NCBI GenBank assembly: GCA_025059875.1
Contig: JANXCT010000003.1
Span: 130,176-194,175 of the forward strand
Reading direction: 5' to 3'
Origin: Candidatus Kapaibacterium sp.
GTDB taxonomy: Bacteria; Bacteroidota; Ignavibacteria; Kapaibacteriales; HRBIN21
Length of the DNA: 64,000 nucleotides
In this document: piece after piece, positions 1-64,000 of the stretch
How the letters are laid out: the number at the start of each line of letters is the position of its first letter
Position numbering within the stretch: position 1 is the stretch's first letter
Program-made: the position numbers and the translations under genes
Notes under the pieces: model-generated
Database searches by the model: none
Told to the model about the DNA's origin: nothing
Seen by the model: the letters and a program-made list of their open reading frames with translations, nothing else

Positions 1-1461
1 GACCCGATGGGCTATCCGGCCGCTGATGCCAGCGTCAATCTCATCGAAGACTAGCAGCGGCAGCCGATCGGACTTGGCCAGTATGCTCTTGAGCGCCAGC
101 ATAATCCGAGAGATTTCCCCACCGGAAGCAACCTTAACGAGCGGTCGGGGCTCTTCACCACGGTTCGTGGTGATCAGGAACTCCACACGGTCAATCCCCG
201 TGGAAAATGCCCGATAGCGCCGGCCGCTGAGCTCTACCCAGAGCTCCTCTCCCGGGGAAGCCTCCTCCATGGCAAGCTGAACGACGAAGCGGCTGTAAGG
301 AATGCCTAACTCCGCGAGGAGTGATACAACCTCTCGCTCCAGCCATCGGGCGACGTCCTCGCGCTTGTTGTGGAGCCGCTGAGCAGAGCGGGCAAGCTCA
401 CGCCGGCAGCGTTCTACTTGCTGCGCTGCCTGCTCCAGGTAGTACTCTACCTGATCGGCTAACTGGAGCTCTTCCTCCCACTTCTGCTTCTGGCGGAGCG
501 CTTCCTCCACGGAACCGTACCGACGCCGTAGGAGCTGGAACTGCGCCATTCGCTGCCGGATCTGCTCCAAGCGCTCCGGGTCGAAGTCTAATCGTGCCGA
601 GTAGCTCTGTAGAGAACGGGCCAGCTCTTCCACCCCCACAATCCAGGATTGGGCCTCTGTGACGACTTCGGTGAAGCGTCGGTCAATTCGCGCCAGTTCC
701 TCCAGCAAGTTGCGCACCCGCAACAAACGGTCCCGGACGGCATCGTCGTCTCCGTAAAGCAGCCCGTAGATCTGCGTCGCCAAAGCATAGAGCCGCTCGG
801 CGTGTTCGCTGAGCTGGAGCTCTGTTTGCAATGTTTCCTCTTCCCCCGGCTTCGGATCGATCGAGGCAATCTCTTGCAAGCGCAGCCGGAGCCACTCCCG
901 TCGTTCGCGCAGCTCATGCTGGCGTGCCTGTAGGTCTCGGTAGACTGCGATAGCCTGCTGTAGGCGCTGGTATGCTTCTGCATACTCCTGGCGGAGTGCC
1001 TCCAATCCACCAGCATCGTCCAAGAGGCGGCCGTGGGTCTCCACCCGCAACAGCGACTGCTGCTCATGCTGCCCGTGGAAGTCCACGAGCTGCTCCCCAA
1101 CGAGGCGCACCAGCGAGAGTGGGGCAGGAGAGTCGTTGATGAAGCACCGCGTCGTCCCCCGAGAGCTAATCTCACGCCGCAGGAGCAGCTCCTCCCCTTC
1201 CAACGGATATCCCTGCTCCGCTAGGAAACTCGCCAAAGGTCCCTGGGGGTCCACGCGGAAGAGTGCCTCTACGATCCCCTTAGTAGCACCCCGCCGCACG
1301 ACGTCTGCACCAGCCCGTTCCCCTAAGACGAGCAAGAGAGAGTCCACCAGCAGTGACTTCCCTGCTCCTGTCTCGCCTGTGATGACGTTCAACCCTGGAC
1401 CAAACGTCAGCTCCAAGCGCTCAAAGAGCGCAACGTCCTGGATGAAGAGGCGGCACAGCAC
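1..1461 (-). CDS. recN: DNA repair protein RecN, C-terminus cut by window edge
   Basis: SMC-like ATPase acting in recombinational repair of double-strand breaks. The 487 visible residues start MLCRLFIQDVAL at a GTG codon; no ATG fits. The Walker A motif GETGAGKS lies at residues 29-36 and a signature-like FHGQHEQQSLL near 165. A long Glu/Arg/Gln-rich coiled coil follows, and the window edge is reached in the Walker B/D-loop region (LLVFDEIDAGISGRIAHRV). Full RecN is about 550 residues, so roughly 65 are missing. A -7 type promoter octamer lies 55 nt upstream, overlapping the ftsK stop, so recN probably has its own promoter as well as read-through from ftsK. The GTG start is the weakest part of the call; the family assignment is secure. 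Confidence 0.93.
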   Translation of the reverse strand, partial: MLCRLFIQDVALFERLELTFGPGLNVITGETGAGKSLLVDSLLLVLGERAGADVVRRGATKGIVEALFRVDPQGPLASFLAEQGYPLEGEELLLRREISSRGTTRCFINDSPAPLSLVRLVGEQLVDFHGQHEQQSLLRVETHGRLLDDAGGLEALRQEYAEAYQRLQQAIAVYRDLQARQHELRERREWLRLRLQEIASIDPKPGEEETLQTELQLSEHAERLYALATQIYGLLYGDDDAVRDRLLRVRNLLEELARIDRRFTEVVTEAQSWIVGVEELARSLQSYSARLDFDPERLEQIRQRMAQFQLLRRRYGSVEEALRQKQKWEEELQLADQVEYYLEQAAQQVERCRRELARSAQRLHNKREDVARWLEREVVSLLAELGIPYSRFVVQLAMEEASPGEELWVELSGRRYRAFSTGIDRVEFLITTNRGEEPRPLVKVASGGEISRIMLALKSILAKSDRLPLLVFDEIDAGISGRIAHRV

Positions 1462-1515
1462 CGTACCCTTTCGAGCCGGGAGGCCCTACACAGCACCCAA
1501 CGCTAGGATTGGCGG

Positions 1516-1523
1516 CAAAATTA
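1516..1523 (-). promoter_or_regulatory. -7 promoter element of recN (TAATTTTG)
   Basis: Minus-strand octamer TAATTTTG fits the Bacteroidota -7 consensus TAnnTTTG. It overlaps the ftsK stop codon and sits 55 nt upstream of the recN GTG. No convincing -33 TTTG was seen. Confidence 0.55.
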
Positions 1524-3980
1524 TAGGATGCCCTCCAATTCCGATTCGCTCCGCAGGAGCACTGTTCGGGCACGGCTACCGTCCGCAGGCCCAACGATGC
1601 CTGCCGCTTCCAGCTCGTCCATGATGCGGGCCGCGCGGGAGTACCCGACTTTAAGCCGCCGCTGGAGCAAAGAGACTGAGCCCTGCTGATGGCGAACCAC
1701 TAGGCGTGCTGCTTCGGCGAAGAGAGGATCGCGGCCGCCTGCACCCCCCTTACTCCCCTCTTCGGCGCGCTCTGACACCGTCGGCAACAGGTACGGTTCT
1801 GGGAAGCCAGGCTGCTGTGCGATAAAGTTACAGACTGCCTCTACTTCTTCGGTGCTGACGTACGCGTTCTGCAGCCGTATCGGCTTCGGGAGGCCTCCGG
1901 GTAGGAAGAGCATGTCACCACTACCCAGGAGCTGCTCTGCCCCTGCCATGTCCAAGATGACCCGGGAGTCCACGCGGGAAGCCACTTGGTAGGCAATTCG
2001 AGCGGGGAAGTTCGCTTTGATGAGCCCCGTGATGACATCGACGGAGGGGCGCTGAGTAGCGACGAGGAGATGGATTCCAACAGCGCGTGCTAACTGCGCC
2101 AGACGGGTGATTGGTTCCTCCACGGCCCGGGCTGCTGTCAGCATGAGATCGGCCAACTCATCAACGACCACCACGATGTACGGCAGGGGCCTACACTGCT
2201 GTCCCAGCTTACCTTCCTGAACGCGGCGGTTGTAGTCTACGATGTTGCGCTGCCCCGCCTGCGCTAAGAGGTCGTAGCGACGCTCCATCTCCAGTTCCAC
2301 AGCCTTCAGCACTGTTACGGCCGCCGCTGGGCTAGTGACAATCGGTTCCCTAACGTCCGGGGAGATCGCAAGGAAGTGATGTTCCAGCATACCGTACGGT
2401 GTCAGCTCCACCTTCTTCGGGTCGATGATGACAAACTTCAGCTCCCACGGTCGGAGCCGGAACAGGAGCGAGAGGATCATCGTATTGAGCCCCACGCTCT
2501 TTCCGGAGCCGGTTGCCCCTGCAATGAGCAGGTGCGGCATCCGGGCTAGATCAGCGCAGTAGACCGAGCCAGTAATAGTCACACCGAGCCCGAGCGGTAG
2601 CGCTGCCTCCAAGTTCTGGAAGGCCGATGACTCCACAATGCTGCGGAAACGGACAAGGGCACGCCGGTGGTTGGGGATTTCCACAGCAACCGTCCCTCGG
2701 CCTGGAACGGGCGCTATGATGCGCACCCCTGGCGCTTTTAGGGCTAAGGCAATGTCATCGGCCAAGCTCTCAATCTGGCTGACCTTGACCCCCGCGGCAG
2801 GGACGAACTCGTACTGCGTCACCACTGGTCCAGGGGTCACCACAAGGTTCTCGATCCCGATGCGGAAGGTTTCCAGCTTCTCCTGAAGCAGGCGTGCATT
2901 CCGTTGGAGTTCAGCCTCGTCTACGGGCAGTGCATCCTCCCCGCCCAGCAGGAGCGAAGATGGAGGCAGCATATACCCGGACAGCTCCTCAGGCACCGTC
3001 AAAGGAGCAGGGGCTGAGGGCCCCTCAACTGCCTGTCCCTTGCTCTGCTCCCTTGGGAAGCGCTCAGAGGTTGTCGACGAGATTTGAGATACCCCCGGAG
3101 TTCCCTGAGCGGCCTTTGAGCCCGGAGAAGTTGCGGACGCCATCGGTACAATGGGTGCCGAGGTCGCTTCTGGAACCATCCCCGGCTGGACTGTAGCATC
3201 CTGTGTCCGGACTCGCACGATACGGGCCGGTTCGTCAGTGGAGGCTGCAACTCCTCTCTCGGTCTGCAGCGGCGGAGAAGGAGCCGTTTGGCGCCGTTCC
3301 TGCTGGGACCGCTGCTGACGATCTCGCCACCGTGCCCATAGCAAACGGGCTTGCCGGAAGAGCTGCTCCATGGCACGCGGGAATTCTACAATCAGTACTG
3401 CTACCGCCGCTGCCACAACCAGCACGATTGCTCCTGCCGTGCCCAGTAGTTGCCCGAGGACAACGGCTACGAAGGTCCCCAGCATCCCACTCCATTCCAG
3501 CGGAAGCTCCGCAAAGGCCGGGATTCCCCGCAAGCTCCCAGCACCCACAGCTCCCAACACCGCCAGTAGGAGTATCGCAAAGCTCCTCCGCCACACAGCC
3601 GCGGGAATGACCTCGTAGTGAGCAACCTCCCAAGCCCACCACCCCATGAGGAGTGGCAGCACGAGGCTCGCGTATCCGATCCCCAGTGCTACGAACACGT
3701 GAGCGATGAGTGCCCCCAGGAGTCCGAGCCAATTATGAGTTGTCTCCGCCTTCAACCGAGCCTCTGGCTCGCCACGGATGAGCCCTACCAGGTCACTCCA
3801 GTGCAGTGCGGCATTGTCCTGGTCCTCGGGCGTGTAGGAGAGGAGAGCAAGGCCCAGCAGCAGTGCCGCTGCTACCAGGAGCACGGCTAGGAGATACCGC
3901 TGCTGACGTCGGAGGAGACGGGTATGCGAACGCTCACGCCGCTCCCGCAGAGGGGGGTGGTCGAAGGACATTACCCGCAT
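1521..3980 (-). CDS. ftsK: DNA translocase FtsK/SpoIIIE
   Basis: Septum-located DNA pump that clears and aligns chromosome termini during division. The 819-residue protein has a basic N-terminus, then about four membrane segments within residues 28-200 (for example LLAVLLVAAALLLGLALLSY). A Pro/Ser/Gln-rich linker runs to about 330. The RecA-like motor carries Walker A GATGSGKS and Walker B IVVVVDELADLM. The last about 65 residues form a winged-helix gamma domain (LLQRRLKVGYSRAARIMDEL) that would read KOPS-like sites. The linker is short compared with enterobacterial FtsK. It starts 13 nt after comB, so it is probably co-transcribed. ATG at 3980 is used; an ATG three codons inside is equally possible. 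Confidence 0.95.
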   Translation of the reverse strand: MRVMSFDHPPLRERRERSHTRLLRRQQRYLLAVLLVAAALLLGLALLSYTPEDQDNAALHWSDLVGLIRGEPEARLKAETTHNWLGLLGALIAHVFVALGIGYASLVLPLLMGWWAWEVAHYEVIPAAVWRRSFAILLLAVLGAVGAGSLRGIPAFAELPLEWSGMLGTFVAVVLGQLLGTAGAIVLVVAAAVAVLIVEFPRAMEQLFRQARLLWARWRDRQQRSQQERRQTAPSPPLQTERGVAASTDEPARIVRVRTQDATVQPGMVPEATSAPIVPMASATSPGSKAAQGTPGVSQISSTTSERFPREQSKGQAVEGPSAPAPLTVPEELSGYMLPPSSLLLGGEDALPVDEAELQRNARLLQEKLETFRIGIENLVVTPGPVVTQYEFVPAAGVKVSQIESLADDIALALKAPGVRIIAPVPGRGTVAVEIPNHRRALVRFRSIVESSAFQNLEAALPLGLGVTITGSVYCADLARMPHLLIAGATGSGKSVGLNTMILSLLFRLRPWELKFVIIDPKKVELTPYGMLEHHFLAISPDVREPIVTSPAAAVTVLKAVELEMERRYDLLAQAGQRNIVDYNRRVQEGKLGQQCRPLPYIVVVVDELADLMLTAARAVEEPITRLAQLARAVGIHLLVATQRPSVDVITGLIKANFPARIAYQVASRVDSRVILDMAGAEQLLGSGDMLFLPGGLPKPIRLQNAYVSTEEVEAVCNFIAQQPGFPEPYLLPTVSERAEEGSKGGAGGRDPLFAEAARLVVRHQQGSVSLLQRRLKVGYSRAARIMDELEAAGIVGPADGSRARTVLLRSESELEGIL

Positions 3981-3992
3981 TACTACCCCTCT

Positions 3993-4781
3993 CTATGCTG
4001 CACATTCCGGCATCGTCGGCTGCTGCACTTCTCTGTTTCCCTGAGCCGAACGGGAACCCACTGCGTACAGCCGCCCGGCGTGCCACCGTGGCACGACCGA
4101 TAGGCAGTCCAGCTGAAGGGCATACTCAACGTCTCGCTGCTTCCCCTCCAGCGTTAAGAAGCGAGCATGCCGGCTGCACCGGAGGACGGCCGAAAGGAGA
4201 TCTGGCTCGGCACGCTGGAAGGCTGTGAAGGCCACATGAGCTGCATCTGTCAAGGCTACTGAGCGGAGCTGCCGTAGCTCTGCAACGAGTGCCCCAGCCC
4301 CGATGACATCCTCATACGCCACGGAACCTTTGTGCCCAGCACAGCAGATGAAGACGGCCTTAGGCTTGAGCTGATGACAGTACTCCACGACCGCAGCCCG
4401 GTTCACCAAGCCCATCATGATCGTGCTTGCCCTTTCTCCGTCCGGCAACCGTCGCAGCAATGGAGTACCGTTAGTGGAGACGAACGCTATCCGCTTGCCG
4501 GCAACGGCTCCCCCGGTATACTCCAGTGGAGAGTTCTCCAGAGCGAACCCCGGAATCGGGCGTCCGTCTTGCTCACCAGCCAACAGTACTGTCCCTTCGG
4601 GTTCCCGCTGTGCAAGCTCCCATGCCTCCTCAGGGGTCACGCAAGGCAGAACTGCGTCAGCACCGTATGCCAAGGCCGTGCAGAGAGTCGTGCTCGTCCT
4701 CAGCACATCAACCAAGACGTAAAGCCCTTCCGGCTGGCTCTCCGGAAGCAACGAGGGAACGAGCACTACTTCAATCCGCAT
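3993..4781 (-). CDS. comB: 2-phosphosulfolactate phosphatase family protein (ComB)
   Basis: Member of the ComB family, Mg-dependent phosphatases named for the coenzyme M precursor 2-phosphosulfolactate. In non-methanogens the true substrate is often unknown, so the reaction is inferred from family only. The protein has 262 residues starting MRIEVVLVPSLLP. Family features seen are VLVDVLRTSTTLCTALAYGA, LAGEQDGRPIPGFALENSP and the segment FVSTNGTPLLRR. A longer reading frame extends upstream to 5012, but its extra 77 residues are low-complexity and cross the promoter octamer at 4808-4815, so ATG 4781 is preferred. It is divergent from the lipoprotein at 4897 and leads into ftsK 13 nt downstream. 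No other coenzyme M or sulfolactate gene is nearby. Confidence 0.85.
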   Translation of the reverse strand: MRIEVVLVPSLLPESQPEGLYVLVDVLRTSTTLCTALAYGADAVLPCVTPEEAWELAQREPEGTVLLAGEQDGRPIPGFALENSPLEYTGGAVAGKRIAFVSTNGTPLLRRLPDGERASTIMMGLVNRAAVVEYCHQLKPKAVFICCAGHKGSVAYEDVIGAGALVAELRQLRSVALTDAAHVAFTAFQRAEPDLLSAVLRCSRHARFLTLEGKQRDVEYALQLDCLSVVPRWHAGRLYAVGSRSAQGNREVQQPTMPECAA

Positions 4782-4807
4782 CGCCACCAACTGCACCTGC
4801 GGTAGGC

Positions 4808-4815
4808 CAAAAATA
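4808..4815 (-). promoter_or_regulatory. -7 promoter element of comB (TATTTTTG)
   Basis: Minus-strand octamer TATTTTTG lies 27 nt upstream of the comB ATG, a spacing repeated at several other starts in the window. It argues against the longer comB reading frame. Confidence 0.6.
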
Positions 4816-4896
4816 CACCAAAAGCAGAGAGTCGCCCGCCTACACTCCTGCCGCAGAGTCGTTCGTCGCTGCCGCTCGGACAGCGAGGGATGCTCG

Positions 4897-5259
4897 ATGC
4901 AGACCATGCTACTGCTCCTCCTTGCTGCAGTTAGCCTCATGGTGGCGGGCTGCGTACGCTCTGATTCCCCCACAGGCCTAGCCAATACGCCCCCAAGAAT
5001 CGACAGCATCACGATCTCACCCCAAATCCTGCGTGTAGGGCAGCCCGCAACAGTGACGTGCTACGCCCAGGACCCTGACGGGGATCCACTAAGCTATTCC
5101 TGGAGCGCCTCTGCTGGGGCACTCGTTGGGAGTGGCGCCCGCGTCTTCTACGTCCCCGACCCTTGCTGTGGAGGCTTGACGAACACGATTTCCGTCGTAG
5201 TCCTGGATGGAAGAGGAGGAGCAACCCAAGGGCAGCTCTATGTGGCAGTCTCTCCGTAG
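4897..5259 (+). CDS. Small lipoprotein with one Ig/PKD-like domain
   Basis: The 120-residue protein has a lipoprotein signal, a hydrophobic stretch ending LMVAGC with the acylated Cys at 19, so it is predicted to be membrane-anchored facing the periplasm or surface. The rest is a single beta-sandwich of Ig/PKD type: PPRIDSITISP, then ATVTCYAQDPDGDPLSYSW, ending VVVLDGRGGATQGQLYVAV. This is the pattern of cadherin/PKD folds. Two adjacent cysteines (PDPCCGG) near residue 90 are unusual for the fold and recall the Cys pairs in the lipoprotein at 45163. Its 3' end overlaps the start of the next gene by 20 nt, suggesting coupling. Function unknown; possibly a small surface adaptor. Confidence 0.75.
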   Translation: MQTMLLLLLAAVSLMVAGCVRSDSPTGLANTPPRIDSITISPQILRVGQPATVTCYAQDPDGDPLSYSWSASAGALVGSGARVFYVPDPCCGGLTNTISVVVLDGRGGATQGQLYVAVSP

Positions 5260-6187
5260 GGCGCTCCTCGTTGCCCTTGGACATGGCCTGCTTGGCGTCA
5301 GCACAGGAGTGTATGGACAAGCCTGCTGCGGCCCCCCAAGTGTATCCCTGGCAGGGACCGAACGCGGGGTAGACCCAGCGACGCCTGTGAGCCTTACGGT
5401 AGCCTACAGCTTCACTCGGTTCACCCGTGCGGCGAAAGCCACGACCACCGTTCCTGATCCGCTCAACCGCCAGGCTCTAAGCCACCTCTGGCGTGTGGAG
5501 GCTGAGTTCGCTGTCCTTCGGGACTGGGCTATAGTGGCATCGCTGCCGTTTACGCTCAAGGAGCGAAGCCTCCGGGTGGACACGCTCTCTACGGTCTACC
5601 GCGCTGCCGGGGTAGGAGATGCGATGGTCCTGCTCAAACGCGCCCTCCGTCCAAGCAATCTTCTCGCACCTTGGGACATCGCTGTCGGCGTTGGAGTAAA
5701 GGCCCCGACGGGCTCCTCAGACCAGGCACGGGATGGAGTCCGCCTCCCACGAGACCTCCAGCCCGGCAGCAGCACGTGGGAGGTCCTGGGCTGGGGATTC
5801 ATCGCGGCTGTGTTCCCGGAGCCATTCCTCGGCCATGCTGTATCGGCGCTGGTCCGCATCCCACTCCAAGCTGACGCGCTCGGCTACCGGACTGGTACAG
5901 AGGTCCAGGTTCTGCTGTCGAGTAGCTGGCTCGATGCTCCACTGCCCTGGCTCGTACCCAGCCTCGGTGTGCGCCTTCGCGGTACCAGCTCAGACCGTTT
6001 CAACGGGCAGCCCCTGCCAGCAACGGGAAGCCTCTGGATAGATGCGGTCCCAAGCTGCACCTTGCTGTCCAGTCCGTTTGCAGCGCGACTCCAAGCCGTG
6101 CTGCCCGTCTTCTGGCGCACGAATGGCGTCCAGCTCATGCATACGTGGGGTATCGCTGTAGAAGCGCGCTGGAGCTGGCAGCCATAG
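5240..6187 (+). CDS. Outer-membrane beta-barrel protein, MetA/transporter-like
   Basis: The 315-residue exported protein begins MWQSLRRALLVALGHGLLG, a signal peptide with likely cleavage after GVYG. The mature part alternates short hydrophobic and polar strands ending in an aromatic-rich terminus (AVEARWSWQP), as in outer-membrane barrels. The segment GVGVKAPTGSSDQ, then LPRDLQPGSSTWEVLGWGF, is characteristic of the barrel family often annotated as MetA-pathway-of-phenol or transporter-like (PF13557 type). Substrate unknown. A start at 5207 would give an acidic, non-signal N-terminus, so ATG 5240 is preferred; it overlaps the preceding lipoprotein gene. The pair may act together in the cell envelope. 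No regulatory signal of its own is visible. Confidence 0.7.
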   Translation: MWQSLRRALLVALGHGLLGVSTGVYGQACCGPPSVSLAGTERGVDPATPVSLTVAYSFTRFTRAAKATTTVPDPLNRQALSHLWRVEAEFAVLRDWAIVASLPFTLKERSLRVDTLSTVYRAAGVGDAMVLLKRALRPSNLLAPWDIAVGVGVKAPTGSSDQARDGVRLPRDLQPGSSTWEVLGWGFIAAVFPEPFLGHAVSALVRIPLQADALGYRTGTEVQVLLSSSWLDAPLPWLVPSLGVRLRGTSSDRFNGQPLPATGSLWIDAVPSCTLLSSPFAARLQAVLPVFWRTNGVQLMHTWGIAVEARWSWQP

Positions 6188-6198
6188 AAGGGTTCTGG

Positions 6199-7521
6199 CT
6201 ACAGCTGCTCTGCGCTGTACCGCGTACGCCACCATTGCCGCAAGCGTTCCCTGTACACGGCCTCTAGGCCCACTTCCGCGGGGGCGTAGTACACCTTCGG
6301 CTCCATGCCCTCAGGGAAGTAGCGCTGTTCCACGAAGTGGCCCGGGAAGTCGTGGGGATAGCGGTACCCCTGCCCGTACCCCGCACGGGCGAGTGCCGTA
6401 GTGGCGGGATTGCGCAGGTGGAGCGGTACTGCGGTTAGCACTCCCGAGCGCACATCCTCTATGGCTGCCTCCAAGGCCCGATAGGCAGCGTTGGACTTTG
6501 GACAACAGGCCAGGTACGTCGCCACTTGGGCCAATACTATCCGGGCCTCTGGCATCCCAATCCGCTCCACAGCCAACAGAGCTGAAACCGCCATTGGCAG
6601 CGCCTGCGGCTCCGCATTCCCTATGTCCTCGCTCGCCAAGACGACCAGCCGACGAGCGATGAAACGCGGGTCTTCCCCACTTTCCAACATCACTGCCAGC
6701 CAGAAGACAGCTGCGTCTGGATCAGAACCGCGCACGGACTTGATGAAGGCGGAGACCACATCGTAGTGTCGCTGCCCGTGAGCATCATAGCTCGGCAAAG
6801 AGCGAGCTAGAGCCTGCCGGACGTGCTCAGCCGTAATCCTGCGAGTGCCTCCGTGCAACTCTGCTAAGACCGCTGCAGCCTCCAGTACCTGCAGTAGGAC
6901 TCGCGCATCACCAGCCGCCAGCCGCAATAGTTCTGCTTCCCCCTCCACCTGGATCGGCTGCCCATAACGGCTCTCCAGCGCTGCAACTCCTCGCCGCAGC
7001 AACTCTCGAAGCTCCTCTTCCGTGAGTGGCTGGAGCTCGTAAACCCGGCATCGCGACAGCAGTGCTCCCGAGAGCACGAAGCTCGGTGGCTCAGTCGTGG
7101 TACCGATGAGGATGAGTGTGCCCTCCTCCACGGCCCGCAGCAGAGCATCCTGCTGCGGACGCGTACACCGATGGATCTCGTCAATGAACAGCACCACGCG
7201 ACGTCCTTGCCGCCGCAGAGCCGCTGCACGTCGCAACAACTCTCGCAGAGCTGTCATCCCTACCTCGGTTCCCGCCAACTGCAGCCACTCCGCTCCTAAT
7301 TCCTGCGCCACGATACGGGCAATCGTCGTCTTGCCCGTCCCCGGCGGCCCCCAGAGAATGGTGGAGGGGAAGTACCCGCGCTGCAGGAACTGGCGCAACG
7401 CCCCCCGAGGTCCAACTAGATGCTGCTGGCCCACCACCTCCTCGAACCGCTGCGGACGAAGCTGCTCCGCTAGCGGCACATGCTCTCCTACCGCTGAGTC
7501 TCCCTGGCTAAAGAGCCGCAT
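6199..7521 (-). CDS. rarA: Replication-associated recombination protein A (RarA/MgsA)
   Basis: AAA+ ATPase related to the clamp loader, acting at stalled replication forks. The 440 residues carry the family opening PLAEQLRPQRFEEVVGQQHL, Walker A GPPGTGKT at 58-65, Walker B VVLFIDEIHR, sensor-1 LIGTTTEPP and arginine finger region ALLSRCRVYEL. The C-terminal MgsA-type tetramer domain includes ARRLVVLASEDIGNA and ends with the typical RYPHDFPGHFVEQRYFP. A longer frame to 7650 only reads into the preceding gene in another frame; ATG 7521 gives the normal RarA start. It is last in the run methyltransferase, aminotransferase, RdgB fusion, rarA, beginning 65 nt after the fusion gene ends. Confidence 0.95.
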   Translation of the reverse strand: MRLFSQGDSAVGEHVPLAEQLRPQRFEEVVGQQHLVGPRGALRQFLQRGYFPSTILWGPPGTGKTTIARIVAQELGAEWLQLAGTEVGMTALRELLRRAAALRRQGRRVVLFIDEIHRCTRPQQDALLRAVEEGTLILIGTTTEPPSFVLSGALLSRCRVYELQPLTEEELRELLRRGVAALESRYGQPIQVEGEAELLRLAAGDARVLLQVLEAAAVLAELHGGTRRITAEHVRQALARSLPSYDAHGQRHYDVVSAFIKSVRGSDPDAAVFWLAVMLESGEDPRFIARRLVVLASEDIGNAEPQALPMAVSALLAVERIGMPEARIVLAQVATYLACCPKSNAAYRALEAAIEDVRSGVLTAVPLHLRNPATTALARAGYGQGYRYPHDFPGHFVEQRYFPEGMEPKVYYAPAEVGLEAVYRERLRQWWRTRYSAEQL

Positions 7522-7586
7522 TCCAGCGAACACCCTCGCTCGAAAGGCAAAGACGGGTAATCCCTTGTCTTCACGTCTCCGCCGAC

Positions 7587-8852
7587 TCACGAGAGCACGT
7601 GGGAGAAAGCACTTCGCGCCTGGGCCCATTCCTCCTGGAGCCTCTCCCACTGAGCCGAGCTGCAGAATGGCTGCAGCTCTCGGAGGAGCTCCTCACCCTG
7701 TTGTGGCGTGACTCCTAAGCGCAGGAGGGCCCGTAAATGTGACTGCACCTGCCGCCACCACCCGCCCACCGCAACTAAGGTTGCTACCGCCGTAGCCTCC
7801 CGAGCCACCAACTCCAGCCCTTGGCGCGAGAGCACACTCCCGTAGGCAACCCGAAGGACCATGTCCTCCAGAGCCGGAGCCGCCGCGCGGAGCCGCTCCC
7901 GTACCCGATCCGCCTGCTCACCGTAAACCCTCTGGAAGAGCTCCACCCCGATCGCCTCCGGCGACGACTGGAGCTGCTCTGACGGTCCTTCCCAGACCAT
8001 CCCCATCTGCTGGCACACGCGCTGAGCACACTGTAGGGCCTCGATCGCCGCCGGGAATCCTGCAAAGAGACAGAGCTGCAGAAGCCCCTCACCTACGGCG
8101 TTCAGCGGCATCCCCAACTGCAGTGCCCGCTGGAGCTCGCGCTCCAGCACCTCCTCCTGCCCAGGCCGGGCAGCCGCGGCGCAGATCCGCATCAGTAGGG
8201 GAAGCCATTCTGGAAGCGCCTGCTCGGACACGCACTCTTCACGATGCTCCGGAGCTTCGTCTGACCAGAGCCGGCGAAGCTCCGCCAGAAGCGCCTGCAT
8301 CGCCCAGTAGCGGTGGCTGAGCCGATTCTTCTCGCTCGGCTCCATCTCCCCGAAGGTCCGCTCTTCCCCTTCCGGCACGAAGATGGGATCGTAGCCGAAA
8401 CCGAAGTGTCCCCGCTCTTGGAACGCAATCCAACCCTCGACAACCCCTTCCACGCAGATGGTGCGGAGATGGTCGCGATAGCAGAGCACCGTCCGAAAGC
8501 GAGCCCGGCGCTGCTCCTTCGGAAGGCCCTGAAGGAGTTCCAGAACCGCCCGGCGATTCTCTCCATCGCTCCCCACGAAGTGGGCAGAGTGAACCCCCGG
8601 CTTACCTCCCAAAGCCTCCACCTCCAAGCCAGAATCGTCAGCAACGACAGGAACCCAGAGGCGTTCAAACAGGGCCGTAGCCTTCAGATAGGCGTTCTCC
8701 TCTAGCGTCGCACCCTCCTCCACCCGATCCCAGCCTTCTATCTGTCCCGGCGCAACGAACTCCAGCTCGCCAGGAGCCAGCTCTGAGGCAAGCTCCTGGA
8801 GCTCTCGGAGCTTGTGAGGATTCTGCGTTGCTACGACGATGCGCCGCACCAT
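7587..8852 (-). CDS. rdgB: Fusion: RdgB/HAM1 XTP/dITP pyrophosphatase plus carboxymuconolactone-decarboxylase-like domain
   Basis: One 421-residue frame with two unrelated parts. Residues 1 to about 200 are a complete RdgB/HAM1 house-cleaning nucleotidase that removes dITP and XTP: VVATQNPHKLRELQEL, GATLEENAYLKA, VVADDSGLEVEALGGKPGV, FGFGYDPIFVPEGEERTFGEM and the closing SEKNRLSHRYWAM. Residues about 215-421 resemble the double-module carboxymuconolactone decarboxylase/AhpD-like family: LGMPLNAVGEGLLQLCLFAG, then FQRVYGEQADRVRERL, VLSRQGLELVAREATAVATL and QSHLRALLRLGVTPQQ. No AhpD-type CxxC is visible, so peroxidase chemistry is unlikely. No stop or frameshift separates the halves. It overlaps the aminotransferase gene by 22 nt. 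The role of the C-terminal half is unknown. Confidence 0.87.
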   Translation of the reverse strand: MVRRIVVATQNPHKLRELQELASELAPGELEFVAPGQIEGWDRVEEGATLEENAYLKATALFERLWVPVVADDSGLEVEALGGKPGVHSAHFVGSDGENRRAVLELLQGLPKEQRRARFRTVLCYRDHLRTICVEGVVEGWIAFQERGHFGFGYDPIFVPEGEERTFGEMEPSEKNRLSHRYWAMQALLAELRRLWSDEAPEHREECVSEQALPEWLPLLMRICAAAARPGQEEVLERELQRALQLGMPLNAVGEGLLQLCLFAGFPAAIEALQCAQRVCQQMGMVWEGPSEQLQSSPEAIGVELFQRVYGEQADRVRERLRAAAPALEDMVLRVAYGSVLSRQGLELVAREATAVATLVAVGGWWRQVQSHLRALLRLGVTPQQGEELLRELQPFCSSAQWERLQEEWAQARSAFSHVLS

Positions 8853-9985
8853 GTCTCCTGCGCTGCAAGCTCCGCAGCCGCCTGCTCCAGCATCGCTTCG
8901 ACATCAGGCCGCAGTCCCATACGACCGAGCATGACGCCAATGGCAGCAACCAGCATGAGGATGTCCCCTTCGCTAATGGCCCCCATATGCCCGATGCGCA
9001 TCACTTTCCCCTCCAACGGCCCCTGTCCCCTTCCAACAACGATGCCGAAGTGTTCCCGCAACCGCTGTGGGAGCTCCTGGAGCTGCTCCGGAAGTTGGAC
9101 AACCGTCACTGCATGGGAGCCACTCTGCCCAAACAGCGGGAGTCCACACACTGCCAGTGCTGAACGCACCGAGCGGGCATAGCGTCGGTGCCGCTCCCAA
9201 TGCGGCGGCAGCCCATCGGCAAAGTAGCGTTCCAGGACGTAGCCCAACGCTCGAATCAACGACACCGCCGGAGTCCAGGCCGTCATCGCCTGCTGCCATC
9301 GCTCGTAGGCAGCATTGAGATCGAAGTACACCGTCGGAGCTCGCCAGCAGCGGACGAACTCCCATGCCCGTCGGCTAAGCCCCACGAATGCCAGCCCGGG
9401 AGGCAATGCAAAGGCTTTCTGAGAAGCCGCAACAACGACATCCAGCCCCCATTCCTCCATCGGGCACGGATGGACCCCTACTGCCGTGATGGCGTCCACG
9501 CAGATGAAGGCCTCCGATACTTCCCGAACTGCCGCTGCACACTGCTGGACGTCCATGAGGGCGCCTGTGGACGTCTCACTGTAGACCATCCACACTGCCT
9601 GCACTGGAGCGTGGGAGCGGACAGCAGCAACTAACCGCTCCGGCTCCACCACCTGCCCCCATGGTGCCGTCACTCGGACAACCTCTGCCCCGGCAGCTTC
9701 GGCAATCTGCGCACAATGCTCCCCAAAGCGACCACTCGTGGCAACAACGACGCGGCTCCCCGGTGGGCAGAGATTCCGCATCGCTGCCTCAATCCCACCC
9801 GTCCCCGAACTCGTCAGCACAACTACTGGCTCAGAGCTTCCCCACAATTCCTGCAGCCGCTGGTGGATTGGCGCCATGAGCTGCCGGAACTCCTCCGAGC
9901 GGTGCGACAGCACTTGCTCTGACAGTACCCTCAGCACGTCATCGGGAACGGCGACCGGACCGGGTGTGAAGAGCCGCATCGGCAT
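8831..9985 (-). CDS. Class V PLP-dependent aminotransferase (alanine-glyoxylate/serine-pyruvate type)
   Basis: The 384-residue enzyme begins MPMRLFTPGPVAVPDDVL, the usual TPGP opening of the serine-pyruvate/alanine-glyoxylate group (sometimes mislabelled soluble hydrogenase subunit). Also seen are VVVLTSSGTGGIEAAMRN, the cofactor Asp region FICVDAITAVGVHP, and the PLP lysine in DVVVAASQKAFALPPGL. The C-terminus KVMRIGHMGAISEGDILML is typical of the family. The preferred amino donor cannot be read from sequence; serine, alanine or phosphoserine are possible. The start lies inside the end of the upstream methyltransferase gene (about 47 nt overlap), and the 3' end overlaps the RdgB fusion by 22 nt, so translation is likely coupled. 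ATG 9979, two codons later, is an alternative start. Confidence 0.9.
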   Translation of the reverse strand: MPMRLFTPGPVAVPDDVLRVLSEQVLSHRSEEFRQLMAPIHQRLQELWGSSEPVVVLTSSGTGGIEAAMRNLCPPGSRVVVATSGRFGEHCAQIAEAAGAEVVRVTAPWGQVVEPERLVAAVRSHAPVQAVWMVYSETSTGALMDVQQCAAAVREVSEAFICVDAITAVGVHPCPMEEWGLDVVVAASQKAFALPPGLAFVGLSRRAWEFVRCWRAPTVYFDLNAAYERWQQAMTAWTPAVSLIRALGYVLERYFADGLPPHWERHRRYARSVRSALAVCGLPLFGQSGSHAVTVVQLPEQLQELPQRLREHFGIVVGRGQGPLEGKVMRIGHMGAISEGDILMLVAAIGVMLGRMGLRPDVEAMLEQAAAELAAQETWCGASS

Positions 9986-10763
9986 GGTGTTGCTGCCAGA
10001 AGTGGTACAGTGCAATGGCTGTCGCGATACCAACGTTGAGGGACTCCAGTGTCCCTGCTCCAGGGATGCGGAAGAGCACGTGACACCGGCGTCGCACAGC
10101 CTCGGAGAGCCCGTGAGCTTCGTTCCCAACAGCTAAAGCCACCCGCCGTGGGAGCCTAACCCGCTCTAACGGAATCCCAGCCGCCGGCTCGGCTCCAATC
10201 AAGGTGTAGCCCCGCCGCTCCAGCTCCTGCAACCCCTCCTCAGTCCGCTGAACCCGATGGAGAAACGCGTGGAAGAGCGCTCCAGCGCTGGCACGGACTA
10301 CCTTCGGGTGGTATGCGTCCACCCCTCCAGGCAATACCACGAGTGTCCGCCATCCAAACCAGACCGCTGTGCGCACGATTGTTCCCCAATTGCCTGGATC
10401 GCTCACTCCATCGGACACGAGCACCCGGTCTTCCCAGGCTGGTTGCTCTATAGGGTAGCTGACCACTGCCAGAATATCCTGCGGGGTTTCCGTCTGGGCC
10501 AGCGACCGAAAACGCCGCTCCGAGGTCGTGTAGACGAGGACCCCCTGCTGCGCAAAGGCCTGAGCGAGCCGCCGTGCCTCTGCACTCGCGTCTTCTCGGA
10601 GGACTACCAGCAGCGCCCGGTAAATCCGGCTGCGTAGGAGCTCTTGGCACACCCTCACTCCCTCGGCCAAGAACTCTGCATGCAGGTCTCGCTCCTCCCG
10701 GTCGTGGAGTCGAAGGAGATGTTTACGGAGCCGCTCGCTGAGATGCAGCGTCTGCATCAGCAT
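9939..10763 (-). CDS. SpoU/TrmH-family RNA 2'-O-methyltransferase
   Basis: SPOUT-class enzyme that methylates a ribose 2'-OH in rRNA or tRNA using SAM. The 274 residues comprise an N-terminal substrate-binding region and the knotted C-terminal domain. The three SpoU motifs are visible: VLVSDGVSDPGNWGTIVRTA, the middle VALAVGNEAHGLS, and the closing IPGAGTLESLNVGIATAIAL. A 23S rRNA G2251 or tRNA G18 role cannot be separated by eye. Start: the octamer TAATTTTG at 10782-10789 would place transcription start near 10776, which excludes the upstream TTG at 10784; ATG 10763 or 10757 remain. It is first in the four-gene run ending with rarA. Confidence 0.9.
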   Translation of the reverse strand: MLMQTLHLSERLRKHLLRLHDREERDLHAEFLAEGVRVCQELLRSRIYRALLVVLREDASAEARRLAQAFAQQGVLVYTTSERRFRSLAQTETPQDILAVVSYPIEQPAWEDRVLVSDGVSDPGNWGTIVRTAVWFGWRTLVVLPGGVDAYHPKVVRASAGALFHAFLHRVQRTEEGLQELERRGYTLIGAEPAAGIPLERVRLPRRVALAVGNEAHGLSEAVRRRCHVLFRIPGAGTLESLNVGIATAIALYHFWQQHHADAALHTRSGRRSR

Positions 10764-10781
10764 CCTTGCTTGAAGCTCGCG

Positions 10782-10789
10782 CAAAATTA
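10782..10789 (-). promoter_or_regulatory. -7 promoter element of the SpoU methyltransferase operon (TAATTTTG)
   Basis: Minus-strand TAATTTTG lies 19 nt upstream of ATG 10763. It would drive the methyltransferase, aminotransferase, RdgB-fusion and rarA genes. Confidence 0.6.
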
Positions 10790-11658
10790 CACGGCCCCTC
10801 TCCCCCCTTTGAACTGCCGCACAGAACGGAACAGTAATTTTGCTGCCAGTAGATTCAGGAGCTGCCTTAGGCGGTGAGTCGTGGCTGGTGGATCGGCGCT
10901 GCCTTCCTCCGCTCGTGGGCTGACAGTCTGATTGGCCAGACCGCCCTCCCTAACCCACCCCAGTCTGTCCCCCTCTACCAGACTCTGGCCCCAAATTGCC
11001 CAGGGCACCGTACGGGCGCAGACTCCACACACCTTGGTGGCATACATTTCCAGGGAGATCCCCCTAGTGCAGAGATTGCCTCTGTCATCCTGCTACTGGA
11101 CTTTGCAGCCCGCTCCTCAGTCGCGCTCCCCTTCTGGGTACATCCGCAGCCCGACTTTGCTGGTAGACAGCGGCTCTCCGTCATAGCAGCAGAGGGCTAC
11201 ACAGGGCAAGGTTGTCCCGGCAGGGACCGCTACCTCTACGAGGCTGCCAGAACATCCCTGGCAAGCCCTCTAATGGCTGCGTCTCCTCCCGGATCCATCA
11301 ACCACCTCCGGAATCCCTCCCGTAGTGATATTGACACCACAGCCCCCATGCCCTCGTACTACTCCGACAACCCGTGGACAGAGACTTTGCGTACGTCGGA
11401 TACCCCGCATGCAGCCACCCCAAACACCCTGCATGCAGCTACCCCAAATCCACAGCTATGTGCCCTGTGTCGCTGGGAACCCGCTCCTTCAGAGTCCTTG
11501 CAAGCTGGTGCTGCACTGCACGATGCAAGACGGCACCGCTCACAATGGAGTGCCAGCAGCTACGAGCACTTCCTGCCTCACAGAGCGCTAGCAGCACCGC
11601 TGGCTCTCTCTAGTACTCAACCAACCCGAATGACGTCTCACGAACGGTCAGGTCACCC
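10790..11658 (+). other. 869-nt region without a convincing gene
   Basis: Longest gap in the window. An open plus-strand frame (10874-11677, 267 codons) crosses it, but its translation is rich in Pro, Ser, Ala and His, shows no domain, signal peptide or family resemblance, and runs past the start of the regulator at 11659; I judge it probably non-coding. The plus strand is pyrimidine-rich. Two short hairpins share the same stem, GTCTG/CAGAC at 10926-10941 and AGTCTG/CAGACT at 10962-10984. A 24-nt imperfect tandem duplication occurs at 11401-11448. I looked for RNase P, tmRNA and SRP RNA signatures on both strands and saw none. It may hold the control region of the response regulator. Confidence 0.5.
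11401..11448 (+). repeat. Two-copy 24-nt tandem repeat
   Basis: Two adjacent 24-nt units share GCATGCAGCnACCCCAAA (11407-11424 and 11431-11448). Each unit contains the palindrome GCATGC. The length is a multiple of three. The repeat lies about 210 nt upstream of the response-regulator start. Confidence 0.6.
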
Positions 11659-12378
11659 ATGCACATCCTCCTCATAGAGGACGAGCGGAAGCTCGCGGCG
11701 TTCCTCAAACACGTTCTGGAGGAAGAGTCCTACAGCGTCGACGTCGCCTACGATGGGGAGACCGGCGTGGAAATGGCACAGCAGCGAGTCTACGATGCTA
11801 TCATCCTGGACATCATGCTCCCCAAGCTGGATGGCTTTGCTGTGCTGAGCCGACTGCGGACACAAGGAGATACCACCCCTGTGATTGTCCTCACCGCCCG
11901 CGGGACCCCAGAAGAGCGCGTCATGGGACTCGACTTAGGAGCTGATGACTACTTGCCGAAACCGTTCCATCTTGAGGAGCTACTTGCCCGCTTACGTTCG
12001 GTTCTGCGCCGCTCCTCGCCTGAGAAGGCTACACGACTCCAGTGCGGGGACTTAATCTTGGACACCCGAGCACGCGTGGCTTACCGAGGAGGAAAGGAAA
12101 TCCCGCTCACGCCACGGGAGTACGCCCTCTTGGAGTACCTCATGCGCCACAAGAACCAGACGCTGAGCCGTAGCCTCATCCTCTACCACGTCTGGTCCGA
12201 CATCGGTGTGGACTCCAACATTGTCGACGTCTACATCAAGCGCCTGCGAGAGAAGTTGGATGTGCCAAATGCTCCTTCCCTCATCCAAACTGTCCGAGGA
12301 GCCGGCTATCGGCTCCGCGAGCCTGAAAGCGCCCCGTCTACTCAGGATACCGAGCCAAAGGAGCGACCACCTCAGTAA
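11659..12378 (+). CDS. OmpR/PhoB-family response regulator (orphan)
   Basis: Two-component regulator of 239 residues. The receiver domain (1-120) has acidic E7/D8, phosphorylatable D51 (IILDIMLP), T79 (VLTAR) and K101 (DDYLPKPF), all intact. The C-terminal winged helix (about 130-225) shows TPREYALLEYLMRHKNQ and SNIVDVYIKRLREKL, with recognition helix and wing as in CusR/PhoB. A short polar tail follows. No histidine kinase is next to it on either side, so its partner is encoded elsewhere. It follows the 869-nt non-coding stretch and is followed by a stem-loop region and plsY with its own promoter, so it appears to be a single-gene unit. Target genes cannot be deduced. Confidence 0.94.
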   Translation: MHILLIEDERKLAAFLKHVLEEESYSVDVAYDGETGVEMAQQRVYDAIILDIMLPKLDGFAVLSRLRTQGDTTPVIVLTARGTPEERVMGLDLGADDYLPKPFHLEELLARLRSVLRRSSPEKATRLQCGDLILDTRARVAYRGGKEIPLTPREYALLEYLMRHKNQTLSRSLILYHVWSDIGVDSNIVDVYIKRLREKLDVPNAPSLIQTVRGAGYRLREPESAPSTQDTEPKERPPQ

Positions 12379-12538
12379 GCAAAGCTCTACAAACTAGCAC
12401 CCGTCTATGCACCAGCCAGTACCGAGGTAGTTCGCTCAGTCCACAGAGTGCATCGCCCAGTCTGGCAGCCATCACCTGCTGTCCACTTCTTGCCGCCCTG
12501 GGAACTGGAACTGCTCAGCACTCTGCCGATTCTACTGT

Positions 12539-12612
12539 CCTTAACCGTGGAACAGCGCTAAGGCTTCAAAAGGAGTGCTGTTCCGCTAAGTGAGGCCAAG
12601 CCACGGCTAAGG
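12539..12612 (+). terminator. Nested stem-loop, possible terminator or structured RNA
   Basis: Outer stem CCTTAACCGTGG (12539-12550) pairs with CCACGGCTAAGG (12601-12612) with one mismatch. Inside it GGAACAGCGCT (12549-12559) pairs with AGTGCTGTTCC (12574-12584) with one G-U. GCTAAG occurs three times (12557, 12585, 12606), so alternative pairings with CCTTA exist. TTTT follows the outer stem directly, which suits a terminator for the response regulator; the plsY -7 element starts 8 nt later. The remaining gap from 12379 to 12538 shows nothing clear. Confidence 0.45.
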
Positions 12613-12619
12613 TTTTCCC

Positions 12620-12627
12620 TAATTTTG
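12620..12627 (+). promoter_or_regulatory. -7 promoter element of plsY-gpsA (TAATTTTG)
   Basis: TAATTTTG lies 27 nt before ATG 12655. It overlaps the in-frame TTG at 12625, which therefore cannot be the start codon. Confidence 0.6.
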
Positions 12628-12654
12628 GCCGAGCACGCCCTGGTTTCGACGGTG

Positions 12655-13332
12655 ATGGAAAGCATCGCGGGGATAGGAGCGAGTATCGGACTTGCCTATG
12701 CCCTCGGAGGATTCCCAACGGGCCTGGTACTCGGACGCTGGCTGTTCGGCATAGACGTCCGGGAGCACGGCAGTGGCAACATCGGCAGCACCAATGTTCT
12801 GCGGACCTTGGGATGGCAGTGGGGGCTGGTCGTCCAGGCCGTGGATGTCCTCAAAGGAGTCTTAGCTGTGACATTGCTGCCGGCTCTGCTCGCTCCCAAC
12901 CCAGCGTTCGGCTTGGAGCGACTCCACGTCCAGGTCCTGACGGGAATAGCAGCTGTTGCCGGACACTGCTGGTCCCCATGGGCTGGGTTCCGAGGGGGCA
13001 AGGGCGTCAATACCGCCGCTGGTGTGCTTGGAGTGCTGGCACCTGTTGAGCTCGCCGTAGGCCTCGGTGCCTTCATAGTCTTTTTGGCAGCCTCGGGATA
13101 TGTCTCGGCAGGTTCTCTTGCTGCTGCGGTTGCTGTACCGATAGCAGTAGCAGCCCGCTTAGGTTGGGAACCCGCGGTAAGCTCCCCGCTCTTCTGGGGA
13201 GCGGTGGCGATTGCGGGAATCGTGATCCTACGGCACCGACCCAACATTGAGCGGATTCTGAAGGGGTCGGAGTACCGATTTGACGCCGTTTGGCTCTTAG
13301 GCCGCTGGCAGCAGCGGCAGAGGTCGAAATGA
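12655..13332 (+). CDS. plsY: Acyl-phosphate:glycerol-3-phosphate acyltransferase PlsY
   Basis: Integral membrane enzyme that makes lysophosphatidic acid from acyl-phosphate and glycerol-3-phosphate, the first step of phospholipid synthesis. The 225 residues contain the three PlsY signatures: FGIDVREHGSGNIGSTNVLR, the Lys-Gly of VDVLKG, and HCWSPWAGFRGGKGVNTAAG, plus the final RHRPNIERIL. About five membrane segments are visible. ATG 12655 is chosen because the promoter octamer lies across the only longer option. The stop overlaps gpsA as ATGA, so the two glycerol-phosphate genes are translationally coupled: gpsA supplies glycerol-3-phosphate and PlsY uses it. Confidence 0.95.
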   Translation: MESIAGIGASIGLAYALGGFPTGLVLGRWLFGIDVREHGSGNIGSTNVLRTLGWQWGLVVQAVDVLKGVLAVTLLPALLAPNPAFGLERLHVQVLTGIAAVAGHCWSPWAGFRGGKGVNTAAGVLGVLAPVELAVGLGAFIVFLAASGYVSAGSLAAAVAVPIAVAARLGWEPAVSSPLFWGAVAIAGIVILRHRPNIERILKGSEYRFDAVWLLGRWQQRQRSK

Positions 13333-14324
13333 GGATCGTAGTCCTTGGAGCAGGAAGCTGGGGCACGGTCCTGGGGAGCTACTTAGCCCAGAGAGGGTAC
13401 GCTGTCACACTGTGGGCCCGCTCTGCAGAGGTTGCCCAGTCCATCGCACAAGAGCACCGCAACCCTCGCTTCTTACCGGGCATCCGCTTGCCCGATACGC
13501 TCTCGGCAACGACAGATCCATGGGTGACACTGACAGCAGACCTGGTGGTCTTGGCAATTCCCACCCAGTACATTCGCGCGACACTACAACAGTATGGCTT
13601 CCCCATAAGTGCCCCTGTCGTCAATGTAGCGAAGGGGATTGAGCAAGGCACATTGCTGCGGATCTCAGAACTCCTACAGGAAGTAGCCGGTATCCCCGCA
13701 GAGCGATATGCTGTCCTTAGCGGACCGAGCCATGCCGAAGAAGTCGTCCATAACCTCCCGACAGCAGTCGTCGTTGCCTCACAGAATCGACAACTGGCGC
13801 AGTGGGTGCAGCAGATCTTCACGAGTCCCAGGCTGCGGGTGTATACTTCCCATGACGTCGTCGGAGTAGAGCTCGGAGGCGCGCTCAAGAACATCATCGC
13901 TGTTGCTGCGGGTATCGTTGATGGACTGGAATTGGGAGACAACGCTAAAGCTGCACTCTTGACCCGAGGTCTGGCGGAGATTCAGCGCCTCGGAACGGCC
14001 CTTGGAGCAGAGCCGCGGACCTTTGCGGGGCTCTCGGGCATAGGAGACTTGGTAGCGACGTGCAATAGTCGCCACAGCCGTAACCGAGCGGTGGGTCAAC
14101 GGTTGGCCCTTGGAGAACCCTTGCAGCAGATCTTGGCTTCAACTCCGATGGTTGCTGAGGGCATCCCCACCACGCTTGCTGCTTACCAACTCAGCCTTCG
14201 TACTGGAGTGGAGATGCCAATTACTGCCCAGATGTATGCCGTCCTCTTCCAGGGCAAACCTCCTCGTCAAGCAGTAGAAGATTTGCTAACCCGAGAGGTG
14301 AAAGCGGAGTACTGGTGGAACTAG
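13329..14324 (+). CDS. gpsA: Glycerol-3-phosphate dehydrogenase [NAD(P)+]
   Basis: Cytosolic enzyme reducing dihydroxyacetone phosphate to glycerol-3-phosphate for phospholipids. It has 331 residues. The Rossmann motif VLGAGSWGTVLGSYL is at the N-terminus, followed by HRNPRFLPGIRLP, NVAKGIEQGTL, LSGPSHAEEV and the catalytic-Lys region GVELGGALKNIIAVAAGI. GLAEIQRLGTALGA and FAGLSGIGDLVATCNS complete the family signature. ATG 13329 overlaps the plsY stop by the ATGA arrangement; a start at 13290 would lie inside plsY. The HDOD gene follows within 12 nt of the stop. Confidence 0.96.
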   Translation: MRIVVLGAGSWGTVLGSYLAQRGYAVTLWARSAEVAQSIAQEHRNPRFLPGIRLPDTLSATTDPWVTLTADLVVLAIPTQYIRATLQQYGFPISAPVVNVAKGIEQGTLLRISELLQEVAGIPAERYAVLSGPSHAEEVVHNLPTAVVVASQNRQLAQWVQQIFTSPRLRVYTSHDVVGVELGGALKNIIAVAAGIVDGLELGDNAKAALLTRGLAEIQRLGTALGAEPRTFAGLSGIGDLVATCNSRHSRNRAVGQRLALGEPLQQILASTPMVAEGIPTTLAAYQLSLRTGVEMPITAQMYAVLFQGKPPRQAVEDLLTREVKAEYWWN

Positions 14325-14335
14325 CCAGGGCTACC

Positions 14336-15210
14336 ATGGAGCACCCGGAAGACTTCTCCCACATCGCTCGTAGCACCGCTTGGCTTGTACCACCACCTGT
14401 CGTTACGGAGCAGCTCGTCCAGCTGTCGAGGGATGAATGTGCAAACTGGCAGGAAATCGCTCGATCCATTGAAGCCGACCCAGCGATTGGTCTACGAATC
14501 CAGAAGCTCGTCAGCTCGTCCCTTTATGGACTGCCAGTTCCCTCCTCCCTTCAGCAGGCCCTAGTCCTCTCGGACTCCACGGCGGCATCCTCAGTGGCTA
14601 GGGGGACCCTCTCCCGAATGACGCTCAGGAGTCAACTTGAAGCCGTAGACCAACTCCAGCCCTCCTGGCAGGGCCTCACTTGCACAGCATTCGCTACCGA
14701 ACTGTCAACATGCTATGCCGAGCCTGCGCCTATTTGCCAGACCAGATCTTCGCCGTCGTATTCCCCCACGGTATCGGTGAACCGGCCATGATCCAGGCAG
14801 CTCTACCGCAGTATCAAGAGCTAGAACGCCTCCTCCGAAATAGCCAAGAGGAGCACGCTGCCAAACATCCACCCTTGGGAACCACCCACGAGGAGGTGGG
14901 AGACCTGATCGCTTCTCGATGGCATTTCTCTAACAACACCCGCACGACTATTCGCTACTATCCCGCTCCTAAGCAGGCACCTCGCAGCCAGCTACAAGCG
15001 AGCGCTGTGCGGATCGCTGACCTCCTGCGCAAGCTCTGGAAAGCCGGGGTCGGTGGACAGGTTCAGCGTTTGCTCCAGGTAGAAGCAATGTGGAGGATTC
15101 TCGCTAGCCATGCTCCCACGCCCTTTAGGGCAGACACTGCAGCCTTCACCGTAAAGCAGCACCTCTACGATACTGCGGCAATGCTGAAGAACCTCGTGGT
15201 TCTCGAGTGA
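14336..15210 (+). pseudogene. HDOD-domain protein, split by a frameshift
   Basis: Two overlapping frames together match one HDOD protein, a family usually linked to signalling. The 5' frame (ATG 14336, open to 14791) carries the HDOD opening PPPVVTEQLVQLSRDE, ARSIEADPAIGLRIQKLVSS and SLYGLPVPSSLQQALVL. The 3' frame resumes near 14670 (HSIRYRTVNMLCRACA, DQIFAVVFPHGIGE, GTTHEEVGDLIASRWHF) and runs to 15210. That frame has a stop at 14638-14640, so the shift must lie at about 14641-14680. Residues usually conserved are altered (HG for HD in the LLHDIG position, YYPAP for HHxP), which fits decay or a diverged copy; a sequencing error is also possible. It lies between gpsA and lgt, and its last stop overlaps the lgt ATG. 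Confidence 0.7.
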
Positions 15211-16037
15211 TGTTGCCCATCCTCTTCAAGCTTGGCCCGATTACCGTTTACAGCTTCGGCGCTATGGTCGCCATCGCATTCCTGACGGCATACTGGCTCT
15301 CTGCCGCTGAATTCCGGCGCCGTGGGATATCGAAGCCGAAAGATGTAGCATCCTCGCTCCTCCTCATCGCCTTCATAGGGGGATTGGCCGGAGCAAAGCT
15401 GTTTCACTTGCTTGAGCACCCACAGGAATTCCTGGTCGATCCTATCGGCGCTATCTTCAGTCCCGCAGGGCTGACGTTCCACGGAGGCTTCCTCGTCGCG
15501 GCCCTCGGTTTCGTTATCTACATACGGCGACGACGCTTACCTCTGTGGCGGATCGCCGATGCCATTGCTCCAGCTCTTATCCTGGCTTACGGCATTGGAC
15601 GCATCGGGTGCCATTTAGCTGGCGATGGCGACTACGGCATCCCGACCGACGTTCCTTGGGCCGTGACATACCCTAACGGAACGGTCCCCACGCTAGCACG
15701 CCTTAATCCCGAACTGCGGCGCAAGTACGAAGAACTCTTCCCTGGCCGCCCTGTCCCCGAGGATATCCCTGTCCACCCCACGCCGATTTACGAGTTCCTG
15801 GCCTCCGTGGGTATCTTCGCCGTGCTATGGCTACTGCGGACCTCTCGGCGCCATGCTGAAGGCTGGCTTTTCGGGCTTTACCTCGTGTTGGCCGGTGTGG
15901 AGCGGTTCCTCGTGGAGTTCATCCGCCTCAATCCCACGTACTGGGGGCTGACGCAGGCTCAGTGGATGTCCCTGCTAGCTATCGCTGTGGGGGCTATTCT
16001 CCTCGTTCGACGCTGGACTAGTACTTCCGCTCGGTAG
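15210..16037 (+). CDS. lgt: Prolipoprotein diacylglyceryl transferase
   Basis: Inner-membrane enzyme that attaches diacylglycerol from phosphatidylglycerol to the lipobox cysteine of prolipoproteins; the lipoproteins in this window (4897, 36410, 45163) would be substrates. The 275 residues have about seven membrane segments. Seen motifs are GLTFHGGFLVAALGF (catalytic His-Gly region), GIGRIGCHLAGDGDYG (the Lgt signature), HPTPIYEFLAS and GVERFLVEFIRLNP. Two starts adjoin, GTG 15207 and ATG 15210; ATG is preferred and overlaps the upstream stop as TGATG. The 3' end overlaps the convergent sdhA by 20 nt. Confidence 0.95.
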   Translation: MLPILFKLGPITVYSFGAMVAIAFLTAYWLSAAEFRRRGISKPKDVASSLLLIAFIGGLAGAKLFHLLEHPQEFLVDPIGAIFSPAGLTFHGGFLVAALGFVIYIRRRRLPLWRIADAIAPALILAYGIGRIGCHLAGDGDYGIPTDVPWAVTYPNGTVPTLARLNPELRRKYEELFPGRPVPEDIPVHPTPIYEFLASVGIFAVLWLLRTSRRHAEGWLFGLYLVLAGVERFLVEFIRLNPTYWGLTQAQWMSLLAIAVGAILLVRRWTSTSAR

Positions 16038-17787
16038 GCTGGTACTGCGTGATGCGGACAGGCTTGTAGAAGATCCGGGGGGTAGTCCCTTCTCCGTCGC
16101 GGACAATCAGCGTGTGCTTGAGCCAGTTCTGATCATCCCGCTGAGGATAGTCCTCGCGGGCATGGGCTCCACGGCTCTCCCTACGGTTGAGAGCACTGTA
16201 GGTGATGGCCTCCGCGACATCCAGGAGGTTCTCAAGCTCCAGTGCCTCTACAAGCTCAGTGTTGAAGGTCGAACCTCTATCGTCAAGCCGCAACCGTTGG
16301 TAGCGTTCACGCAGATCGGCCAGGATACTGGTCATCTGCTGCAATCCCTGCTCCGTGCGGAAGACACCAACGTGCTCCATCATCGACTTCTGCAGAAGCT
16401 TCCGCAGGGACGCGACGCGCTCGTGACCGTTGGAGCTTGAGCGAAGACGCTCTATCCGCTGCCGGGAGAACTCCAGCACATCGGCCGGAAGTTCTTCCCA
16501 CGGCGCCCCCGCTTGCAGGTACTCCATGATGCTCTTGCCCGCCCGGCGTCCGAAGACGACCAGATCGAGCAGGGAGTTCGTACCCAGCCGATTAGCGCCG
16601 TGGACGGATACACAGGCAACTTCGCCCGCCGCCCACATCCCACGCAGCACAGTGTTCCGATCATCAATGACCACCCGCCCGTCAACGTCAGTCGGAATGC
16701 CTCCCATCGCGTAATGTGCGGTTGGCTGAATTGGGATCCATTCCTTCTTGGGGTTCACCCCAAGGTACATTTGAGCAAAGCCAGTGATCTCAGGCAACTT
16801 CTCCCGCAACACTCGCTCTGGTAGGTGTGTCAAATCCAACCCGATGTAGAAGGTCCCATCACGGGCCTCGATGCCTCGCCCTTCTCGAATCTCCGTAATG
16901 ATTGCCCGACTGATCAAGTCCCGGGGGGCCAGGTCTTTGACCGTCGGGGCATACCGCTCCATGAACGGTTCGCCGTACTTGTTGCGGAGGATTCCTCCCT
17001 CACCACGAGCGGCCTCCGAGATGAGCACCCCAAGCCTCCAGAGGCCCGTCGGATGGAACTGCACAAACTCCATGTCCTCCAGTGGAATGCCTCGACGATA
17101 CACTATCGCCATCCCATCGCCAGTACCTGCGTGAGCATTAGAGGTCACTTGGTACACTCGACCGTAGCCACCAGTAGCGAAGAGCACGGCTCTGGCGTGG
17201 AATACATGGAGCTCACCAGACCGAATGTCGAGCGCCACAACTCCGCGACAGGAGCCGTTGTGGACGATGACGTCCGTGACGAAGAATTCAGAGAAGAAGC
17301 GGACGCCGTTCTTGAGGGCATTCTCGTAGAGAGTGTGGAGCATCGCATGCCCAGTGCGGTCTGCCGAGTGACACGCCCGGCGCACGGGAACCCGCTTGGA
17401 GTTCGGATCAGAAGGGTTCTCCGGCTTCGTGTGCCCACCGAACCGTCGCTGGGCAATCTTACCGTCTGGTCGCCGGGAGAAGGGCATTCCCATGTGCTCC
17501 AGTTCTATGATGGCCCGGATAGCATCCTGGCACATTAACTCTATGGCGTCCTGGTCCCCCAGGAAGTCAGAGCCTTTGATGGTGTCGTACGCGTGCCACT
17601 CCCAGGAGTCCTCTTCCTCGTTCGCTAGGGCTGCGCTCACTCCGCCTTGAGCTGCTCCAGTGTGGGAACGTAACGGATGGACCTTGCTGAGGACTGCGCA
17701 AGTAAACGGTGGCTTGATCTCAACTGCTGCCCGGAGTCCTGCTCCTCCTGAGCCGACGATGACTACATCCACTGTGTGTACCTGCAT
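16018..17787 (-). CDS. sdhA: Succinate dehydrogenase/fumarate reductase flavoprotein subunit
   Basis: FAD subunit of complex II, converting succinate to fumarate on the cytoplasmic face. The 589 residues have the dinucleotide motif VVIVGSGGAGLRAAVEI, the covalent FAD-His in LRSHTGAAQGGVSA, substrate-site FHPTGLW, ARGEGGILRNKYGEPF and VRRACHSADRTGHAML. The C-terminal half has ARGAHAREDYPQRDDQNW, including the usual R-x-x-D-Y-P segment, ending in YQPTERKY. Gene order is sdhC-sdhD-sdhA with a 27-nt gap after sdhD. No iron-sulfur subunit follows, because lgt lies immediately convergent, so sdhB must be elsewhere. Direction (oxidation or reduction) is not evident from sequence. Confidence 0.95.
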   Translation of the reverse strand: MQVHTVDVVIVGSGGAGLRAAVEIKPPFTCAVLSKVHPLRSHTGAAQGGVSAALANEEEDSWEWHAYDTIKGSDFLGDQDAIELMCQDAIRAIIELEHMGMPFSRRPDGKIAQRRFGGHTKPENPSDPNSKRVPVRRACHSADRTGHAMLHTLYENALKNGVRFFSEFFVTDVIVHNGSCRGVVALDIRSGELHVFHARAVLFATGGYGRVYQVTSNAHAGTGDGMAIVYRRGIPLEDMEFVQFHPTGLWRLGVLISEAARGEGGILRNKYGEPFMERYAPTVKDLAPRDLISRAIITEIREGRGIEARDGTFYIGLDLTHLPERVLREKLPEITGFAQMYLGVNPKKEWIPIQPTAHYAMGGIPTDVDGRVVIDDRNTVLRGMWAAGEVACVSVHGANRLGTNSLLDLVVFGRRAGKSIMEYLQAGAPWEELPADVLEFSRQRIERLRSSSNGHERVASLRKLLQKSMMEHVGVFRTEQGLQQMTSILADLRERYQRLRLDDRGSTFNTELVEALELENLLDVAEAITYSALNRRESRGAHAREDYPQRDDQNWLKHTLIVRDGEGTTPRIFYKPVRITQYQPTERKY

Positions 17788-17814
17788 GGCGGATTCGCTC
17801 GCTACTCCGACACT

Positions 17815-18174
17815 TTACGGAAGATGCTTCCACGTGTGTACACTGAGCACCGTGTCGAAGCCCAAGTAGACAAAGTAGAGGGCTGCCACACCAACCAGCC
17901 CGACAATACCTGCGAGGAGCCATTGGGGAAGCTTGAAGTCTCGCAGAATGTTGTAGAGCCCCTGAACACCGTGGTAGAACCCCAACACCACGAACCCCAA
18001 GTACCAGAACTGGAACAACGGGTTCTGCAGCCGCTCAACGGAGGAAGCAAAGCTGTGCCCAGCCGCCTCCGTCCAGTGGACCGTCATGTAGTGGCCAATC
18101 GTGAACACCACGAGCAAAACTCCGCTGATACGCTGCCAATACCAGGCGTAGGAAGACCAACGGCCCGACCGCAT
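17815..18174 (-). CDS. sdhD: Succinate dehydrogenase membrane anchor subunit D
   Basis: The 119-residue membrane protein has three hydrophobic segments. WYWQRISGVLLVVFTIGHYM holds a candidate haem-ligand His in the first, and GFYHGVQGLYNILRDF the quinone-site-like motif after the second. It anchors sdhA/B to the membrane and with sdhC forms the quinone and haem sites. It sits 18 nt after sdhC and 27 nt before sdhA. Assignment rests on topology, motif and position; sequence identity in this subunit is always low. Confidence 0.87.
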   Translation of the reverse strand: MRSGRWSSYAWYWQRISGVLLVVFTIGHYMTVHWTEAAGHSFASSVERLQNPLFQFWYLGFVVLGFYHGVQGLYNILRDFKLPQWLLAGIVGLVGVAALYFVYLGFDTVLSVHTWKHLP

Positions 18175-18192
18175 TGCTACACCCGAAGCAGG

Positions 18193-18600
18193 TTAGACTG
18201 CGAATGGATCGAAGAAGATGAGCACGGCCATGAAGAGCATCATCGCTACCCCAAGGCCGTAGACCAGCCGCAGTAAGAACTTGTGACGATACGCCCCTTG
18301 TGCAGAGAAATCCACCAACACGATCCGGATCCCGTTGAGCGCATGGAAGAGCACGAAAGCAAAGAGCAACCACTCTGCAAACTTGAAGAACGGCGTCGTG
18401 AACGGCTCCATCTTCGCCTGGAAGGCTGCTTCTCCCTCGACGAGAGCCCGAAGTGTCCAGATATGCACGAAGAGATACCCTAGGAGCGCGAGACCTGTAA
18501 TGCGATGCAGGATCCACGCCACGGAACCGAGGTGCCATCGGTACCGGCGGAGGTTGTCCCACCAGGTTGCCACCGGTGACCGCCACTGCTCGTACGCCAT
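18193..18600 (-). CDS. sdhC: Succinate dehydrogenase cytochrome b subunit C
   Basis: The 135-residue membrane subunit starts MAYEQWRSPVATWWDN. WILHRITGLALLGYLFVHIW and LFHALNGIRIVLVDFSAQG are the SdhC signatures (HRxTG and HxxNGxR), with three membrane segments and a haem-ligand His. The longer frame to 18675 crosses the promoter octamer and is rejected. A purine-rich GGGGGATC lies just upstream as ribosome-binding site. It is first in the sdhCDA operon. Confidence 0.92.
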   Translation of the reverse strand: MAYEQWRSPVATWWDNLRRYRWHLGSVAWILHRITGLALLGYLFVHIWTLRALVEGEAAFQAKMEPFTTPFFKFAEWLLFAFVLFHALNGIRIVLVDFSAQGAYRHKFLLRLVYGLGVAMMLFMAVLIFFDPFAV

Positions 18601-18630
18601 TTTTGATCCCCCAATGGATGTCCACACGCA

Positions 18631-18638
18631 CAAACTTA
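18631..18638 (-). promoter_or_regulatory. -7 promoter element of sdhCDA (TAAGTTTG)
   Basis: Minus-strand TAAGTTTG fits TAnnTTTG and lies 31 nt upstream of the sdhC ATG. Confidence 0.5.
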
Positions 18639-18721
18639 TACGGACCGTGACTTTCCTACGCATGATGCTGCTCACCCATGTCCGGATGCCCTCTAGAGAG
18701 GCTCAAGCCATCCTCCATGTT

Positions 18722-18729
18722 TATTTTTG
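18722..18729 (+). promoter_or_regulatory. -7 promoter element of the TonB-dependent receptor (TATTTTTG)
   Basis: TATTTTTG lies 26 nt before ATG 18756, inside the longer frame that begins at 18678, which argues for the shorter protein. Confidence 0.55.
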
Positions 18730-18755
18730 CACGACCGACAAGCCAGGCTGTCCGA

Positions 18756-20852
18756 ATGAGGCTCAGCACAGTAGGACCAATCGTAGCAGTCAGCTTAGCA
18801 GCTACTGCTGCTGACACAACGTATGTATTTCCCCCCACGACAGTCACCGCCTTGCGGACCACCCAACTACCCCTGGTTGCACCCTACGCACAGACCTACC
18901 GTACGGCGGAGGACTGGGACTCACGGCGTAGCTACGGCGTTGAGGAAGCTCTGAGACGGATTCCTGGGCTCTTCGTCCAAGACCGAGCAGGCACAGGCGA
19001 TCTGCGGATCGTTGTCCGCGGATTCGGTGCGCGGGGAGCTGGAGACCGCTCTAACAACGGCACAACCCGTGGCGTTCGCATCCTCTTAGACGGAGTGCCC
19101 CTGACAGAGCCCGATGGGCGCACGGCATTGGACCTACTGGAGCCTACAGTGATTGCGGAAGTGGACATCCTCCGGTCCAACAGTACCCTCTTGTGGGGCA
19201 ACGCGAGCGGAGGTGTCATTGCCTTTCGGACCATCCCGCTACTCACAGCGCCACCATTGACACTCTCTGCAAGCGCCGGAAGCTTTGGGTTCCGAAAGGT
19301 CACCGCCCAGTTCGTCTCCCACTCGGCTACGAGCACTATCAGCGGCACCGTGGCTCACTCTGCCTCCAGCGGATGGCGCCGCCATGCCCAAGCACAGCGC
19401 TGGTGGGCTGGCTTGTCAGTAGCTTCAGAGCTACAGGCCAGGACTCTAATAGAGCTCACAGCCTCCTTCACCGCTAACCGCTTCAATATCCCTGGCCCAC
19501 TGAGCTGGGAAGAGTTCCTCCAGGACCCAGAAGCAGCCAACGCGGTGTATCTCGAGCAACGGGCACGGCGTGAAAACCTGATTGCCCACCTTACCGTAAC
19601 CCTCAGCCACTCCCCTACCCCAAGCCAGCGATTACAGCTCAGCACCTTCGTCCAGCCGAAGTTCTTAACCCGCTCTGAGCGAGGGACCTACCGCGAGTTC
19701 TCCCGTGTCATGACTGGCGGTAGTCTCCTCTATCACCCCACGTGGCACTTATCCCCGACGGCAACACTCCTTTTGACCATAGGCGGAGATGTAGCACTCC
19801 AAGATGGGCCGGCACTCTTCTACAAGCTCACTGCCGATGGGGGACGTGACAGTGTCCTACGGCAGAACAAGCGAGAGGCTGCTCTCAACGCCGGCACCTT
19901 CGCCCGTGCCCTCTTCCTATTGGGCCCCTGGCAGTTCTGGCTAGGTCTTCGAAGCGACTGGCTGGCCTACCGACTCATTGACGCCCTCCGCCCCTCACTC
20001 TCGGACTACAAGCTCTTCCGCGCCATCCTACCCAGTGGAGGCATAGGATATCGCCTCTCCGAGCATCACAGTGTCTACGCCCATGTCAGCTCCGGCTGGG
20101 AAGTTCCTGCTTACAACGAAGTAGACCCTCCCCCAACGGCGGCTTCTCGGGGCATCAATCCAGACTTGAAGCCGATGCGGTCCTGGACTGTGGAAGTAGG
20201 GAGCCGGCACATGTTCCGTCCCGCCCAGCAGAGCTTTCTCCAGGACATACGTGCCGACTTCGCACTCTACTGGATTGACAGCCGCAACGAGATCGTACCC
20301 TACGGCGGTGGACGCTTCTACGTGAATGCCGCCCGCAGCCAACGCATGGGGGTGGAAGTACAAGTAACGCTCGGTCTCCGCGGTGGGCTAACGCTCCAAG
20401 CAGTAGCCACCTTAGCGAGCATGCGGTACCGGTCCTACGTCGTTGACTCCTCGTACTTCGGCATCCAACGCCAGGTAGATTTCAGCAACAACCGCATCGC
20501 CGGCGTCCCTGCGGTTCAAGGCGGATTCCATGCAGAGTACACCCTACCCTGGCTTCCCATTCGGCTTGGAGTAGAGCTGAGCTACGTCGGCCCGATGTAT
20601 GCCGACGATGCCAACGAGGTCCGGGTCCCGGACTACGCACTCTGGAATGTTAGCATTCGCTCGGAGCGCTCCTGGTCGATCGCTGGAATTGCCGTGAGCC
20701 CTTGGGCAGAGCTGCGAAACTTGGCGAACCGGCGGTACGTAGGCTCCGTCTACGTCAATCCCGATCGTGACAGTCGAGGCCGTCCACTCTTTGCAGAGCT
20801 AGGTATGCCCAGAGCGATCACCGTGGGGCTCCAGGTCAACACCGCTCGGTAG
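18756..20852 (+). CDS. TonB-dependent outer-membrane receptor
   Basis: Gated outer-membrane barrel for uptake of a scarce nutrient, energised by TonB. The 698 residues start with signal peptide MRLSTVGPIVAVSLAATAA; a TonB-box-like stretch FPPTTVTALR follows. The plug domain (about 45-170) is clear: SYGVEEALRRIPGLFVQDRA, LRIVVRGFGARGAGDRSNNG, RILLDGVPLTEPDGRT and LWGNASGGVIAFRT. The rest is a 22-strand-like barrel ending AITVGLQVNTAR. There is no carboxypeptidase-like N-terminal extension and no SusD neighbour, so it is not a polysaccharide SusC type; iron chelate, cobalamin or metal are more likely, but the ligand cannot be named. It is divergent from sdhCDA and converges on der with a 23-nt gap. 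Confidence 0.88.
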   Translation: MRLSTVGPIVAVSLAATAADTTYVFPPTTVTALRTTQLPLVAPYAQTYRTAEDWDSRRSYGVEEALRRIPGLFVQDRAGTGDLRIVVRGFGARGAGDRSNNGTTRGVRILLDGVPLTEPDGRTALDLLEPTVIAEVDILRSNSTLLWGNASGGVIAFRTIPLLTAPPLTLSASAGSFGFRKVTAQFVSHSATSTISGTVAHSASSGWRRHAQAQRWWAGLSVASELQARTLIELTASFTANRFNIPGPLSWEEFLQDPEAANAVYLEQRARRENLIAHLTVTLSHSPTPSQRLQLSTFVQPKFLTRSERGTYREFSRVMTGGSLLYHPTWHLSPTATLLLTIGGDVALQDGPALFYKLTADGGRDSVLRQNKREAALNAGTFARALFLLGPWQFWLGLRSDWLAYRLIDALRPSLSDYKLFRAILPSGGIGYRLSEHHSVYAHVSSGWEVPAYNEVDPPPTAASRGINPDLKPMRSWTVEVGSRHMFRPAQQSFLQDIRADFALYWIDSRNEIVPYGGGRFYVNAARSQRMGVEVQVTLGLRGGLTLQAVATLASMRYRSYVVDSSYFGIQRQVDFSNNRIAGVPAVQGGFHAEYTLPWLPIRLGVELSYVGPMYADDANEVRVPDYALWNVSIRSERSWSIAGIAVSPWAELRNLANRRYVGSVYVNPDRDSRGRPLFAELGMPRAITVGLQVNTAR

Positions 20853-20875
20853 ACAGCAGCCCCCGCTACAACCGG

Positions 20876-22201
20876 CTACGCCTGTAGGGTATACGGAACA
20901 TTCTTGCGCCGGAAGAGGAAGGAGATAGGCACCCCCTCAAAATCGAAGTGCTCTCGCAGGGTCCCTTCCAGGAAGCGCTTGTATGAGTCGGGGATGAGGT
21001 CGGGGTGATTGCAGAAGAACACGAACACCGGCGGCTCCGTACGCACCTGTGTGACGTAGTTGATGCGGATCTCTTTCCCCTGCACTGCTGGCGGAGGTGT
21101 TCGCTCGATGACTGGGAGAAGTGTACGGTTGAGCTGCGAAGTCGAGATTCGCTGCCGACGGCGCTCGCTGATCCGCTTGGCAAGCTCTAGAATTTTCGTC
21201 ACCCGCTGCCGAGTGAGCGCTGAGACGAACAGCACAGGGATATACAGCAGCCCGGGAAGCTCCTCACGTACTCGCTCCACGTACCAGTCGGCCGTCTTGG
21301 CGTCCTTTTCTACCAAGTCCCACTTGTTGAAGACCAGGAAGACCCCTTTGCGGGCCTCCACGACATCCGCGACGATCCGTTTGTCCTGTTCGCGCAGCCC
21401 CTCATACGCGTCCACAACGACAGCCGCCACGTCGCAGCGCTCTAGGGCCCGAAGAGTGCGCACAACACTGTAAAGCTCCACGTTCTCCTGGATACGACTC
21501 CGTCGGCGCAGCCCGGCCGTATCGATGAGGAGGAATTCTTCACCGTTGTAGCGGACGACGGTGTCGACCGCATCACGCGTCGTGCCCGGAATTGGTGTAA
21601 CGATGACCTGCTGGCGTCCCAACAGCGCGTTGACGAGGCTCGACTTACCAACGTTAGGACGCCCAAGGATGGCCAACTTTACGCGAATGTCAGGCTCTGC
21701 AGGACTCCCCTCCGGCAGGGCAGCGACGAGAGCGTCCAAGAGCTCCCCCAGACTGCGTCCGCTAGCTGCTGCGATGGGGTAAGGATTCCCAAGGCCGAGT
21801 TGGTAGAACTCTGCTGCCATCGCATCCCACTCGGCCGTATCGCACTTGTTGACGGCAATGAAGACAGGCTTCTGAGCCGCCCTCAGAAGAGCCGCCAGCT
21901 CTTGGTCAATCGGGGTCATCCCCTCACGGGCGTCTACGACGAAGACAATTGCATCGGCCTCTTCGATGGCTAGTGCCGTCTGCTCCCGCACGGCCTGGGC
22001 AATAAGATCATCGCTCTCGGGGATCCAACCGCCAGTATCGATGACCGTGAAATGCCTGCCAGCCCACTCTGCAGGCGCATAGAGCCGGTCCCGCGTAACC
22101 CCAGGGGTCGCCTCCACAATCGCCCGCCGCTCTCGGATGAGCCGATTGAAGAGAGTAGACTTCCCAACGTTTGGCCGCCCTACAATCGCCACAAGGCTCA
22201 T
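20876..22201 (-). CDS. der: Ribosome-associated GTPase Der (EngA)
   Basis: Essential tandem GTPase for 50S subunit maturation. Its 441 residues contain two G domains, VAIVGRPNVGKSTLFNRL at the N-terminus and LAILGRPNVGKSSLVNALLG near 180, each with its DTAG/DTGG and NKCD/NKWD motifs. A C-terminal KH-like domain (KEIRINYVTQVRTEPPVFVF) closes the protein. The start overlaps the moxR stop as ATGA, so the two are co-translated. Confidence 0.97.
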   Translation of the reverse strand: MSLVAIVGRPNVGKSTLFNRLIRERRAIVEATPGVTRDRLYAPAEWAGRHFTVIDTGGWIPESDDLIAQAVREQTALAIEEADAIVFVVDAREGMTPIDQELAALLRAAQKPVFIAVNKCDTAEWDAMAAEFYQLGLGNPYPIAAASGRSLGELLDALVAALPEGSPAEPDIRVKLAILGRPNVGKSSLVNALLGRQQVIVTPIPGTTRDAVDTVVRYNGEEFLLIDTAGLRRRSRIQENVELYSVVRTLRALERCDVAAVVVDAYEGLREQDKRIVADVVEARKGVFLVFNKWDLVEKDAKTADWYVERVREELPGLLYIPVLFVSALTRQRVTKILELAKRISERRRQRISTSQLNRTLLPVIERTPPPAVQGKEIRINYVTQVRTEPPVFVFFCNHPDLIPDSYKRFLEGTLREHFDFEGVPISFLFRRKNVPYTLQA

Positions 22202-23178
22202 CCGACCGCCTCTAAAAGGCGTTGGACCAACATCACCGGGGTGATGTTGTCGGCCTCAGCAGCAAAGTTCAGCACCATGCGATGCCGTAGAACCGGCAGC
22301 GCTACTGCCCGGACATCCTCCACGGATGGGGTAAAACGGCCGTAGAGCGCAGCCCGTGCCTTGGCGCCAAGGATGAGGTACTGCGAAGCCCGAGGGCCTG
22401 CGCCATATCGCAAGTATTCCCGAACCACAGGTAGCGCCCCGTTCTGGGGCCGGCTCGCCCGAACCAGCCGAACAGCGTACTCCACGACGTGGTCAGCCAC
22501 CGGAATACGGCGGATGAGATGCTGGTACTCCACAATCTCGGAGGCTGTCAAAACAGTCTCCACCTGCGGTTCGATGTCGGCAGTGGTGCGCTGCACAATC
22601 TCTACCTCCTCCTCGAAGCTAGGGTAGTCAATCCAGAGGTTGAACATGAAGCGGTCAAGCTGCGCTTCCGGTAGCGGATAGGTTCCTTCCTGCTCGATGG
22701 GATTCTGCGTGGCCAACACGAAGAAGGGCTCCTCCAGGCGGTAGGTAACACCAGCGGCTGTGACGCTGTACTCCTGCATTGCTTCTAACAGGGCTGACTG
22801 GGTCTTGGGAGGTGTGCGGTTGATCTCATCTGCCAGGACGACGTTGGCAAAGATAGGACCGCGGACGAAGCGGAAGCGCTTCTCACCTGTAGCCAGATTC
22901 TCCTCCAGGACCTCCGTCCCCACAATGTCACTGGGCATGAGGTCAGGGGTGAACTGGATACGACTGAACTTCAGCGCCAATGCCTGGGCTACGGTCCGTA
23001 CTAGAAGCGTCTTTGCCAGCCCTGGGACCCCAATGATGAGGCAGTGCCCACGGGCAAAGAGGGCAATGAGGAGCTGCTCGATGATCTCCTGCTGGCCAAC
23101 GATGACCCGCGCAATCTGTTCACGCAGCTTCGCGATAGCTTCAGCCAAGCGCTCCAAACGCTGCAGTTCACTGCTCAT
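22198..23178 (-). CDS. MoxR-family AAA+ ATPase
   Basis: The 326-residue chaperone-like ATPase opens with LREQIARVIVGQQEIIEQLL. It has Walker A IIGVPGLAKTLLVRT, Walker B NVVLADEINRTPPKTQ, SALLEAMQEYSV, sensor-1 FVLATQNPIEQEGTYPLPEA and the MoxR lid domain. MoxR proteins normally work with DUF58 and vWA-domain proteins in metal insertion or envelope protein maturation. None is seen nearby; the downstream gene is der, four bases overlapping. A degenerate AGGGTTTG about 41 nt upstream might be its -7 element. Confidence 0.93.
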   Translation of the reverse strand: MSSELQRLERLAEAIAKLREQIARVIVGQQEIIEQLLIALFARGHCLIIGVPGLAKTLLVRTVAQALALKFSRIQFTPDLMPSDIVGTEVLEENLATGEKRFRFVRGPIFANVVLADEINRTPPKTQSALLEAMQEYSVTAAGVTYRLEEPFFVLATQNPIEQEGTYPLPEAQLDRFMFNLWIDYPSFEEEVEIVQRTTADIEPQVETVLTASEIVEYQHLIRRIPVADHVVEYAVRLVRASRPQNGALPVVREYLRYGAGPRASQYLILGAKARAALYGRFTPSVEDVRAVALPVLRHRMVLNFAAEADNITPVMLVQRLLEAVG

Positions 23179-23280
23179 TCTTCCGCACCATCACCAACTC
23201 CGGCAGGCAGAAAGACGCCAAACCCTTGGGGAAATTGGTGCTTCGGACTCTGGAACACGCTTGCTCGCAAAGCCCCTCCC

Positions 23281-23288
23281 TAATTTTG
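23281..23288 (+). promoter_or_regulatory. -7 promoter element of lpdA (TAATTTTG)
   Basis: TAATTTTG with a TTG 17 nt upstream (23261-23263) gives one of the better two-part promoter matches in the window. ATG 23328 is 40 nt downstream. Confidence 0.6.
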
Positions 23289-23327
23289 CCGTTGCAAGCA
23301 AGTCACAACAGAGCACCGCATGCCTGC

Positions 23328-24731
23328 ATGAACCGCCATCAGTGTGATGTCGTCGTGATTGGAGCTGGACCGGGCGGCTATGTAGCCGCAATCCGGGCTG
23401 CGCAGCTACGACTCCGGACCATCTGCGTTGAACGGGATCGGCTCGGCGGAATCTGCCTGAATTGGGGCTGCATCCCCACGAAGGCCCTCCTCCGGAGCGC
23501 TGAGCAGATGCACTTCCTACGGCGAGCAGCAGAGTTCGGCTTCAGCATCGACACTCCGAAGTTCGACTTCTCACGAATCATCGAGCGTAGCCGACAAGTT
23601 GCTGAACGCATGTCGAACGGGATCGCTTATCTGTTCCGCAAGTACGGCGTCCAGCACCTCCGCGGAACAGCCACCATAGCTGACGTAGGGCAGGTAGAGG
23701 TCCGAGACGAAGGCGGCACAGTAACTGACCGGATTGAATGCCGTCACATCATCGTGGCCACTGGCGCACGCCCTCGCATGCTCCCAGGCATAGAAGTAGA
23801 CCGGGAGCGTATCCTCACCAGCACTGAGGCGATGGTACTCCAAGAGCCTCCGGAGTCGCTCATCATCATCGGTGCAGGCGCCATCGGTGTAGAGTTCGCC
23901 TACTTCTACAACGCCTTCGGCACAAAGGTCACCCTCATAGAGCTTCTGCCACGCATCCTTCCGAACGAGGACGAAGAGGTCTCTCGCGAACTGGAGCGCC
24001 ACTTCAAGAAGGAGGGCATCCAAATCCTGACCTCCACGAAAGTCGTTGCCGCCAAGCGGAAGGGGAAAGGGGTAGTCGTTACTGTCGAAACGAGCGACGG
24101 TCGCCAGCAGACACTCACAGCGGACATGGCGCTCAACGCCGTTGGCGTCCAGGGAAACGTGGAGGACTTGGGGCTGGAACGGTTGGGAGTACAGGTAGAG
24201 CGCAGCTTCATCAAGGTAGACCCCTACCTGCGCACGAATGTGCCAGGTATCTACGCAATCGGTGACGTTGCCGGCCCGCCCTGGTTAGCGCACAAAGCCT
24301 CTGCGGAAGGGATCGTCTGCGTAGAGGCGATCGCAGGCCACAATCCGTTGCCTGTAGACTACTCTAACATCCCAGCCTGCACATACTGTCAACCCCAAGT
24401 TGCTAGCATTGGCATGACGGAGCAGCAGGCCCGTGAAGCAGGATACGAGCTGAAGATCGGGAAGTTCCCCTTCTCTGCCAGTGGCAAAGCTTGGAGCATA
24501 GGGGAGGCACGAGGCTTCGTGAAGCTCATCTTCGACGCCCGCTACGGAGAACTCTTGGGGGCGCACATGATTGGACCCGACGTGACAGAACTCATCGCTG
24601 AGCTTGGGGTTGTCCGGACGCTGGAAGGGACGGCACGGACCATCTTCCGGACCGTCCATGCCCACCCGACACTTAGCGAAGCAATCATGGAAGCTGCCGC
24701 CGTAGCCTATGACGAGGCCGTCAACTTCTGA
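23328..24731 (+). CDS. lpdA: Dihydrolipoyl dehydrogenase (E3)
   Basis: FAD enzyme reoxidising the dihydrolipoyl groups of 2-oxoacid dehydrogenase complexes or the glycine cleavage system. It has 467 residues. The FAD motif VVVIGAGPGGYVAAIRAAQ is at the N-terminus, and the redox-active disulfide in GGICLNWGCIPTKALL is intact. The NAD-binding motif LIIIGAGAIGVEFAYFY and TNVPGIYAIGDVAGPPWLAH are present, and the C-terminal active site is VHAHPTLSEAIMEAA. The start is set by the promoter at 23281; a longer frame from 23226 would cross it. A three-codon ATG CCT GCA TGA at 23320 overlaps the start, probably by chance. E1/E2 genes are not in the window. The ATP-grasp gene follows after 30 nt with no new promoter seen. 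Confidence 0.96.
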   Translation: MNRHQCDVVVIGAGPGGYVAAIRAAQLRLRTICVERDRLGGICLNWGCIPTKALLRSAEQMHFLRRAAEFGFSIDTPKFDFSRIIERSRQVAERMSNGIAYLFRKYGVQHLRGTATIADVGQVEVRDEGGTVTDRIECRHIIVATGARPRMLPGIEVDRERILTSTEAMVLQEPPESLIIIGAGAIGVEFAYFYNAFGTKVTLIELLPRILPNEDEEVSRELERHFKKEGIQILTSTKVVAAKRKGKGVVVTVETSDGRQQTLTADMALNAVGVQGNVEDLGLERLGVQVERSFIKVDPYLRTNVPGIYAIGDVAGPPWLAHKASAEGIVCVEAIAGHNPLPVDYSNIPACTYCQPQVASIGMTEQQAREAGYELKIGKFPFSASGKAWSIGEARGFVKLIFDARYGELLGAHMIGPDVTELIAELGVVRTLEGTARTIFRTVHAHPTLSEAIMEAAAVAYDEAVNF

Positions 24732-24761
24732 AGCCAGTCCAACAGCAGAGAGGCTTGTCAC

Positions 24762-25784
24762 ATGCGTGTCATCGGGATTTTGTTTGGCATGGAGCAGAGC
24801 TTCCCTCCAGCACTGGTGGAAGCGATCAACAGCTTAGGGGTGGAGGGAGTATCGGCAGAGTTCGTCAAGCTCGGGGGCGTCCGCATGGACCAGATCCTAC
24901 GCTACGATGTCATCTTAGACCGCATCTCCCACGACATTCCCTTCTACCGCTCTGTCCTCAAGGTTGCAGCCCTCCATGGCACTCGAGTCGTGAACGACCC
25001 CTTCTGGTGGAGTGCCGATGACAAGTTCTTTGGCTATGCGCTCGCCACGAAGCTGGGTATCCTTGTTCCCCGAACGGTCACCTTCCCGACCAAGCAACAC
25101 CCACCGCGGACTACTTCGGAATCCATGCGAAACCTCATCTACCCGCTCAACTGGGACGAGCTCTTCGAGTACGTCGGCTTCCCTGCCTACTTAAAGCCCC
25201 ACCTCGGCGGTGGCTGGCGGCAGGTCTACAAGGTCCATGATCCTCAGGAGTTCTTCGCTGCTTACGATCAGACAGGCGACACCGTCATGGTCCTGCAAGA
25301 GGCGATCGAGTACGAGGAATACTATCGCTGCTATGTCATCGGAGACCGGGTACGGGTCATGCCGTACGCACCGCACCACCCCCATCACCTCCGGTATGTG
25401 GCTCCTTACCGGCCATCTCCGGAGCAGGAAGCAGAACTCCGGGAGCTGGCACTCCGCCTCTGCCGAGCGCTTGGGTACGACATCAACACTGTGGAGTTCG
25501 CTATCCGCAACGGCATTCCATACGCGATTGATTTCCTCAATCCTGCACCGGATGCGGAGCGATACTCGGTGCAGGAAGAGAACTTCGCGTGGATTGTGCA
25601 GAATACTGCGGAGTTCCTTGTCGAGCTGGCCCTCCAGGGACGACAGGTACCAACCCACTACCGATGGGCATCCTCCCTGACCCCTCCGCCCACCCTTCCC
25701 AAACAGAGTAGTCTTAAAGCAGCGCGAGCCCGAAAGGCACCGGCTGAAGCCCCACGAGCGACCAAGCGCCGCAAGCAGTCATGA
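24762..25784 (+). CDS. ATP-grasp ligase-like protein, RimK/glutathione-synthetase type
   Basis: The 340-residue protein has an ATP-grasp fold. The N-terminal part (about 1-110) resembles a pre-ATP-grasp domain (VILDRISHDIPFYRSVLK). The nucleotide-binding part has FPAYLKPHLGGGWRQVYKV with the conserved Lys, then TVMVLQEAIEYEEYYRCYVI, and the metal site region INTVEFAIRNGIPYAIDFLN with Glu and Asn. Such enzymes join a carboxylate to an amine or thiol through acyl-phosphate; the substrate here is unknown. The last about 25 residues are a Lys/Arg/Ala-rich basic tail, unusual for the family. Its stop overlaps the methyltransferase start as ATGA, and a glycosyltransferase follows, suggesting a small biosynthetic cassette. 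Confidence 0.8.
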   Translation: MRVIGILFGMEQSFPPALVEAINSLGVEGVSAEFVKLGGVRMDQILRYDVILDRISHDIPFYRSVLKVAALHGTRVVNDPFWWSADDKFFGYALATKLGILVPRTVTFPTKQHPPRTTSESMRNLIYPLNWDELFEYVGFPAYLKPHLGGGWRQVYKVHDPQEFFAAYDQTGDTVMVLQEAIEYEEYYRCYVIGDRVRVMPYAPHHPHHLRYVAPYRPSPEQEAELRELALRLCRALGYDINTVEFAIRNGIPYAIDFLNPAPDAERYSVQEENFAWIVQNTAEFLVELALQGRQVPTHYRWASSLTPPPTLPKQSSLKAARARKAPAEAPRATKRRKQS

Positions 25785-26620
25785 CCTCCGCAGAGGAACT
25801 CTGTACCGTCGTCCAGCAGGCCGACGATATTGATGCTGCCAACAAGTACTATTGGGCCTATCAGTTCCGCTTAGGGCACGAGGTACTAGTCCCGCAGCTT
25901 CGCGCGTGGGGCGTCTTCAAGCCTGGAACTACCGTCGCTGAGATCGGCTGCGCCGAAGCAGGCGTCCTTATGGCATTCGTGCTTGCAGGGGCGAAGGCAG
26001 CCTTGGGAACGGATATCGCCGCCTCCCGCCTCCATGCTGCTCGCCTCATTGCTGACCGAGCCAACATAGAGGTGGAGCTGAGCCTCCACGACGTCCTACA
26101 AGACCCCATCCCTGAACGGTGGCAGGGCCAATACGAGCTCATCCTCCTCCGCGACGTCCTCGAGCACCTGGAGGACCCTGCAGAAGCGCTTCGTCGCCTC
26201 CGTACCCTCCTCCGAGCCGGAGGCTTCGTCTTCATCACCTTCCCGCCGTACCCCTCCCCATACGGCGGCCACCAACACTTGCTGAAGACCTTTTGGGGCA
26301 AACTGCCGTACATCCACCTACTGCCCGACAGTCTCTTCGAGCACTTAATCGCCTCCGGGCAGGAGCCCGATCGAAGCGAGGTCCACCGTCTCCGCCGCAT
26401 CCGGCTCTCGCTACCCACAATGCTGCAGATTGCCAAAAGTGCTGGCTATCGGATCGTTGCAGAAGAACACTACCTACTGCGGCCGGTCTTCCGGTATCGA
26501 TTCGGCCGCTTCCTACCTACGCCTCGGATCACACCACTGGCTCGTCGCATCCCGAGCCTAGCCCAGTACTTCTGCATGGAGGCCGGCTACCTACTGCAAT
26601 GGAGCGGCACCGGGTCCTAG
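25781..26620 (+). CDS. Class I SAM-dependent methyltransferase
   Basis: The 279-residue enzyme has motif I TVAEIGCAEAGVLMAFVLAG and the acidic ribose-binding ALGTDIAASRLHAARL. Motif II/III ELILLRDVLEHLEDPAEALR follows, with a post-motif AGGFVFITFPPYPSPYGGHQ. It is a Methyltransf_11/23-type small-molecule methylase. About 100 C-terminal residues after the core, including LPDSLFEHLIASGQEPDRSE, resemble those of methyltransferases in polysaccharide or secondary-metabolite clusters. It lies between the ATP-grasp gene (4-nt overlap) and the glycosyltransferase (22-nt overlap). Substrate unknown. Confidence 0.85.
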   Translation: MTSAEELCTVVQQADDIDAANKYYWAYQFRLGHEVLVPQLRAWGVFKPGTTVAEIGCAEAGVLMAFVLAGAKAALGTDIAASRLHAARLIADRANIEVELSLHDVLQDPIPERWQGQYELILLRDVLEHLEDPAEALRRLRTLLRAGGFVFITFPPYPSPYGGHQHLLKTFWGKLPYIHLLPDSLFEHLIASGQEPDRSEVHRLRRIRLSLPTMLQIAKSAGYRIVAEEHYLLRPVFRYRFGRFLPTPRITPLARRIPSLAQYFCMEAGYLLQWSGTGS

Positions 26621-27927
26621 TAATCGCCTACTATTTCCCGCCCTCCGGCGGTCCAGGCGTCCAACGCGTCCTCAAGTACGTCAGGTATCTTCCGGAATTC
26701 GGGTGGGAGCCTGTGGTCCTAACCGTTCGCGATGGCGAATTCCCTGCTCGCGACCCCAGCCTCTTGGAGGAGGTACCCCCAAGCATCCACGTAGAGCGCA
26801 CGCGAATCCTGGAACCCTACAGCCTCTATCGCCGCTTGACTCGACGGCAAACGCCTATCGACATCCACGTCCTGACCACCTCTAGACGGAACGCCAAACT
26901 GTCTGAGCGGCTCTCCGAATGGATTCGAGCGACCTTCTTCATCCCGGACGCTCGCGTCGGCTGGCTCCTAACAGCCGTTCCTGCTGGCAAGCGCCTGATT
27001 CGCCAGTTCGGAATTCGTGCCCTCTATAGCTCATCGCCTCCGTACACATGTTCCCTCATTGCCCGCCAGCTCAAACGCTGGAGCGGCCTCCCGTGGATAG
27101 CCGGCTTCCGTGACCCCTGGACGGGCTTTCTGACAACCCCCCACCGATGGTGGCTCCCCGCCCGCATTGACCGACGCCTTGAGCTGAGTGTCTTCACCGA
27201 GGCCGATCTCGTGGAGTGCGCTTGGGAAGGGATCGCTGAAGATGCGCTCCAGAAGTACCCTCACCTGCCTCGAGAAAAGTTCACCCACATCCCGAACGGC
27301 TTCGATCCTGCCGACTACCCCCCACCACCGCGGGAGCGCAACAGCCGATTCACCATCACCTACACCGGCTCCCTCTACGGGCGCCGCAATCCCAAGACGC
27401 TCCTCCAAGCACTGGAGCTTCTCTTCCAGCGTAGCGTGCTCTCCCCCAAAGATGTCCGTCTCCAGATCGTTGGCCGCTGTGGGGAGGAAGTCCTGGATAC
27501 CCTCCGCCAATCTCCTTTTTCCGCTGCCGTAGAGCTTGTCTCCTACGTCGCTCACCGAGAGAGCCTGCAGTATGTCGTTAGCTCTGACCTCCTGCTGTTA
27601 GTGGTAGACGAGGCGGAAGACAGCCATCGAATCGTCCCAGGCAAAGTCTTCGAGTATCTCGGCTCTGGGAAGCCCATCTTGGCGATTGCTCCGCACAACA
27701 GCGCTGTAGAACGCCTACTCCAAGAGACCGGCACCGGAGCCGTTGCTGACCGACATGAAGCGGAGCGCTGCGCCGACATCGTGGAACGGGTCTACTCGGC
27801 ATGGAAACACAGCGGTCCCCCAGCCTTCACCCCACGCTGGGATGCGATCCGCAAATACGAGCGCAGAACTGCTGCCCAACGACTGGCAGAGCTGCTCACC
27901 ACCCTCACCCGCACGCAGCCCCGGTAA
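26599..27927 (+). CDS. GT4-like glycosyltransferase (GT-B fold)
   Basis: The 442-residue protein starts MERHRVLVIAYYFPPSGGPG, the glycine-rich N-terminal loop of GT-B glycosyltransferases, with VQRVLKYVRYLPEFGWEPVV following. In the C-terminal half are FTHIPNGFDPADYPPPPRE, ITYTGSLYGRRNPKTLLQAL and PGKVFEYLGSGKPILAIAP, the donor-sugar binding region of family 4. ATG 26599 overlaps the methyltransferase end; the open frame upstream to 26119 is only a shadow of that gene. It is third of the ATP-grasp/methyltransferase/glycosyltransferase cassette. Acceptor and donor unknown; a surface glycan or a glycosylated small molecule are both possible. It converges on the transporter at 28003; the 75-nt gap shows no clear terminator. 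Confidence 0.87.
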   Translation: MERHRVLVIAYYFPPSGGPGVQRVLKYVRYLPEFGWEPVVLTVRDGEFPARDPSLLEEVPPSIHVERTRILEPYSLYRRLTRRQTPIDIHVLTTSRRNAKLSERLSEWIRATFFIPDARVGWLLTAVPAGKRLIRQFGIRALYSSSPPYTCSLIARQLKRWSGLPWIAGFRDPWTGFLTTPHRWWLPARIDRRLELSVFTEADLVECAWEGIAEDALQKYPHLPREKFTHIPNGFDPADYPPPPRERNSRFTITYTGSLYGRRNPKTLLQALELLFQRSVLSPKDVRLQIVGRCGEEVLDTLRQSPFSAAVELVSYVAHRESLQYVVSSDLLLLVVDEAEDSHRIVPGKVFEYLGSGKPILAIAPHNSAVERLLQETGTGAVADRHEAERCADIVERVYSAWKHSGPPAFTPRWDAIRKYERRTAAQRLAELLTTLTRTQPR

Positions 27928-28002
27928 GCCTCTACAGCTACGAAATCTCTGAAGCACGATGAGTCCTATACACCTGCGCTTGAGGTAGAACGAGGCTCCT
28001 TC

Positions 28003-29589
28003 TCACAGCAGCCATGCTAGGGCCGCAAGAACGAGCGTCGAGACAATGTTCATTGCAATCCCTCGGCGTACCATCTGCGGAAGCGGGACTAATTGCGTAG
28101 CGTATGCAATCGCGTTGGGTGGGGTAGCGACCGGCAACATGAAGGCACAGGAGGTGACCATCGCCAGTACTACGGTTGCTGGCTCCACGGGTACACCAAG
28201 AGTACTCAGCAAGGGAACCACGAGTGGCAGCAAGAGCGCTGCCAACGCCGTGTTGGACATCAGCTCAGTGGCGAGGTTTGCTGCCAACAGGAGAAGCCCT
28301 AGGACGACAACCGGTGGTACCCCTGAGAGAGCCCGTGCCAGAAGGTGCGTGAGCACGGCAGCAGTTCCCGTTGCAACCAGCAATCCTGAGAGGCTTAACC
28401 CGCCACCGAAGAGGAGTAGAGTCCCCCAGTCAATCCTCTGCACTGCACCCCACTCCAGAAGGCTTCCTGAGCGTTCACCCGAAGGGAGGAGGAACAGGGC
28501 TGCCGCACCAAGCAGCGCTATGCTCCAGACGTCAACACCCTTCAATCCCGGGAGCCATCCACTCAGCAGCGGGACACACAACCATAGCGCAACGACTGTT
28601 GCAAAGACCGCCAACACTCGACGAGCTCCCTTCCCGATTGGGGCCGCACGCCCTACATCCTGCTCAAGCTGTCCCCAGGCATTCTGTGACGACTTCTGGG
28701 AGTGACGCATAGAAGCTGAGAGCACCATCCAGGCCAGCAAGAGAAGGATGGCCCCTGCCGGTAGCCCGTACCGCATCCACTCCAGAAACCCTACCTCTAC
28801 GCCGTACTGCCGGAGGACTCCGACAGCAATCCCGTTGGGGGCCGTTCCCACGATAGTCATCATCCCGCCAATGGACGCAGCCCAGGCTACGCCGAGCGTC
28901 AGTGCCAGTCCAAGCCTCGCAGCGTCCTGCTCTCGTCTCGACCGCAGGTGAAGCATAATCCCGACGGCTACCGGCATGAACATAGCTGCTGTAGCGGTGT
29001 TGTTCATCCACATGGAGACTGCCGCGCTCCCTACCATCACAGCAAACAGCAGCCGGCGCGGGGAACGCACTACCCACGGACGCCTCAACAGCCACAGTGC
29101 CCAGCGCCGGTCAATTCCATACTCCCGCAGAGCCTCCGCCAGCACGAAGGTACCCAAGAACAAGAGCACGATGGGATCCGCATACCCCTGTAGGAATGTT
29201 CGCACAGGAACCGACTGAACCCGCCCGTCCTGGAGCTGCACCAATCCTAACAGGGGCCCCACGAGAGCTGGCAGCAGCGCCGTGACGGGCAGCGGCACGA
29301 CCTCTCCAACCCACCACCAAAGCATCCACCACACCAGCCCTAGAGTGCGCTGGATGCTCAAGGCAGCGACGGCAGCAGACTCTGAAGGAACCCCCATTTC
29401 TGCCAGCACTTGCAGAATTGGTGCTAACGGAGGAATCACCAGCATGCCAGCAAAGCCGGCGACCCCGAACACTGCTCCAAGCCACCATCGCACAGAGCCA
29501 TACACGACCGTCGTGGGTTCGGATCCTTCTCCCCTCATGCTCTCACGGCTTGCTACTCGCCTCAACAGACTCGCAGACAAAGTTACCAT
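28003..29589 (-). CDS. DASS/SLC13-family anion:sodium symporter
   Basis: Polytopic inner-membrane carrier of 528 residues with about eleven to twelve hydrophobic segments. It has the two inverted-repeat SNT-type signatures, VSMWMNNTATAAMFMPVAVG in the first half and ATELMSNTALAALLLPLVVP in the second. Each is followed by a Thr-Pro-Asn type loop (TIVGTAPNGIAVG; PVATPPNAIAYAT), which bind sodium and substrate carboxylates or sulfate. Dicarboxylates such as succinate are usual substrates, which would fit the sdh genes, but sulfate and others are possible. ATG 29589 is used; ATG 29538 would remove a polar N-terminus. It is divergent from the T9SS protein at 29678; no -7 octamer was found for it. 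Confidence 0.9.
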   Translation of the reverse strand: MVTLSASLLRRVASRESMRGEGSEPTTVVYGSVRWWLGAVFGVAGFAGMLVIPPLAPILQVLAEMGVPSESAAVAALSIQRTLGLVWWMLWWWVGEVVPLPVTALLPALVGPLLGLVQLQDGRVQSVPVRTFLQGYADPIVLLFLGTFVLAEALREYGIDRRWALWLLRRPWVVRSPRRLLFAVMVGSAAVSMWMNNTATAAMFMPVAVGIMLHLRSRREQDAARLGLALTLGVAWAASIGGMMTIVGTAPNGIAVGVLRQYGVEVGFLEWMRYGLPAGAILLLLAWMVLSASMRHSQKSSQNAWGQLEQDVGRAAPIGKGARRVLAVFATVVALWLCVPLLSGWLPGLKGVDVWSIALLGAAALFLLPSGERSGSLLEWGAVQRIDWGTLLLFGGGLSLSGLLVATGTAAVLTHLLARALSGVPPVVVLGLLLLAANLATELMSNTALAALLLPLVVPLLSTLGVPVEPATVVLAMVTSCAFMLPVATPPNAIAYATQLVPLPQMVRRGIAMNIVSTLVLAALAWLL

Positions 29590-29641
29590 AGGCTCTCACC
29601 CACCAAGCCATGGGCCGGCATGGCTGTCCATAGTCAAGCTG

Positions 29642-29649
29642 TAATTTTG
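29642..29649 (+). promoter_or_regulatory. -7 promoter element of the T9SS glycosidase-like gene (TAATTTTG)
   Basis: TAATTTTG lies 28 nt before ATG 29678. Confidence 0.55.
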
Positions 29650-29677
29650 GCTCGACCCATAGCCTGGAGGTAGTAGG

Positions 29678-32644
29678 ATGCGCCGTTGCGCATTGCTACT
29701 TTTTGCACCGATAGCAGTAGAAGCGCAGCCACTGCTGAATCCGTATCCCTTCCAGCCAGCTTACTGGGAGACCATAGAGACTCGCTGGCTCTCATTACCG
29801 CAGTTCTCGATGTCCTCTGACACCGGCTGGCTGCAGGTGCGGGACGGTGACTTCGTAGACTCTCGAGGCAACCCAATCCGCTTCGTCGGAGCGGTGCTCA
29901 ACCTAACGGCCTGTTTTCCCGATAGCGCCACGGCCATCCGGGTGGCCTCGCGGCTCCGCGCTCTCGGGTTCAACGCGGTCGCCCTGCGGGGCATAGACAT
30001 CTCAACGTGGAATGCTGCCAGCATTCTACGGCCCGGCACAACCTCTTCTGCTCTAGACTCGCAACAGATGCGGCGCTTGGACTGGTTCATCGCCCAACTC
30101 AAACGCCAAGGCTTCCGCATCCTCCTGATGCTCCACTCCCTCTGGACGCCACGCCGAGAAGACGGAGTTGCGCGATGGGACTCCATTCCGTGGGGCGGGA
30201 AAGCCGTGCTCTACATCGACCCAGCGTTCCAGCGGCGCTACCGACAGATTGTGCGCATGTTCATGGAGCACGTCAACCCATATACTGGACGCGCGTACAA
30301 AGACGAACCGGCCATCGCCTGGGTTCTGCTCAGCGACGAGAACTCGCTCTTCTACTACTGGACCATCAACTACCTCCACCGCCCGGCCAGCACCTTCATC
30401 TCTGAGCACCACAGCCGACAGCTGGACACGTTGTTCAACCTATTCCTGCGCCGCAAGTACGGCAGCGACGCCGCGGTCCGTAGTGCCTGGTTCACCCCAC
30501 CAGCAGACACGCAGAATGGCATCCGAGATGGTGGCTTTGAGGACGAGTTCAATCCGTCGTGGGTCTTCGGATTCAATGGGGCAGTTGCGCAAGCCCTCTA
30601 CCGCCCTTCAGAGCTTGACAAGCGCGAGGGACGCTACGCTGCCTTGGTCCGGATTGCACGAACGGATGGCTCGCCTGGCTCCGTCTACTTGTACACAGGG
30701 ACGCGGACGGTCTTCGGAAGGCTCTACGAGCTGAGCTTCTGGGCACGAGCCTCCCATGCGCCTCGGCGAATCCGCTTCCTGGTCTACAACGGAGAGTTCC
30801 CATACCAAGGCCTGGGGCTATCCATCGATACAGCGCTAACAGCAACCTGGCAGGAGTACCGCTTCCGTTTCCGCGCCAGTGACTCGGCTGCCGCAGCTCG
30901 ACTCCTCTTCTACTTTGGGCAGGACACAGGCGACGTCTTCCTGGATGCTGTCCAACTACGGATGCTCAACGAAGTCCCACTACGGACTGGCGAATCGCTC
31001 CTCAACTTCTCGATTGCCCGCTCGCTCTACAACGACTTGGTCGGGACATCCCTCCCACGCATGCGCGATAATGTAGAGTTCTACACCGAGCTGCAGCGGG
31101 AGTACTACGAGAGCATGTACCGCCTCCTACGGGATACGCTCAAGTACCGTGGCATCATCATCGGTGGGACCCTACTGAGCCGGCTGAACGACCTCTGGAG
31201 CATGCAGCGGATGGACGCCACCGCAGAGCTAGCTGGCTGGGACTATCGGCGTAACCGCTCCCAGCCCCAAGGGAGCTGGTTCATCGCCAACACGCCGATG
31301 CTAGGCCACCTCTACGGCGGGACTATCGCTGAACTGGCCCATGCAGCCGTTCGCAACAAGCCCACGCTGGCCTTCTACATCATGCCCTTCCCCTCGGCCC
31401 ACATGGGCGAAATGGTGACCCTCATCCCTGCCTATGCGGCGTACCACGGTTGGGATGCCGTCTTCTTCCTCTATGGAGCTGATGCCGTCGACAGCTACAG
31501 CCTCCCAATGATTGCGCAGAACAGGCACTATGACCTCTGGGCAAACAGCGCTGTGATGTGCCTCGTCCCCTCCGCCTCCGCTGCATACCGAGCGGGCCTC
31601 ATCTCCCCGGCTCGCGAGACCATTTGGCTCAATCAGACCCGACATGCCCTACTACACCCACACTGGCAGCAGAGCCAGTTCTGGCTCCAGTACAGCACCG
31701 ACCACCGCATTGCCCTCTTCCGCCGTGTTGTCTTCGACAGCCTCTCGGCACAGCAGCAGACAATGCTCCCCCACCGTTACATCCCAGAGCTCACTCAGTC
31801 CCCCATCGACGTCAGCAACCTGCTCTCTGACACCGAGGAGCTACTCTGGAACGCTCGCGATACCCTCTTCACTGTCTCCACTCCTCGCTACATCGCTGCT
31901 ACAGGTCGCCTACGCGGCATCTTGCAATTCGGCGACATCCGTGTAGAGCGGCTCGATAGTGGTTACACTGGGACCATAAGCTGGCTCTCTTTGGACACCG
32001 CTCGCTTGGACAGCGCACGCTGGTCGCTGTTGACGCTCAGCACTAGAGCCTGCAACGATAGCGCTATCTGGGAGGGGAATGTTTCAATCTGGCAGGGATG
32101 GGGGAAAGCGCCTGTGCTCTTAGAGGGGATGCGAGTGCGCTTGTCGTGGCGCAGCAGCGCAGATACAATCCGCGTCTACGGTCTTGACTCGACCGGCCGG
32201 CTCGCCTTCGGTCCCTTGGAGCCTGTACGACTGCCGAACGGTCGTGTCAGCCTCACTATAGACCAGAGTTTGCCGTTGCAGCGGACGCCATGGTTTGTAA
32301 TCGAGCAGGTTTGGCGGAGACCGGAACCGCCGCCCGATACGACTGAGGACACCACTGGCACCCGCGTATTGCCTCCAAGCATTGTCGAGCTTCCCATCCT
32401 CCACCTCTTTGGACCGCAGCCGGTTCGGGACGATGCAGCGGTAGAGTTCTGGCTACCCCCAACACTTGCTCCTGCCGCTTTAGAGCTGGTCACTCCGACA
32501 GGGGATGTCCGCACGCTCTGGCATGGGCAATCTGATGGAACATGGCGTATCCTCCACTTGCCCTCGCTTGCCTCAGGAACATACTGGCTCACCTTGCGCT
32601 CCGGGACGCTCTGGCAGCGCAAGGCCTTTGTAGTCCTGCGCTAA
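29678..32644 (+). CDS. Secreted glycoside-hydrolase-like protein with carbohydrate-binding and T9SS sorting domains
   Basis: The 988-residue protein has a short signal peptide (RRCALLLFAPIAVEA). Residues about 50-330 look like a GH5/GH39-type TIM barrel: GFNAVALRGIDISTWNAAS, WFIAQLKRQGFRILLMLHSL, and AIAWVLLSDENSLFYYW with a candidate acid Glu. An inserted jelly-roll, probably carbohydrate-binding, opens with IRDGGFEDEFNPSW at about 285-430. Barrel-like sequence then resumes (GIIIGGTLLSRLNDLW; AELAGWDYRRN). The last about 85 residues, from FGPQPVRDDAAVEFWLPP to the closing LWQRKAFVVLR with SLASGTYWLTLRSG, match a T9SS type A sorting domain. It is therefore probably secreted and cell-surface attached. 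Polysaccharide target unknown. It is downstream of its own -7 octamer and upstream of nadK. Confidence 0.78.
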   Translation: MRRCALLLFAPIAVEAQPLLNPYPFQPAYWETIETRWLSLPQFSMSSDTGWLQVRDGDFVDSRGNPIRFVGAVLNLTACFPDSATAIRVASRLRALGFNAVALRGIDISTWNAASILRPGTTSSALDSQQMRRLDWFIAQLKRQGFRILLMLHSLWTPRREDGVARWDSIPWGGKAVLYIDPAFQRRYRQIVRMFMEHVNPYTGRAYKDEPAIAWVLLSDENSLFYYWTINYLHRPASTFISEHHSRQLDTLFNLFLRRKYGSDAAVRSAWFTPPADTQNGIRDGGFEDEFNPSWVFGFNGAVAQALYRPSELDKREGRYAALVRIARTDGSPGSVYLYTGTRTVFGRLYELSFWARASHAPRRIRFLVYNGEFPYQGLGLSIDTALTATWQEYRFRFRASDSAAAARLLFYFGQDTGDVFLDAVQLRMLNEVPLRTGESLLNFSIARSLYNDLVGTSLPRMRDNVEFYTELQREYYESMYRLLRDTLKYRGIIIGGTLLSRLNDLWSMQRMDATAELAGWDYRRNRSQPQGSWFIANTPMLGHLYGGTIAELAHAAVRNKPTLAFYIMPFPSAHMGEMVTLIPAYAAYHGWDAVFFLYGADAVDSYSLPMIAQNRHYDLWANSAVMCLVPSASAAYRAGLISPARETIWLNQTRHALLHPHWQQSQFWLQYSTDHRIALFRRVVFDSLSAQQQTMLPHRYIPELTQSPIDVSNLLSDTEELLWNARDTLFTVSTPRYIAATGRLRGILQFGDIRVERLDSGYTGTISWLSLDTARLDSARWSLLTLSTRACNDSAIWEGNVSIWQGWGKAPVLLEGMRVRLSWRSSADTIRVYGLDSTGRLAFGPLEPVRLPNGRVSLTIDQSLPLQRTPWFVIEQVWRRPEPPPDTTEDTTGTRVLPPSIVELPILHLFGPQPVRDDAAVEFWLPPTLAPAALELVTPTGDVRTLWHGQSDGTWRILHLPSLASGTYWLTLRSGTLWQRKAFVVLR

Positions 32645-32746
32645 ACATCGCATGGAGTGCTTCTTGCGCCCCTTCGAGACTCCCGCCACTCAGCAAAGCG
32701 CATCAACGGTGACGGTAACTGCACCGAATGTCTGTTGCCGCATGCC

Positions 32747-33625
32747 ATGAAGCAGCGTATTGGCCTCTTTCCCAATCTCCAGAACCCTGAAGCTGTCCGG
32801 TGGGCAGAGTACAGCGCCCAGAGACTCATAGAGCTTGGAGCTGAGGTATGCCTCCCTACGGAAGTGGTCCACCACTTTGCTCGCGAGACCATCGTGCAGG
32901 CTCTCGTCCATCCGCTAGAGCATCTCGGCGACATAGCCGACACCATCGTGACTTTCGGTGGTGACGGCACGATGCTAACAGCAGCCCAACGCTTCCTGCT
33001 CAGCGGCGTGCCTCTCATGGGGGTCAATGTAGGCAAGCTGGGCTTCCTGGCGGAGTTCAGCGTCGACGAACTCGATGCCGCTCTGGAAGCCTTACTCCAC
33101 GGGGACTACCGGATTGTCCACCGCACGGTCCTAGAAGCCGAAGCCCACGGTCAGCGCTGGTACGCCCTCAATGACATCGTGGTCGAAAAGCATGCCTCCC
33201 CACGCATGGTGCAACTACGGGCCTTCATCAACGAGCACCACATTGCTGACTACCGCGCCGATGGGCTTATCGTTACTACTCCCACAGGTTCGACGGCATA
33301 CTCCCTCTCCTGTGGCGGCCCAATCATCGCACCGAACGCCCGGGTTCTGTGCCTGACCCCAATCTGTCCACACACGCTGACACTCCGCTCGCTAGTAATC
33401 CCCGACGACTGCCACATTCGCGTCGAGGTGCTCTCGAACGACGGTGCTGTTTTGGTCCCCGACGGGCAGTGCCAAGAGCCCCTTAGAGCTGGCGAGGTCG
33501 TCACTGTTCGACTCGCTCCGCATGTACTCAAGCTCGTCAAGCATGCCGAGAGCTCTTACTTCGATCTCCTACGCCGCAAGCTACTCTGGGCTGCTGACGC
33601 CATCGGGAGCGAGTCGCTCCGCTGA
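32747..33625 (+). CDS. nadK: NAD kinase
   Basis: Phosphorylates NAD+ to NADP+. It has 292 residues from ATG 32747 (MKQRIGLFPNLQNPEA). Family motifs: TIVTFGGDGTMLTAAQR (GGDG nucleotide loop), VGKLGFLAEF, ALNDIVVEKHASPRMVQL, and DGLIVTTPTGSTAYSLSCGG. A longer frame from 32657 adds 30 residues without family resemblance. The exonuclease gene follows after 8 nt, so they are probably co-transcribed. Confidence 0.96.
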   Translation: MKQRIGLFPNLQNPEAVRWAEYSAQRLIELGAEVCLPTEVVHHFARETIVQALVHPLEHLGDIADTIVTFGGDGTMLTAAQRFLLSGVPLMGVNVGKLGFLAEFSVDELDAALEALLHGDYRIVHRTVLEAEAHGQRWYALNDIVVEKHASPRMVQLRAFINEHHIADYRADGLIVTTPTGSTAYSLSCGGPIIAPNARVLCLTPICPHTLTLRSLVIPDDCHIRVEVLSNDGAVLVPDGQCQEPLRAGEVVTVRLAPHVLKLVKHAESSYFDLLRRKLLWAADAIGSESLR

Positions 33626-33633
33626 GGCGTAGA

Positions 33634-34323
33634 ATGGCAGCAACCAGCCTTTGGGATGCTCGCTATGTCGTTGTGGATGTTGAGACGACCGGCTCTAACC
33701 CATCCCACCACCGTATCATGGAAATTGCTTGCCTCGTGGTGGAGGAGGGTACCATCACAGAGCGCTTCGTCTCCCTTGTCAATCCGCACCAGCCGGTCCC
33801 GCCGAGTATCTCGGCTCTAACGGGCATCACGAATGGCATGCTCGCGAATGCCCCAGAAGAGAGCGACGTCTTCCGGCACGTTCTCAGGCTCCTTGCAGCA
33901 CCGGACACTATCTTCGTCGCCCACAATGCTGCCTTCGACTGGAAGTTCCTGCAGAGTACCTTCCAGCGCCTGGGGTACGGTGGCTTAGAAGAGGTAGCTC
34001 GGCTATGCACGTATCGTCTGGCCCGCAGACTTCTTCCCCCGACAGTTCGCCGCTTAGGTCTGGATGGGCTCATCGCACACTTCAACCTCCGCATCCCAAG
34101 GCGACATCGTGCGGAGCCGGACGCAGAGGCGACGGCCCAGATCCTACTCCACCTCCTGCGCCTCGCAGCCTCACAAGGGTACAACTCACCGGCAGAGCTT
34201 CTACGACTCCAGCATGCCCCACACCGTCATCTCTACATCCCACAGCACCTCCGACGGCAACTGAACGAGGTACCCGAAGCCCCCGGAGTCTACAGCTTCT
34301 ACGACTTCCCACTTTTGCAGTGA
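33634..34323 (+). CDS. DnaQ-type 3'-5' exonuclease, N-terminal part of a broken exonuclease/UvrC-like gene
   Basis: The 229-residue frame encodes a DEDDh exonuclease: YVVVDVETTGSNPSHHRIME (first Asp and Glu), VAHNAAFDWKFLQSTF (second Asp), and RHRAEPDAEATAQILLHLL (His and Asp). It continues into VPEAPGVYSFYDF, the opening of a GIY-YIG domain as in UvrC, then stops at 34321-34323. Bacteroidota and actinobacterial relatives carry DnaQ, GIY-YIG and a Cys-rich UvrC-like segment in one chain, and the remaining part is found in the next frame directly downstream. The exonuclease active site is intact, so this piece could function alone. The gene follows nadK by 8 nt. Confidence 0.85.
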   Translation: MAATSLWDARYVVVDVETTGSNPSHHRIMEIACLVVEEGTITERFVSLVNPHQPVPPSISALTGITNGMLANAPEESDVFRHVLRLLAAPDTIFVAHNAAFDWKFLQSTFQRLGYGGLEEVARLCTYRLARRLLPPTVRRLGLDGLIAHFNLRIPRRHRAEPDAEATAQILLHLLRLAASQGYNSPAELLRLQHAPHRHLYIPQHLRRQLNEVPEAPGVYSFYDFPLLQ

Positions 34324-35233
34324 CGATGGACTTTGGAATCGCCTCTCTGGACGCCGCATCTGGGCGGTCCGCTGGGAGGAGACACCGACCGAACTCTCGG
34401 CACTGCTGCGGGAAGTAGAGCGGATTTGGCGAGAACAACCACCTGCCAACTCCGTTGGCAAGGAGCTGGAGACGTACGCCTTCGTCCGACTTACCCTCTC
34501 GGACCGCTTCCCTCGGCTGCTCGTAGAGATGGAAGTGACTGCTACCGACGACCCTTTGATAGGCCCTCTCCCTAGTCGCTTGCTAGCTGCTCACCTACTG
34601 CAGTTCCTCCAGCGTCAGTACCGACTCCGGCCCTGCACCGACCCGCTACAGAATGCACCTAACGAACCCGCATGCTTCTATGCAGAACTCGGCACCTGCT
34701 CAGCGCCGTGCAACGGCATGACCTCTGAACCGGCTTATCGCCAGCAAGCTCAGCGCCTATTGCAAGACGCGCTCTACGGGATCCCCTCTTGGGCTCAGGC
34801 CGTCTTCTCCGGAATGCAGCGGTATGCCGACCAGTGGGCCTTCGAACAAGCGGCAGCCCTACGGCCACTATGGCGCTTTCTCCACCGCTGGGGTCGTAGC
34901 TCTCTCCCGCTCTGGCTCCAGGCCTGCAGTTTCCTCCTCTTCGTGCCGGCTACGGGAAATGGATGGGAGCTGACTTGCTTCGTTCGAGGGAGCTTCCGAG
35001 GGCACCGCGTTATCCAGTCTCCCAGCGACAAGGTGGCAATTCAGGCCTTTCTTTCGGAATGCCTCCAGTGCCCATCGCAGCCCACGTGGCTGGATATCGC
35101 ACGTCTTGATGCCCTCTCGCGCTGGCTGGCCCAGCAATCTCCCGAAGGATGCCGCCTGATGCTCCTTTCAGATGGACTGCCAGTCCCAGGCATCATTGGA
35201 CAGCCCGCCGAGTCTCCTATCGGACCTTGCTGA
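34322..35233 (+). pseudogene. UvrC-like C-terminal part of the broken exonuclease gene
   Basis: In the frame one base ahead of the exonuclease, the reading continues from about 34313 without a stop to 35233. It shows ETPTELSALLREVERIWREQ and REQPPAN, matching the end of a GIY-YIG domain. The Cys-rich UvrC-like segment RPCTDPLQNAPNEPACFYAE, LGTCSAPCNGMTSEPAYRQQ follows, then a C-terminal domain. What should lie between the halves, the YVGK segment and the catalytic Arg (about 20-30 residues), is missing. A single-base frameshift therefore does not restore a nuclease; a deletion with frameshift is needed. Genuine decay or an assembly gap are both possible. An ATG at 34529 could start a separate short protein but has no family precedent. 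Confidence 0.65.
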
Positions 35234-35294
35234 GTGCAACAAAACGGAAACGATAAGACGCGGTCCCGCGAGCTCTACAAGTGACACCACCGCT

Positions 35295-36410
35295 TTATGG
35301 TACCGCTGAACGCTGGTACCACTCGCGGACGACAGCTGCCGCAGGCTTGGCGCGTGGTGTATAGTCGGTCGCTTCGTACCTCGACGGGATACTGTCCCAT
35401 GCCCACCAGAAGACCCCAACACACCACGGGGCCGTGGAGAACAGTGCCGCGACGGCACGGTAGTAAAGCTCTTGGGCAGCGTAATCCGGTACGGCATCGG
35501 GTCTCGCCCCTCGCTGGTAATCCCACGGAGCCGCCAATCCACCCTTAACAGACTGGCAACCGACCTCCGTCAAGATAACCCTCTTGCCGGTCTGAGCCGC
35601 TAATCTCGCCAAGCGCTGGCGATGGAGCTGCCATTGTTCTACTGCCTGCTCCAGTGGTGGAGGTGGCTCATCAGGTGACTGGGTCAGTGGCGGGTAGAAG
35701 TTGATCCCGATGTAGTCCAGCTCATCCCAGAAGCCGACGCGGAAGTACTCCGGTCCCGGAAGCTCAGGCGTCCCCTCCCAATTGGCAGCGTAGAGCAGCC
35801 GACCGCTGTAGACTTTCCGGAGCGTATCTATCAGGCGTCGCCAAAATGGTGTAAACTGCGGCTGCGTGGCTGTCACGAGCTCTGTTCCGATACAGAGCAT
35901 CTCCACACCCGTCTCCTCAGCGAGACGGGCATACCGGAGTAGCATCGCTGTATACGCCCGGAACCAGGCTGGGCTTGGCTGGATGAGTCCCCGCCACTCT
36001 CCGGTGTAGACGTCCACATGAGGTTTGAGCATCACCCGCATCCCCAAGGCTCGAGCCCCTGCAATCGCAGCGCGGATGTCGTCTGGAGTAGAGGTCATTG
36101 GTGCAGGGGCACCAGTGATAGGGTTGCGTCCGTCAACGTTAGGAGCGATGTCAGCACTCGTCAGCGTGCTCTGGTACTCGAAGACGCAGAGAGCAACCCA
36201 GCGGGAGGCGGTCTGCTGCTGGAGTTCTAAGAGTGCACCGCGGCGCTGCCCTTCTTGAAAGGCGTTGTGCCAGAATGCCGTATAGCAGAAGCCGGGAAAG
36301 TGAAGCCTTGACTCGCCAGAAGGCTCGACGGGCGACTCGGTACAGCCGAGCAGTAGAACAGCAAGCGCAAAAGCCCGCAGTAGGAACTGGCGGGACAGTA
36401 ACCGCTCCAT
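35295..36410 (-). CDS. Lipoprotein glycoside hydrolase, GH113-like TIM barrel
   Basis: The 371-residue lipoprotein has signal and lipobox VLLLGC with Cys at 23. The rest is one TIM barrel: LHFPGFCYTAFWHNAFQEGQ, MRVMLKPHVDVYTGEWRG, EMLCIGTELVTATQPQF (candidate acid/base Glu), ELDYIGINFYPPL, and KRVILTEVGCQSVKGG (candidate nucleophile Glu). It ends with a Trp-rich GVFWWAWDSIP. The layout matches family 113 and related beta-mannanase or galactan-active enzymes; substrate is not certain. Start ATG 36410 shares one base with the helicase stop (TGATG), so it is translated with the helicase gene although functionally unrelated. Confidence 0.8.
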   Translation of the reverse strand: MERLLSRQFLLRAFALAVLLLGCTESPVEPSGESRLHFPGFCYTAFWHNAFQEGQRRGALLELQQQTASRWVALCVFEYQSTLTSADIAPNVDGRNPITGAPAPMTSTPDDIRAAIAGARALGMRVMLKPHVDVYTGEWRGLIQPSPAWFRAYTAMLLRYARLAEETGVEMLCIGTELVTATQPQFTPFWRRLIDTLRKVYSGRLLYAANWEGTPELPGPEYFRVGFWDELDYIGINFYPPLTQSPDEPPPPLEQAVEQWQLHRQRLARLAAQTGKRVILTEVGCQSVKGGLAAPWDYQRGARPDAVPDYAAQELYYRAVAALFSTAPWCVGVFWWAWDSIPSRYEATDYTPRAKPAAAVVREWYQRSAVP

Positions 36411-39400
36411 CACTGTGTCTCGAAATCCCTCAGCAGGAACAGGCACTCTGCGACCTCACGGAACTCATTCTCCCAAGCAAGGACCTCAGCCCGCTCCCAT
36501 GCAATGGTCCAAACCCACGCCGCGTCCTCAACACCCTCGCGGGCACTCTCTACGAAGAGTAACCGTGCCCGAATCCCCGGCTGTTCTGGAAAACGCCGGA
36601 GCACCAGGTAGGCATAGACCCGCAACTGCGGCTCGTACCACTGAGCCTGCTGGGCACACTCTTCAGCCGAGGATACCTTCCCCAGCTTCCAGTCCCAGAT
36701 TTCCCTTCCCTCCGGCGTTGTCAGCAGAACGTCTAGCGTCCCAGTGAGGAAGTTTTCGCCCAGTGGGATTGTCAGCGTGTACTCCCGCAAGGCGTTCCAG
36801 AAGTGCCTCCATTGGCGCCGGAGGAAAGGCGTGCGAACAACAGCGGATGCCCGTTCCATAAGCCATTCCGCTGCCATCGTTGCAGTTGCGTACGGGCTCT
36901 GCCGGATGAGCCCCTGTACCACTTCGCCGAGTCGCTCCGAAACCAGCTCTCCATCCGGGGTCGTCCAGAGCGTGACGTGGGCAAGGAGTTGGTGGAGGAG
37001 GTAGCCAAGGATGACCGGCTCAGGGAGCTCCTGTTCGGTATCTACTGGGATGATAGCTCCCTGGAGGAGCTCTTCGGGCGTTGCAGGGAAGCCTAAAAGG
37101 GCCCGCCGCACGAAACTCTCTGGGTCGTGGTGGAAGAGCGTATACTGCGTCGCCGACAGACGCTCTTGGCTCCAGCGCACGGGGACAGGCCGCTCCAGCA
37201 CAATCGGTGGCACCCATACCCGGTGCCGCGGGGGCAACGCTTCGGGTTCGGGAACATCGCGGATGATGGGAACCGTCAGCTCCACCGTCTGCTGATACCG
37301 CTGCCCGCCAGCATAGCTCTCTATGGTCTCGGAGAGCTGGAGCGACGAGTACAGCAAGAGCTCTCGTGAGGAGAGCTGCAGAGCGTCTACGACGAAGCCA
37401 AACAGTCCCTCCACCGCTCCTATGCCCCCATCCTTCGTCTCTCGCAGCGTCGCGGCAAGGACCAGATGGTCTCGGGCCCGCGTCAATCCAACGTAGAGCA
37501 CACGCTGTTCCTCTGCCTTCTGGCGAGCAGTGTTCGTTGCGCTCGCAACGACGTACGTCGGTGTCTGAATGGGAACCCACACGCCAGTCTCCGCATCCCA
37601 GCGCAGAGGCTGAGTCAAGACGCCCAAGTTCTCATCCAGCAAGAGCTCGTCCCTTCCAGCTTGTCCATCCGCCATGCGGCAGAGGACGACCACAGGGAAC
37701 TCCAGTCCTTTAGCCGCGTGGATCGTTAGGATGTTGACCGCATTGGCCCCCGTTGGAAGTGCCGCCTCGGCTTCGGGAGCGTCCATCTCAATGAGGGCCC
37801 CGAGCTCGTTGACGAAGTCTGCTAACGTGCGGAATCCTTTCCCTTGGAAGGCACGGGCAAACTCCAGAAGCTTGGCAACATTGGCCTGGATCTGCGGCAG
37901 CCGCGGCATCTGCCGAAGTCGCAGTAGCCACAGCGTCCTATCGTTGATTGTCCGCAGGAGCTCTGCAACTGAGACCCTCGGTGCTAACAGGCGCAGGAGC
38001 TCTAAGGTTGCCACGACCTCTCGGAATATGGGCTCTTGAGCTGCGCTCCGACAGAGCCGCTGCCACAGCGTCTCCCCTTCTTCCAAGTTGATGCGCAGGA
38101 GCTCCTCATCGGTCAGGGCGAACAGCGGAGAGCGGAGGGCTACAGCCAAGGCCAGGTCGTCTTGCTCGTTGAGCAGGAACTGCAGCAGGTAGTAGAGGTC
38201 CTGGATCTCCGGCGCTTGGAAGAAGCCCGCCCCCGCGTGGACTATGTACGGAATACCGTAGCGCTGGAGAGCAAAGGTGAGCCTAGGGATGTGGCGACGG
38301 TACCGCGTGATGAGAGCGATGTCGCCATAGCCTGCGCGGCGGAGGGAGCCATCGGCTTCAGTGAGCAGGAGTGGCTCCGACCCATCAACCCAGAGACGGA
38401 GTGAGCGAGCAATGAGCTCCTCTTCGCTCAGCCTTTCCCGTTCTGCTCCCTGCGCTGGCTCGATAGCTAAGAGGAGTCGGACACTCCCCCGAGCTTCAGG
38501 CCGCCCACAAACCAGCGGTTCGTACGGGACCTGCTCCTCTACCTGCAGGAAGAGGCGACCTGCGACTCGGTTGATGAAAGCAACGAGTTCCGGTGCCAAG
38601 CGGAAGGACACAGGCAAGTGGATGTCCCCATCCGTGAGTGCATCCGCCTCGCAGCGCGGCAGCAATCCTCGCGCTACCGCATTTCGGTTCCGCTCTACAA
38701 TGTTCTGCCGCGCCTGCTCAAAGACGCGCACATCTGCATCTCGAAAGCTGTAGATGCTCTGCTTGGGGTCTCCAACCAGGAAGACCTGAGGCCCTCCCCC
38801 CGGCATGGCTTCATCCCCCATAAGCCCCCGGACCAGAGCATACTGGACCGGGTTGGTATCCTGGAACTCGTCCACCAGCACATGCTGGATACTCCGTCGT
38901 AACCGTTCCAGAACGGCAGGATGCTCCAGGAGACGGAGTGCCTTAAGCTGCAGGTCGTTGAAGTCCAGCACGTTCCGCTCCTGCTTCTCTTGCTCTAGCC
39001 GTGCGAACGTCACATCCGCCAAGCGAGCCAGAGTCTGCATCTGCCGCAGAAAGCGGGCGTCTTCCTCCCGATGCTCCCATGCTTCCACCACTTCGTCCAG
39101 AGCTTTAGCCTCTCGGGAGAGATAGCGAGCAAGCGGAGAGGCCAATTGGAGCCATGCCCTTGGCTCTCTGCCCTGAGTGAAGGCTTGCTCACGCAGCTGT
39201 CGCCACAGCGAAGCCCACAAATCAGGGACAGGAGGTTTGCGAAGTTCGTCGAGGAGCCGGGCGCAGAGTAGGCTAAGCTCTGCAGCTTCCTCTCTCTTGC
39301 TAGCCTTCGTCACGAGGGAATCGCTGTAGACGAGCACCTCTGCAACCTTCCGGGCATGCTGCCGGAAGAGTTCCCAGAGGCGCTGGTGGGCCCATTCCAC

Positions 39401-39976
39401 CCGCTCCGGGATTGGCCGTTGCAGAGCTGCACGGAGTAGAATCCAGCGTTCGCTACTATGCAGAATCGCTACCAGGAGCTCCAGTGTCTTCCGCTGCCCG
39501 TACTCTCTCACAAGCGCCCACACCTCCTCATCGCCTTGCAGGAGGAGCTCCTCCAGCACCTGCTGCGCTACTTCTCGGTTGAGCCGCAATGCTTCGGCCT
39601 CGGTCAACTCGGTGAAGTTCGGCAACACTCCCGCCTCCGTGGAGAAGCGCCGGAGGAGCTGGGCACAGAAACTGTGGATGGTCGAGATCGGAGCGTCTGA
39701 CAGCCGTTCCCGCAGCGGTTTCAGCAATCTCAGTTCCTGGGCAGAGACGGCGGCAGCAATGAGGCGGTCCAGCTCAGCTGCAATTCGCGCATACATCTCG
39801 GCCGCTGCCTTTCGCGTGAACGTGATTGCCACGATGCTCTGGGGGTCTTTAACTGCCAACAGCAGCCGAATGTACCGGCCCACAAGGACAGCCGTCTTCC
39901 CTGAGCCAGCACTGGCAGTGACAACGGTATGCCGGTCAGCATCGAGAGCCCACTGCTGTTCCGGACTCCACCGCAT
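36410..39976 (-). CDS. AddA-like UvrD helicase fused to RecB-type nuclease
   Basis: The 1188-residue protein is of the AddA/RecB type that resects DNA ends. Helicase motifs: RHTVVTASAGSGKTAVLVGR (motif I), AITFTRKAAAEMYARI (Ia), HVLVDEFQDTNPVQYALVRG (II), FLVGDPKQSIYSFRDADV (III), NAVNILTIHAAKGLEFPVVV (V) and EQRVLYVGLTRARDHLVLAA (VI). The C-terminal nuclease has a His in GYLLHQLLAHV, Asp in LTGTLDVLLTTPEG, IWDWKLGK with Asp-x-Lys, and the QLRVYAYLV helix, so it looks active. No iron-sulfur cysteines are seen and no AddB is adjacent. ATG 39976 shares a base with the nadC stop; the longer frame to 40207 only shadows nadC. Confidence 0.9.
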   Translation of the reverse strand: MRWSPEQQWALDADRHTVVTASAGSGKTAVLVGRYIRLLLAVKDPQSIVAITFTRKAAAEMYARIAAELDRLIAAAVSAQELRLLKPLRERLSDAPISTIHSFCAQLLRRFSTEAGVLPNFTELTEAEALRLNREVAQQVLEELLLQGDEEVWALVREYGQRKTLELLVAILHSSERWILLRAALQRPIPERVEWAHQRLWELFRQHARKVAEVLVYSDSLVTKASKREEAAELSLLCARLLDELRKPPVPDLWASLWRQLREQAFTQGREPRAWLQLASPLARYLSREAKALDEVVEAWEHREEDARFLRQMQTLARLADVTFARLEQEKQERNVLDFNDLQLKALRLLEHPAVLERLRRSIQHVLVDEFQDTNPVQYALVRGLMGDEAMPGGGPQVFLVGDPKQSIYSFRDADVRVFEQARQNIVERNRNAVARGLLPRCEADALTDGDIHLPVSFRLAPELVAFINRVAGRLFLQVEEQVPYEPLVCGRPEARGSVRLLLAIEPAQGAERERLSEEELIARSLRLWVDGSEPLLLTEADGSLRRAGYGDIALITRYRRHIPRLTFALQRYGIPYIVHAGAGFFQAPEIQDLYYLLQFLLNEQDDLALAVALRSPLFALTDEELLRINLEEGETLWQRLCRSAAQEPIFREVVATLELLRLLAPRVSVAELLRTINDRTLWLLRLRQMPRLPQIQANVAKLLEFARAFQGKGFRTLADFVNELGALIEMDAPEAEAALPTGANAVNILTIHAAKGLEFPVVVLCRMADGQAGRDELLLDENLGVLTQPLRWDAETGVWVPIQTPTYVVASATNTARQKAEEQRVLYVGLTRARDHLVLAATLRETKDGGIGAVEGLFGFVVDALQLSSRELLLYSSLQLSETIESYAGGQRYQQTVELTVPIIRDVPEPEALPPRHRVWVPPIVLERPVPVRWSQERLSATQYTLFHHDPESFVRRALLGFPATPEELLQGAIIPVDTEQELPEPVILGYLLHQLLAHVTLWTTPDGELVSERLGEVVQGLIRQSPYATATMAAEWLMERASAVVRTPFLRRQWRHFWNALREYTLTIPLGENFLTGTLDVLLTTPEGREIWDWKLGKVSSAEECAQQAQWYEPQLRVYAYLVLRRFPEQPGIRARLLFVESAREGVEDAAWVWTIAWERAEVLAWENEFREVAECLFLLRDFETQ

Positions 39977-40866
39977 TAGAGCAGGCGCGGCACGAGTAGC
40001 TCTAGTGAAATGTCCAAGGCTGGTGCGGAGTGGGTTAGCTGCCCAACGGAGATGAACTGGACGCCCGTCTCGGCATACTGGCGCACGGTAGCTAGTTGAA
40101 TGCTGCCCGAGGCCTCCGTCTCCATGCGCCCTGCGACGAGCTCCACCGCTTGCCGAACCTCCTCTGGTGTAAAGTTGTCGAACATCACCCGATGGACCCC
40201 TTCGCATTCGAGTACCTCTCGAACCTGCGCCAGAGAGTGGGCCTCGACCTCAATCCGGACATTCATGTCCGCGAGTTCCCGGCGGCAGCGCTCCACGGCC
40301 GCCCGAATGCTACCCATGGCAGCGATGTGGTTGTCCTTGATGAGCACCGCGTCATAGAGCCCCATGCGGTGATTCTGCGCTCCCCCGATAGCTGTGGCGT
40401 ACTTATCCAGCCGACGCCAGCCGGGGATGGTCTTGCGCGTGTCCGTAATTGTCGCCCCCGTACCCTCAACCGCTTCCACGAAGCGCCGAGTGAGGGTTGC
40501 AACCCCGCTCATCCGCTGGAGGAAGTTCAGCGCTGTCCGCTCCGCTGTTAAAATCGCCGGCACAGGCCCAACGACTTCAGCAACTACCACCCCCGGCTCT
40601 ACCGATGCCCCCTCTGGCACAAGGGGCTGGAGAATGGCTTCGGGATGCACCTCGCGAAAGGCCAATGCCGCTATTGGCAAGCCGCAAATGACACCGACCT
40701 GCTTTACCACAATGCGGCCATGACCAATCGGTGCTTGACCGGCAAAGAGGCACTCTGTCGTGATATCGCCAGCACCGATATCCTCCTGCAACGCAATCTG
40801 TACCAGGCGGAGGACACTAGCATCGCGGAGAAGCTCCTCTGCCCGTGGTGGCATGCCCTGCGCCAT
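39976..40866 (-). CDS. nadC: Nicotinate-nucleotide pyrophosphorylase (carboxylating)
   Basis: Quinolinate phosphoribosyltransferase of de novo NAD synthesis. The 296 residues show LQEDIGAGDITTECLF, ERTALNFLQRMSGVAT, TITDTRKTIPGWRRLDKYA, IGGAQNHRMGLYDAVLIKDN and EVEAHSLAQVREVLE, all family hallmarks. Start uncertain: GTG 40875, ATG 40866 and ATG 40854 are in frame; 40866 is given, none has a strong ribosome-binding site. It is between the FG-GAP gene and the helicase gene on the minus strand; nadK at 32747 is the only other NAD gene in the window. Confidence 0.95.
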   Translation of the reverse strand: MAQGMPPRAEELLRDASVLRLVQIALQEDIGAGDITTECLFAGQAPIGHGRIVVKQVGVICGLPIAALAFREVHPEAILQPLVPEGASVEPGVVVAEVVGPVPAILTAERTALNFLQRMSGVATLTRRFVEAVEGTGATITDTRKTIPGWRRLDKYATAIGGAQNHRMGLYDAVLIKDNHIAAMGSIRAAVERCRRELADMNVRIEVEAHSLAQVREVLECEGVHRVMFDNFTPEEVRQAVELVAGRMETEASGSIQLATVRQYAETGVQFISVGQLTHSAPALDISLELLVPRLL

Positions 40867-40911
40867 GCGCCGCACACTCTACCAAGCTGATCTCACAACC
40901 TAAGGCTGACC

Positions 40912-42558
40912 TCACAACCGCAGTACTCGTAGCACGACTGTACCCCCTGGTGTCTGCAGCCGAAGCCAGTATGGACCTCTCGACGGCGGCAGCGGCACCC
41001 GTATGCACGAATGCCCTCCCGGAAGCCACAACGCCAGCGCCGGTAGGCTCCTCCCTCCGACATCTACCCATTGCCCCACAACCGCACCTGCCTTGGGCAA
41101 GTCAACTGAAAGGAGCAAACCATCAGTTGCTTCGAGGACTCGGACACCTGGCTCAGTTTCAGCCACTGCTCCTGCGGCAGGCTGCCAGAGGAAGAGGAAG
41201 TTACCCCTGTCTGGGTCCCAGTTGCTCACCGCTATGTCCCGCCGAGAGGAAATCACGGCCATCACCACTACCGTGTCTGCCACATCGGCCGGTAGCGACA
41301 TCCACCCAGCAGCACGGTTAACCGTGTACTGGCTAGGCTGGAGCAACTGACCCCCACTCTGGACGGCAATGATGCGCTCCACAGGAGCCACGGGGAATCG
41401 GACGAGCGACCCCTTGCGGCGAAGGCGCCACGTAACGGTATCCAGGCCATCGGCGTTGACATCGGCTATAGCAAACGCCTCTACAACGCTCCGAGTCTGC
41501 GAGCTCCACTGCGGCTCCAGAGCAAAGTTCCCAGCTTCGTTCTGGTAGACCCGCACCGTATCCCACCAAGCCCCTGCCAGCAAGTCCAAGTCCCCGTCAC
41601 CATCCAAGTCAACGAGGGCAACCCCAGAGCCGTAGCCAGAGAACCGGGAACGCCACGAAGGAAGCCGCTCCAGCTCCCCGGAGCGGTTACGGAAGAGCGC
41701 AACAGTACCGCTGCCACCAAGCTGGCGGTTGAAGGAGACCACAACGTCCACCCAGCCATCGCTGTCAACGTCGCCGACCGCCAAGGAGTTTGCGAACTCC
41801 ATCTCCGCTGCTCTCCAGCCCGGCAGCGTATCGAGCTGACCGCCTCGGTTGTAGAAGACACAGCTTGGACCCCAACTGCAGGCAACGATGAGGTCTAGCC
41901 AGCCATCGCTGTTGATGTCCTCCCAGGCCAAATCGTAGGCGATGAGGCTCTCTGCACTCCGCCAAGAGGCCATCTCTTCTAAGTAGCCGCCGCGATTTCG
42001 GTAGACCCGCACGGGTTCCCGGACCCAGGTATACGCCTCTCCACCAGCAACAGCTAAGTCGGGTCTTCCATCGCCATCTACATCCCCCCAGGCACAGCGG
42101 AAGGTATGGAAGCGCTCGCGCGCTCGCCACGAAGGGCGCTCCTCCAGCCGTCCCCGGCGATTCCGGTAGAGCTTCACTCCACCCGGACTCCCGAAGCCCC
42201 CTTCGCCTAGGTACTCGGTGACGGCCACATCTTCCCACCCGTCACCATCTACGTCCGCCACGGCAAGGTGGCCGTGGTAGCCGCTGTCGGCAGATGACCA
42301 CGTCGGCAGCCGTTCTGGCAGCCCAGTAGCGTTAGCGTAGACAACGACCGGCTGGCGTTCCATATCGTTGCCACAAGCAACGACAACGTCAGGCAGGCCA
42401 TTCCCATCCACATCGCTCAAAGCCAACCCTGTGGCGTAGAACCCTTGCGGTACAGACTCCCACTGCGGGAGCTTCGCGTACGGCACCTGTGCCGCTGCCC
42501 ATGCGCAACAGAGGCTCCACCATCCAACCGCTGCCTGCCAAGCCGTTCTGCGCCTCAT
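40912..42558 (-). CDS. Secreted FG-GAP/VCBS beta-propeller protein with T9SS sorting domain
   Basis: The 548-residue exported protein begins [20 protein letters not shown], a signal peptide cleaved near AAAQ. Seven calcium-loop repeats of DxDxDGxxD type follow at about 60-residue spacing: [60 protein letters not shown] and ADVNADGLD, giving a seven-bladed integrin-like propeller. The C-terminal about 80 residues ([15 protein letters not shown] to [20 protein letters not shown]) match a T9SS type A sorting domain. Role: surface adhesion or scaffold, inferred. The -7 octamer lies only 5 nt before the ATG, so the mRNA may be almost leaderless. nadC starts about 45 nt downstream. Confidence 0.83.
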
Positions 42559-42563
42559 GTCGC

Positions 42564-42571
42564 CAAAAATA
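42564..42571 (-). promoter_or_regulatory. -7 promoter element of the FG-GAP gene (TATTTTTG)
   Basis: Minus-strand TATTTTTG ends only 5 nt upstream of ATG 42558, against 19-55 nt at the other protein genes in the window. Confidence 0.5.
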
Positions 42572-42633
42572 CGCACCAATTTCCGCTCCCCGCTACCGTC
42601 TATTGCTGTCGAGACACGGGGCGCGAAGCAAAG

Positions 42634-43806
42634 ATGCCAGGCATTTCCTTCGCACTCAGCAGCGAGCAAGAAGCCATCCGCCGGATGGTCCGGGAATTCG
42701 CCGAGGACAAGATTCGCCCTGTAGCTGCCTACTACGACGAGACGCAGGAGTTCCCCCACGAGCTCTTCGCTGAGATGGGCAAGCTCGGCCTCCTGGGGAT
42801 TTTAGTGCCACAGGAGTATGGAGGCGCTGGGCTGGGTTACATGGAGTTCGCTCTGATTGTAGAGGAGCTGGCTCGGGTCTGCCCAGCTATCGCTCTGAGC
42901 GTTGCGGCCCACAATGGCCTCTGCACCAACCACATTCTCAGCTTCGGCTCCGAAGAGCTCAAAGCCCGCTACCTTCCAGCATTAGCTAGCGGACAGGCCA
43001 TAGGGGCATGGGCCCTCACAGAGCCTAACTCTGGTTCCGATGCTGCCAGTTTACGCACTACCGCGGTCAGAGAAGGGGATATCTACATCCTCAACGGTTC
43101 CAAGAGCTTCACTACCCACGGCGGCGTCGGCTCGATAGCAGTAGTGATGGCCGTGACCGATCCCAGTCGTGGTAAGCACGGGATCTCCGCCTTCGTCGTG
43201 GAGAAGGGTACCGAGGGCTTCCGTGCGGGCAAGAAGGAGAACAAGCTAGGCATGCGAGCAAGCGATACGACGACCCTTTCGCTGGAGAATGTCCGCGTTC
43301 CTGCATCCAATCTCATCGGTGCAGAAGGTGATGGCTACCGCCAAGCCCTGCTCATCCTTGATGGCGGACGCATCAGCATTGCTGCTCTTGGGGTTGGCTT
43401 GGCTCAAGGGGCCTTTGAGGCTGCCTTGCGCTACGCCACAGAACGCCAACAGTTCGGTACCCCACTTGTGGAGTTCCAAGCCATCCAGATGAAGCTGGCT
43501 CGGCTATCCATGGAGATAGAGGCAGCCCGACTCCTAACCTACCGAGCTGCATGGCGTCGGCAGCAAGGCCTCTCCGTCCGTCTGGAGGCAGCGCAAGCAA
43601 AGCTCTTTGCAAGCGAGCTTGCAGTGCGCGCGGCCGAAGAAGCTATCCAGATCTTCGGCGGCTACGGCTACATCAAGGACTACCCCGTGGAGAAGCTCTA
43701 CCGCGATGCCAAGCTGCTGACGATCGGCGAGGGGACTAGCGAAATCCAGCGCTTCGTCATCGCTCGCCAGCTCATCCGGAATTACTCCCTGAACGGCAGC
43801 CTGTGA
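42634..43806 (+). CDS. Acyl-CoA dehydrogenase
   Basis: FAD enzyme introducing a trans-2 double bond into acyl-CoA; electrons pass to ETF. It has 390 residues, the normal length for the short/branched-chain group. Seen are [20 protein letters not shown] (FAD and substrate loop), [16 protein letters not shown]-like [20 protein letters not shown], and the C-terminal [20 protein letters not shown] with [15 protein letters not shown], which holds the catalytic Glu. Chain-length preference cannot be fixed by eye; butyryl or isovaleryl are likely. The start ATG 42634 is set by similarity; the longer frame to 42445 shadows the divergent FG-GAP gene. No other beta-oxidation gene is nearby. Confidence 0.94.
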
Positions 43807-43824
43807 GCCACTAGCTGAAGCTCC

Positions 43825-44961
43825 ATGGAGCCATCTCTAAAAGACATCGTGCTGCAGACCGACCAGTCCAGGATGCAGGACCTCCTCCTGCGCTTCCACG
43901 AGCAGCTTGAAGCCGCCTACGAGCTCGTGGAGAACGTCCCTTTAAGCGCCTTTCCACGCCGCCCCCGACGCATCCTCGTGCTTGGAATGGGCGGATCAGC
44001 AATCGCGGCAGACTTACTGCGGACCTATGTCTCCTTTACCCCCGGTGCAGACCACCTGGACATCCGAGTCCACCGCAGCTACTCTCTGCCTTCGGGTCTG
44101 ATGGACCGCCAGACTCTGGTAATCGCCAGTAGCTACTCGGGAAACACTGAGGAGACACTCACCGCCTTCGAGTACGCACGACAGCGAAGCCCGTACGTCG
44201 CTTGTCTAACCAGCGGAGGACGGCTTCTGGAGCGTTGCCGCGAGCTCGGTCTTCCACATCTCCCACTTCCCCAAGGCTATCCCCCGCGCGGGACAGTAGG
44301 CTTCTCCTTCTTTGCCCTATTGCTCCTCTTCCTGCGTCTCGGCTACTTCCGTAAGGCTGTGCGACAACACACTGAAGCTGCATGGACAGCAACCCACCAG
44401 CGCCTCCAGGAGCTAGCAGCCGTCTACGGCAGCCTTGACCACTCCGACAATCCCACACTGCAGCTTGCCCACCGGCTCACCGACAAGGTACCCATCATCT
44501 ATGCCTCCGACCGGATGGAGGCCGTTGGCCTCCGCTGGCGCCAGCAGCTCCACGAGAACGCCAAACACATCGCTTTCGGGAACGTCGTGCCGGAAATGAA
44601 CCACAACGAAATCTGTGGATGGCTCTTCCCGACCGAATTCTCTCCGCGGCAAGTCCATTTCCTCTGGCTCTACGATCCTGAGGACCACCCTAGGGTTCAG
44701 CTGCGCATCCGCCACACGCCACAGCTCCTAGCCCCGCGAGTGCCGCTGGAATCCCACACTCCCTTCTGCCCGACCGAGCCGCACTTTCTTACCCGGCTCT
44801 TTTCCCTCCTGTACTTCGGGGACTGGCTCAGCTACTGGCTAGCCATCCTCCACCACACGGATCCAATGCCTGTACCACCCATCGAGGAGCTGAAACGGCG
44901 TCTAGCAGCATACCCCTACGAGCCAGCAGCCACTGCGCTTCCTATGGCTTCCCCCTCGTAG
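43825..44961 (+). CDS. Bifunctional phosphoglucose/phosphomannose isomerase
   Basis: SIS-domain isomerase of the archaeal/Bacteroidota-type PGI/PMI family, interconverting fructose-6-phosphate with glucose-6- and mannose-6-phosphate. The 378 residues carry RRILVLGMGGSAIAADLL, LVIASSYSGNTEETLTAFEY, SGGRLLERC, YPPRGTVGFSFFALL and the active-site NVVPEMNHNEICGW. It links glycolysis to GDP-mannose and glycan precursors and could feed the sugar genes elsewhere in the window. It is 18 nt after the acyl-CoA dehydrogenase, probably in the same transcript, and ends 3 nt before the opposing tRNA-His. Confidence 0.93.
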   Translation: MEPSLKDIVLQTDQSRMQDLLLRFHEQLEAAYELVENVPLSAFPRRPRRILVLGMGGSAIAADLLRTYVSFTPGADHLDIRVHRSYSLPSGLMDRQTLVIASSYSGNTEETLTAFEYARQRSPYVACLTSGGRLLERCRELGLPHLPLPQGYPPRGTVGFSFFALLLLFLRLGYFRKAVRQHTEAAWTATHQRLQELAAVYGSLDHSDNPTLQLAHRLTDKVPIIYASDRMEAVGLRWRQQLHENAKHIAFGNVVPEMNHNEICGWLFPTEFSPRQVHFLWLYDPEDHPRVQLRIRHTPQLLAPRVPLESHTPFCPTEPHFLTRLFSLLYFGDWLSYWLAILHHTDPMPVPPIEELKRRLAAYPYEPAATALPMASPS

Positions 44962-44964
44962 CTG

Positions 44965-45040
44965 GGCGGGCGATGGGATTTGAACCCACGACCCCCAGGG
45001 CCACAACCTGGTGCTCTCACCGGGCTGAGCTACGCCCGCC
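44965..45040 (-). tRNA. tRNA-His (GTG)
   Basis: Cloverleaf on the minus strand. It has an extra 5' G (G-1) facing discriminator C73, acceptor GCGGGCG/CGCCCGC, D-arm GCTC/GAGC, anticodon stem CCAGG/CCTGG with loop TTGTGGC (anticodon GTG), and T-arm GTGGG/CCCAT with TTCAAAT. The CCA end is not encoded. The G-1:C73 pair is the identity element of tRNA-His. Confidence 0.96.
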
Positions 45041-45053
45041 GCGATGGCAATTA

Positions 45054-45061
45054 CAAAATTA
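45054..45061 (-). promoter_or_regulatory. -7 promoter element of tRNA-His (TAATTTTG)
   Basis: Minus-strand TAATTTTG ends 13 nt upstream of the tRNA 5' end, giving a precursor leader of only a few bases. Confidence 0.65.
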
Positions 45062-45162
45062 AAGAGACGCACCCATCAGGCCGAGGACAACAGCCTGTAA
45101 CTAAAGCACCTTAAAGTGGTTTATTGGCCCAGGTGCAACAAGCCTACCGAGGGCTCACTCAC

Positions 45163-46089
45163 ATGCGAACGTGGAAGTTCGCTACTGCAGCGCTCGCCGT
45201 AGTACTACTCTCTGCCTGTGTAAAGCATCCCTCCGAACCTAAAGAACCCCCACCCTCAAGCCACCCCGACTCTTGCTGCAACACCCTCCTCATCGTGCTG
45301 CCCTACGATTCTGCCTCGGGTACCCCTGTGGTAGGAGCAAGCGTGCGAGTCCAGCAAGATCAAGGGAGTTACAACAAGACGAAGGTAACGCAACAGGACG
45401 GTGCGAGCTTTTCAGGGCTTTGCCCTGGAACTTACATCGTGCATATCTCCCACGAGCACTGCTCTGTCCGAGAACTGAGCGTCGAGTTGGGGTGCGAGGA
45501 CACTGTAAAGCTCTGCATCCCATTGGACTGCGGAGAAGAGCGCGACTCCGATACCTGCTGCCGCGGCGTCATCACCGTCCGCGTCTACGATAGCCTCCAA
45601 GCAAAGCCACTACAGGCCGCAGTAGTCTGCCTCTGGAAGCAGGGGAAACTTGTAGAGACACAGCCCGCACATGACGGATCAGCTGCATTTGACAGCCTCT
45701 GCGAAGGCGAATATGTCGTAGAGGTCACAGCAGAGGGGTACCGGTCACGAGAGGTTCGTATCCACCTGCCCTGCAACGACCATGTGGAAATCTGGGTTGG
45801 CCTCCTCCCGAAACACCAGGAGTGCTGTGAGGGGATGGTAGCTGTCATCGTACAGGACTCTACCCGTGTCCAGCGGATACAGGGAGCTCAAGTTCGGTTG
45901 TGGCAGAATGGAAGGTTGCTCACTCAGCAAGGGACAGACGCGGACGGCGTCGCGCGCTTCACACGCTTGTGTCAAGGCCCATATGGAATCAGCGTCCATG
46001 CCGATGGGTACTGGCCGCGGGAACTGGAGTTCTCTCTGGGATGCAACCAGGCGATAGAGCACTGCGTTTCGCTTTCGCGGCGCCCATAA
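45163..46089 (+). CDS. Lipoprotein with three cysteine-rich carboxypeptidase-regulatory-like repeats
   Basis: The 308-residue lipoprotein has signal and lipobox LLSAC with Cys at 19. A Pro/Ser linker leads to three tandem domains of about 85 residues resembling CarboxypepD_reg/PEGA beta-sandwiches. Each unit starts with a Cys pair (DSCCNTLL, DTCCRGVITV, QECCEGMVAV), then has a PVVGASVRV/LQAAVVCLW/IQGAQVRLW strand. Next comes GLCPGTYIVHISHE, SLCEGEYVVEVTAEGY or RLCQGPYGISVHADGY, then LGCEDT, LPCNDH or LGCNQA. The four cysteines at the same positions suggest a conserved disulfide pattern. Function unknown; a surface or periplasmic scaffold is possible. The start is ATG 45163, since a TTG at 45124 lacks a signal peptide. 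Confidence 0.8.
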   Translation: MRTWKFATAALAVVLLSACVKHPSEPKEPPPSSHPDSCCNTLLIVLPYDSASGTPVVGASVRVQQDQGSYNKTKVTQQDGASFSGLCPGTYIVHISHEHCSVRELSVELGCEDTVKLCIPLDCGEERDSDTCCRGVITVRVYDSLQAKPLQAAVVCLWKQGKLVETQPAHDGSAAFDSLCEGEYVVEVTAEGYRSREVRIHLPCNDHVEIWVGLLPKHQECCEGMVAVIVQDSTRVQRIQGAQVRLWQNGRLLTQQGTDADGVARFTRLCQGPYGISVHADGYWPRELEFSLGCNQAIEHCVSLSRRP

Positions 46090-46091
46090 GG

Positions 46092-46173
46092 CAAACACTC
46101 TTGGGCAGAGATTGGCTCTAAACCCCCAATGCTGCCTGCCGTTGGCCTCCGAAAGGCCACCGAAGAGTGTTTC
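46092..46173 (+). ncRNA. Candidate three-way-junction RNA structure between lipoprotein and rhodanese genes
   Basis: Outer stem AAACACTCTT (46093-46102) pairs with AAGAGTGTTT (46163-46172), ten perfect pairs. A second arm is GGCAG (46104-46108) with CTGCC (46132-46136), continued by ATTGG (46111-46115) with CCAAT (46126-46130). A third arm is TGGCCT (46143-46148) with AGGCCA (46154-46159) and a five-base loop. No U-run follows. It does not match riboswitch classes I know. The remaining gap to 46263 contains only the rhodanese ribosome-binding site (GAGGTG, 46250-46255). Confidence 0.4.
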
Positions 46174-46263
46174 GCGACCGCAACCAAGTCGCTAGGTCTC
46201 ACACTGCACGCTGACCTCGCTCGTCCTTTGCTCCTGGTTCCGACAGACAGTGAGGTGCTCACG

Positions 46264-46668
46264 ATGATGATGTGGTCATTGCTGCTGATTGCCATGGGGT
46301 GGAGTATGGCTTGTGCTCAGCAGAGCGGTATTCCGACGGTGTCGCCAGAGGAGGTTTTCCGGCGATTGAAGGATACTAGCATCGTCGTGCTAGATGTGCG
46401 GACACCTGCGGAGTTCGCTGAGGGACATATCCCAGGGGCACGGCTGATTCCCGTGCAGGAGTTGGAGCAGCGGCTGCGGGAGCTAGAACCCGTGCGGAAC
46501 AAGACTGTGATCGCTTATTGCCGGAGTGGGGGACGGAGTGCTTACGCTACACAGCTCCTCCAACGCCACGGCTTCAAGGTCTTCAGCATGCGCGGTGGTA
46601 TCTTAGAGTGGCAGCGCCAGAAGTATCCGACTGCTACGCCGCAGTCGCCTCCTCGGCGGATTCAGTAA
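46264..46668 (+). CDS. Exported single-domain rhodanese
   Basis: The 134-residue protein starts with a signal-like stretch (MMMWSLLLIAMGWSMACAQQ) and is probably periplasmic. The rhodanese fold is complete: VSPEEVFRRLKDTSIVVLDV, RTPAEFAEGHIPGARLIPV, and active-site Cys in VIAYCRSGGRSAYATQLL, followed by FKVFSMRGGILEWQRQ. It could transfer sulfane sulfur or act in thiol chemistry. Being beside a lipoprotein with twelve patterned cysteines is suggestive but unproven. The start is chosen for GAGGTG eight bases upstream; the longer frame to 46129 crosses the stem-loop element. The amidase gene starts 4 nt after its stop. Confidence 0.86.
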   Translation: MMMWSLLLIAMGWSMACAQQSGIPTVSPEEVFRRLKDTSIVVLDVRTPAEFAEGHIPGARLIPVQELEQRLRELEPVRNKTVIAYCRSGGRSAYATQLLQRHGFKVFSMRGGILEWQRQKYPTATPQSPPRRIQ

Positions 46669-46672
46669 TGGG

Positions 46673-48346
46673 ATGTCCTGCCGCTGGTGCTGGTGCTTAC
46701 TGCTGGTCGCCGGGACCGGAGCTTTCGCTCAGCAAGTCCTAAGAGTCATTACCCCAGAAGGGCGGGAGCGGTATCTTGCTCTGAGGGCCATTGGTGGGTA
46801 CAGCGCCGCTGGGCTCCGCGACATAGCTAAGCACCTGTGGCACGCACAAGCTCGTCTGCTCCACCAAGGCACTACGCTCCAGGTACCAGAGGGTACCCTC
46901 TGGGCTGCGCCTCAGAGTTTCTTCCTGCGGTGGCGGACTGCTGATGGTGAAGGTACCCTGCAACTTCCGGTACCCGTCCGGTCGGACGGCTCTCAGCTCT
47001 TCATCCCTCTTCCTAGCGTAGCCGAAGCTCTCTCGATTCTGTGGAACGCGAAGGTAGAGTGGATCTCGCCAACGGAGCTACGTCTGCAGCGTCTCGCAGC
47101 GAACCCATCATCTGCTGCCCGCACGACATCACCCAGAGCCCATTCCCCAACCCCCCAGATCTCCCCTCTCCCGATACCGCCAGACACAAGCCTTGCTCCA
47201 TCACCCCGCTTACCGCTTCGTAAAGTGCCCGACTCCACAGCTCCCTGGGAGCGCTTCCGGAACTGGCTCGCAACCCTTGGTTCCAGCTTCGCTGCTGCGC
47301 CCACGGCCATCACACGGATAATCGCTGAGCGGCATGGTGATACGCTGACTGTCCGCTTCAGCGCTAACGCTACAATCCAACGCTACCAGCGCCCAGAGTG
47401 GCAGGGACGCGAGGTCGTCTTCCGCATCCCAGAAGTACTCCATGCAGCCGACACACTGCCACGCCAGGCTGGGATTGAGGAGCTGCGAGCCGAACGAATC
47501 CGAGACATCATGGTCTACCGCCTCCGACTGTCGTCTCCGATCCGGGAATGCTCAGCGCAGCGGGAGGGCCCGCAGACGGTACGCCTCTCTATCCTGCTTC
47601 TCCGCGAGCAGCGGGATGCCCGCTCCGCTGAAGTCAAGCGCTGGGACTTAGACGTCATCGTCATCGATCCCGGGCACGGAGGCAAGGACTACGGGGCCAT
47701 TGGAGTTCGAGGCTATGCAGAGAAGAACATCACTCTGCGCGTCGCCCTCAAGCTGCAGCAGCTCTTGAAGCGGAAGATGCCGAAAGTCCGCGTCGTCCTG
47801 ACCCGCTCCGACGACCGTTTCGTCCCGCTCTACCGCCGCGGGCAGATTGCTAACGAGCACCGAGGCAAGGTCTTCGTCAGCCTCCACTGCAATGCAGCCC
47901 CAGAGAAGCCGCACTCAGCCAGCGGAATTGAGACCTATGTTCTGCGCCCCGGTCGGACACCCGAGGCAATTCGAGTCGCCGAGCGGGAAAACGCCGTGAT
48001 CCGACTGGAAGCTGACCCGCAGCGGTACGAAGGGTTGCTGGAAGAGCAACATATCCTTGCCACACTGGCGCAGAGCGCCTTCATGCGGCTCAGCGACCGA
48101 CTGGCTGCCCTTATCCAACAGGAACTTGTCGCAGCCACTGGGCTCCCCAACCGTGGCATTGGCCAGGCAGGCTTCTACGTGCTCCTCGGGGCCTCTATGC
48201 CGGCCGTCTTGGTGGAGATGGGATTCCTCTCAAACCCCAGAGAGGAACGCTTCCTCGCCTCCGAGGTAGGTCAGTGGAAGCTTGCTCGCGGGTTAGCAGC
48301 AGCCCTCTTCAAGTACGCCGCCGAGTATACGGCCCTTCTCGACTGA
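46673..48346 (+). CDS. N-acetylmuramoyl-L-alanine amidase (Amidase_3)
   Basis: Zinc hydrolase cutting the amide between muramic acid and the stem peptide during cell separation. The 557 residues include a signal peptide (CLLLVAGTGAFAQ). An N-terminal beta region (about 25-140) resembles copper-amine-oxidase/AMIN-type domains. A Pro/Ser linker and a second beta region (about 220-310) follow. The catalytic domain has VIVIDPGHGGKDYGAIG (Zn His), GYAEKNITLRVALKLQQ (Zn Glu), VFVSLHCNAAPEKP (Zn His) and AVLVEMGFLSNPREERF (catalytic Glu). All active-site residues are present. It is likely in one unit with the rhodanese gene and converges on uvrA with a 7-nt gap. Confidence 0.92.
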   Translation: MSCRWCWCLLLVAGTGAFAQQVLRVITPEGRERYLALRAIGGYSAAGLRDIAKHLWHAQARLLHQGTTLQVPEGTLWAAPQSFFLRWRTADGEGTLQLPVPVRSDGSQLFIPLPSVAEALSILWNAKVEWISPTELRLQRLAANPSSAARTTSPRAHSPTPQISPLPIPPDTSLAPSPRLPLRKVPDSTAPWERFRNWLATLGSSFAAAPTAITRIIAERHGDTLTVRFSANATIQRYQRPEWQGREVVFRIPEVLHAADTLPRQAGIEELRAERIRDIMVYRLRLSSPIRECSAQREGPQTVRLSILLLREQRDARSAEVKRWDLDVIVIDPGHGGKDYGAIGVRGYAEKNITLRVALKLQQLLKRKMPKVRVVLTRSDDRFVPLYRRGQIANEHRGKVFVSLHCNAAPEKPHSASGIETYVLRPGRTPEAIRVAERENAVIRLEADPQRYEGLLEEQHILATLAQSAFMRLSDRLAALIQQELVAATGLPNRGIGQAGFYVLLGASMPAVLVEMGFLSNPREERFLASEVGQWKLARGLAAALFKYAAEYTALLD

Positions 48347-48353
48347 AGTAGCT

Positions 48354-51227
48354 TCACCGCGTGTAGCGCTGCAGCACATACCGAAGGAAGTGACCAGTGT
48401 AGCTAGCTGGGTTCTCAGCAACCATCTCCGGAGTCCCTTCAGCCACGACATAACCGCCCGCGGTGCCTCCTTCGGGGCCAAGGTCAATGACCCAGTCAGC
48501 ACACTTGATAACCTCCAAGTTATGCTCAATCACGATGACTGTGTTACCCTGGTCCACCAGTCGCCAGAGGAGCTGGAGCAAGCAGCGGATATCTTCAAAG
48601 TGGAGTCCCGTCGTCGGCTCGTCGAGGATATACAGCATCCGTGTGCCGCCCTTGACGAGCTCGCGGGCCAGCTTGATGCGCTGCGCTTCCCCGCCAGAGA
48701 GTGTAGGAGCGGGCTGACCTAGACGGATATATCCCAGGCCAACCTCTGCCAAGACTGTAAGACGGCGAGCAACATGTGGAATGTCCGCGAAGAACTCGCA
48801 GGCCTCCTCGACGGTCATATCCAGCACATCGGCAATGCTCTTGCCCCGGTAGCGCACAGCCAACGTCTCAGCGTTGTACCGGCGCCCGCTACACGCGTCA
48901 CACTCCACGTAAACCTCCGGAAGGAAGGCCATCTCAATCCGCCGAACCCCTGCACCTTCACACTCTTCGCACCGCCCCCCCGGGACATTGAAGGAGAAGC
49001 GCCCCGGACGATATCCACGAGCCCGAGCCTCCGGTAGGAGAGCATAGAACTGCCGAATCGGATCGAAGACCCCTGTGTACGTAGCTGGATTCGACCGCGG
49101 GGTGCGTCCAATGGGACTCTGGTCCACAGCCACGACGCCTCGGAGATGCTCCACCCCATGGAGCGCCCGGTACGGCAACGGCACCCGCGGGCTCCGGTAG
49201 AAGTGCCGCATAAGTGCCGGGTAGAGCGTGTCCATAACTAGGCTGGACTTGCCCGACCCCGACACCCCCGTTACGCAGATGAGGGTCCCCAGCGGAAAGC
49301 GAACGGTTAGGTCCTTGAGGTTGTGGCCGGTGGCTCCTTCCAGCACCAGCGCTGCACCGCTGCCGCGGCGCCGGTGTTGAGGGATAGGGATCTCCCGCTC
49401 TCCGGTGAGGTACTGGGCCGTCAGAGACCGCTGGCGTACCTCCTCCGGAAGGTCGCGAATCTTGTCCGGCGGAGCTACGAATACCACCTCACCCCCATGG
49501 ATGCCGGCTCCAGGACCAATGTCGACGATGAGGTCTGCAGCCTCCATCATATCGCGGTCGTGCTCCACGACGACGACCGTGCTGTCCATATCTCGCAACT
49601 TCCGCAGTGCTGCGATGAGGCGATGGTTGTCTCGCGGATGCAGCCCAATGCTCGGCTCGTCCAAGATGTAGAGCACCCCAACCAGTTGTGAACCCAACTG
49701 GGCCGCTAGTCGAATCCGCTGCGCCTCGCCCCCCGCCAGGGTATGCGCTGGACGGTTGAGCTGCAAGTACCCTACTCCGACCTCCTGGAGGAACTCCAGC
49801 CGCCGCATGAGTTCCTGCAGGATCACCGTAGCTATCCGCCGCATGCGCTCCGGCAGCCGCTCTGGCAAATCTCGGAGCCACTCATACGCTTGGTCAATAG
49901 AGAGTGCCGTCACCTCGGCGATGTTCTTACCGTCCACACGGACGGAGAGAAACTCCTGCCGCAGCCGTCCACCTTGGCATGTTGGGCACATAACAGGGCG
50001 CATTAAGGACTCCAGCCAACCCTTCACGGCAGGCGGACCCTGCTCGTAGTAGTGCCGCAGCAAGGGGATAAGACCGGGAAACGTCACCGCCGCATCCCCC
50101 CAACCAGCCCGAAGCGTCACCTTCTGCTCTGACCCCCAGAACAGCTCATCGCGCATCGCCTCTGGAAGCTCTGCAAAAGGGGTTCGCGGGTCAACCCCCC
50201 ATCGTTCCGCGAGCGCCTCGACAGAGCGCCAGAGCATTCCCCATGCTCGATCCTTCGGCAACGTCAGAGCTCCGTCGAAGAGCGGCCGGTCTGGACGAGC
50301 AACGAGAGTTTCGGGCAAGAAGTCCATGATCTGCCCGAGTCCTTGGCACGTTGGGCAGGCACCGTAAGGGGAGTTGAAGGAAAAGCTATTCGGCGCCAAC
50401 TCCTGGTATGCCCGTCCGCATTGCGGACACATCCGCTGTGTGCTCACAAGCCAAGGACGCCACTGGTGAGCCTCCTCCACGAGGACGAGCGCTGTCTGCT
50501 GTCCAAGCTGTAGAGCCAACTCCAGGGAGCTGACCAACCGCTCCTGAGTGCCCGGAGCAGCAACGCATCGGTCGACTACTACCTCGATGTCATGCGTGCG
50601 GTAACGGCTCACCTGGAAGCCCGGCTCCAATTCGTGGAACTCCCCATCCACCCGCACGTACAAAAATCCCTGCTTCCGGAGCTGCTCGAAGAGCTCGCGG
50701 TAATGCCCTTTGCGCCCTCGGACAACCGGTGCGAGGATTTGGAACCGAGTACCCTGAGGCAACCCTAGCAGCTGTCCAACGATGTGGTCCAGGCTCTGCG
50801 CCTCGACGGGAATGCCACATTCCACGCAGAACTGCTGCCCGATGCGAGCGAAGAGGAGGCGGAGGTAGTCGTACACTTGGGCTAACGTACCAACTGTCGA
50901 GCGCAGGGAATGGCCAGTGGTCTTCTGCTCAATCGCAATTGCTGGCGCTAGCCCCTCGATGGCGTCTACCTCTGGCTTGGGCATGACCTGGAGGAACTGG
51001 CGGGCGTATGCCGAAAGGCATTCTACGTACCGCCGCTGCCCTTCGGCGTAGAGCGTGTCAAAGGCCAGCGACGACTTGCCTGACCCGGAGACGCCCGTAA
51101 TCACGATCAGCTTGCCATGCGGCAGCTCCAAAGAGAGATTCCGCAGGTTGTGCTGCCGGGCCCCGCGGATTCGGATTGTTCGGGCTTCATCTACTGCGAC
51201 GCCAGACATCTCTTCCACCAAGGCCAT
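48354..51227 (-). CDS. uvrA: Excinuclease ABC subunit A
   Basis: Damage-sensing ATPase of nucleotide excision repair. The 957 residues contain two ABC modules: Walker [21 protein letters not shown] near 45 and [20 protein letters not shown] near 650. Signatures are [20 protein letters not shown] and [20 protein letters not shown], and the matching Walker B segments are [16 protein letters not shown] and [16 protein letters not shown]. Zinc modules show [10 protein letters not shown] with CPTCQGLG and CEECEGAG with CDACSG. Normal length, no defects. It starts 34 nt after a -7 octamer and is divergent from nnr. uvrB and uvrC are not in the window. Confidence 0.97.
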
Positions 51228-51260
51228 GTTAGCAGGCCCTTCCTAGGGCGCCAAAGCAGG

Positions 51261-51268
51261 CAAAGATA
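51261..51268 (-). promoter_or_regulatory. -7 promoter element of uvrA (TATCTTTG)
   Basis: Minus-strand TATCTTTG lies 34 nt upstream of the uvrA ATG and only 10 nt from the divergent nnr element, so the two promoters overlap. Confidence 0.5.
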
Positions 51269-51278
51269 GGGGCGGCCA

Positions 51279-51286
51279 TAATTTTG
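51279..51286 (+). promoter_or_regulatory. -7 promoter element of the nnr-vanZ-tgt run (TAATTTTG)
   Basis: TAATTTTG lies 20 nt before ATG 51307. The in-frame TTG at 51292 would fall at the transcription start and is not used. Confidence 0.6.
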
Positions 51287-51306
51287 CGGCATTGTCGAGG
51301 CTCACC

Positions 51307-52827
51307 ATGAAGCCAGTGCTTACTCCGGAGCAGATGCGGCAGGCCGATATGGCAGCCAAAGACCGAGGGATCCCTCCACTGCTCCTCATGGAGAACGCTG
51401 CCCGCTCGGCCTCGGAGATCCTAGAGCGTTGGTGGACACCGAGAACAGGCTCCCCTCCGTCTGCCCTCATTGCTTGCGGCAGTGGCAACAACGGTGGGGA
51501 TGGCTTTGCGCTGGCTCGGCATCTCCTCTGTCGCGGCTGGCGCGTAACAGTGTGGTGGACCGGCTCACCGGATCGGATGTCTCCAGAGACAGCCACGAAC
51601 TTCCAAGCCCTGCGGGGACTGCGAGTCCCGATGCTCTACATCCCACCAGGCCAACTACCCCCTCCTCCCCCACCAGTGGACATCGTAGTAGACGCACTCC
51701 TCGGTGTCGGGGCACGTCTACCACTCCGGGAGGAGCTCCGTGCCATCATTCGCGCACTCCGGACATTGCCAGCACGGCACGTTGCTCTGGATATCCCAAC
51801 AGGCGTAGAAGCGGAGACTGGAGACGCTGACCCTGAAGCCTTCCCAGCAGACCTCACCATTACGATGCTCGCACTCAAGACGGGGCTCCTCCTCAACGAT
51901 GGGCTTCGACTCTCAGGGCAACGGGAGATTGCCGGCCTTGGAGTCCCCGCAGACATTGCTGCCGAGTATGCTGATATCTGGGTACTGGAGGCCTCCGACA
52001 TCCAGCAGCGATTCCCGCCTCGGCATCGCATCAGCACGAAGTTTGACTACGGCCGCGTTGGCATCATCGCAGGCTCGGCGGCAATGGCAGGGGCGGCAGC
52101 GCTGGTAGCGAACGCTGCCATCCGCAGTGGGGCTGGACTGGTGTACCTCTACACTCCTGGCCGCATCCACAGCGCTGTACTGCCTGAGGTCATTGCCCGT
52201 CTTGTGCCTTCTACTCCTGACGGATGGCTGGCCCCGGAGGCACTGCCTCTGATTGCGGAACTCGTAGAGCGCGTAGATGTACTCGTCATCGGGCCAGGCC
52301 TCGGAGTCACGGCGCTTCCAACCATCTCCGAGCTCCTTGTCACTCTCCCGGAACGACTGCCCGTTGTGATTGACGCCGACGCGCTCCGAGCCATCCAGCC
52401 CGAACAGCGACTCCCTCACACGCGGATCCTCACGCCCCACATTGGCGAATTCGCCCGCATGACAGGGCAGCCTCGTGACCTAATCTCTCGCCGCGCTCCC
52501 TGGATAGCACGGGAGTGGGCACAGCGATGGGGCGCGGTTGTGCTCCTGAAACACGTCCCCACGGTCATCACTGATGGCCGAACCTCGTACTGGAATTGCG
52601 GCGGCAATCCTGGAATGGCAACCGCTGGCGCAGGCGATGTACTCGCTGGCATCATCGGCGCATTTTTGGCACGTGGCCTTCCACCGCTGGAGGCTGCAGC
52701 CTACGCTGCCTTTGTCCACAGCGCCGCCGGTGACCGCTTCGTCCAAACGGCCTCAGCGGAAAGTCTCACCGCCTCAGCACTCATAGAAGCCCTCCCTGCC
52801 GTTCTGCCGTACCCAACGATCCTATGA
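51307..52827 (+). CDS. nnr: Bifunctional NAD(P)H-hydrate epimerase / ADP-dependent dehydratase
   Basis: Repairs hydrated NAD(P)H: the N-terminal YjeF_N part epimerises, the C-terminal ribokinase-like part dehydrates using ADP. The 506 residues show LTPEQMRQADMAAKDRGIPP, LLLMENAARSASEIL, CGSGNNGGDGFALARHLL and VDIVVDALLGVGARLPL in the first half. ISTKFDYGRVGIIAGSAAMA, RSGAGLVYLYTPG, RILTPHIGEFARM and GGNPGMATAGAGDVLAGIIG are in the second. Both halves look intact. The stop overlaps the VanZ gene as ATGA. Confidence 0.95.
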   Translation: MKPVLTPEQMRQADMAAKDRGIPPLLLMENAARSASEILERWWTPRTGSPPSALIACGSGNNGGDGFALARHLLCRGWRVTVWWTGSPDRMSPETATNFQALRGLRVPMLYIPPGQLPPPPPPVDIVVDALLGVGARLPLREELRAIIRALRTLPARHVALDIPTGVEAETGDADPEAFPADLTITMLALKTGLLLNDGLRLSGQREIAGLGVPADIAAEYADIWVLEASDIQQRFPPRHRISTKFDYGRVGIIAGSAAMAGAAALVANAAIRSGAGLVYLYTPGRIHSAVLPEVIARLVPSTPDGWLAPEALPLIAELVERVDVLVIGPGLGVTALPTISELLVTLPERLPVVIDADALRAIQPEQRLPHTRILTPHIGEFARMTGQPRDLISRRAPWIAREWAQRWGAVVLLKHVPTVITDGRTSYWNCGGNPGMATAGAGDVLAGIIGAFLARGLPPLEAAAYAAFVHSAAGDRFVQTASAESLTASALIEALPAVLPYPTIL

Positions 52828-53207
52828 GACGCCTGCTTGCTACCACCCCTGCCCTGCTCTACGCTGGGCTTATCGCGTATGCTTCCCACATCCCCGGCCT
52901 CCAGCCCCTATTCACCTGGTCTTGGGGCGACAAGCTCACCCATGCCTTAGTCTACGCTGGCTTCGGGATGACTCTCGCGTTCGCGGTCACGGCACAACAC
53001 CAGCAGCCTTCTTTTGCTTCGATCGCGGTGTGGACACTCCTCCTCGGCGCCCTCTACGCGGCTAGCGATGAACTCCATCAACTCTTCGTCCCCAACCGCG
53101 TAGCAGATTTCCGCGATTGGCTAGCCGATGTCGTCGGGATCGGTGTCAGCCTACTGATAAGCCGTCCTCTCTTCCGATGGTGGCACCGGTGGCTCTGGAA
53201 AGGATGA
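52824..53207 (+). CDS. VanZ-family membrane protein
   Basis: The 127-residue protein has about four membrane segments. GDKLTHALVYAGFGMTLAFA and YAASDELHQLFVPNRVADFR with DWLADVVGIGV are the family signatures. VanZ itself confers low teicoplanin resistance; most homologues, including this one, have no established function. It is linked by 4-nt overlaps to nnr upstream and tgt downstream, which places it in the operon but tells nothing about its role. Confidence 0.87.
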   Translation: MRRLLATTPALLYAGLIAYASHIPGLQPLFTWSWGDKLTHALVYAGFGMTLAFAVTAQHQQPSFASIAVWTLLLGALYAASDELHQLFVPNRVADFRDWLADVVGIGVSLLISRPLFRWWHRWLWKG

Positions 53208-54361
53208 GCTTCCGTGTTGTCGCAACTGACCCGCACAGCGGTGCACGGGTTGGTCTCCTCGAAACGGCGCACGGGACCGTTGAGACCCCAGCCTTCATGC
53301 CTGTCGGTACGCAAGGCACGATTAAAGCGCTGGACCATCGCCGGGCTCTGGAATTAGGAGTCCAACTCCTACTCTGCAACGCCTACCACCTCGCCCTCCG
53401 GCCTGGGAAAGCCGTCATCGAGCACTTCGGGGGCCTCCACCGCTTCATCGGCTGGCAGAAGCCCATCCTGACTGACAGCGGAGGCTACCAGATCTTCTCA
53501 CTTCAGCAACTCCGGCGTGTCTCCGACGAAGGCGTGGAATTCCGTTCCCACGTTGACGGCTCCCTACACTACTTCACGCCGGAGTCTGTGATCGAGCTCC
53601 AGCGCTCCCTCGGCTCCGACATCATGATGGTGCTAGACGAATGCCCCCCATACCCCGCCGAGCATACGGCTGTAGAGCGTGCCGTCGCACGGACACTCGC
53701 ATGGGCGCGCCGTTCTTTGACCGTCTTCCATGCTACACAGCCTCGCTACGGCTACTCCCAACTCCTCTTCGGCATCGGGCAGGGCGGTGTCTACGCCGAC
53801 CTCCGCCGGCAGTGTCTACAAGAGCTGCTGCAGTGGGACTTCGACGGTTTTGCGATTGGCGGACTTTCCGTTGGCGAACCCACATCGGCGATGTACGAGA
53901 TGGTAGCCCTCTCCTGCGAGCTCCTTCCTACAGAGCGCCCACGGTACCTCATGGGAGTCGGCACTCCAGAGAACATCCTCACCGCAATCGAGTACGGCGT
54001 GGACCTCTTCGACTGCGTCCTGCCAACCCGAAACGCCCGCAATGGGCAGCTCTTCACTACTCGAGGCAAGATCAACATCCGCAATGCTCGCTGGCGGCTC
54101 AGCGACGAACCCATCGACCCCGGCCTAGACTCGCCAGTGAGCCGTACAGTAACGCTCGGCTACTTGCGCCACCTCTTCCTTGCTCGGGAAATTACAGCCT
54201 TGATTCTGGCAACAGAGCAGAACCTGGCCTTCTACCACTGGCTCCTGGGCACGGCGCGACAGAAAATACGGGATGGTAGCTTTCGTCACTGGAAGCGCTG
54301 CTTCCTAGAGCACTTCCAGCAGGCAGTAGAAACAAGCGACGAGGATTCCCCATGCCACTGA
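53204..54361 (+). CDS. tgt: tRNA-guanine transglycosylase, zinc site apparently lost
   Basis: Exchanges guanine-34 for preQ1 in tRNAs with GUN anticodons. The 385 residues have the usual opening HGTVETPAFMPVGTQGTIKA, the active-site Asp in PILTDSGGYQIFSL, IGQGGVYADLRRQC, FAIGGLSVGEP, and the nucleophile region DCVLPTRNARNGQLFTT. In most bacterial Tgt this is followed by a CxCxxC zinc motif and a later His. Here the aligned stretch reads DPGLDSPVSRTVTLGYLRHL, with Leu, Ser and Ser in place of the three Cys, and TEQNLAFY in place of the TIHN-type segment, so the His ligand also appears gone. The rest is normal. ATG 53204 overlaps the VanZ stop; yajC overlaps the end. Confidence 0.93.
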   Translation: MSFRVVATDPHSGARVGLLETAHGTVETPAFMPVGTQGTIKALDHRRALELGVQLLLCNAYHLALRPGKAVIEHFGGLHRFIGWQKPILTDSGGYQIFSLQQLRRVSDEGVEFRSHVDGSLHYFTPESVIELQRSLGSDIMMVLDECPPYPAEHTAVERAVARTLAWARRSLTVFHATQPRYGYSQLLFGIGQGGVYADLRRQCLQELLQWDFDGFAIGGLSVGEPTSAMYEMVALSCELLPTERPRYLMGVGTPENILTAIEYGVDLFDCVLPTRNARNGQLFTTRGKINIRNARWRLSDEPIDPGLDSPVSRTVTLGYLRHLFLAREITALILATEQNLAFYHWLLGTARQKIRDGSFRHWKRCFLEHFQQAVETSDEDSPCH

Positions 54362-54663
54362 CCTACGCGGCTGCTGCACCGCAGCAAGGCGCCGATCCCA
54401 CTGCAGGGCTGATTAGCACCCTCATCTTCTTCGGTGCCATCCTGCTCATCTTCTACGTGATGATCATCCGGCCGCAGGTGAAGCGCCAGAAAGAGCACCA
54501 GAAGATGCTCAGCGAGCTCAAGAAGGGCGACCGCATCGTCACTACAGCCGGCATCCACGGTACCATCACCGACATAGAGGACAGCATCGTCGTCGTCCAG
54601 ATTGCTGACAACACCCGCATACGGATGGAGAAGTCGGCCATTGCAACGGTGCTGAAGAAGTAG
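54352..54663 (+). CDS. yajC: Preprotein translocase subunit YajC
   Basis: Accessory subunit of the SecDF-YajC membrane complex. The 103-residue protein has one membrane segment ([19 protein letters not shown]). The YajC signature [20 protein letters not shown] and a cytoplasmic [18 protein letters not shown] follow. tgt-yajC is a widely conserved gene pair, seen here with a 10-nt overlap. secD and secF do not follow; ribBA starts 2 nt after the stop instead. Confidence 0.95.
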
Positions 54664-54665
54664 CG

Positions 54666-55913
54666 ATGGACATTCGACTCAACACCGTGGAGGAAGCCCT
54701 CCACGACTTGGCCTCCGGCAAGATGGTCATCGTCGTGGATGACGAGGACCGCGAGAACGAGGGCGACCTCATCTGCGCTGCTCAGTTCTGCACGCCCGAT
54801 GTCATCAACTTCATGGCTTCCAAGGCGCGAGGACTCATCTGCGTTGCCATCACCGAGCAGCGTGCCCGCGAGCTTCGGCTGGACGCAATGGTTCCCACCA
54901 ACACCTCTCTCCATGGCACCCGCTTCACGGTCTCCGTAGACTACATCCACGGTACTACCACTGGCATCTCTGCCTTCGACCGCGCTGCAACCGTGCGTGC
55001 TCTGGCTGATCCTGAGACGAAGCCAGAGGATTTTGCACGACCAGGGCATATCTTCCCACTAGTTGCCGTTGAGGAGGGAGTATTGCGGCGCGCTGGACAT
55101 ACGGAGGCTGCTGTAGATCTCATGCGCCTGGCTCGACTCAAGCCCGCCGCAGTCCTCTGCGAAATCCTCAACGAAGATGGCACTATGGCGCGGCTGCCCC
55201 AACTGTACGAGTTTGCCCAGCAGTACGGGCTCAAGCTCATCAGTGTTCGCGACCTCATCGCTTACCGGCTGCGGACAGACAACCTGGTCCGTCTCGTTGC
55301 AGAGGCTACGCTACCGACCATCGTCGGCACCTTTCGTGTCCTCGTCTACCAGAACATCGTTGACCACCAAGAGCATGTCGCCCTCGTCAAAGGACGGTGG
55401 GAGCCCGGCGAGCCCATACTGGTGCGTGTCCACTCCCAATGCTTGACCGGTGACCTCTTCGGCTCGCTCCGCTGCGACTGTGGGCCTCAGCTCCACGCTG
55501 CCCTGCGAATCATAGAGCGAGAGGGCAAAGGCGTTCTGCTCTACATGCAGCAAGAGGGACGCGGCATAGGGCTTGGGAATAAAATCCGGGCGTATGCCCT
55601 CCAAGAGCAGGGTCTGGACACCGTTGAAGCAAATCAGCACCTAGGCTTCAAGCCCGATCTACGGGACTATGGCATCGGTGCCCAGATTCTTCGGCACCTA
55701 GGCGTCCAGAAGATGCGTCTGCTAACGAACAACCCCCGAAAGGTCGTTGGGCTAGAAGCCTACGGGTTGGAAATCGTTGAGCGGGTCCCGATAGAGATTG
55801 AGCCGAACGACTGGAATTGGAGCTATCTGCTCGCCAAGAAGCACAAGTTGGGACATTGGCTTACCCTTGGGCACCTACCGGCGACGTCAAAGGAATCTGG
55901 GAACGGTCTGTAG
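54666..55913 (+). CDS. ribBA: RibBA: 3,4-dihydroxy-2-butanone-4-phosphate synthase / GTP cyclohydrolase II
   Basis: Supplies both precursors of riboflavin. The N-terminal half (about 1-205) has [35 protein letters not shown] and [16 protein letters not shown]. The C-terminal half has [20 protein letters not shown] with three zinc cysteines, [20 protein letters not shown] and [16 protein letters not shown]. Both active sites appear complete. It follows yajC by 2 nt and greA starts 29 nt after its end, so it belongs to the long run from nnr. No FMN riboswitch is seen upstream, as expected inside an operon. Confidence 0.96.
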
Positions 55914-55942
55914 AACAGGGTGCACCGACTGCAGTGGGAACC

Positions 55943-56419
55943 ATGTCGGACGTCATCTACCTCTCACGACAGCGCTTCGAAGAGCTCCAGGCAGAGCTCC
56001 GTCAGCTTCGGAGCCAAGGACGGAAGGAGATTGCTCAGAAGATTGCTGACGCTCGGTCCCACGGGGACCTCTCAGAGAACGCTGACTACGACGCCGCCCT
56101 CCAAGCCCAACAGATGCTGGAGATGCGGATTGCCCGCTTGGAACGCATCCTCGCCCGAGCCCGCGTCATCGACCCCAAAGAACTCCCCAATGACGGTAAG
56201 GTGTACATCTTCTCCACCGTTCGCCTGCGGAACTGCAAGACGGGCTCTGTAGTGACTTACACGCTGGTGGGAGATGAAGAGGCGGATTTCACCAACAACA
56301 AACTCTCGGTGAGCTCCCCCTTGGGAAAGGCTCTGCTCGGAAAACAGTCAGGAGAGCGCATCCGTATCCAGGTCCCCGCGGGAGAGATGGAGTACGAGAT
56401 CGTAGAAGTCCTACGCTGA
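55943..56419 (+). CDS. greA: Transcription elongation factor GreA
   Basis: Rescues backtracked RNA polymerase. It has the standard length of 158 residues. The N-terminal coiled coil includes ARSHGDLSENADYDAALQAQ, whose acidic DLSENADY tip enters the polymerase. The C-terminal FKBP-like part has ADFTNNKLSVSSPLGKALLG and EYEIVEVLR. ATG 55943 with a purine-rich GTGGGAA upstream is chosen; the longer frame to 55817 lies inside ribBA. Downstream, a short hairpin AAGGG/CCCTT (about 56438-56455) lies in the gap before the sigma factor gene. Confidence 0.95.
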   Translation: MSDVIYLSRQRFEELQAELRQLRSQGRKEIAQKIADARSHGDLSENADYDAALQAQQMLEMRIARLERILARARVIDPKELPNDGKVYIFSTVRLRNCKTGSVVTYTLVGDEEADFTNNKLSVSSPLGKALLGKQSGERIRIQVPAGEMEYEIVEVLR

Positions 56420-56487
56420 GCCCAGCGCTAAACCCACAAGGGCATTATCCCTTCTAAGAGCATGGAAACCCTGACGAGCTGACTCCT

Positions 56488-57135
56488 ATGGCGCGCCCGT
56501 CGGCACTGAGTTTCGCCAGCGATGAGGAGCTCATCGCAGAATTCTGCCATGGCGATCGCGAGTTAGCAGCAGCGCAATTCGTCCGAAGATACCAGCGGTT
56601 CGTCTACAGCATCGCCTACCGCTACCTCGGGCGTTACGAAGATGCTCAGGACGCCGCCCAGGAAGTTTTCTTGAAAGCCTTCGAACACCTCCCCCGCTTC
56701 GAGCGCCGCAGTAGCCTCCGGACATGGCTGTACCGGATCACCGTACGGGTTGCCCTCAGCATGCTGCGGCAGCGCAAACGCACTCAGTGGCTACGTTGGG
56801 AGGAAGCCTTCACCGACGACGAAGAACCGCACGCCCCCACTCCAACGCCAGAGCAGCTCCACGAACGGGAGGAATTCGAGCGCTACTTCCACCGTCTCCT
56901 GGCGAGCCTCCCAGAGAAGCAGCGGGAAACCTTCGTGCTGCGATACATCGAAGGGCTCTCGTACGAGGAGATCTCCCAAATGCTGGGGACTAGCATCGGC
57001 GGATTGAAAGCAAACTACTTCTTAGCAGTCCGCAAGCTTGCACGAGCTCTCCTCAACGGCCCATATGGAGAATACTTCCGCCAAGCTCTCAGCAGAGGCA
57101 ATGACTCCGCGTCAGCAGACAACCTACAGCCGTAG
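56488..57135 (+). CDS. ECF-type RNA polymerase sigma factor
   Basis: The 215-residue sigma-70 of the extracytoplasmic-function class has region 2 with FVRRYQRFVYSIAYRYLGRY and EDAQDAAQEVFLKAFEHLPR, then RTWLYRITVRVALSMLRQRK. Region 4 has LPEKQRETFVLRYIEGLSYE, EISQMLGTSIGGLKANYFLA. Like RpoE-group factors it lacks regions 1 and 3. The anti-sigma gene starts inside its last 35 nt, and a Spy-like gene follows, so this is a typical envelope-stress triad. No autoregulatory promoter could be recognised because the target consensus is unknown. Confidence 0.93.
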   Translation: MARPSALSFASDEELIAEFCHGDRELAAAQFVRRYQRFVYSIAYRYLGRYEDAQDAAQEVFLKAFEHLPRFERRSSLRTWLYRITVRVALSMLRQRKRTQWLRWEEAFTDDEEPHAPTPTPEQLHEREEFERYFHRLLASLPEKQRETFVLRYIEGLSYEEISQMLGTSIGGLKANYFLAVRKLARALLNGPYGEYFRQALSRGNDSASADNLQP

Positions 57136-57679
57136 AGACTTAGAGCTTCTCCTGCCAGACTACGCCTTTGGGCGACTGTCGGCAGAGGAAGCACACCGTG
57201 TTGCAGAGGTGCTCCAGGCACACCCCGACCTGGCAGCCGAAGCCGAAATGCTACGCGCAATCTTCCAGCGCCTAGAGACCACAGGATACATGCGCGAGCT
57301 GGAGCGGCACTCCAGTACACTCTCGGTGCAAGTGCTCAACCGCTGGAAGTCCCAACGCCAGCAACCGTCTTGGCAGAGGCTGGCATGGCTCCTCCTGCCG
57401 ACCCTCGGGCTTCTCCTCTTACTGCTCTGGTGGTCTCCTCCTCGAGTGCCCTCCTCTGACACCCCAGCAACGGGACATGTCCACTTGGTGACGCCCCCGC
57501 AGGAGTCGGGGATACCGTACGCTGACGGGCTAGTCACGTTCACGTATTGGAGCTCCGGCGTACCACCTGTTGTCCCTGTCCTACCGTCGCAGCCGATTCC
57601 CCAGCACGAGCTTGAGGAGCTGCTTAACAGCCTTCCAGAAATAGAGGTCAGCGATGCGGCAGAACCCTATGCTCCGTAA
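57101..57679 (+). CDS. Membrane anti-sigma factor, zinc-free type
   Basis: The 192-residue protein has an N-terminal helical segment (residues about 8-60, with LLPDYAFGRLSAEEAHRVAE) resembling anti-sigma domains but without the HxxxCxxC zinc motif. One membrane helix follows (WLLLPTLGLLLLLLWW) and then a Pro-rich periplasmic tail of about 85 residues. Position between the sigma gene and a Spy-like gene is the main evidence. The start ATG 57101 lies inside the sigma gene; an upstream frame to 57038 adds residues without family character. It probably holds the sigma at the membrane until envelope stress. Confidence 0.75.
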   Translation: MTPRQQTTYSRRDLELLLPDYAFGRLSAEEAHRVAEVLQAHPDLAAEAEMLRAIFQRLETTGYMRELERHSSTLSVQVLNRWKSQRQQPSWQRLAWLLLPTLGLLLLLLWWSPPRVPSSDTPATGHVHLVTPPQESGIPYADGLVTFTYWSSGVPPVVPVLPSQPIPQHELEELLNSLPEIEVSDAAEPYAP

Positions 57680-58157
57680 CCTCGCTCTCTCCTTGGGCCT
57701 CCTGCTCTCGTACGTACTCTCCCTTCTGGCACAGGAGGGCACGAGTGACACCGCCGAGGTAGCCCGTTGGGAGAGGGCAAAGCGACAGTTGGAGCGATGG
57801 AAACTGCTGCGCCTCCTGGAAGAAGTCAAGCTGGACGAGACGACCGGCCAGCAGTTTCTCCTACTGTACACGATCTACAGCCGCCGCATCGACAGCACCC
57901 TGCGACAAATCGAAGAGGCAGCGAACCGCCTGTCGGCTGCTCTCCAGACCCCACAGGCCTCCAGTGAACGGGAGCGTGCACTCCAAGATCTCTTGAACCG
58001 GCAGCAGGAACTGCTGCGTCTGCTTCGGCAGCGGACTGAAGCTGTGCGCTCCGTGCTCTCCGAGGAACAGTTCGCACGCTACGTGCTCTTCGAGCACCGC
58101 TTCCCACGCGAAATGGAGCGCACCCTCTTCCAGCACCGCTTCAAGCGGAGGAGGTAG
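57654..58157 (+). CDS. Periplasmic Spy/CpxP/ZraP-like helical protein
   Basis: The 167-residue protein has signal peptide MLRNLALSLGLLLSYVLSLL inside its first 27 residues. The mature part is entirely helical and charged: WERAKRQLERWKLLRLLEEV, LLLYTIYSRRIDSTLRQIEE, LNRQQELLRLLRQR and VRSVLSEEQFARYVLFEHRF. The LSEEQFARY end and length match the LTxxQ-type Spy/CpxP and heavy-metal-sensor families. Such proteins dampen or sense envelope stress with their sigma and anti-sigma. GAGGT lies 8 nt before ATG 57654; the gene overlaps the anti-sigma end by 26 nt. Confidence 0.78.
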   Translation: MRQNPMLRNLALSLGLLLSYVLSLLAQEGTSDTAEVARWERAKRQLERWKLLRLLEEVKLDETTGQQFLLLYTIYSRRIDSTLRQIEEAANRLSAALQTPQASSERERALQDLLNRQQELLRLLRQRTEAVRSVLSEEQFARYVLFEHRFPREMERTLFQHRFKRRR

Positions 58158-58237
58158 TCCCATACTCCGCAACCTTCAAGCCTGCTACAGGCAGCCGAGA
58201 CTTTCTTGAGATCAAGCTCCGTCTTACGGATTTCCGC

Positions 58238-58245
58238 TAATTTTG
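58238..58245 (+). promoter_or_regulatory. -7 promoter element of tRNA-Glu (TAATTTTG)
   Basis: TAATTTTG ends 17 nt before the tRNA 5' end. Confidence 0.65.
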
Positions 58246-58262
58246 TCCTCGAACGAGGCTCT

Positions 58263-58334
58263 GCCCCCATCGACTAAGGGTTAGGTCACCACTCTTTCAA
58301 GGTGGCGGTACGGGTTCGAATCCCGTTGGGGGCA
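58263..58334 (+). tRNA. tRNA-Glu (TTC)
   Basis: Cloverleaf with acceptor GCCCCCA/TGGGGGC, anticodon stem CCACT/GGTGG and loop CTTTCAA (anticodon TTC), T-arm ACGGG/CCCGT with TTCGAAT, discriminator A. CCA is not encoded. The whole matches bacterial tRNA-Glu closely. Confidence 0.96.
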
Positions 58335-58364
58335 CACGGCAGCGGGGGTATGGCTGCAGGGTAG

Positions 58365-59342
58365 ATGCCCACATATGTAGTGACCGGATGCGCAGGCTTC
58401 ATTGGATGGAAGACTTCCGAACGGCTCCTCCAGCAGGGCGCAACGGTTGTAGGGATAGACAATCTCAATGATGCCTACGACCCACGACTCAAGCTGTGGC
58501 GTCTGCGCCGACTTCAGGAGTATACTGGGTTTCACTTCCTCCGGGCTGACATCACGGACCTCGGGGCTATACAGCCCATCCTCCAGCGCTTCCAACCCGA
58601 AGCTGTCATTAACCTTGCCGCTCGCGCTGGCGTGCGGTATAGCCTGCAGGACCCCTGGAGCTACTACGCTACGAACCTGACTGGCACGCTGAACCTACTG
58701 GAGCTCTGCCGAAGACTCGGAATCTCTAAGTTCGTCCTTGCCTCCACCTCTAGCGTCTACGGAGCCGGGACTCCCCCATTCCGGGAAGAAGACGCGACCG
58801 AGCATCCTCGTTCCCCGTACGCTGCTTCCAAGCGTGCTGCTGAGCTCCTCTGCGCAACATACCACGAACTATACGGGCTAGATATCACTGTACTGCGCTA
58901 CTTCACCGTCTACGGCCCTGCCGGGCGACCCGACATGAGCTTGTTCATCTTCACCGAACACCTCCTTCGAGGCGAACCGTTGGAGATCTTTGGTGATGGA
59001 CAGCAGCAGCGGGATTTCACCTACGTTGATGACATCGCCGAGGGAACTATCCACGCCCTTCGTCCACTGGGATATGCTGTCATCAACCTAGGCAACCGAC
59101 AACCTATTCGTCTGCTGGACGCGGTGAGGACTTTGGAGTACCTCCTCGAGCGGAGGGCTCAACTCCTGTTCCGGCCGGCTCACCCGGCAGATGTCCCTAC
59201 AACGGAAGCCAACATTGACCGCGCCCGAGCCTTGCTGGGATGGGAGCCTAGTACTCCCTTCTCCGAGGGCATCCGCCACATGGTCGCGTGGCATTTGCAG
59301 CATCGCCATGAAATAGAACAGCTCACCCTGGAATCTCCGTAG
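58365..59342 (+). CDS. NAD-dependent sugar epimerase, UDP-glucuronate/UDP-glucose 4-epimerase type
   Basis: Short-chain dehydrogenase-like epimerase of 325 residues. It has the NAD motif VVTGCAGFIGWKTSERLLQ, the diagnostic VINLAARAGVRYSLQDPWSY (GVRYS, usual in UDP-glucuronate 4-epimerases), the catalytic Tyr and Lys in SPYAASKRAAELL with Ser in ASTSSVYG, and the substrate loop RDFTYVDDIAEGTIHAL. It provides a nucleotide sugar for surface glycan. Exact substrate is inferred from the GVRYS segment. It follows tRNA-Glu by 30 nt, and the GT-C gene starts 5 nt after it. Confidence 0.88.
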   Translation: MPTYVVTGCAGFIGWKTSERLLQQGATVVGIDNLNDAYDPRLKLWRLRRLQEYTGFHFLRADITDLGAIQPILQRFQPEAVINLAARAGVRYSLQDPWSYYATNLTGTLNLLELCRRLGISKFVLASTSSVYGAGTPPFREEDATEHPRSPYAASKRAAELLCATYHELYGLDITVLRYFTVYGPAGRPDMSLFIFTEHLLRGEPLEIFGDGQQQRDFTYVDDIAEGTIHALRPLGYAVINLGNRQPIRLLDAVRTLEYLLERRAQLLFRPAHPADVPTTEANIDRARALLGWEPSTPFSEGIRHMVAWHLQHRHEIEQLTLESP

Positions 59343-59347
59343 CCTCT

Positions 59348-60967
59348 ATGGCTACCCATACACAGTGGCTGCTCATCGGTGGATCCCTTGCGTATGCTGT
59401 ATGGAGCCTGCTGAGTGTCCCATGGTGGACGGTAGATGACGCCTATATCCTCTTCCGCTACGCCCAGCACTGGGTTACGATTGGGATTCCCACATGGAAT
59501 CCCGGGGAACCACCAGTCGAGGGATATACTGGCACCCTCTACGTAGCCCTCTTAGCAGTGGGGCATGCCGTAGGCCTCCCATTCGAAGCACTCGCAAAGG
59601 GGATTGGGCTCACCGCCTATGCACTCTGTGGAGCCGTGACATGGTTCCTACTCCGCGAGCTCGGAGTTCAACCTGCCATTCGCGTGCTGAGCATCGTTCT
59701 CTACTACACGGCGGCGTTCCTATTCGTCCATGCCCTCAGCGGATTGGAGACCACGCTCTTCCTCTTCCTCCTCACGGCGTCGACATGGCTTGCCGTTCGG
59801 ACAGTGCTCTCCCCAAGTTCGGCCAACTTGCTGAAGACCATCCTCGCGCTCGTCCTCCTTGCCCTGACTCGGCCGGAAGGACTGCTCTTCAGCATGGCAC
59901 TGCTGGTAGCAATCTTTGTCAGCACAAGAGCTCCGGGCTCAGCTACAGCCCAACGAACATCATCCTCTCTACGCTGGAGTAGGCTCGCCTGGGGGAGCCT
60001 ACTGTTCGCACTACCAGTAGTAGCGATGACACTCTGGCGGTGGCATCTCTACGGCGAACTCCTTCCAAACACGTACTATGCTAAGCAGGCTGGTGGGATT
60101 GTTATAGGGAGCATGCTCTCGTTCCTGGAGTTTGCTCTGCAGTACTGGGCTGTTCCTGGCATGATCGCTCTGCTGCTTGGGGTCGGTGAATGGGAGCAAT
60201 GGACGGCTCGACTACGAACACACTATCGACAGCTTATGCCCTTGGGGATAGCGCTGGGAGCTGCCGTTGCCGTTCTCATCGCCGAGTATGCTCGCTCCTC
60301 GCTCCAGATGAACTATGCCCACCGCTTCTGGGCACCACTGTATGTATTGGGCCTCTGCGGAGCTGCTGTCGGAGCAGAGCACGGGCTACGGACCTTGCAG
60401 GAGACGACCGATTCACATCCGCTCCGCCTCCAGCGCCTACAGCAGATTGCCCTTGTTCTCATGCTCCTACAACTGACGATCCATGGAGGCTTATGGCGAT
60501 GGCAGGAACGGAAGTTCGTACGAGACTACTGGCAGCTCCTGAACGAAGAGCATGCCGAAGCAGCGCAGTTCTTACAGCACCTTCTGCCGCCAACGGCTAC
60601 GGTAGTCATCTACCCCGATGCAGGGCTTATTCCCTTCCGGACAGGCTTCCGCACAATTGACGGCGGGCGGCTCAATGACCGCTTCCTGGCACGCCACCAC
60701 TGGAGTGGTAGCCTGCGCGATACCGCCATCCTTAACTACCTCTTCTCCCAGCAGCCAGCAGCCTTCGTCTTCAAGAGCCGCCGCGAAGACCGGCCCCTTC
60801 TGAATGCAGAGTTATCGGCCATCGTCAACGATCAACGGTTCAGCACCTATCGTCTTGCTGCCTCCTTCCGAACCCGCGCCCGCCGTTTTGCCGAGTCGTA
60901 CTTCCTGCTAGTCTACGTCCACCAGCGCTACCTCCCCCTTATGCTACCGACGGTCCCAGGCCTTTAG
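59348..60967 (+). CDS. GT-C-fold polyprenyl-sugar glycosyltransferase, membrane protein
   Basis: The 539-residue protein has about nine to ten membrane segments. After the first comes WWTVDDAYILFRYAQHW, the DD motif of GT-C enzymes, with NPGEPPVEGYTGTLYVAL as in arabinofuranosyltransferase/LPS-type relatives. The second half has a soluble periplasmic region (TVVIYPDAGLIPFRTGFR). It likely transfers a lipid-linked sugar outside the membrane. It is coupled to the epimerase by 5 nt. The 3' end overlaps the convergent miaA by 29 nt. Donor and acceptor unknown. Confidence 0.8.
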   Translation: MATHTQWLLIGGSLAYAVWSLLSVPWWTVDDAYILFRYAQHWVTIGIPTWNPGEPPVEGYTGTLYVALLAVGHAVGLPFEALAKGIGLTAYALCGAVTWFLLRELGVQPAIRVLSIVLYYTAAFLFVHALSGLETTLFLFLLTASTWLAVRTVLSPSSANLLKTILALVLLALTRPEGLLFSMALLVAIFVSTRAPGSATAQRTSSSLRWSRLAWGSLLFALPVVAMTLWRWHLYGELLPNTYYAKQAGGIVIGSMLSFLEFALQYWAVPGMIALLLGVGEWEQWTARLRTHYRQLMPLGIALGAAVAVLIAEYARSSLQMNYAHRFWAPLYVLGLCGAAVGAEHGLRTLQETTDSHPLRLQRLQQIALVLMLLQLTIHGGLWRWQERKFVRDYWQLLNEEHAEAAQFLQHLLPPTATVVIYPDAGLIPFRTGFRTIDGGRLNDRFLARHHWSGSLRDTAILNYLFSQQPAAFVFKSRREDRPLLNAELSAIVNDQRFSTYRLAASFRTRARRFAESYFLLVYVHQRYLPLMLPTVPGL

Positions 60968-61919
60968 GTATCCAGTCCTGAAGGAGTTCCAGCAGCTTCG
61001 GCACCACAGCCGCAGGGTCTGAAGCTCCAGGTATCCAGTGGATGTGCTGGTACCGGCGGAACCAGGTCAGCTGACGCTTAGCATACTGCCGCGTCCGACG
61101 CTGCATCTGCCTCAATGCCTCGCCAGCACTGAGACGACCCTGTAGGTACTCCACACACTCCTTGTAGCCATGCGTGTTCAGCCCCGGAGCCTCGGGCGCA
61201 TAGCCCATTGCCAAAACTGAACGCGTCTCCTCCACCAACCCATTGTACCACATCCACTCCGCACGGCGGTTGATCCGCTCGTACAGCTCTCTTCGGTCCA
61301 ACTGCAGCCCGACCCAGAGGGCACGGAATAAGCGCTCCCGTGGGGGATAGAGTTGATGTGCTCTCGACAGCGGGATGCCCGTAGCGTAGTAGAACTCCAG
61401 TGCCCGCATAAGGCGTCGTGGGTTGCGGTCTGTATAGCGAGCAGCTAACACAGGGTCCACGCGTTGCAGCTCAGCATAGAGGGCCTCCTTCCCCTCCCGC
61501 CCTAGTCGGAACTGGAGCTGCTGCCGAATCTCCCGAAGGAAGGGTAACGGGGGCTGCTCAAAGAGCCCATAGTACACCGCATGGACGTAGAACCCAGAAC
61601 CCCCGACGACACATGGCAGCTTCCCCCGAGCCCAGATTTCAGGAATGAGCCGGAGGGCATCAGCAGCGAATTCGCCGGCACTGTAGGTCTCATCGGGGTT
61701 GCGGATATCCACGCAGTAATGAGGAACTCGCTGCCGTTCCTCTACGGTCGGCTTCGCGGTGCCGACGTCTAAGTAGCGGTAGATTTGGCGGGAGTCAGCG
61801 GAGATGACCTCCAGCGGCAGCTCCTCCGCCAAGCGGAGAATCGTAGCAGTCTTGCCAGATGCCGTTGGCCCTACGAGGAAGAGGACGTAGGGCGTTCCCG
61901 ATACAAGAGCTCCTGCCAC
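60939..61919 (-). CDS. miaA: tRNA dimethylallyltransferase
   Basis: Adds dimethylallyl to A37 of tRNAs reading UNN codons. The 326 residues have the P-loop FLVGPTASGKTATILRLAEE, VISADSRQIYRYLDVGTAKP, VVGGSGFYVHAVYYG, RNPRRLMRALEFYYATG and the C-terminal TRQYAKRQLTWFRRYQHIHW. No ATG is available; GTG 61919 is used and lies 49 nt inside the pcm gene, which is a long overlap. It is last of the phoH-cdaA-pcm-miaA run. Confidence 0.95.
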   Translation of the reverse strand: MAGALVSGTPYVLFLVGPTASGKTATILRLAEELPLEVISADSRQIYRYLDVGTAKPTVEERQRVPHYCVDIRNPDETYSAGEFAADALRLIPEIWARGKLPCVVGGSGFYVHAVYYGLFEQPPLPFLREIRQQLQFRLGREGKEALYAELQRVDPVLAARYTDRNPRRLMRALEFYYATGIPLSRAHQLYPPRERLFRALWVGLQLDRRELYERINRRAEWMWYNGLVEETRSVLAMGYAPEAPGLNTHGYKECVEYLQGRLSAGEALRQMQRRTRQYAKRQLTWFRRYQHIHWIPGASDPAAVVPKLLELLQDWIPKGLGPSVA

Positions 61920-62572
61920 CCCTCTTTGCCCACAAGGGGCACGAAGCGGAACTCACCGAACTCCTCGTAATGGTAGTCCTGCTCACTGACGCGGCGTACA
62001 CGCACCAGGATCTGCGACTGTAGCTCCCCGACAGGGATCACCAAGCGCCCACCGAGTGCCAACTGCTCCAGCAACGGCTGAGGAATGCGCGGTGCCCCAG
62101 CCGTGACGATGATGCCATCGTACGGCGCGTGCTCCTGCCAGCCGATACTGCCGTCACCGTAGCGCATATGGATCGGGAGCCCCAGCCGGGCAAAGAGTTG
62201 GCGCGCCCGTTGATAGAGCTCCCACTGGCACTCCACCGTATAGACCCGCGCCCCCATGAGGGCCAGGAGCGCTGCTTGGTATCCGCTGCCCGTTCCGACT
62301 TCCAGGACTTTGTCGCCCGGCTGGACTTCCAGGAGGGACGTCATGAAGGCAACTGTGTAAGGCTGAGAGATCGTCTGGTTGTGTCCCAGCGGGAGCGCTA
62401 CGTCTTCATAAGCACGGTGGACAAAGGCAGGATGGACGAACAGTTCCCGCGGCAAGCGCTCCATTGCCCCTAGCACGCGTTCATCTCGGATACCGCGGGC
62501 CCGAAGGTGCTCAACCAAAGCATGGCGCAGTTCGGCATACGGGTCTATCCGCTGGGAACGCTGCTGGCTCAT
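61871..62572 (-). CDS. pcm: Protein-L-isoaspartate O-methyltransferase
   Basis: Repairs isoaspartyl residues in aged proteins using SAM. The 233 residues show ERLPRELFVHPAFVHRAYED, LPLGHNQTISQPYTVAFMTS (substrate loop), VLEVGTGSGYQAALLALMGA (motif I), YTVECQWELYQRARQL, YDGIIVTAGAPRIPQPLLEQ and GGRLVIPVGE. The ATG overlaps the cdaA stop by 4 nt. Confidence 0.95.
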   Translation of the reverse strand: MSQQRSQRIDPYAELRHALVEHLRARGIRDERVLGAMERLPRELFVHPAFVHRAYEDVALPLGHNQTISQPYTVAFMTSLLEVQPGDKVLEVGTGSGYQAALLALMGARVYTVECQWELYQRARQLFARLGLPIHMRYGDGSIGWQEHAPYDGIIVTAGAPRIPQPLLEQLALGGRLVIPVGELQSQILVRVRRVSEQDYHYEEFGEFRFVPLVGKEGWQELLYRERPTSSSS

Positions 62573-63378
62573 CGCAACAGAGCTGTCTCGATCCTCTCTT
62601 CGACTGCCTCCCCTGTACCGAGAAGCTCCTGAAGCCGCTCACGCAGTTGCGCTGGTGTCAACCGCATCTCCAAGACACCTCCATGCGCGAGCGCAATGTG
62701 GCCCGTCTCCTCAGAAACGACGACCACAACGGCGTCTACCTGCTCACTGAGCCCCAAAGCAGCCCGATGGCGCGTCCCGACAGCATATCCACCTACGTGT
62801 GTCGTCGCGCTCAGCGGCAAGATACATCGGGCTGCTACCAAGGTCTGCCCCTCGATGACGACAGCCCCATCATGCAACGGTGACCGCGGATTGAAGATGG
62901 AGAGCAGCAACTCCTTGGAGACGACAGCCTGGATTGGGACACCTGTCTCCACTACCAGCTTCGTACTCTGCGAGCCAGCGAAGACCACAAGCGCCCCAAT
63001 GTGCTTCTCGGCCATCTCGCTGACGGCCTCAATGACTTCCTCCACGACCGGAAGGAGCGGAGAGCGGACCAGCAGGCGAAACAGACGCAGGCGCGATAGC
63101 TGCACCAGCATACGCCGCAGCTCTGGTTGGAACAGCACAACGAACGCCACGAGCCATATCCCTGAGAGCGTCTGCACAACCCATCCGAAGGCCGTCAGCC
63201 CACCAGCTTTCACCAAAGCCCCGAGGAGGAGCAGCACGATGAAGCCCAGCAACACATGGAATGCCAACGTCTGATGGAGGAGCCGGTAGAGCCCATAGAA
63301 GAGTGCAGCGACGAGCCCAACGTCTATGAGGTCCGCCACTGTAACCCGCAGGAATCCGAGCCGAAAGAGCTCAATCAT
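62569..63378 (-). CDS. cdaA: Diadenylate cyclase CdaA
   Basis: Makes c-di-AMP from two ATP at the membrane. The 269 residues begin with about three membrane segments ([57 protein letters not shown]). The DAC domain has [20 protein letters not shown] with the DGA motif and [20 protein letters not shown] with RHR, both intact. Elsewhere cdaA is usually beside cdaR and glmM; here it is between phoH and pcm, linked to both by 4-nt overlaps. No regulator gene is visible. Confidence 0.94.
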
Positions 63379-64000
63379 TCTGTGTCTGCCGAAGGCGAGG
63401 ACGCAGCAGCCGCTACCCCGCCACCGACTTGCCGCTGCCGCTGCTCGTACGCCTCGATGATCGAAGCCACCAGGTGATGGCGTACCACATCACGACGGTC
63501 AAAGTAGACAAAGGCAATACCCGGCACGTTCTTCAGCACAGCCTGCACATCTACCAATCCAGAGGCCGAAGGCTCTCCAAGGTCGATCTGCGTGATGTCT
63601 CCAGTGACGATCGCCTTCGAGTTCCGGCCCAGACGGGTCAAGAACATCTTCATCTGCCCGATCGTGGTGTTCTGCGCCTCGTCTAGGATGAGGAAGGCGT
63701 TGCTCAGCGTCCGCCCTCGCATGTATGCTAACGGGATTACCTCTACGGTACGCCGCTCCATCATCGTGCGGAGCTTGTCAGCGCCGAGCATCTCTATGAG
63801 GGCATCCATCAGAGGACGCAGGTAGGGGTCTACCTTTTCGTAGAGGTCCCCCGGCAAGAACCCCAAGGACTCACCTGCCTCTACAGCAGGACGCGAGAGG
63901 ATGATGCGAGCTACCTCACCGTGACGCAACGCAGCCAACGCCATCGCTACCGCCAGGTAGGTCTTCCCTGTCCCTGCCGGCCCAATGGCGAAGACAATAT
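63375..64000 (-). CDS. phoH: PhoH-like ATPase, N-terminus beyond the window edge
   Basis: RNA-associated ATPase related to helicase cores. The visible 208 residues include [20 protein letters not shown] (Walker A) at the right edge, [40 protein letters not shown] (Walker B), [19 protein letters not shown] and [19 protein letters not shown]. The usual length is about 320 residues, so about 110 are missing. The stop overlaps the cdaA ATG by 4 nt. The extreme C-terminus is a short Ala/Gly/Ser-rich tail. Confidence 0.94.

Follow-up and report, generated by a model that had tools for sequence, protein, structure and literature searches.

What does a single reading frame encode when it joins an RdgB/HAM1-type nucleotide pyrophosphatase to a carboxymuconolactone decarboxylase (CMD)-like protein, and do its two halves serve one task? 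The question is raised by the following gene in the 64,000-nt stretch of Candidatus Kapaibacterium sp. DNA that we analysed (hereafter, the window):

7587..8852, minus strand: rdgB::cmd fusion gene, 421 codons in one open frame, an architecture shared by 25 of the 123 genomes from this order of Bacteroidota

This frame runs from an ATG at 8852 to a TGA stop at 7589-7587 with no internal stop, which confirms the uninterrupted 421 codons described in an initial annotation of this DNA. The genomes that keep the one-frame arrangement of RdgB and CMD fall into the window's own family (f1, 5 of 6), family f2 (18 of 23) and genus g21 of family f9 (2 of 7). Both halves evolve under purifying selection (dN/dS 0.10-0.23 where not saturated), and the linker between them is relaxed, with dN well above that of both domains in most of the pairs compared. 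The existence of relatives with unfused adjacent pairs would fit an assembly or sequencing error that deleted a stop codon or caused a frameshift between two genes, but the same frame stands open in 25 genomes and changes in linker length preserve it. We therefore regard such an error as next to negligible in probability, given how widely the frame is kept within the order and the purifying selection on both halves; the missing-stop artefact against which the initial annotation had cautioned is contradicted by the same frame recurring across these genomes.

On the minus strand of the window, a spoU methylase gene, a class-V aminotransferase gene, rdgB::cmd and rarA follow one another, the first three with overlapping ends. 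The two genes that flank the fusion are:

8831..9979, minus strand: class-V aminotransferase, upstream neighbour (Pfam PF00266, E 2.9e-19)
6199..7521, minus strand: RarA/MgsA AAA+ ATPase, downstream neighbour (Pfam MgsA_C, E 1.7e-67)

The last 22 nt of the aminotransferase gene overlap the beginning of the fusion gene, and an aminotransferase also lies upstream in the fused genomes of f1 and f2. This neighbour helps to interpret the genomes in which the complete gene was not found. Three of them (G003, G058 and G268) yielded no match to the fusion and no real match to the upstream aminotransferase either, and G228, likewise without a fusion match, has its aminotransferase locus truncated by the edge of a contig. 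For G265 and G274, only pieces of the fusion gene were recovered. Because the locus is thus absent, truncated or fragmented, the missing matches are probably gaps. One weak hit, L104 in G003, was discarded as spurious.

The N-terminal half comprises the following features:

8283..8840, minus strand: RdgB/HAM1 domain, residues 5-190 (Pfam PF01725, TIGR00042 and Foldseek)
8634..8639, minus strand: Asp72-Asp73 of the ADDSGL motif, invariant in 15 aligned fusions
8310..8318, minus strand: Ser179-His180-Arg181, the SHR motif, invariant in the same alignment

Residues 5-190 match the Ham1p_like family with a Pfam E-value of 2.9e-54 and score 167.1 bits against the NCBIfam RdgB/HAM1 model TIGR00042, above its cut-off of 145.35. 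The fold was matched by Foldseek to 1vp2, 1k7k and 2q16, so that the complete XTP/dITP pyrophosphatase-type domain first proposed for this half stands. TxNxxK, ADDSGL and SHR motifs are all present, with key positions invariant or nearly so among the 15 fusions; we take Asp72-Asp73 to belong to the catalytic motif of RdgB/ITPA and the SHR motif to mediate purine recognition. The protein hence shares with the XTP/dITP diphosphatases RdgB, HAM1 and ITPA the whole domain, its catalytic and SHR motifs and its fold, but differs from them in carrying an extra C-terminal CMD part of about 215 residues. As judged from these sequence features, the N-terminal half is predicted to be an active XTP/(d)ITP pyrophosphatase that would clear deaminated purine nucleotides. 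KomBC structures are also among the Foldseek matches of this half, which could hint at a defence protein akin to the HAM1-like KomB of the Kongming system. However, canonical RdgB structures match more strongly, the immediate neighbours are housekeeping-type genes, the gene is present through whole families and PADLOC returned no match, with the reservation that PADLOC-DB 2023 may hold no KomB model; a KomB-like role is therefore extremely unlikely.

Profile searches and structure prediction show a linker in front of the C-terminal half and, within that half, two unequal modules:

8232..8258, minus strand: interdomain linker, residues 199-207, variable and fast-evolving, pLDDT below 50
8007..8204, minus strand: CMD module 1, residues 217-282, shortened (profile and hhalign)
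7593..7961, minus strand: CMD module 2, residues 298-420, a complete CMD fold

An AF2 model of the full-length protein, built from 15 fusion proteins (mean pLDDT 88, pTM 0.54), consists of two confident domains separated by this low-confidence linker, consistently with the boundary near residue 205 previously placed between the halves; Foldseek matched the second of these domains to CMD structures. Residues from about 208 to 421 match CMD family PF02627 with 39.5 bits (gathering cut-off 23; E 5.5e-10), as do 21 of 21 homologues at E <= 0.01. A separate model of residues 208-421 (pLDDT 95.6, pTM 0.90) has the all-helical CMD fold: its best PDB match is 4g9q, over all 214 columns with a TM-score of 0.79, and Foldseek aligned about 117 columns with 2af7 (TM(target) 0.83-0.86). 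Examined separately, both halves thus pass profile searches and fold comparison, and the CMD resemblance initially perceived in the second half is borne out.

Module 2 aligns to residues 4-93 of 2af7, including the RE and QLxSHxRGAL motifs, with an i-Evalue of 1e-20. Module 1 retains a conserved E..LLQ..LFAGFPAA motif without the catalytic Glu and His, and its profile positions 42-75 align to residues 87-120 of 2af7, FAGFPAA included. As the N-terminal part of the profile matches the C-terminal part of 2af7, a circular permutation of the CMD domain was considered, and rejected: the two modules align with each other (hhalign probability 74.5, E 2.7e-5) and the half matches the tandem 4g9q over its full length. 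From this alignment of module 1 with module 2 it follows that the CMD half is a tandem whose module 1 is missing its initial helices and the catalytic residues, a better reading than a permuted domain. The annotated 4-carboxymuconolactone decarboxylase 4g9q likewise has two tandem CMD modules, but it shares only 20% identity, is not fused to RdgB and differs from the window protein, in which the first module is shortened and devoid of catalytic residues. The gamma-CMD MTH234 (2af7) shares the QLxSHxRGAL and RE motifs and the fold of module 2, but is a single, unfused module in which the FAGFP-type motif comes after the catalytic part, whereas in the window protein it precedes it, in module 1.

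Which chemistry this half might perform depends on three residues of module 2:

7797..7799, minus strand: Glu352 (of R-E), by spacing the equivalent of AhpD Glu118, invariant in 21 of 21 homologues
7749..7751, minus strand: Gln368, where AhpD has Cys133; invariant in 21 of 21
7737..7739, minus strand: His372, by spacing the equivalent of AhpD His137, invariant in 21 of 21

These correspond to alignment positions E145, Q161 and H165, and their invariance extends to fused and separate forms alike. In AhpD, Glu118 and His137 are among the proton relay residues, and Cys130 and Cys133 are the redox cysteines (PMC3141380). By our own comparison, the relay Glu and His are shared with AhpD of M. tuberculosis and with PA0269 at the same spacing, to which the protein of the window itself adds one residue. 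Common superfamily membership and this conserved pair might suggest an AhpD-type alkylhydroperoxidase linking nucleotide clean-up to oxidative stress. However, unlike AhpD and PA0269, the CMD half has no cysteine pair: counted back from His372, the places of Cys130 and Cys133 hold Trp365 and Gln368, and AhpD structures match the fold weakly (TM about 0.3). The lack of an AhpD CxxC, which had already led to the remark that this half is no obvious peroxidase, was therefore verified at both positions, and with the cysteines missing we reject an AhpD activity as very unlikely.

An equally doubtful candidate is PcaC, the 4-carboxymuconolactone decarboxylase of aromatic degradation, towards which the top family-level matches point, these being PcaC models and gamma-CMD structures. 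Indeed, PcaC-type NCBIfam models match the second half with E-values of 1e-12 to 2e-15, but far under their curated cut-offs, TIGR02425 scoring 48-51 bits against an equivalog cut-off of 155.7. Furthermore, the window's genome has neither a protocatechuate dioxygenase nor a PcaB above cut-off. Among the eight genomes tested, intradiol dioxygenase (PF00775) was not found in seven, that of the window included, and none of the eight has a PcaB above cut-off. Scores below the equivalog cut-off and a genome showing no protocatechuate route thus lead us to reject this assignment, which has very little probability left. A second CMD-domain gene was observed elsewhere in the window's genome (G000:C4:41624-41869, plus strand).

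It might also be argued that the CMD half serves chiefly as a scaffold for RdgB, for oligomerisation or ligand sensing, and does not itself catalyse a reaction. In favour of this, trimers or hexamers are formed by proteins of the CMD fold (PMC3141380), and module 1 has lost its catalytic residues. Against it, the Glu, Gln and His of module 2 never vary, whether the protein is fused or separate, and separate CMD proteins occur without an adjoining RdgB, which makes a pure scaffold unlikely. We favour instead a CMD-fold acid-base enzyme, predicted from the Glu352/His372 pair and from Gln368 in place of a cysteine. The new regulatory or substrate-handling module that was initially raised as a second option is possible as well.

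We then compared fused and separate forms of the two genes. Besides the fused genomes, 19 unfused ones were examined, and in these rdgB and cmd lie side by side in the same direction: 18 have a CMD start codon within the terminal part of rdgB, and the remaining one has an 18-nt spacer. Adjacent pairs are common in the order, and the overlap usually amounts to between a few and about 50 bases. In family f4, the order is a spoU-like gene, rdgB, cmd and a D-Ala-D-Ala-carboxypeptidase-like gene, the last named by resemblance. IQ-TREE trees built separately for each half place the f1 fusions as sister to these adjacent f4 pairs (99/94 in the CMD tree; weakly, 81/38, in the RdgB tree) and the g21 fusions beside adjacent pairs of their own genus (99/89 and 100/99 in the CMD and RdgB trees, respectively), and the f2 fusions fall elsewhere in both. 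The fused state requires 4-5 changes on the trees and forms a single clade in 0% of bootstrap trees. Since the fused genes thus fall into three distinct clades, about three independent fusion events in the order are probable on this phylogenetic reading, one old fusion followed by several fissions being a less simple alternative. The gene is a true fusion of neighbouring rdgB and double-module CMD genes, and the lineage-specific joining of neighbours suspected from the outset is upheld by the sister lineages that keep adjacent, overlapping and unfused pairs. Surveys beyond the order, covering about 200 genomes from the remainder of the class and about 360 phylum-survey genomes, some of which are the same class genomes, yielded no fusion, nor was a CMD gene found next to rdgB outside the order in the class genomes compared by place. 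Collectively, rdgB::cmd is a lineage-restricted, probably recurrent fusion that brings two known families together in a new domain architecture, without amounting to a new kind of system.

In families f5 and f7, in one genome of f9 and in the other families of the class that were compared, cmd is located apart from rdgB. The genomes of family f3 that were searched retain RdgB, with no match to this CMD subfamily. The link between rdgB and cmd is therefore not obligatory. A gene resembling a D-Ala-D-Ala-carboxypeptidase comes next after the fusion in one f2 genome and lies after the unlinked cmd of f5 and f7 genomes; as a side observation, genes named by this resemblance adjoin the CMD gene or fusion at L006, L010, L011, L082 and L085. 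In class families f23 and f28, a TPR-repeat gene immediately precedes the separate CMD gene (L086, L091 and L118-L122, one of them profile-tested).

Regarding the route to fusion, in unfused relatives the overlapping rdgB and cmd would probably be co-translated, and small indels inside the overlap could have brought both genes into one frame. The CMD half of the window gene may itself still be translated independently, from an in-frame internal GTG that is present without a Shine-Dalgarno-like sequence. As a general reading this was dismissed, because several of the f2 fusions lack any internal start from which a full CMD could be made.

Since CMD-fold proteins are trimers or hexamers and RdgB proteins are dimers, each particle of the fusion protein would, by analogy, bring together several RdgB units and several CMD active sites at a fixed 1:1 ratio. 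Most likely, rdgB::cmd thus encodes a bifunctional, oligomeric house-cleaning protein, and the repetition of the fusion suggests that the RdgB and CMD activities serve one cellular task. To this reading as a whole, namely overlapping genes fused into a 1:1 oligomer of a predicted pyrophosphatase and a CMD acid-base enzyme with a suggested common task, we assign a probability of roughly 0.6. Its possible, if less probable, counterpart is that coupled overlapping genes fused by chance and were tolerated, each half working independently. An overlap of a few bases between the separate genes of most unfused genomes, a linker unconserved in length and sequence, and a CMD unlinked in several families all speak for such a neutral event. 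So does genome G021, where the class-V aminotransferase neighbour is itself fused in frame to RdgB (L052:1489-3225, minus strand; a 578-aa protein with Pfam matches to Aminotran_5 and Ham1). That fusion suggests that closely packed, overlapping genes at the rdgB locus are easily joined, and it weakens any functional inference from the RdgB-CMD fusion. On the other hand, about three origins and retention across whole families argue against mere tolerance, even if retention by itself is no demonstration of coupled function.

The repeated fusion of an overlapping pair is nonetheless a clue to what a mostly uncharacterised CMD subfamily does, and could indicate an additional step in the clearing of non-canonical purine nucleotides. 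In its boldest form, the CMD half would act on a nucleotide-derived or nucleotide-linked substrate, such as a product or damaged precursor of purine house-cleaning, making the fusion a two-step sanitation enzyme. We consider this a long shot; if true, it would provide the first cellular role for this CMD subfamily. In the open-access literature, we found no paper linking Ham1 with CMD proteins, and our literature search found none on double-module CMD proteins. Elsewhere in the window, positions 3993-4802 of the minus strand carry a gene of the 2-phosphosulpholactate phosphatase family (PF04029, E 1.1e-59), which is best known from coenzyme M synthesis.

Follow-up and report, generated by a model that had tools for sequence, protein, structure and literature searches.

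The tgt locus

The stretch of DNA analyzed here (the window, 64,000 nucleotides of a Candidatus Kapaibacterium genome) carries a gene which we identify as tgt, coding for the tRNA guanosine(34) transglycosylase. The protein scores 454.7 bits against the Tgt profile TIGR00430, above the curated equivalog cut-off of 306.75, and 480.2 bits against PF01702. An identity as archaeosine TgtA was rejected, the score against TIGR00432 (133.5 bits) being below the cut-off of 350. The ATG start codon is putative: the open reading frame 53117-54361 opens at a TTG 29 codons upstream of the ATG at 53204, and the match to TIGR00430 begins at residue 3 counted from this ATG. The gene is surrounded by genes for an NAD(P)H-hydrate dehydratase/epimerase and a VanZ-family protein and by yajC, ribBA and greA, of which yajC is the usual neighbour of tgt. 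The preliminary description of this locus had named a second, canonical tgt in the genome as a finding that would speak against its reading of the protein. A genome-wide search found no second tgt, and the source genome (1.97 Mb, 98% complete) holds exactly one Tgt match.

Table 1. Genes, codons and motifs at the tgt locus (positions within the window)
Feature	Position	Strand	Remarks
tgt	53204..54361	+	tRNA guanosine(34) transglycosylase, 385 aa; ATG...TGA; TIGR00430, PF01702
D91 codon	53474..53476	+	D102 of Z. mobilis, catalytic Asp; invariant in 181/181
D270 codon	54011..54013	+	nucleophile D280 of Z. mobilis; invariant in 181/181
DPGLDSPVS	54116..54142		read directly
L308 codon	54125..54127	+	position of zinc ligand C318 (Z. 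mobilis numbering)
S310 codon	54131..54133	+	position of zinc ligand C320 (Z. mobilis)
S313 codon	54140..54142	+	position of zinc ligand C323 (Z. mobilis)
TEQN	54212..54223		read directly
Q339 codon	54218..54220	+	position of zinc ligand H349 (Z. mobilis)
yajC	54352..54663	+	TIGR00739, 101.6 bits; overlaps the end of tgt

The zinc site of the window protein

The structural zinc site CxCxxC...H is absent from the window Tgt and its positions are occupied by L308, S310, S313 and Q339. For this assignment a relative (L078) was aligned to the chain of the Zymomonas mobilis TGT, on which the residue numbers were counted, and the window protein was placed against this relative and further Tgts; we take C318, C320, C323 and H349 to be the zinc ligands of the Z. 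mobilis enzyme. Human QTRT1 likewise has a zinc site of three Cys and one His according to an excerpt of PMC6165067. The alignment thus bears out the initial claim that all four zinc ligands are replaced. From residue 285 onward the window Tgt contains as Cys and His residues H323, H345, H362, C366, H370, C384 and H385, H323 being a conserved dimer residue. A search of the sequence for a substitute Cys or His near the zinc site, the other finding named beforehand as speaking against the claim, gave none.

The three Cys are also absent from all five congeneric Tgts, whereas position 339 is His in four of them (L003, L005, L006 and L007) and Gln in one (L004). Among the six congeneric tgt copies the 15 pairs gave dN/dS values of 0.06-0.17, which are rough as dS exceeds 1 and is near saturation. 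The gene is under purifying selection. A sequencing error or a pseudogene as the cause of the missing ligands is ruled out by these values and by the same loss of Cys in the five congeners.

Retained features of the enzyme

For a wider comparison 211 loci were reduced to 209 proteins longer than 330 amino acids and to 181 distinct Tgts, which were aligned. D91, D145, C147, Q193, G219, D270, R276 and R279 are identical in 181/181 Tgts, in agreement with the earlier remark that the catalytic Asp residues stay; apart from these two Asp we take the listed residues to be preQ1-pocket and anticodon-contact positions. A pocket of the preQ1 type is present in the window Tgt with D145, C147 and V223, presumably the equivalents of D156, C158 and V233 of Z. 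mobilis.

The hot spot of the TGT dimer is formed by F92, W326, Y330 and H333, according to the part of PMC5395182 that describes it. Among the corresponding residues Y320 and H323 are found in 181/181 and F81 in 175/181 Tgts. In nearly every row, whether the zinc site is present or not, the position of W326 is taken by Phe, Tyr or His; the window's genus has V316 here, and Val occurs in 7/91 zinc-less rows. V316 in place of an aromatic residue could mean a somewhat different dimer in this genus.

Of the genes for preQ1 synthesis, whose presence had been proposed as a check, queC, queD and queF are found in the genome, together with queA. In profile matches queF, queA and queC score above the cut-off in 6/6 genomes of the genus, and the QueD-like reading frame beside queF (L213) was named by its motif. 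Each of the six genomes of the genus has two QueA-like genes, of which one is of the standard form and the other carries an insertion in its C-terminal part (G000:C1:497706-498743 and G000:C1:445365-446570; L214, L215).

Structure prediction, likewise suggested beforehand, gave a confident TGT fold in spite of the missing ligands. The AlphaFold2 model has a mean pLDDT of 90.6 and of about 94 over residues 301-320, and in a Foldseek comparison with the Z. mobilis TGT (1efz) it reached a TM score of 0.93 with an rmsd of 1.3 and 45% identity. The helices at the zinc site (residues 311-315, 318-326 and 330-356) match in length and spacing those of a three-Cys control (L058; 309-313, 316-324 and 328-354), whose model has a pLDDT of 91.3. 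The window protein is thus predicted to have the TGT fold. As evidence of stability the match is weak, because AlphaFold2 is poor on point changes and because the 44-row alignment used as input included three-Cys rows.

Distribution of the zinc-less state

In the window's order none of the 30 distinct Tgts (the window and 29 loci of the nearest-relative set) has the three-Cys site; 27 have no Cys and three have one Cys at these positions. For the phylum we used a sample of 296 genomes, 291 of them with a Tgt match, and scanned for the three-Cys site with a DNA pattern, which was found in 45/296 genomes: 0/25 in the window's order, 40/48 in the other orders of the class and 5/223 in the other classes. 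These pattern counts are approximate since the pattern missed three genomes (G049, G077 and G282) and one match (in G276) lies outside tgt. When the eight pattern-negative genomes of the sister orders were read, the Cys were present in the three genomes just named and the Tgts of G128, G194, G209, G234 and G294 were zinc-less; pattern and reading together give a retained site in 43/48 genomes of the sister orders. In the other classes four of the five pattern matches belong to one family (f23), of which two were read and both have the three Cys and the His (CCCH); the fifth is the match in G276, whose Tgt is zinc-less. Reading 38 of the 218 pattern-negative genomes of these classes (28 and 10) gave a zinc-less Tgt in 38/38. 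Family f23 (L177, L178) lies outside the window's class and, unlike most of the phylum, has retained all four ligands; in one tree it adjoins the group with Phe, Asn and Cys.

The comparison outside Bacteroidota was made with a phylum sample of 99 genomes centred on G315, a Desulfomicrobium record. Here the pattern is present in 82/99 genomes. Four of the 17 pattern-negative genomes are without a Tgt match and 13 have one; the three Cys are present in 12 of these 13 Tgts, three of the 12 showing by eye one extra residue behind the third Cys, and the remaining one (G377) reads C-C-F-H. A set of 80 named loci contained 79 distinct whole Tgts, 48 of them CCCH. The zinc-less Tgts of this set come from records with Bacteroidota, Ignavibacteria, Kapaibacterium, Rhodothermales or Balneolales-type titles or from Bacteroidota genera, with one exception (L033). 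This record is titled Desulfobulbaceae, but in the tree its zinc-less Tgt branches within the window's order, and the record is therefore probably a mislabelled or contaminated assembly.

Most sampled Bacteroidota Tgts are hence without the three-Cys site, while the sister orders and the other sampled phyla mostly retain it. The preliminary description had considered a zinc-free lineage; the loss itself stands, but it is not limited to one lineage as it extends to most sampled Bacteroidota, probably with several origins. Since most sampled Bacteroidota Tgts pass the curated cut-off without the site, the zinc site, though common, does not define the curated family TIGR00430.

Coupling of the ligands and replacement residues

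It had been supposed that the three Cys and the His were lost together, and the alignment confirms this for the Cys but not for the His. The site is complete (CCCH) in 90/181 aligned Tgts, the three Cys being accompanied by the His in 90/90. Among the 91 zinc-less Tgts 70 have no Cys (36 with His, 34 with Gln) and 21 have one Cys (14 with His, 7 with Gln), so that His is retained in 50/91. Gln stands at the His position in 41/91 zinc-less Tgts and in 0/90 three-Cys Tgts; the aligned rows share kinship and these counts are not independent. Without the four rows obtained solely via the Cys pattern the counts are 86 CCCH and, as before, 91 zinc-less Tgts. As the His is replaced in none of the Tgts with the three Cys and in 41/91 without them, the Cys appear to be lost as a set and the His to be merely released; the four positions vary together only to this extent, the His being free after loss of the Cys. 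No Tgt with two Cys occurs among the 181. The 27 further rows read contain a single one, the Tgt of G377 (L219) mentioned above, in which the third Cys is changed to Phe and the His is kept; this could represent an initial stage of the loss or an error in the sequence.

The residues which replace the ligands differ between groups. In the zinc-less Tgts as a whole the first ligand position is hydrophobic in 77/91 (L308 in the window) and the third is Ser in 52/91 (S313), whereas Asp at the third position is paired with His in 10/11 cases. The window's order and Rhodothermales have Leu, Ile or Val with Ser and His or Gln; in families f26, f28 and f41 and in Balneolales Phe is combined with Asn or Ser, and the third Cys is often kept; the Bacteroidia-type rows have Gly or Ser with Asp-His.

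Number of losses

A tree of 116 rows, calculated after removal of the zinc-site columns, requires five changes of state by parsimony. A tree of 59 rows also gives five changes, with a 5-95% range of 4-6 over the bootstrap trees. The Tgt zinc site was thus probably lost several times in Bacteroidota, as far as trees of the protein can tell. The clearest recent loss is seen in family f15, which holds both states, L150 and L210 being CCCH and L174 FSNH. The tree is unrooted and silent on direction; the three-Cys outgroups make loss the likely one.

Against these repeated losses one could set a single ancestral loss in Bacteroidota, from which all zinc-less Tgts would have spread by descent and gene transfer. 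The support of the backbone is weak, as is that of most branches parting the losses, and the well-supported branches alone force just one change, which is compatible with such a history. However, a single origin is found in 0% of 200 bootstrap trees, an AU test with all zinc-less rows forced into one clade rejected this topology (p-AU 0.0191), and neither the two states within family f15 nor the replacement residues, which vary by group, are easily reconciled with it. We therefore regard a single loss as unlikely; it bears in any case on the number of losses alone. It seems reasonably likely to us that the dependence of Tgt on zinc was overcome in Bacteroidota on several independent occasions and by at least three residue solutions, which would be a hydrophobic residue as plug together with Ser and His or Gln, a Phe-Asn or Phe-Ser combination with one Cys, and Gly or Ser with an Asp-His pair.

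How Tgt may work without the zinc site

We consider it highly probable that the window Tgt is an ordinary preQ1-inserting homodimer in which packing has replaced the structural zinc, the site having been lost several times as a unit. As judged from its residues, the homodimer would exchange guanine-34 of tRNAs with a GUN anticodon for preQ1, D270 serving as the nucleophile and D91 as the general acid/base, and would do so without a structural metal. The C-terminal loop-helix subdomain, normally pinned by the zinc, would be held by ordinary side-chain packing, the first ligand position being filled by the bulky, hydrophobic L308 and the others by the small polar residues S310, S313 and Q339. 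The dimer-contact face beside the site would have been retained when the site was lost. Since the zinc subdomain bears the helix with Y320 and H323 which faces the partner subunit, selection possibly keeps this face and not the metal.

The preliminary description had also offered that the protein has changed its partner or function. It could then be, for example, a Tgt paralogue with a different substrate or the non-catalytic partner in a heterodimer. Such a change might be suspected from the loss of the zinc domain, called one of two hallmarks of the TGT family in the excerpt of PMC6165067, and from V316 at the dimer hot spot. Yet the protein is the sole Tgt of its genome, both catalytic Asp and all tested preQ1-pocket residues are kept and invariant, most dimer residues are retained, yajC adjoins the gene and dN/dS is low. 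The eukaryotic queuine TGT, QTRT1/QTRT2, belongs to the same fold family, but its non-catalytic subunit QTRT2 shows the reverse pattern, retaining the zinc residues and having lost the nucleophile (PMC4425180 and PMC6165067, as far as the excerpts go), whereas the window Tgt keeps the nucleophile and is without the zinc residues. A changed function or partner is accordingly improbable.

To the same small degree we credit a metal still held by other side chains or water, either at a weaker site of S310, S313 and Q339 or by the His where it is kept. The retained His of many zinc-less Tgts and the Asp-His pairs could be read in this way, but Asp-His may be a mere hydrogen bond, the zinc-less Tgts show no conservation of ligand-type residues, and the window protein has Leu, Ser, Ser and Gln at the four positions with no Cys or His close by. 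Least probable of all is that the organism spares zinc in general and lost the Tgt site in this way, for which this analysis found no support, because QueC of the genome keeps its Cys cluster, QueD its His-containing metal motif and RibBA, encoded two genes downstream of tgt, its CX10CXC motif, all of which we take to be zinc-binding.

Relation to known systems

The window Tgt resembles the Z. mobilis TGT (PDB 1PUD/1EFZ) in length, predicted fold, catalytic and preQ1 residues and in the Tyr and His of the dimer hot spot, and differs from it in that all four structural zinc ligands are replaced. A translation-related protein which is kept while its structural zinc site is replaced is also known from the Cys-minus paralogues of ribosomal proteins (L31, L36 and others). 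As a rule such paralogues are additional copies that are switched on when zinc is scarce, whereas the zinc-less Tgt is the sole copy and lineage-wide.

Mutagenesis of the zinc ligands of the E. coli TGT by Chong in 1995 is reportedly the source cited for the zinc requirement of the enzyme. That TGT requires zinc for activity is stated in an excerpt of PMC9508795. The zinc-less window Tgt would contradict this statement. Our literature search, which mostly excluded subscription papers, found no prior report of a zinc-less Tgt, and in the PDB list no structure of a Bacteroidota Tgt is evident, the organism of 10fa and 10fb aside. Curated databases may already mark the Tgt zinc ligands as conditional.

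If most of the phylum does without zinc, the metal would be needed neither for TGT chemistry nor for the fold. In that case the "required" zinc of Tgt would be a clamp that can be replaced, and the phylum would offer a natural experiment in how structural zinc sites are lost, open to direct tests in sibling groups that differ in the presence of the site. It would be a mistake to annotate such Tgts as zinc enzymes, and connections made between zinc status and Tgt would not apply to these bacteria.

As a minor observation, in one single-contig genome tgt is found in two overlapping frames (G208:C1:2356004-2357112; L240/L245), which reflects a frameshift or a sequence error.
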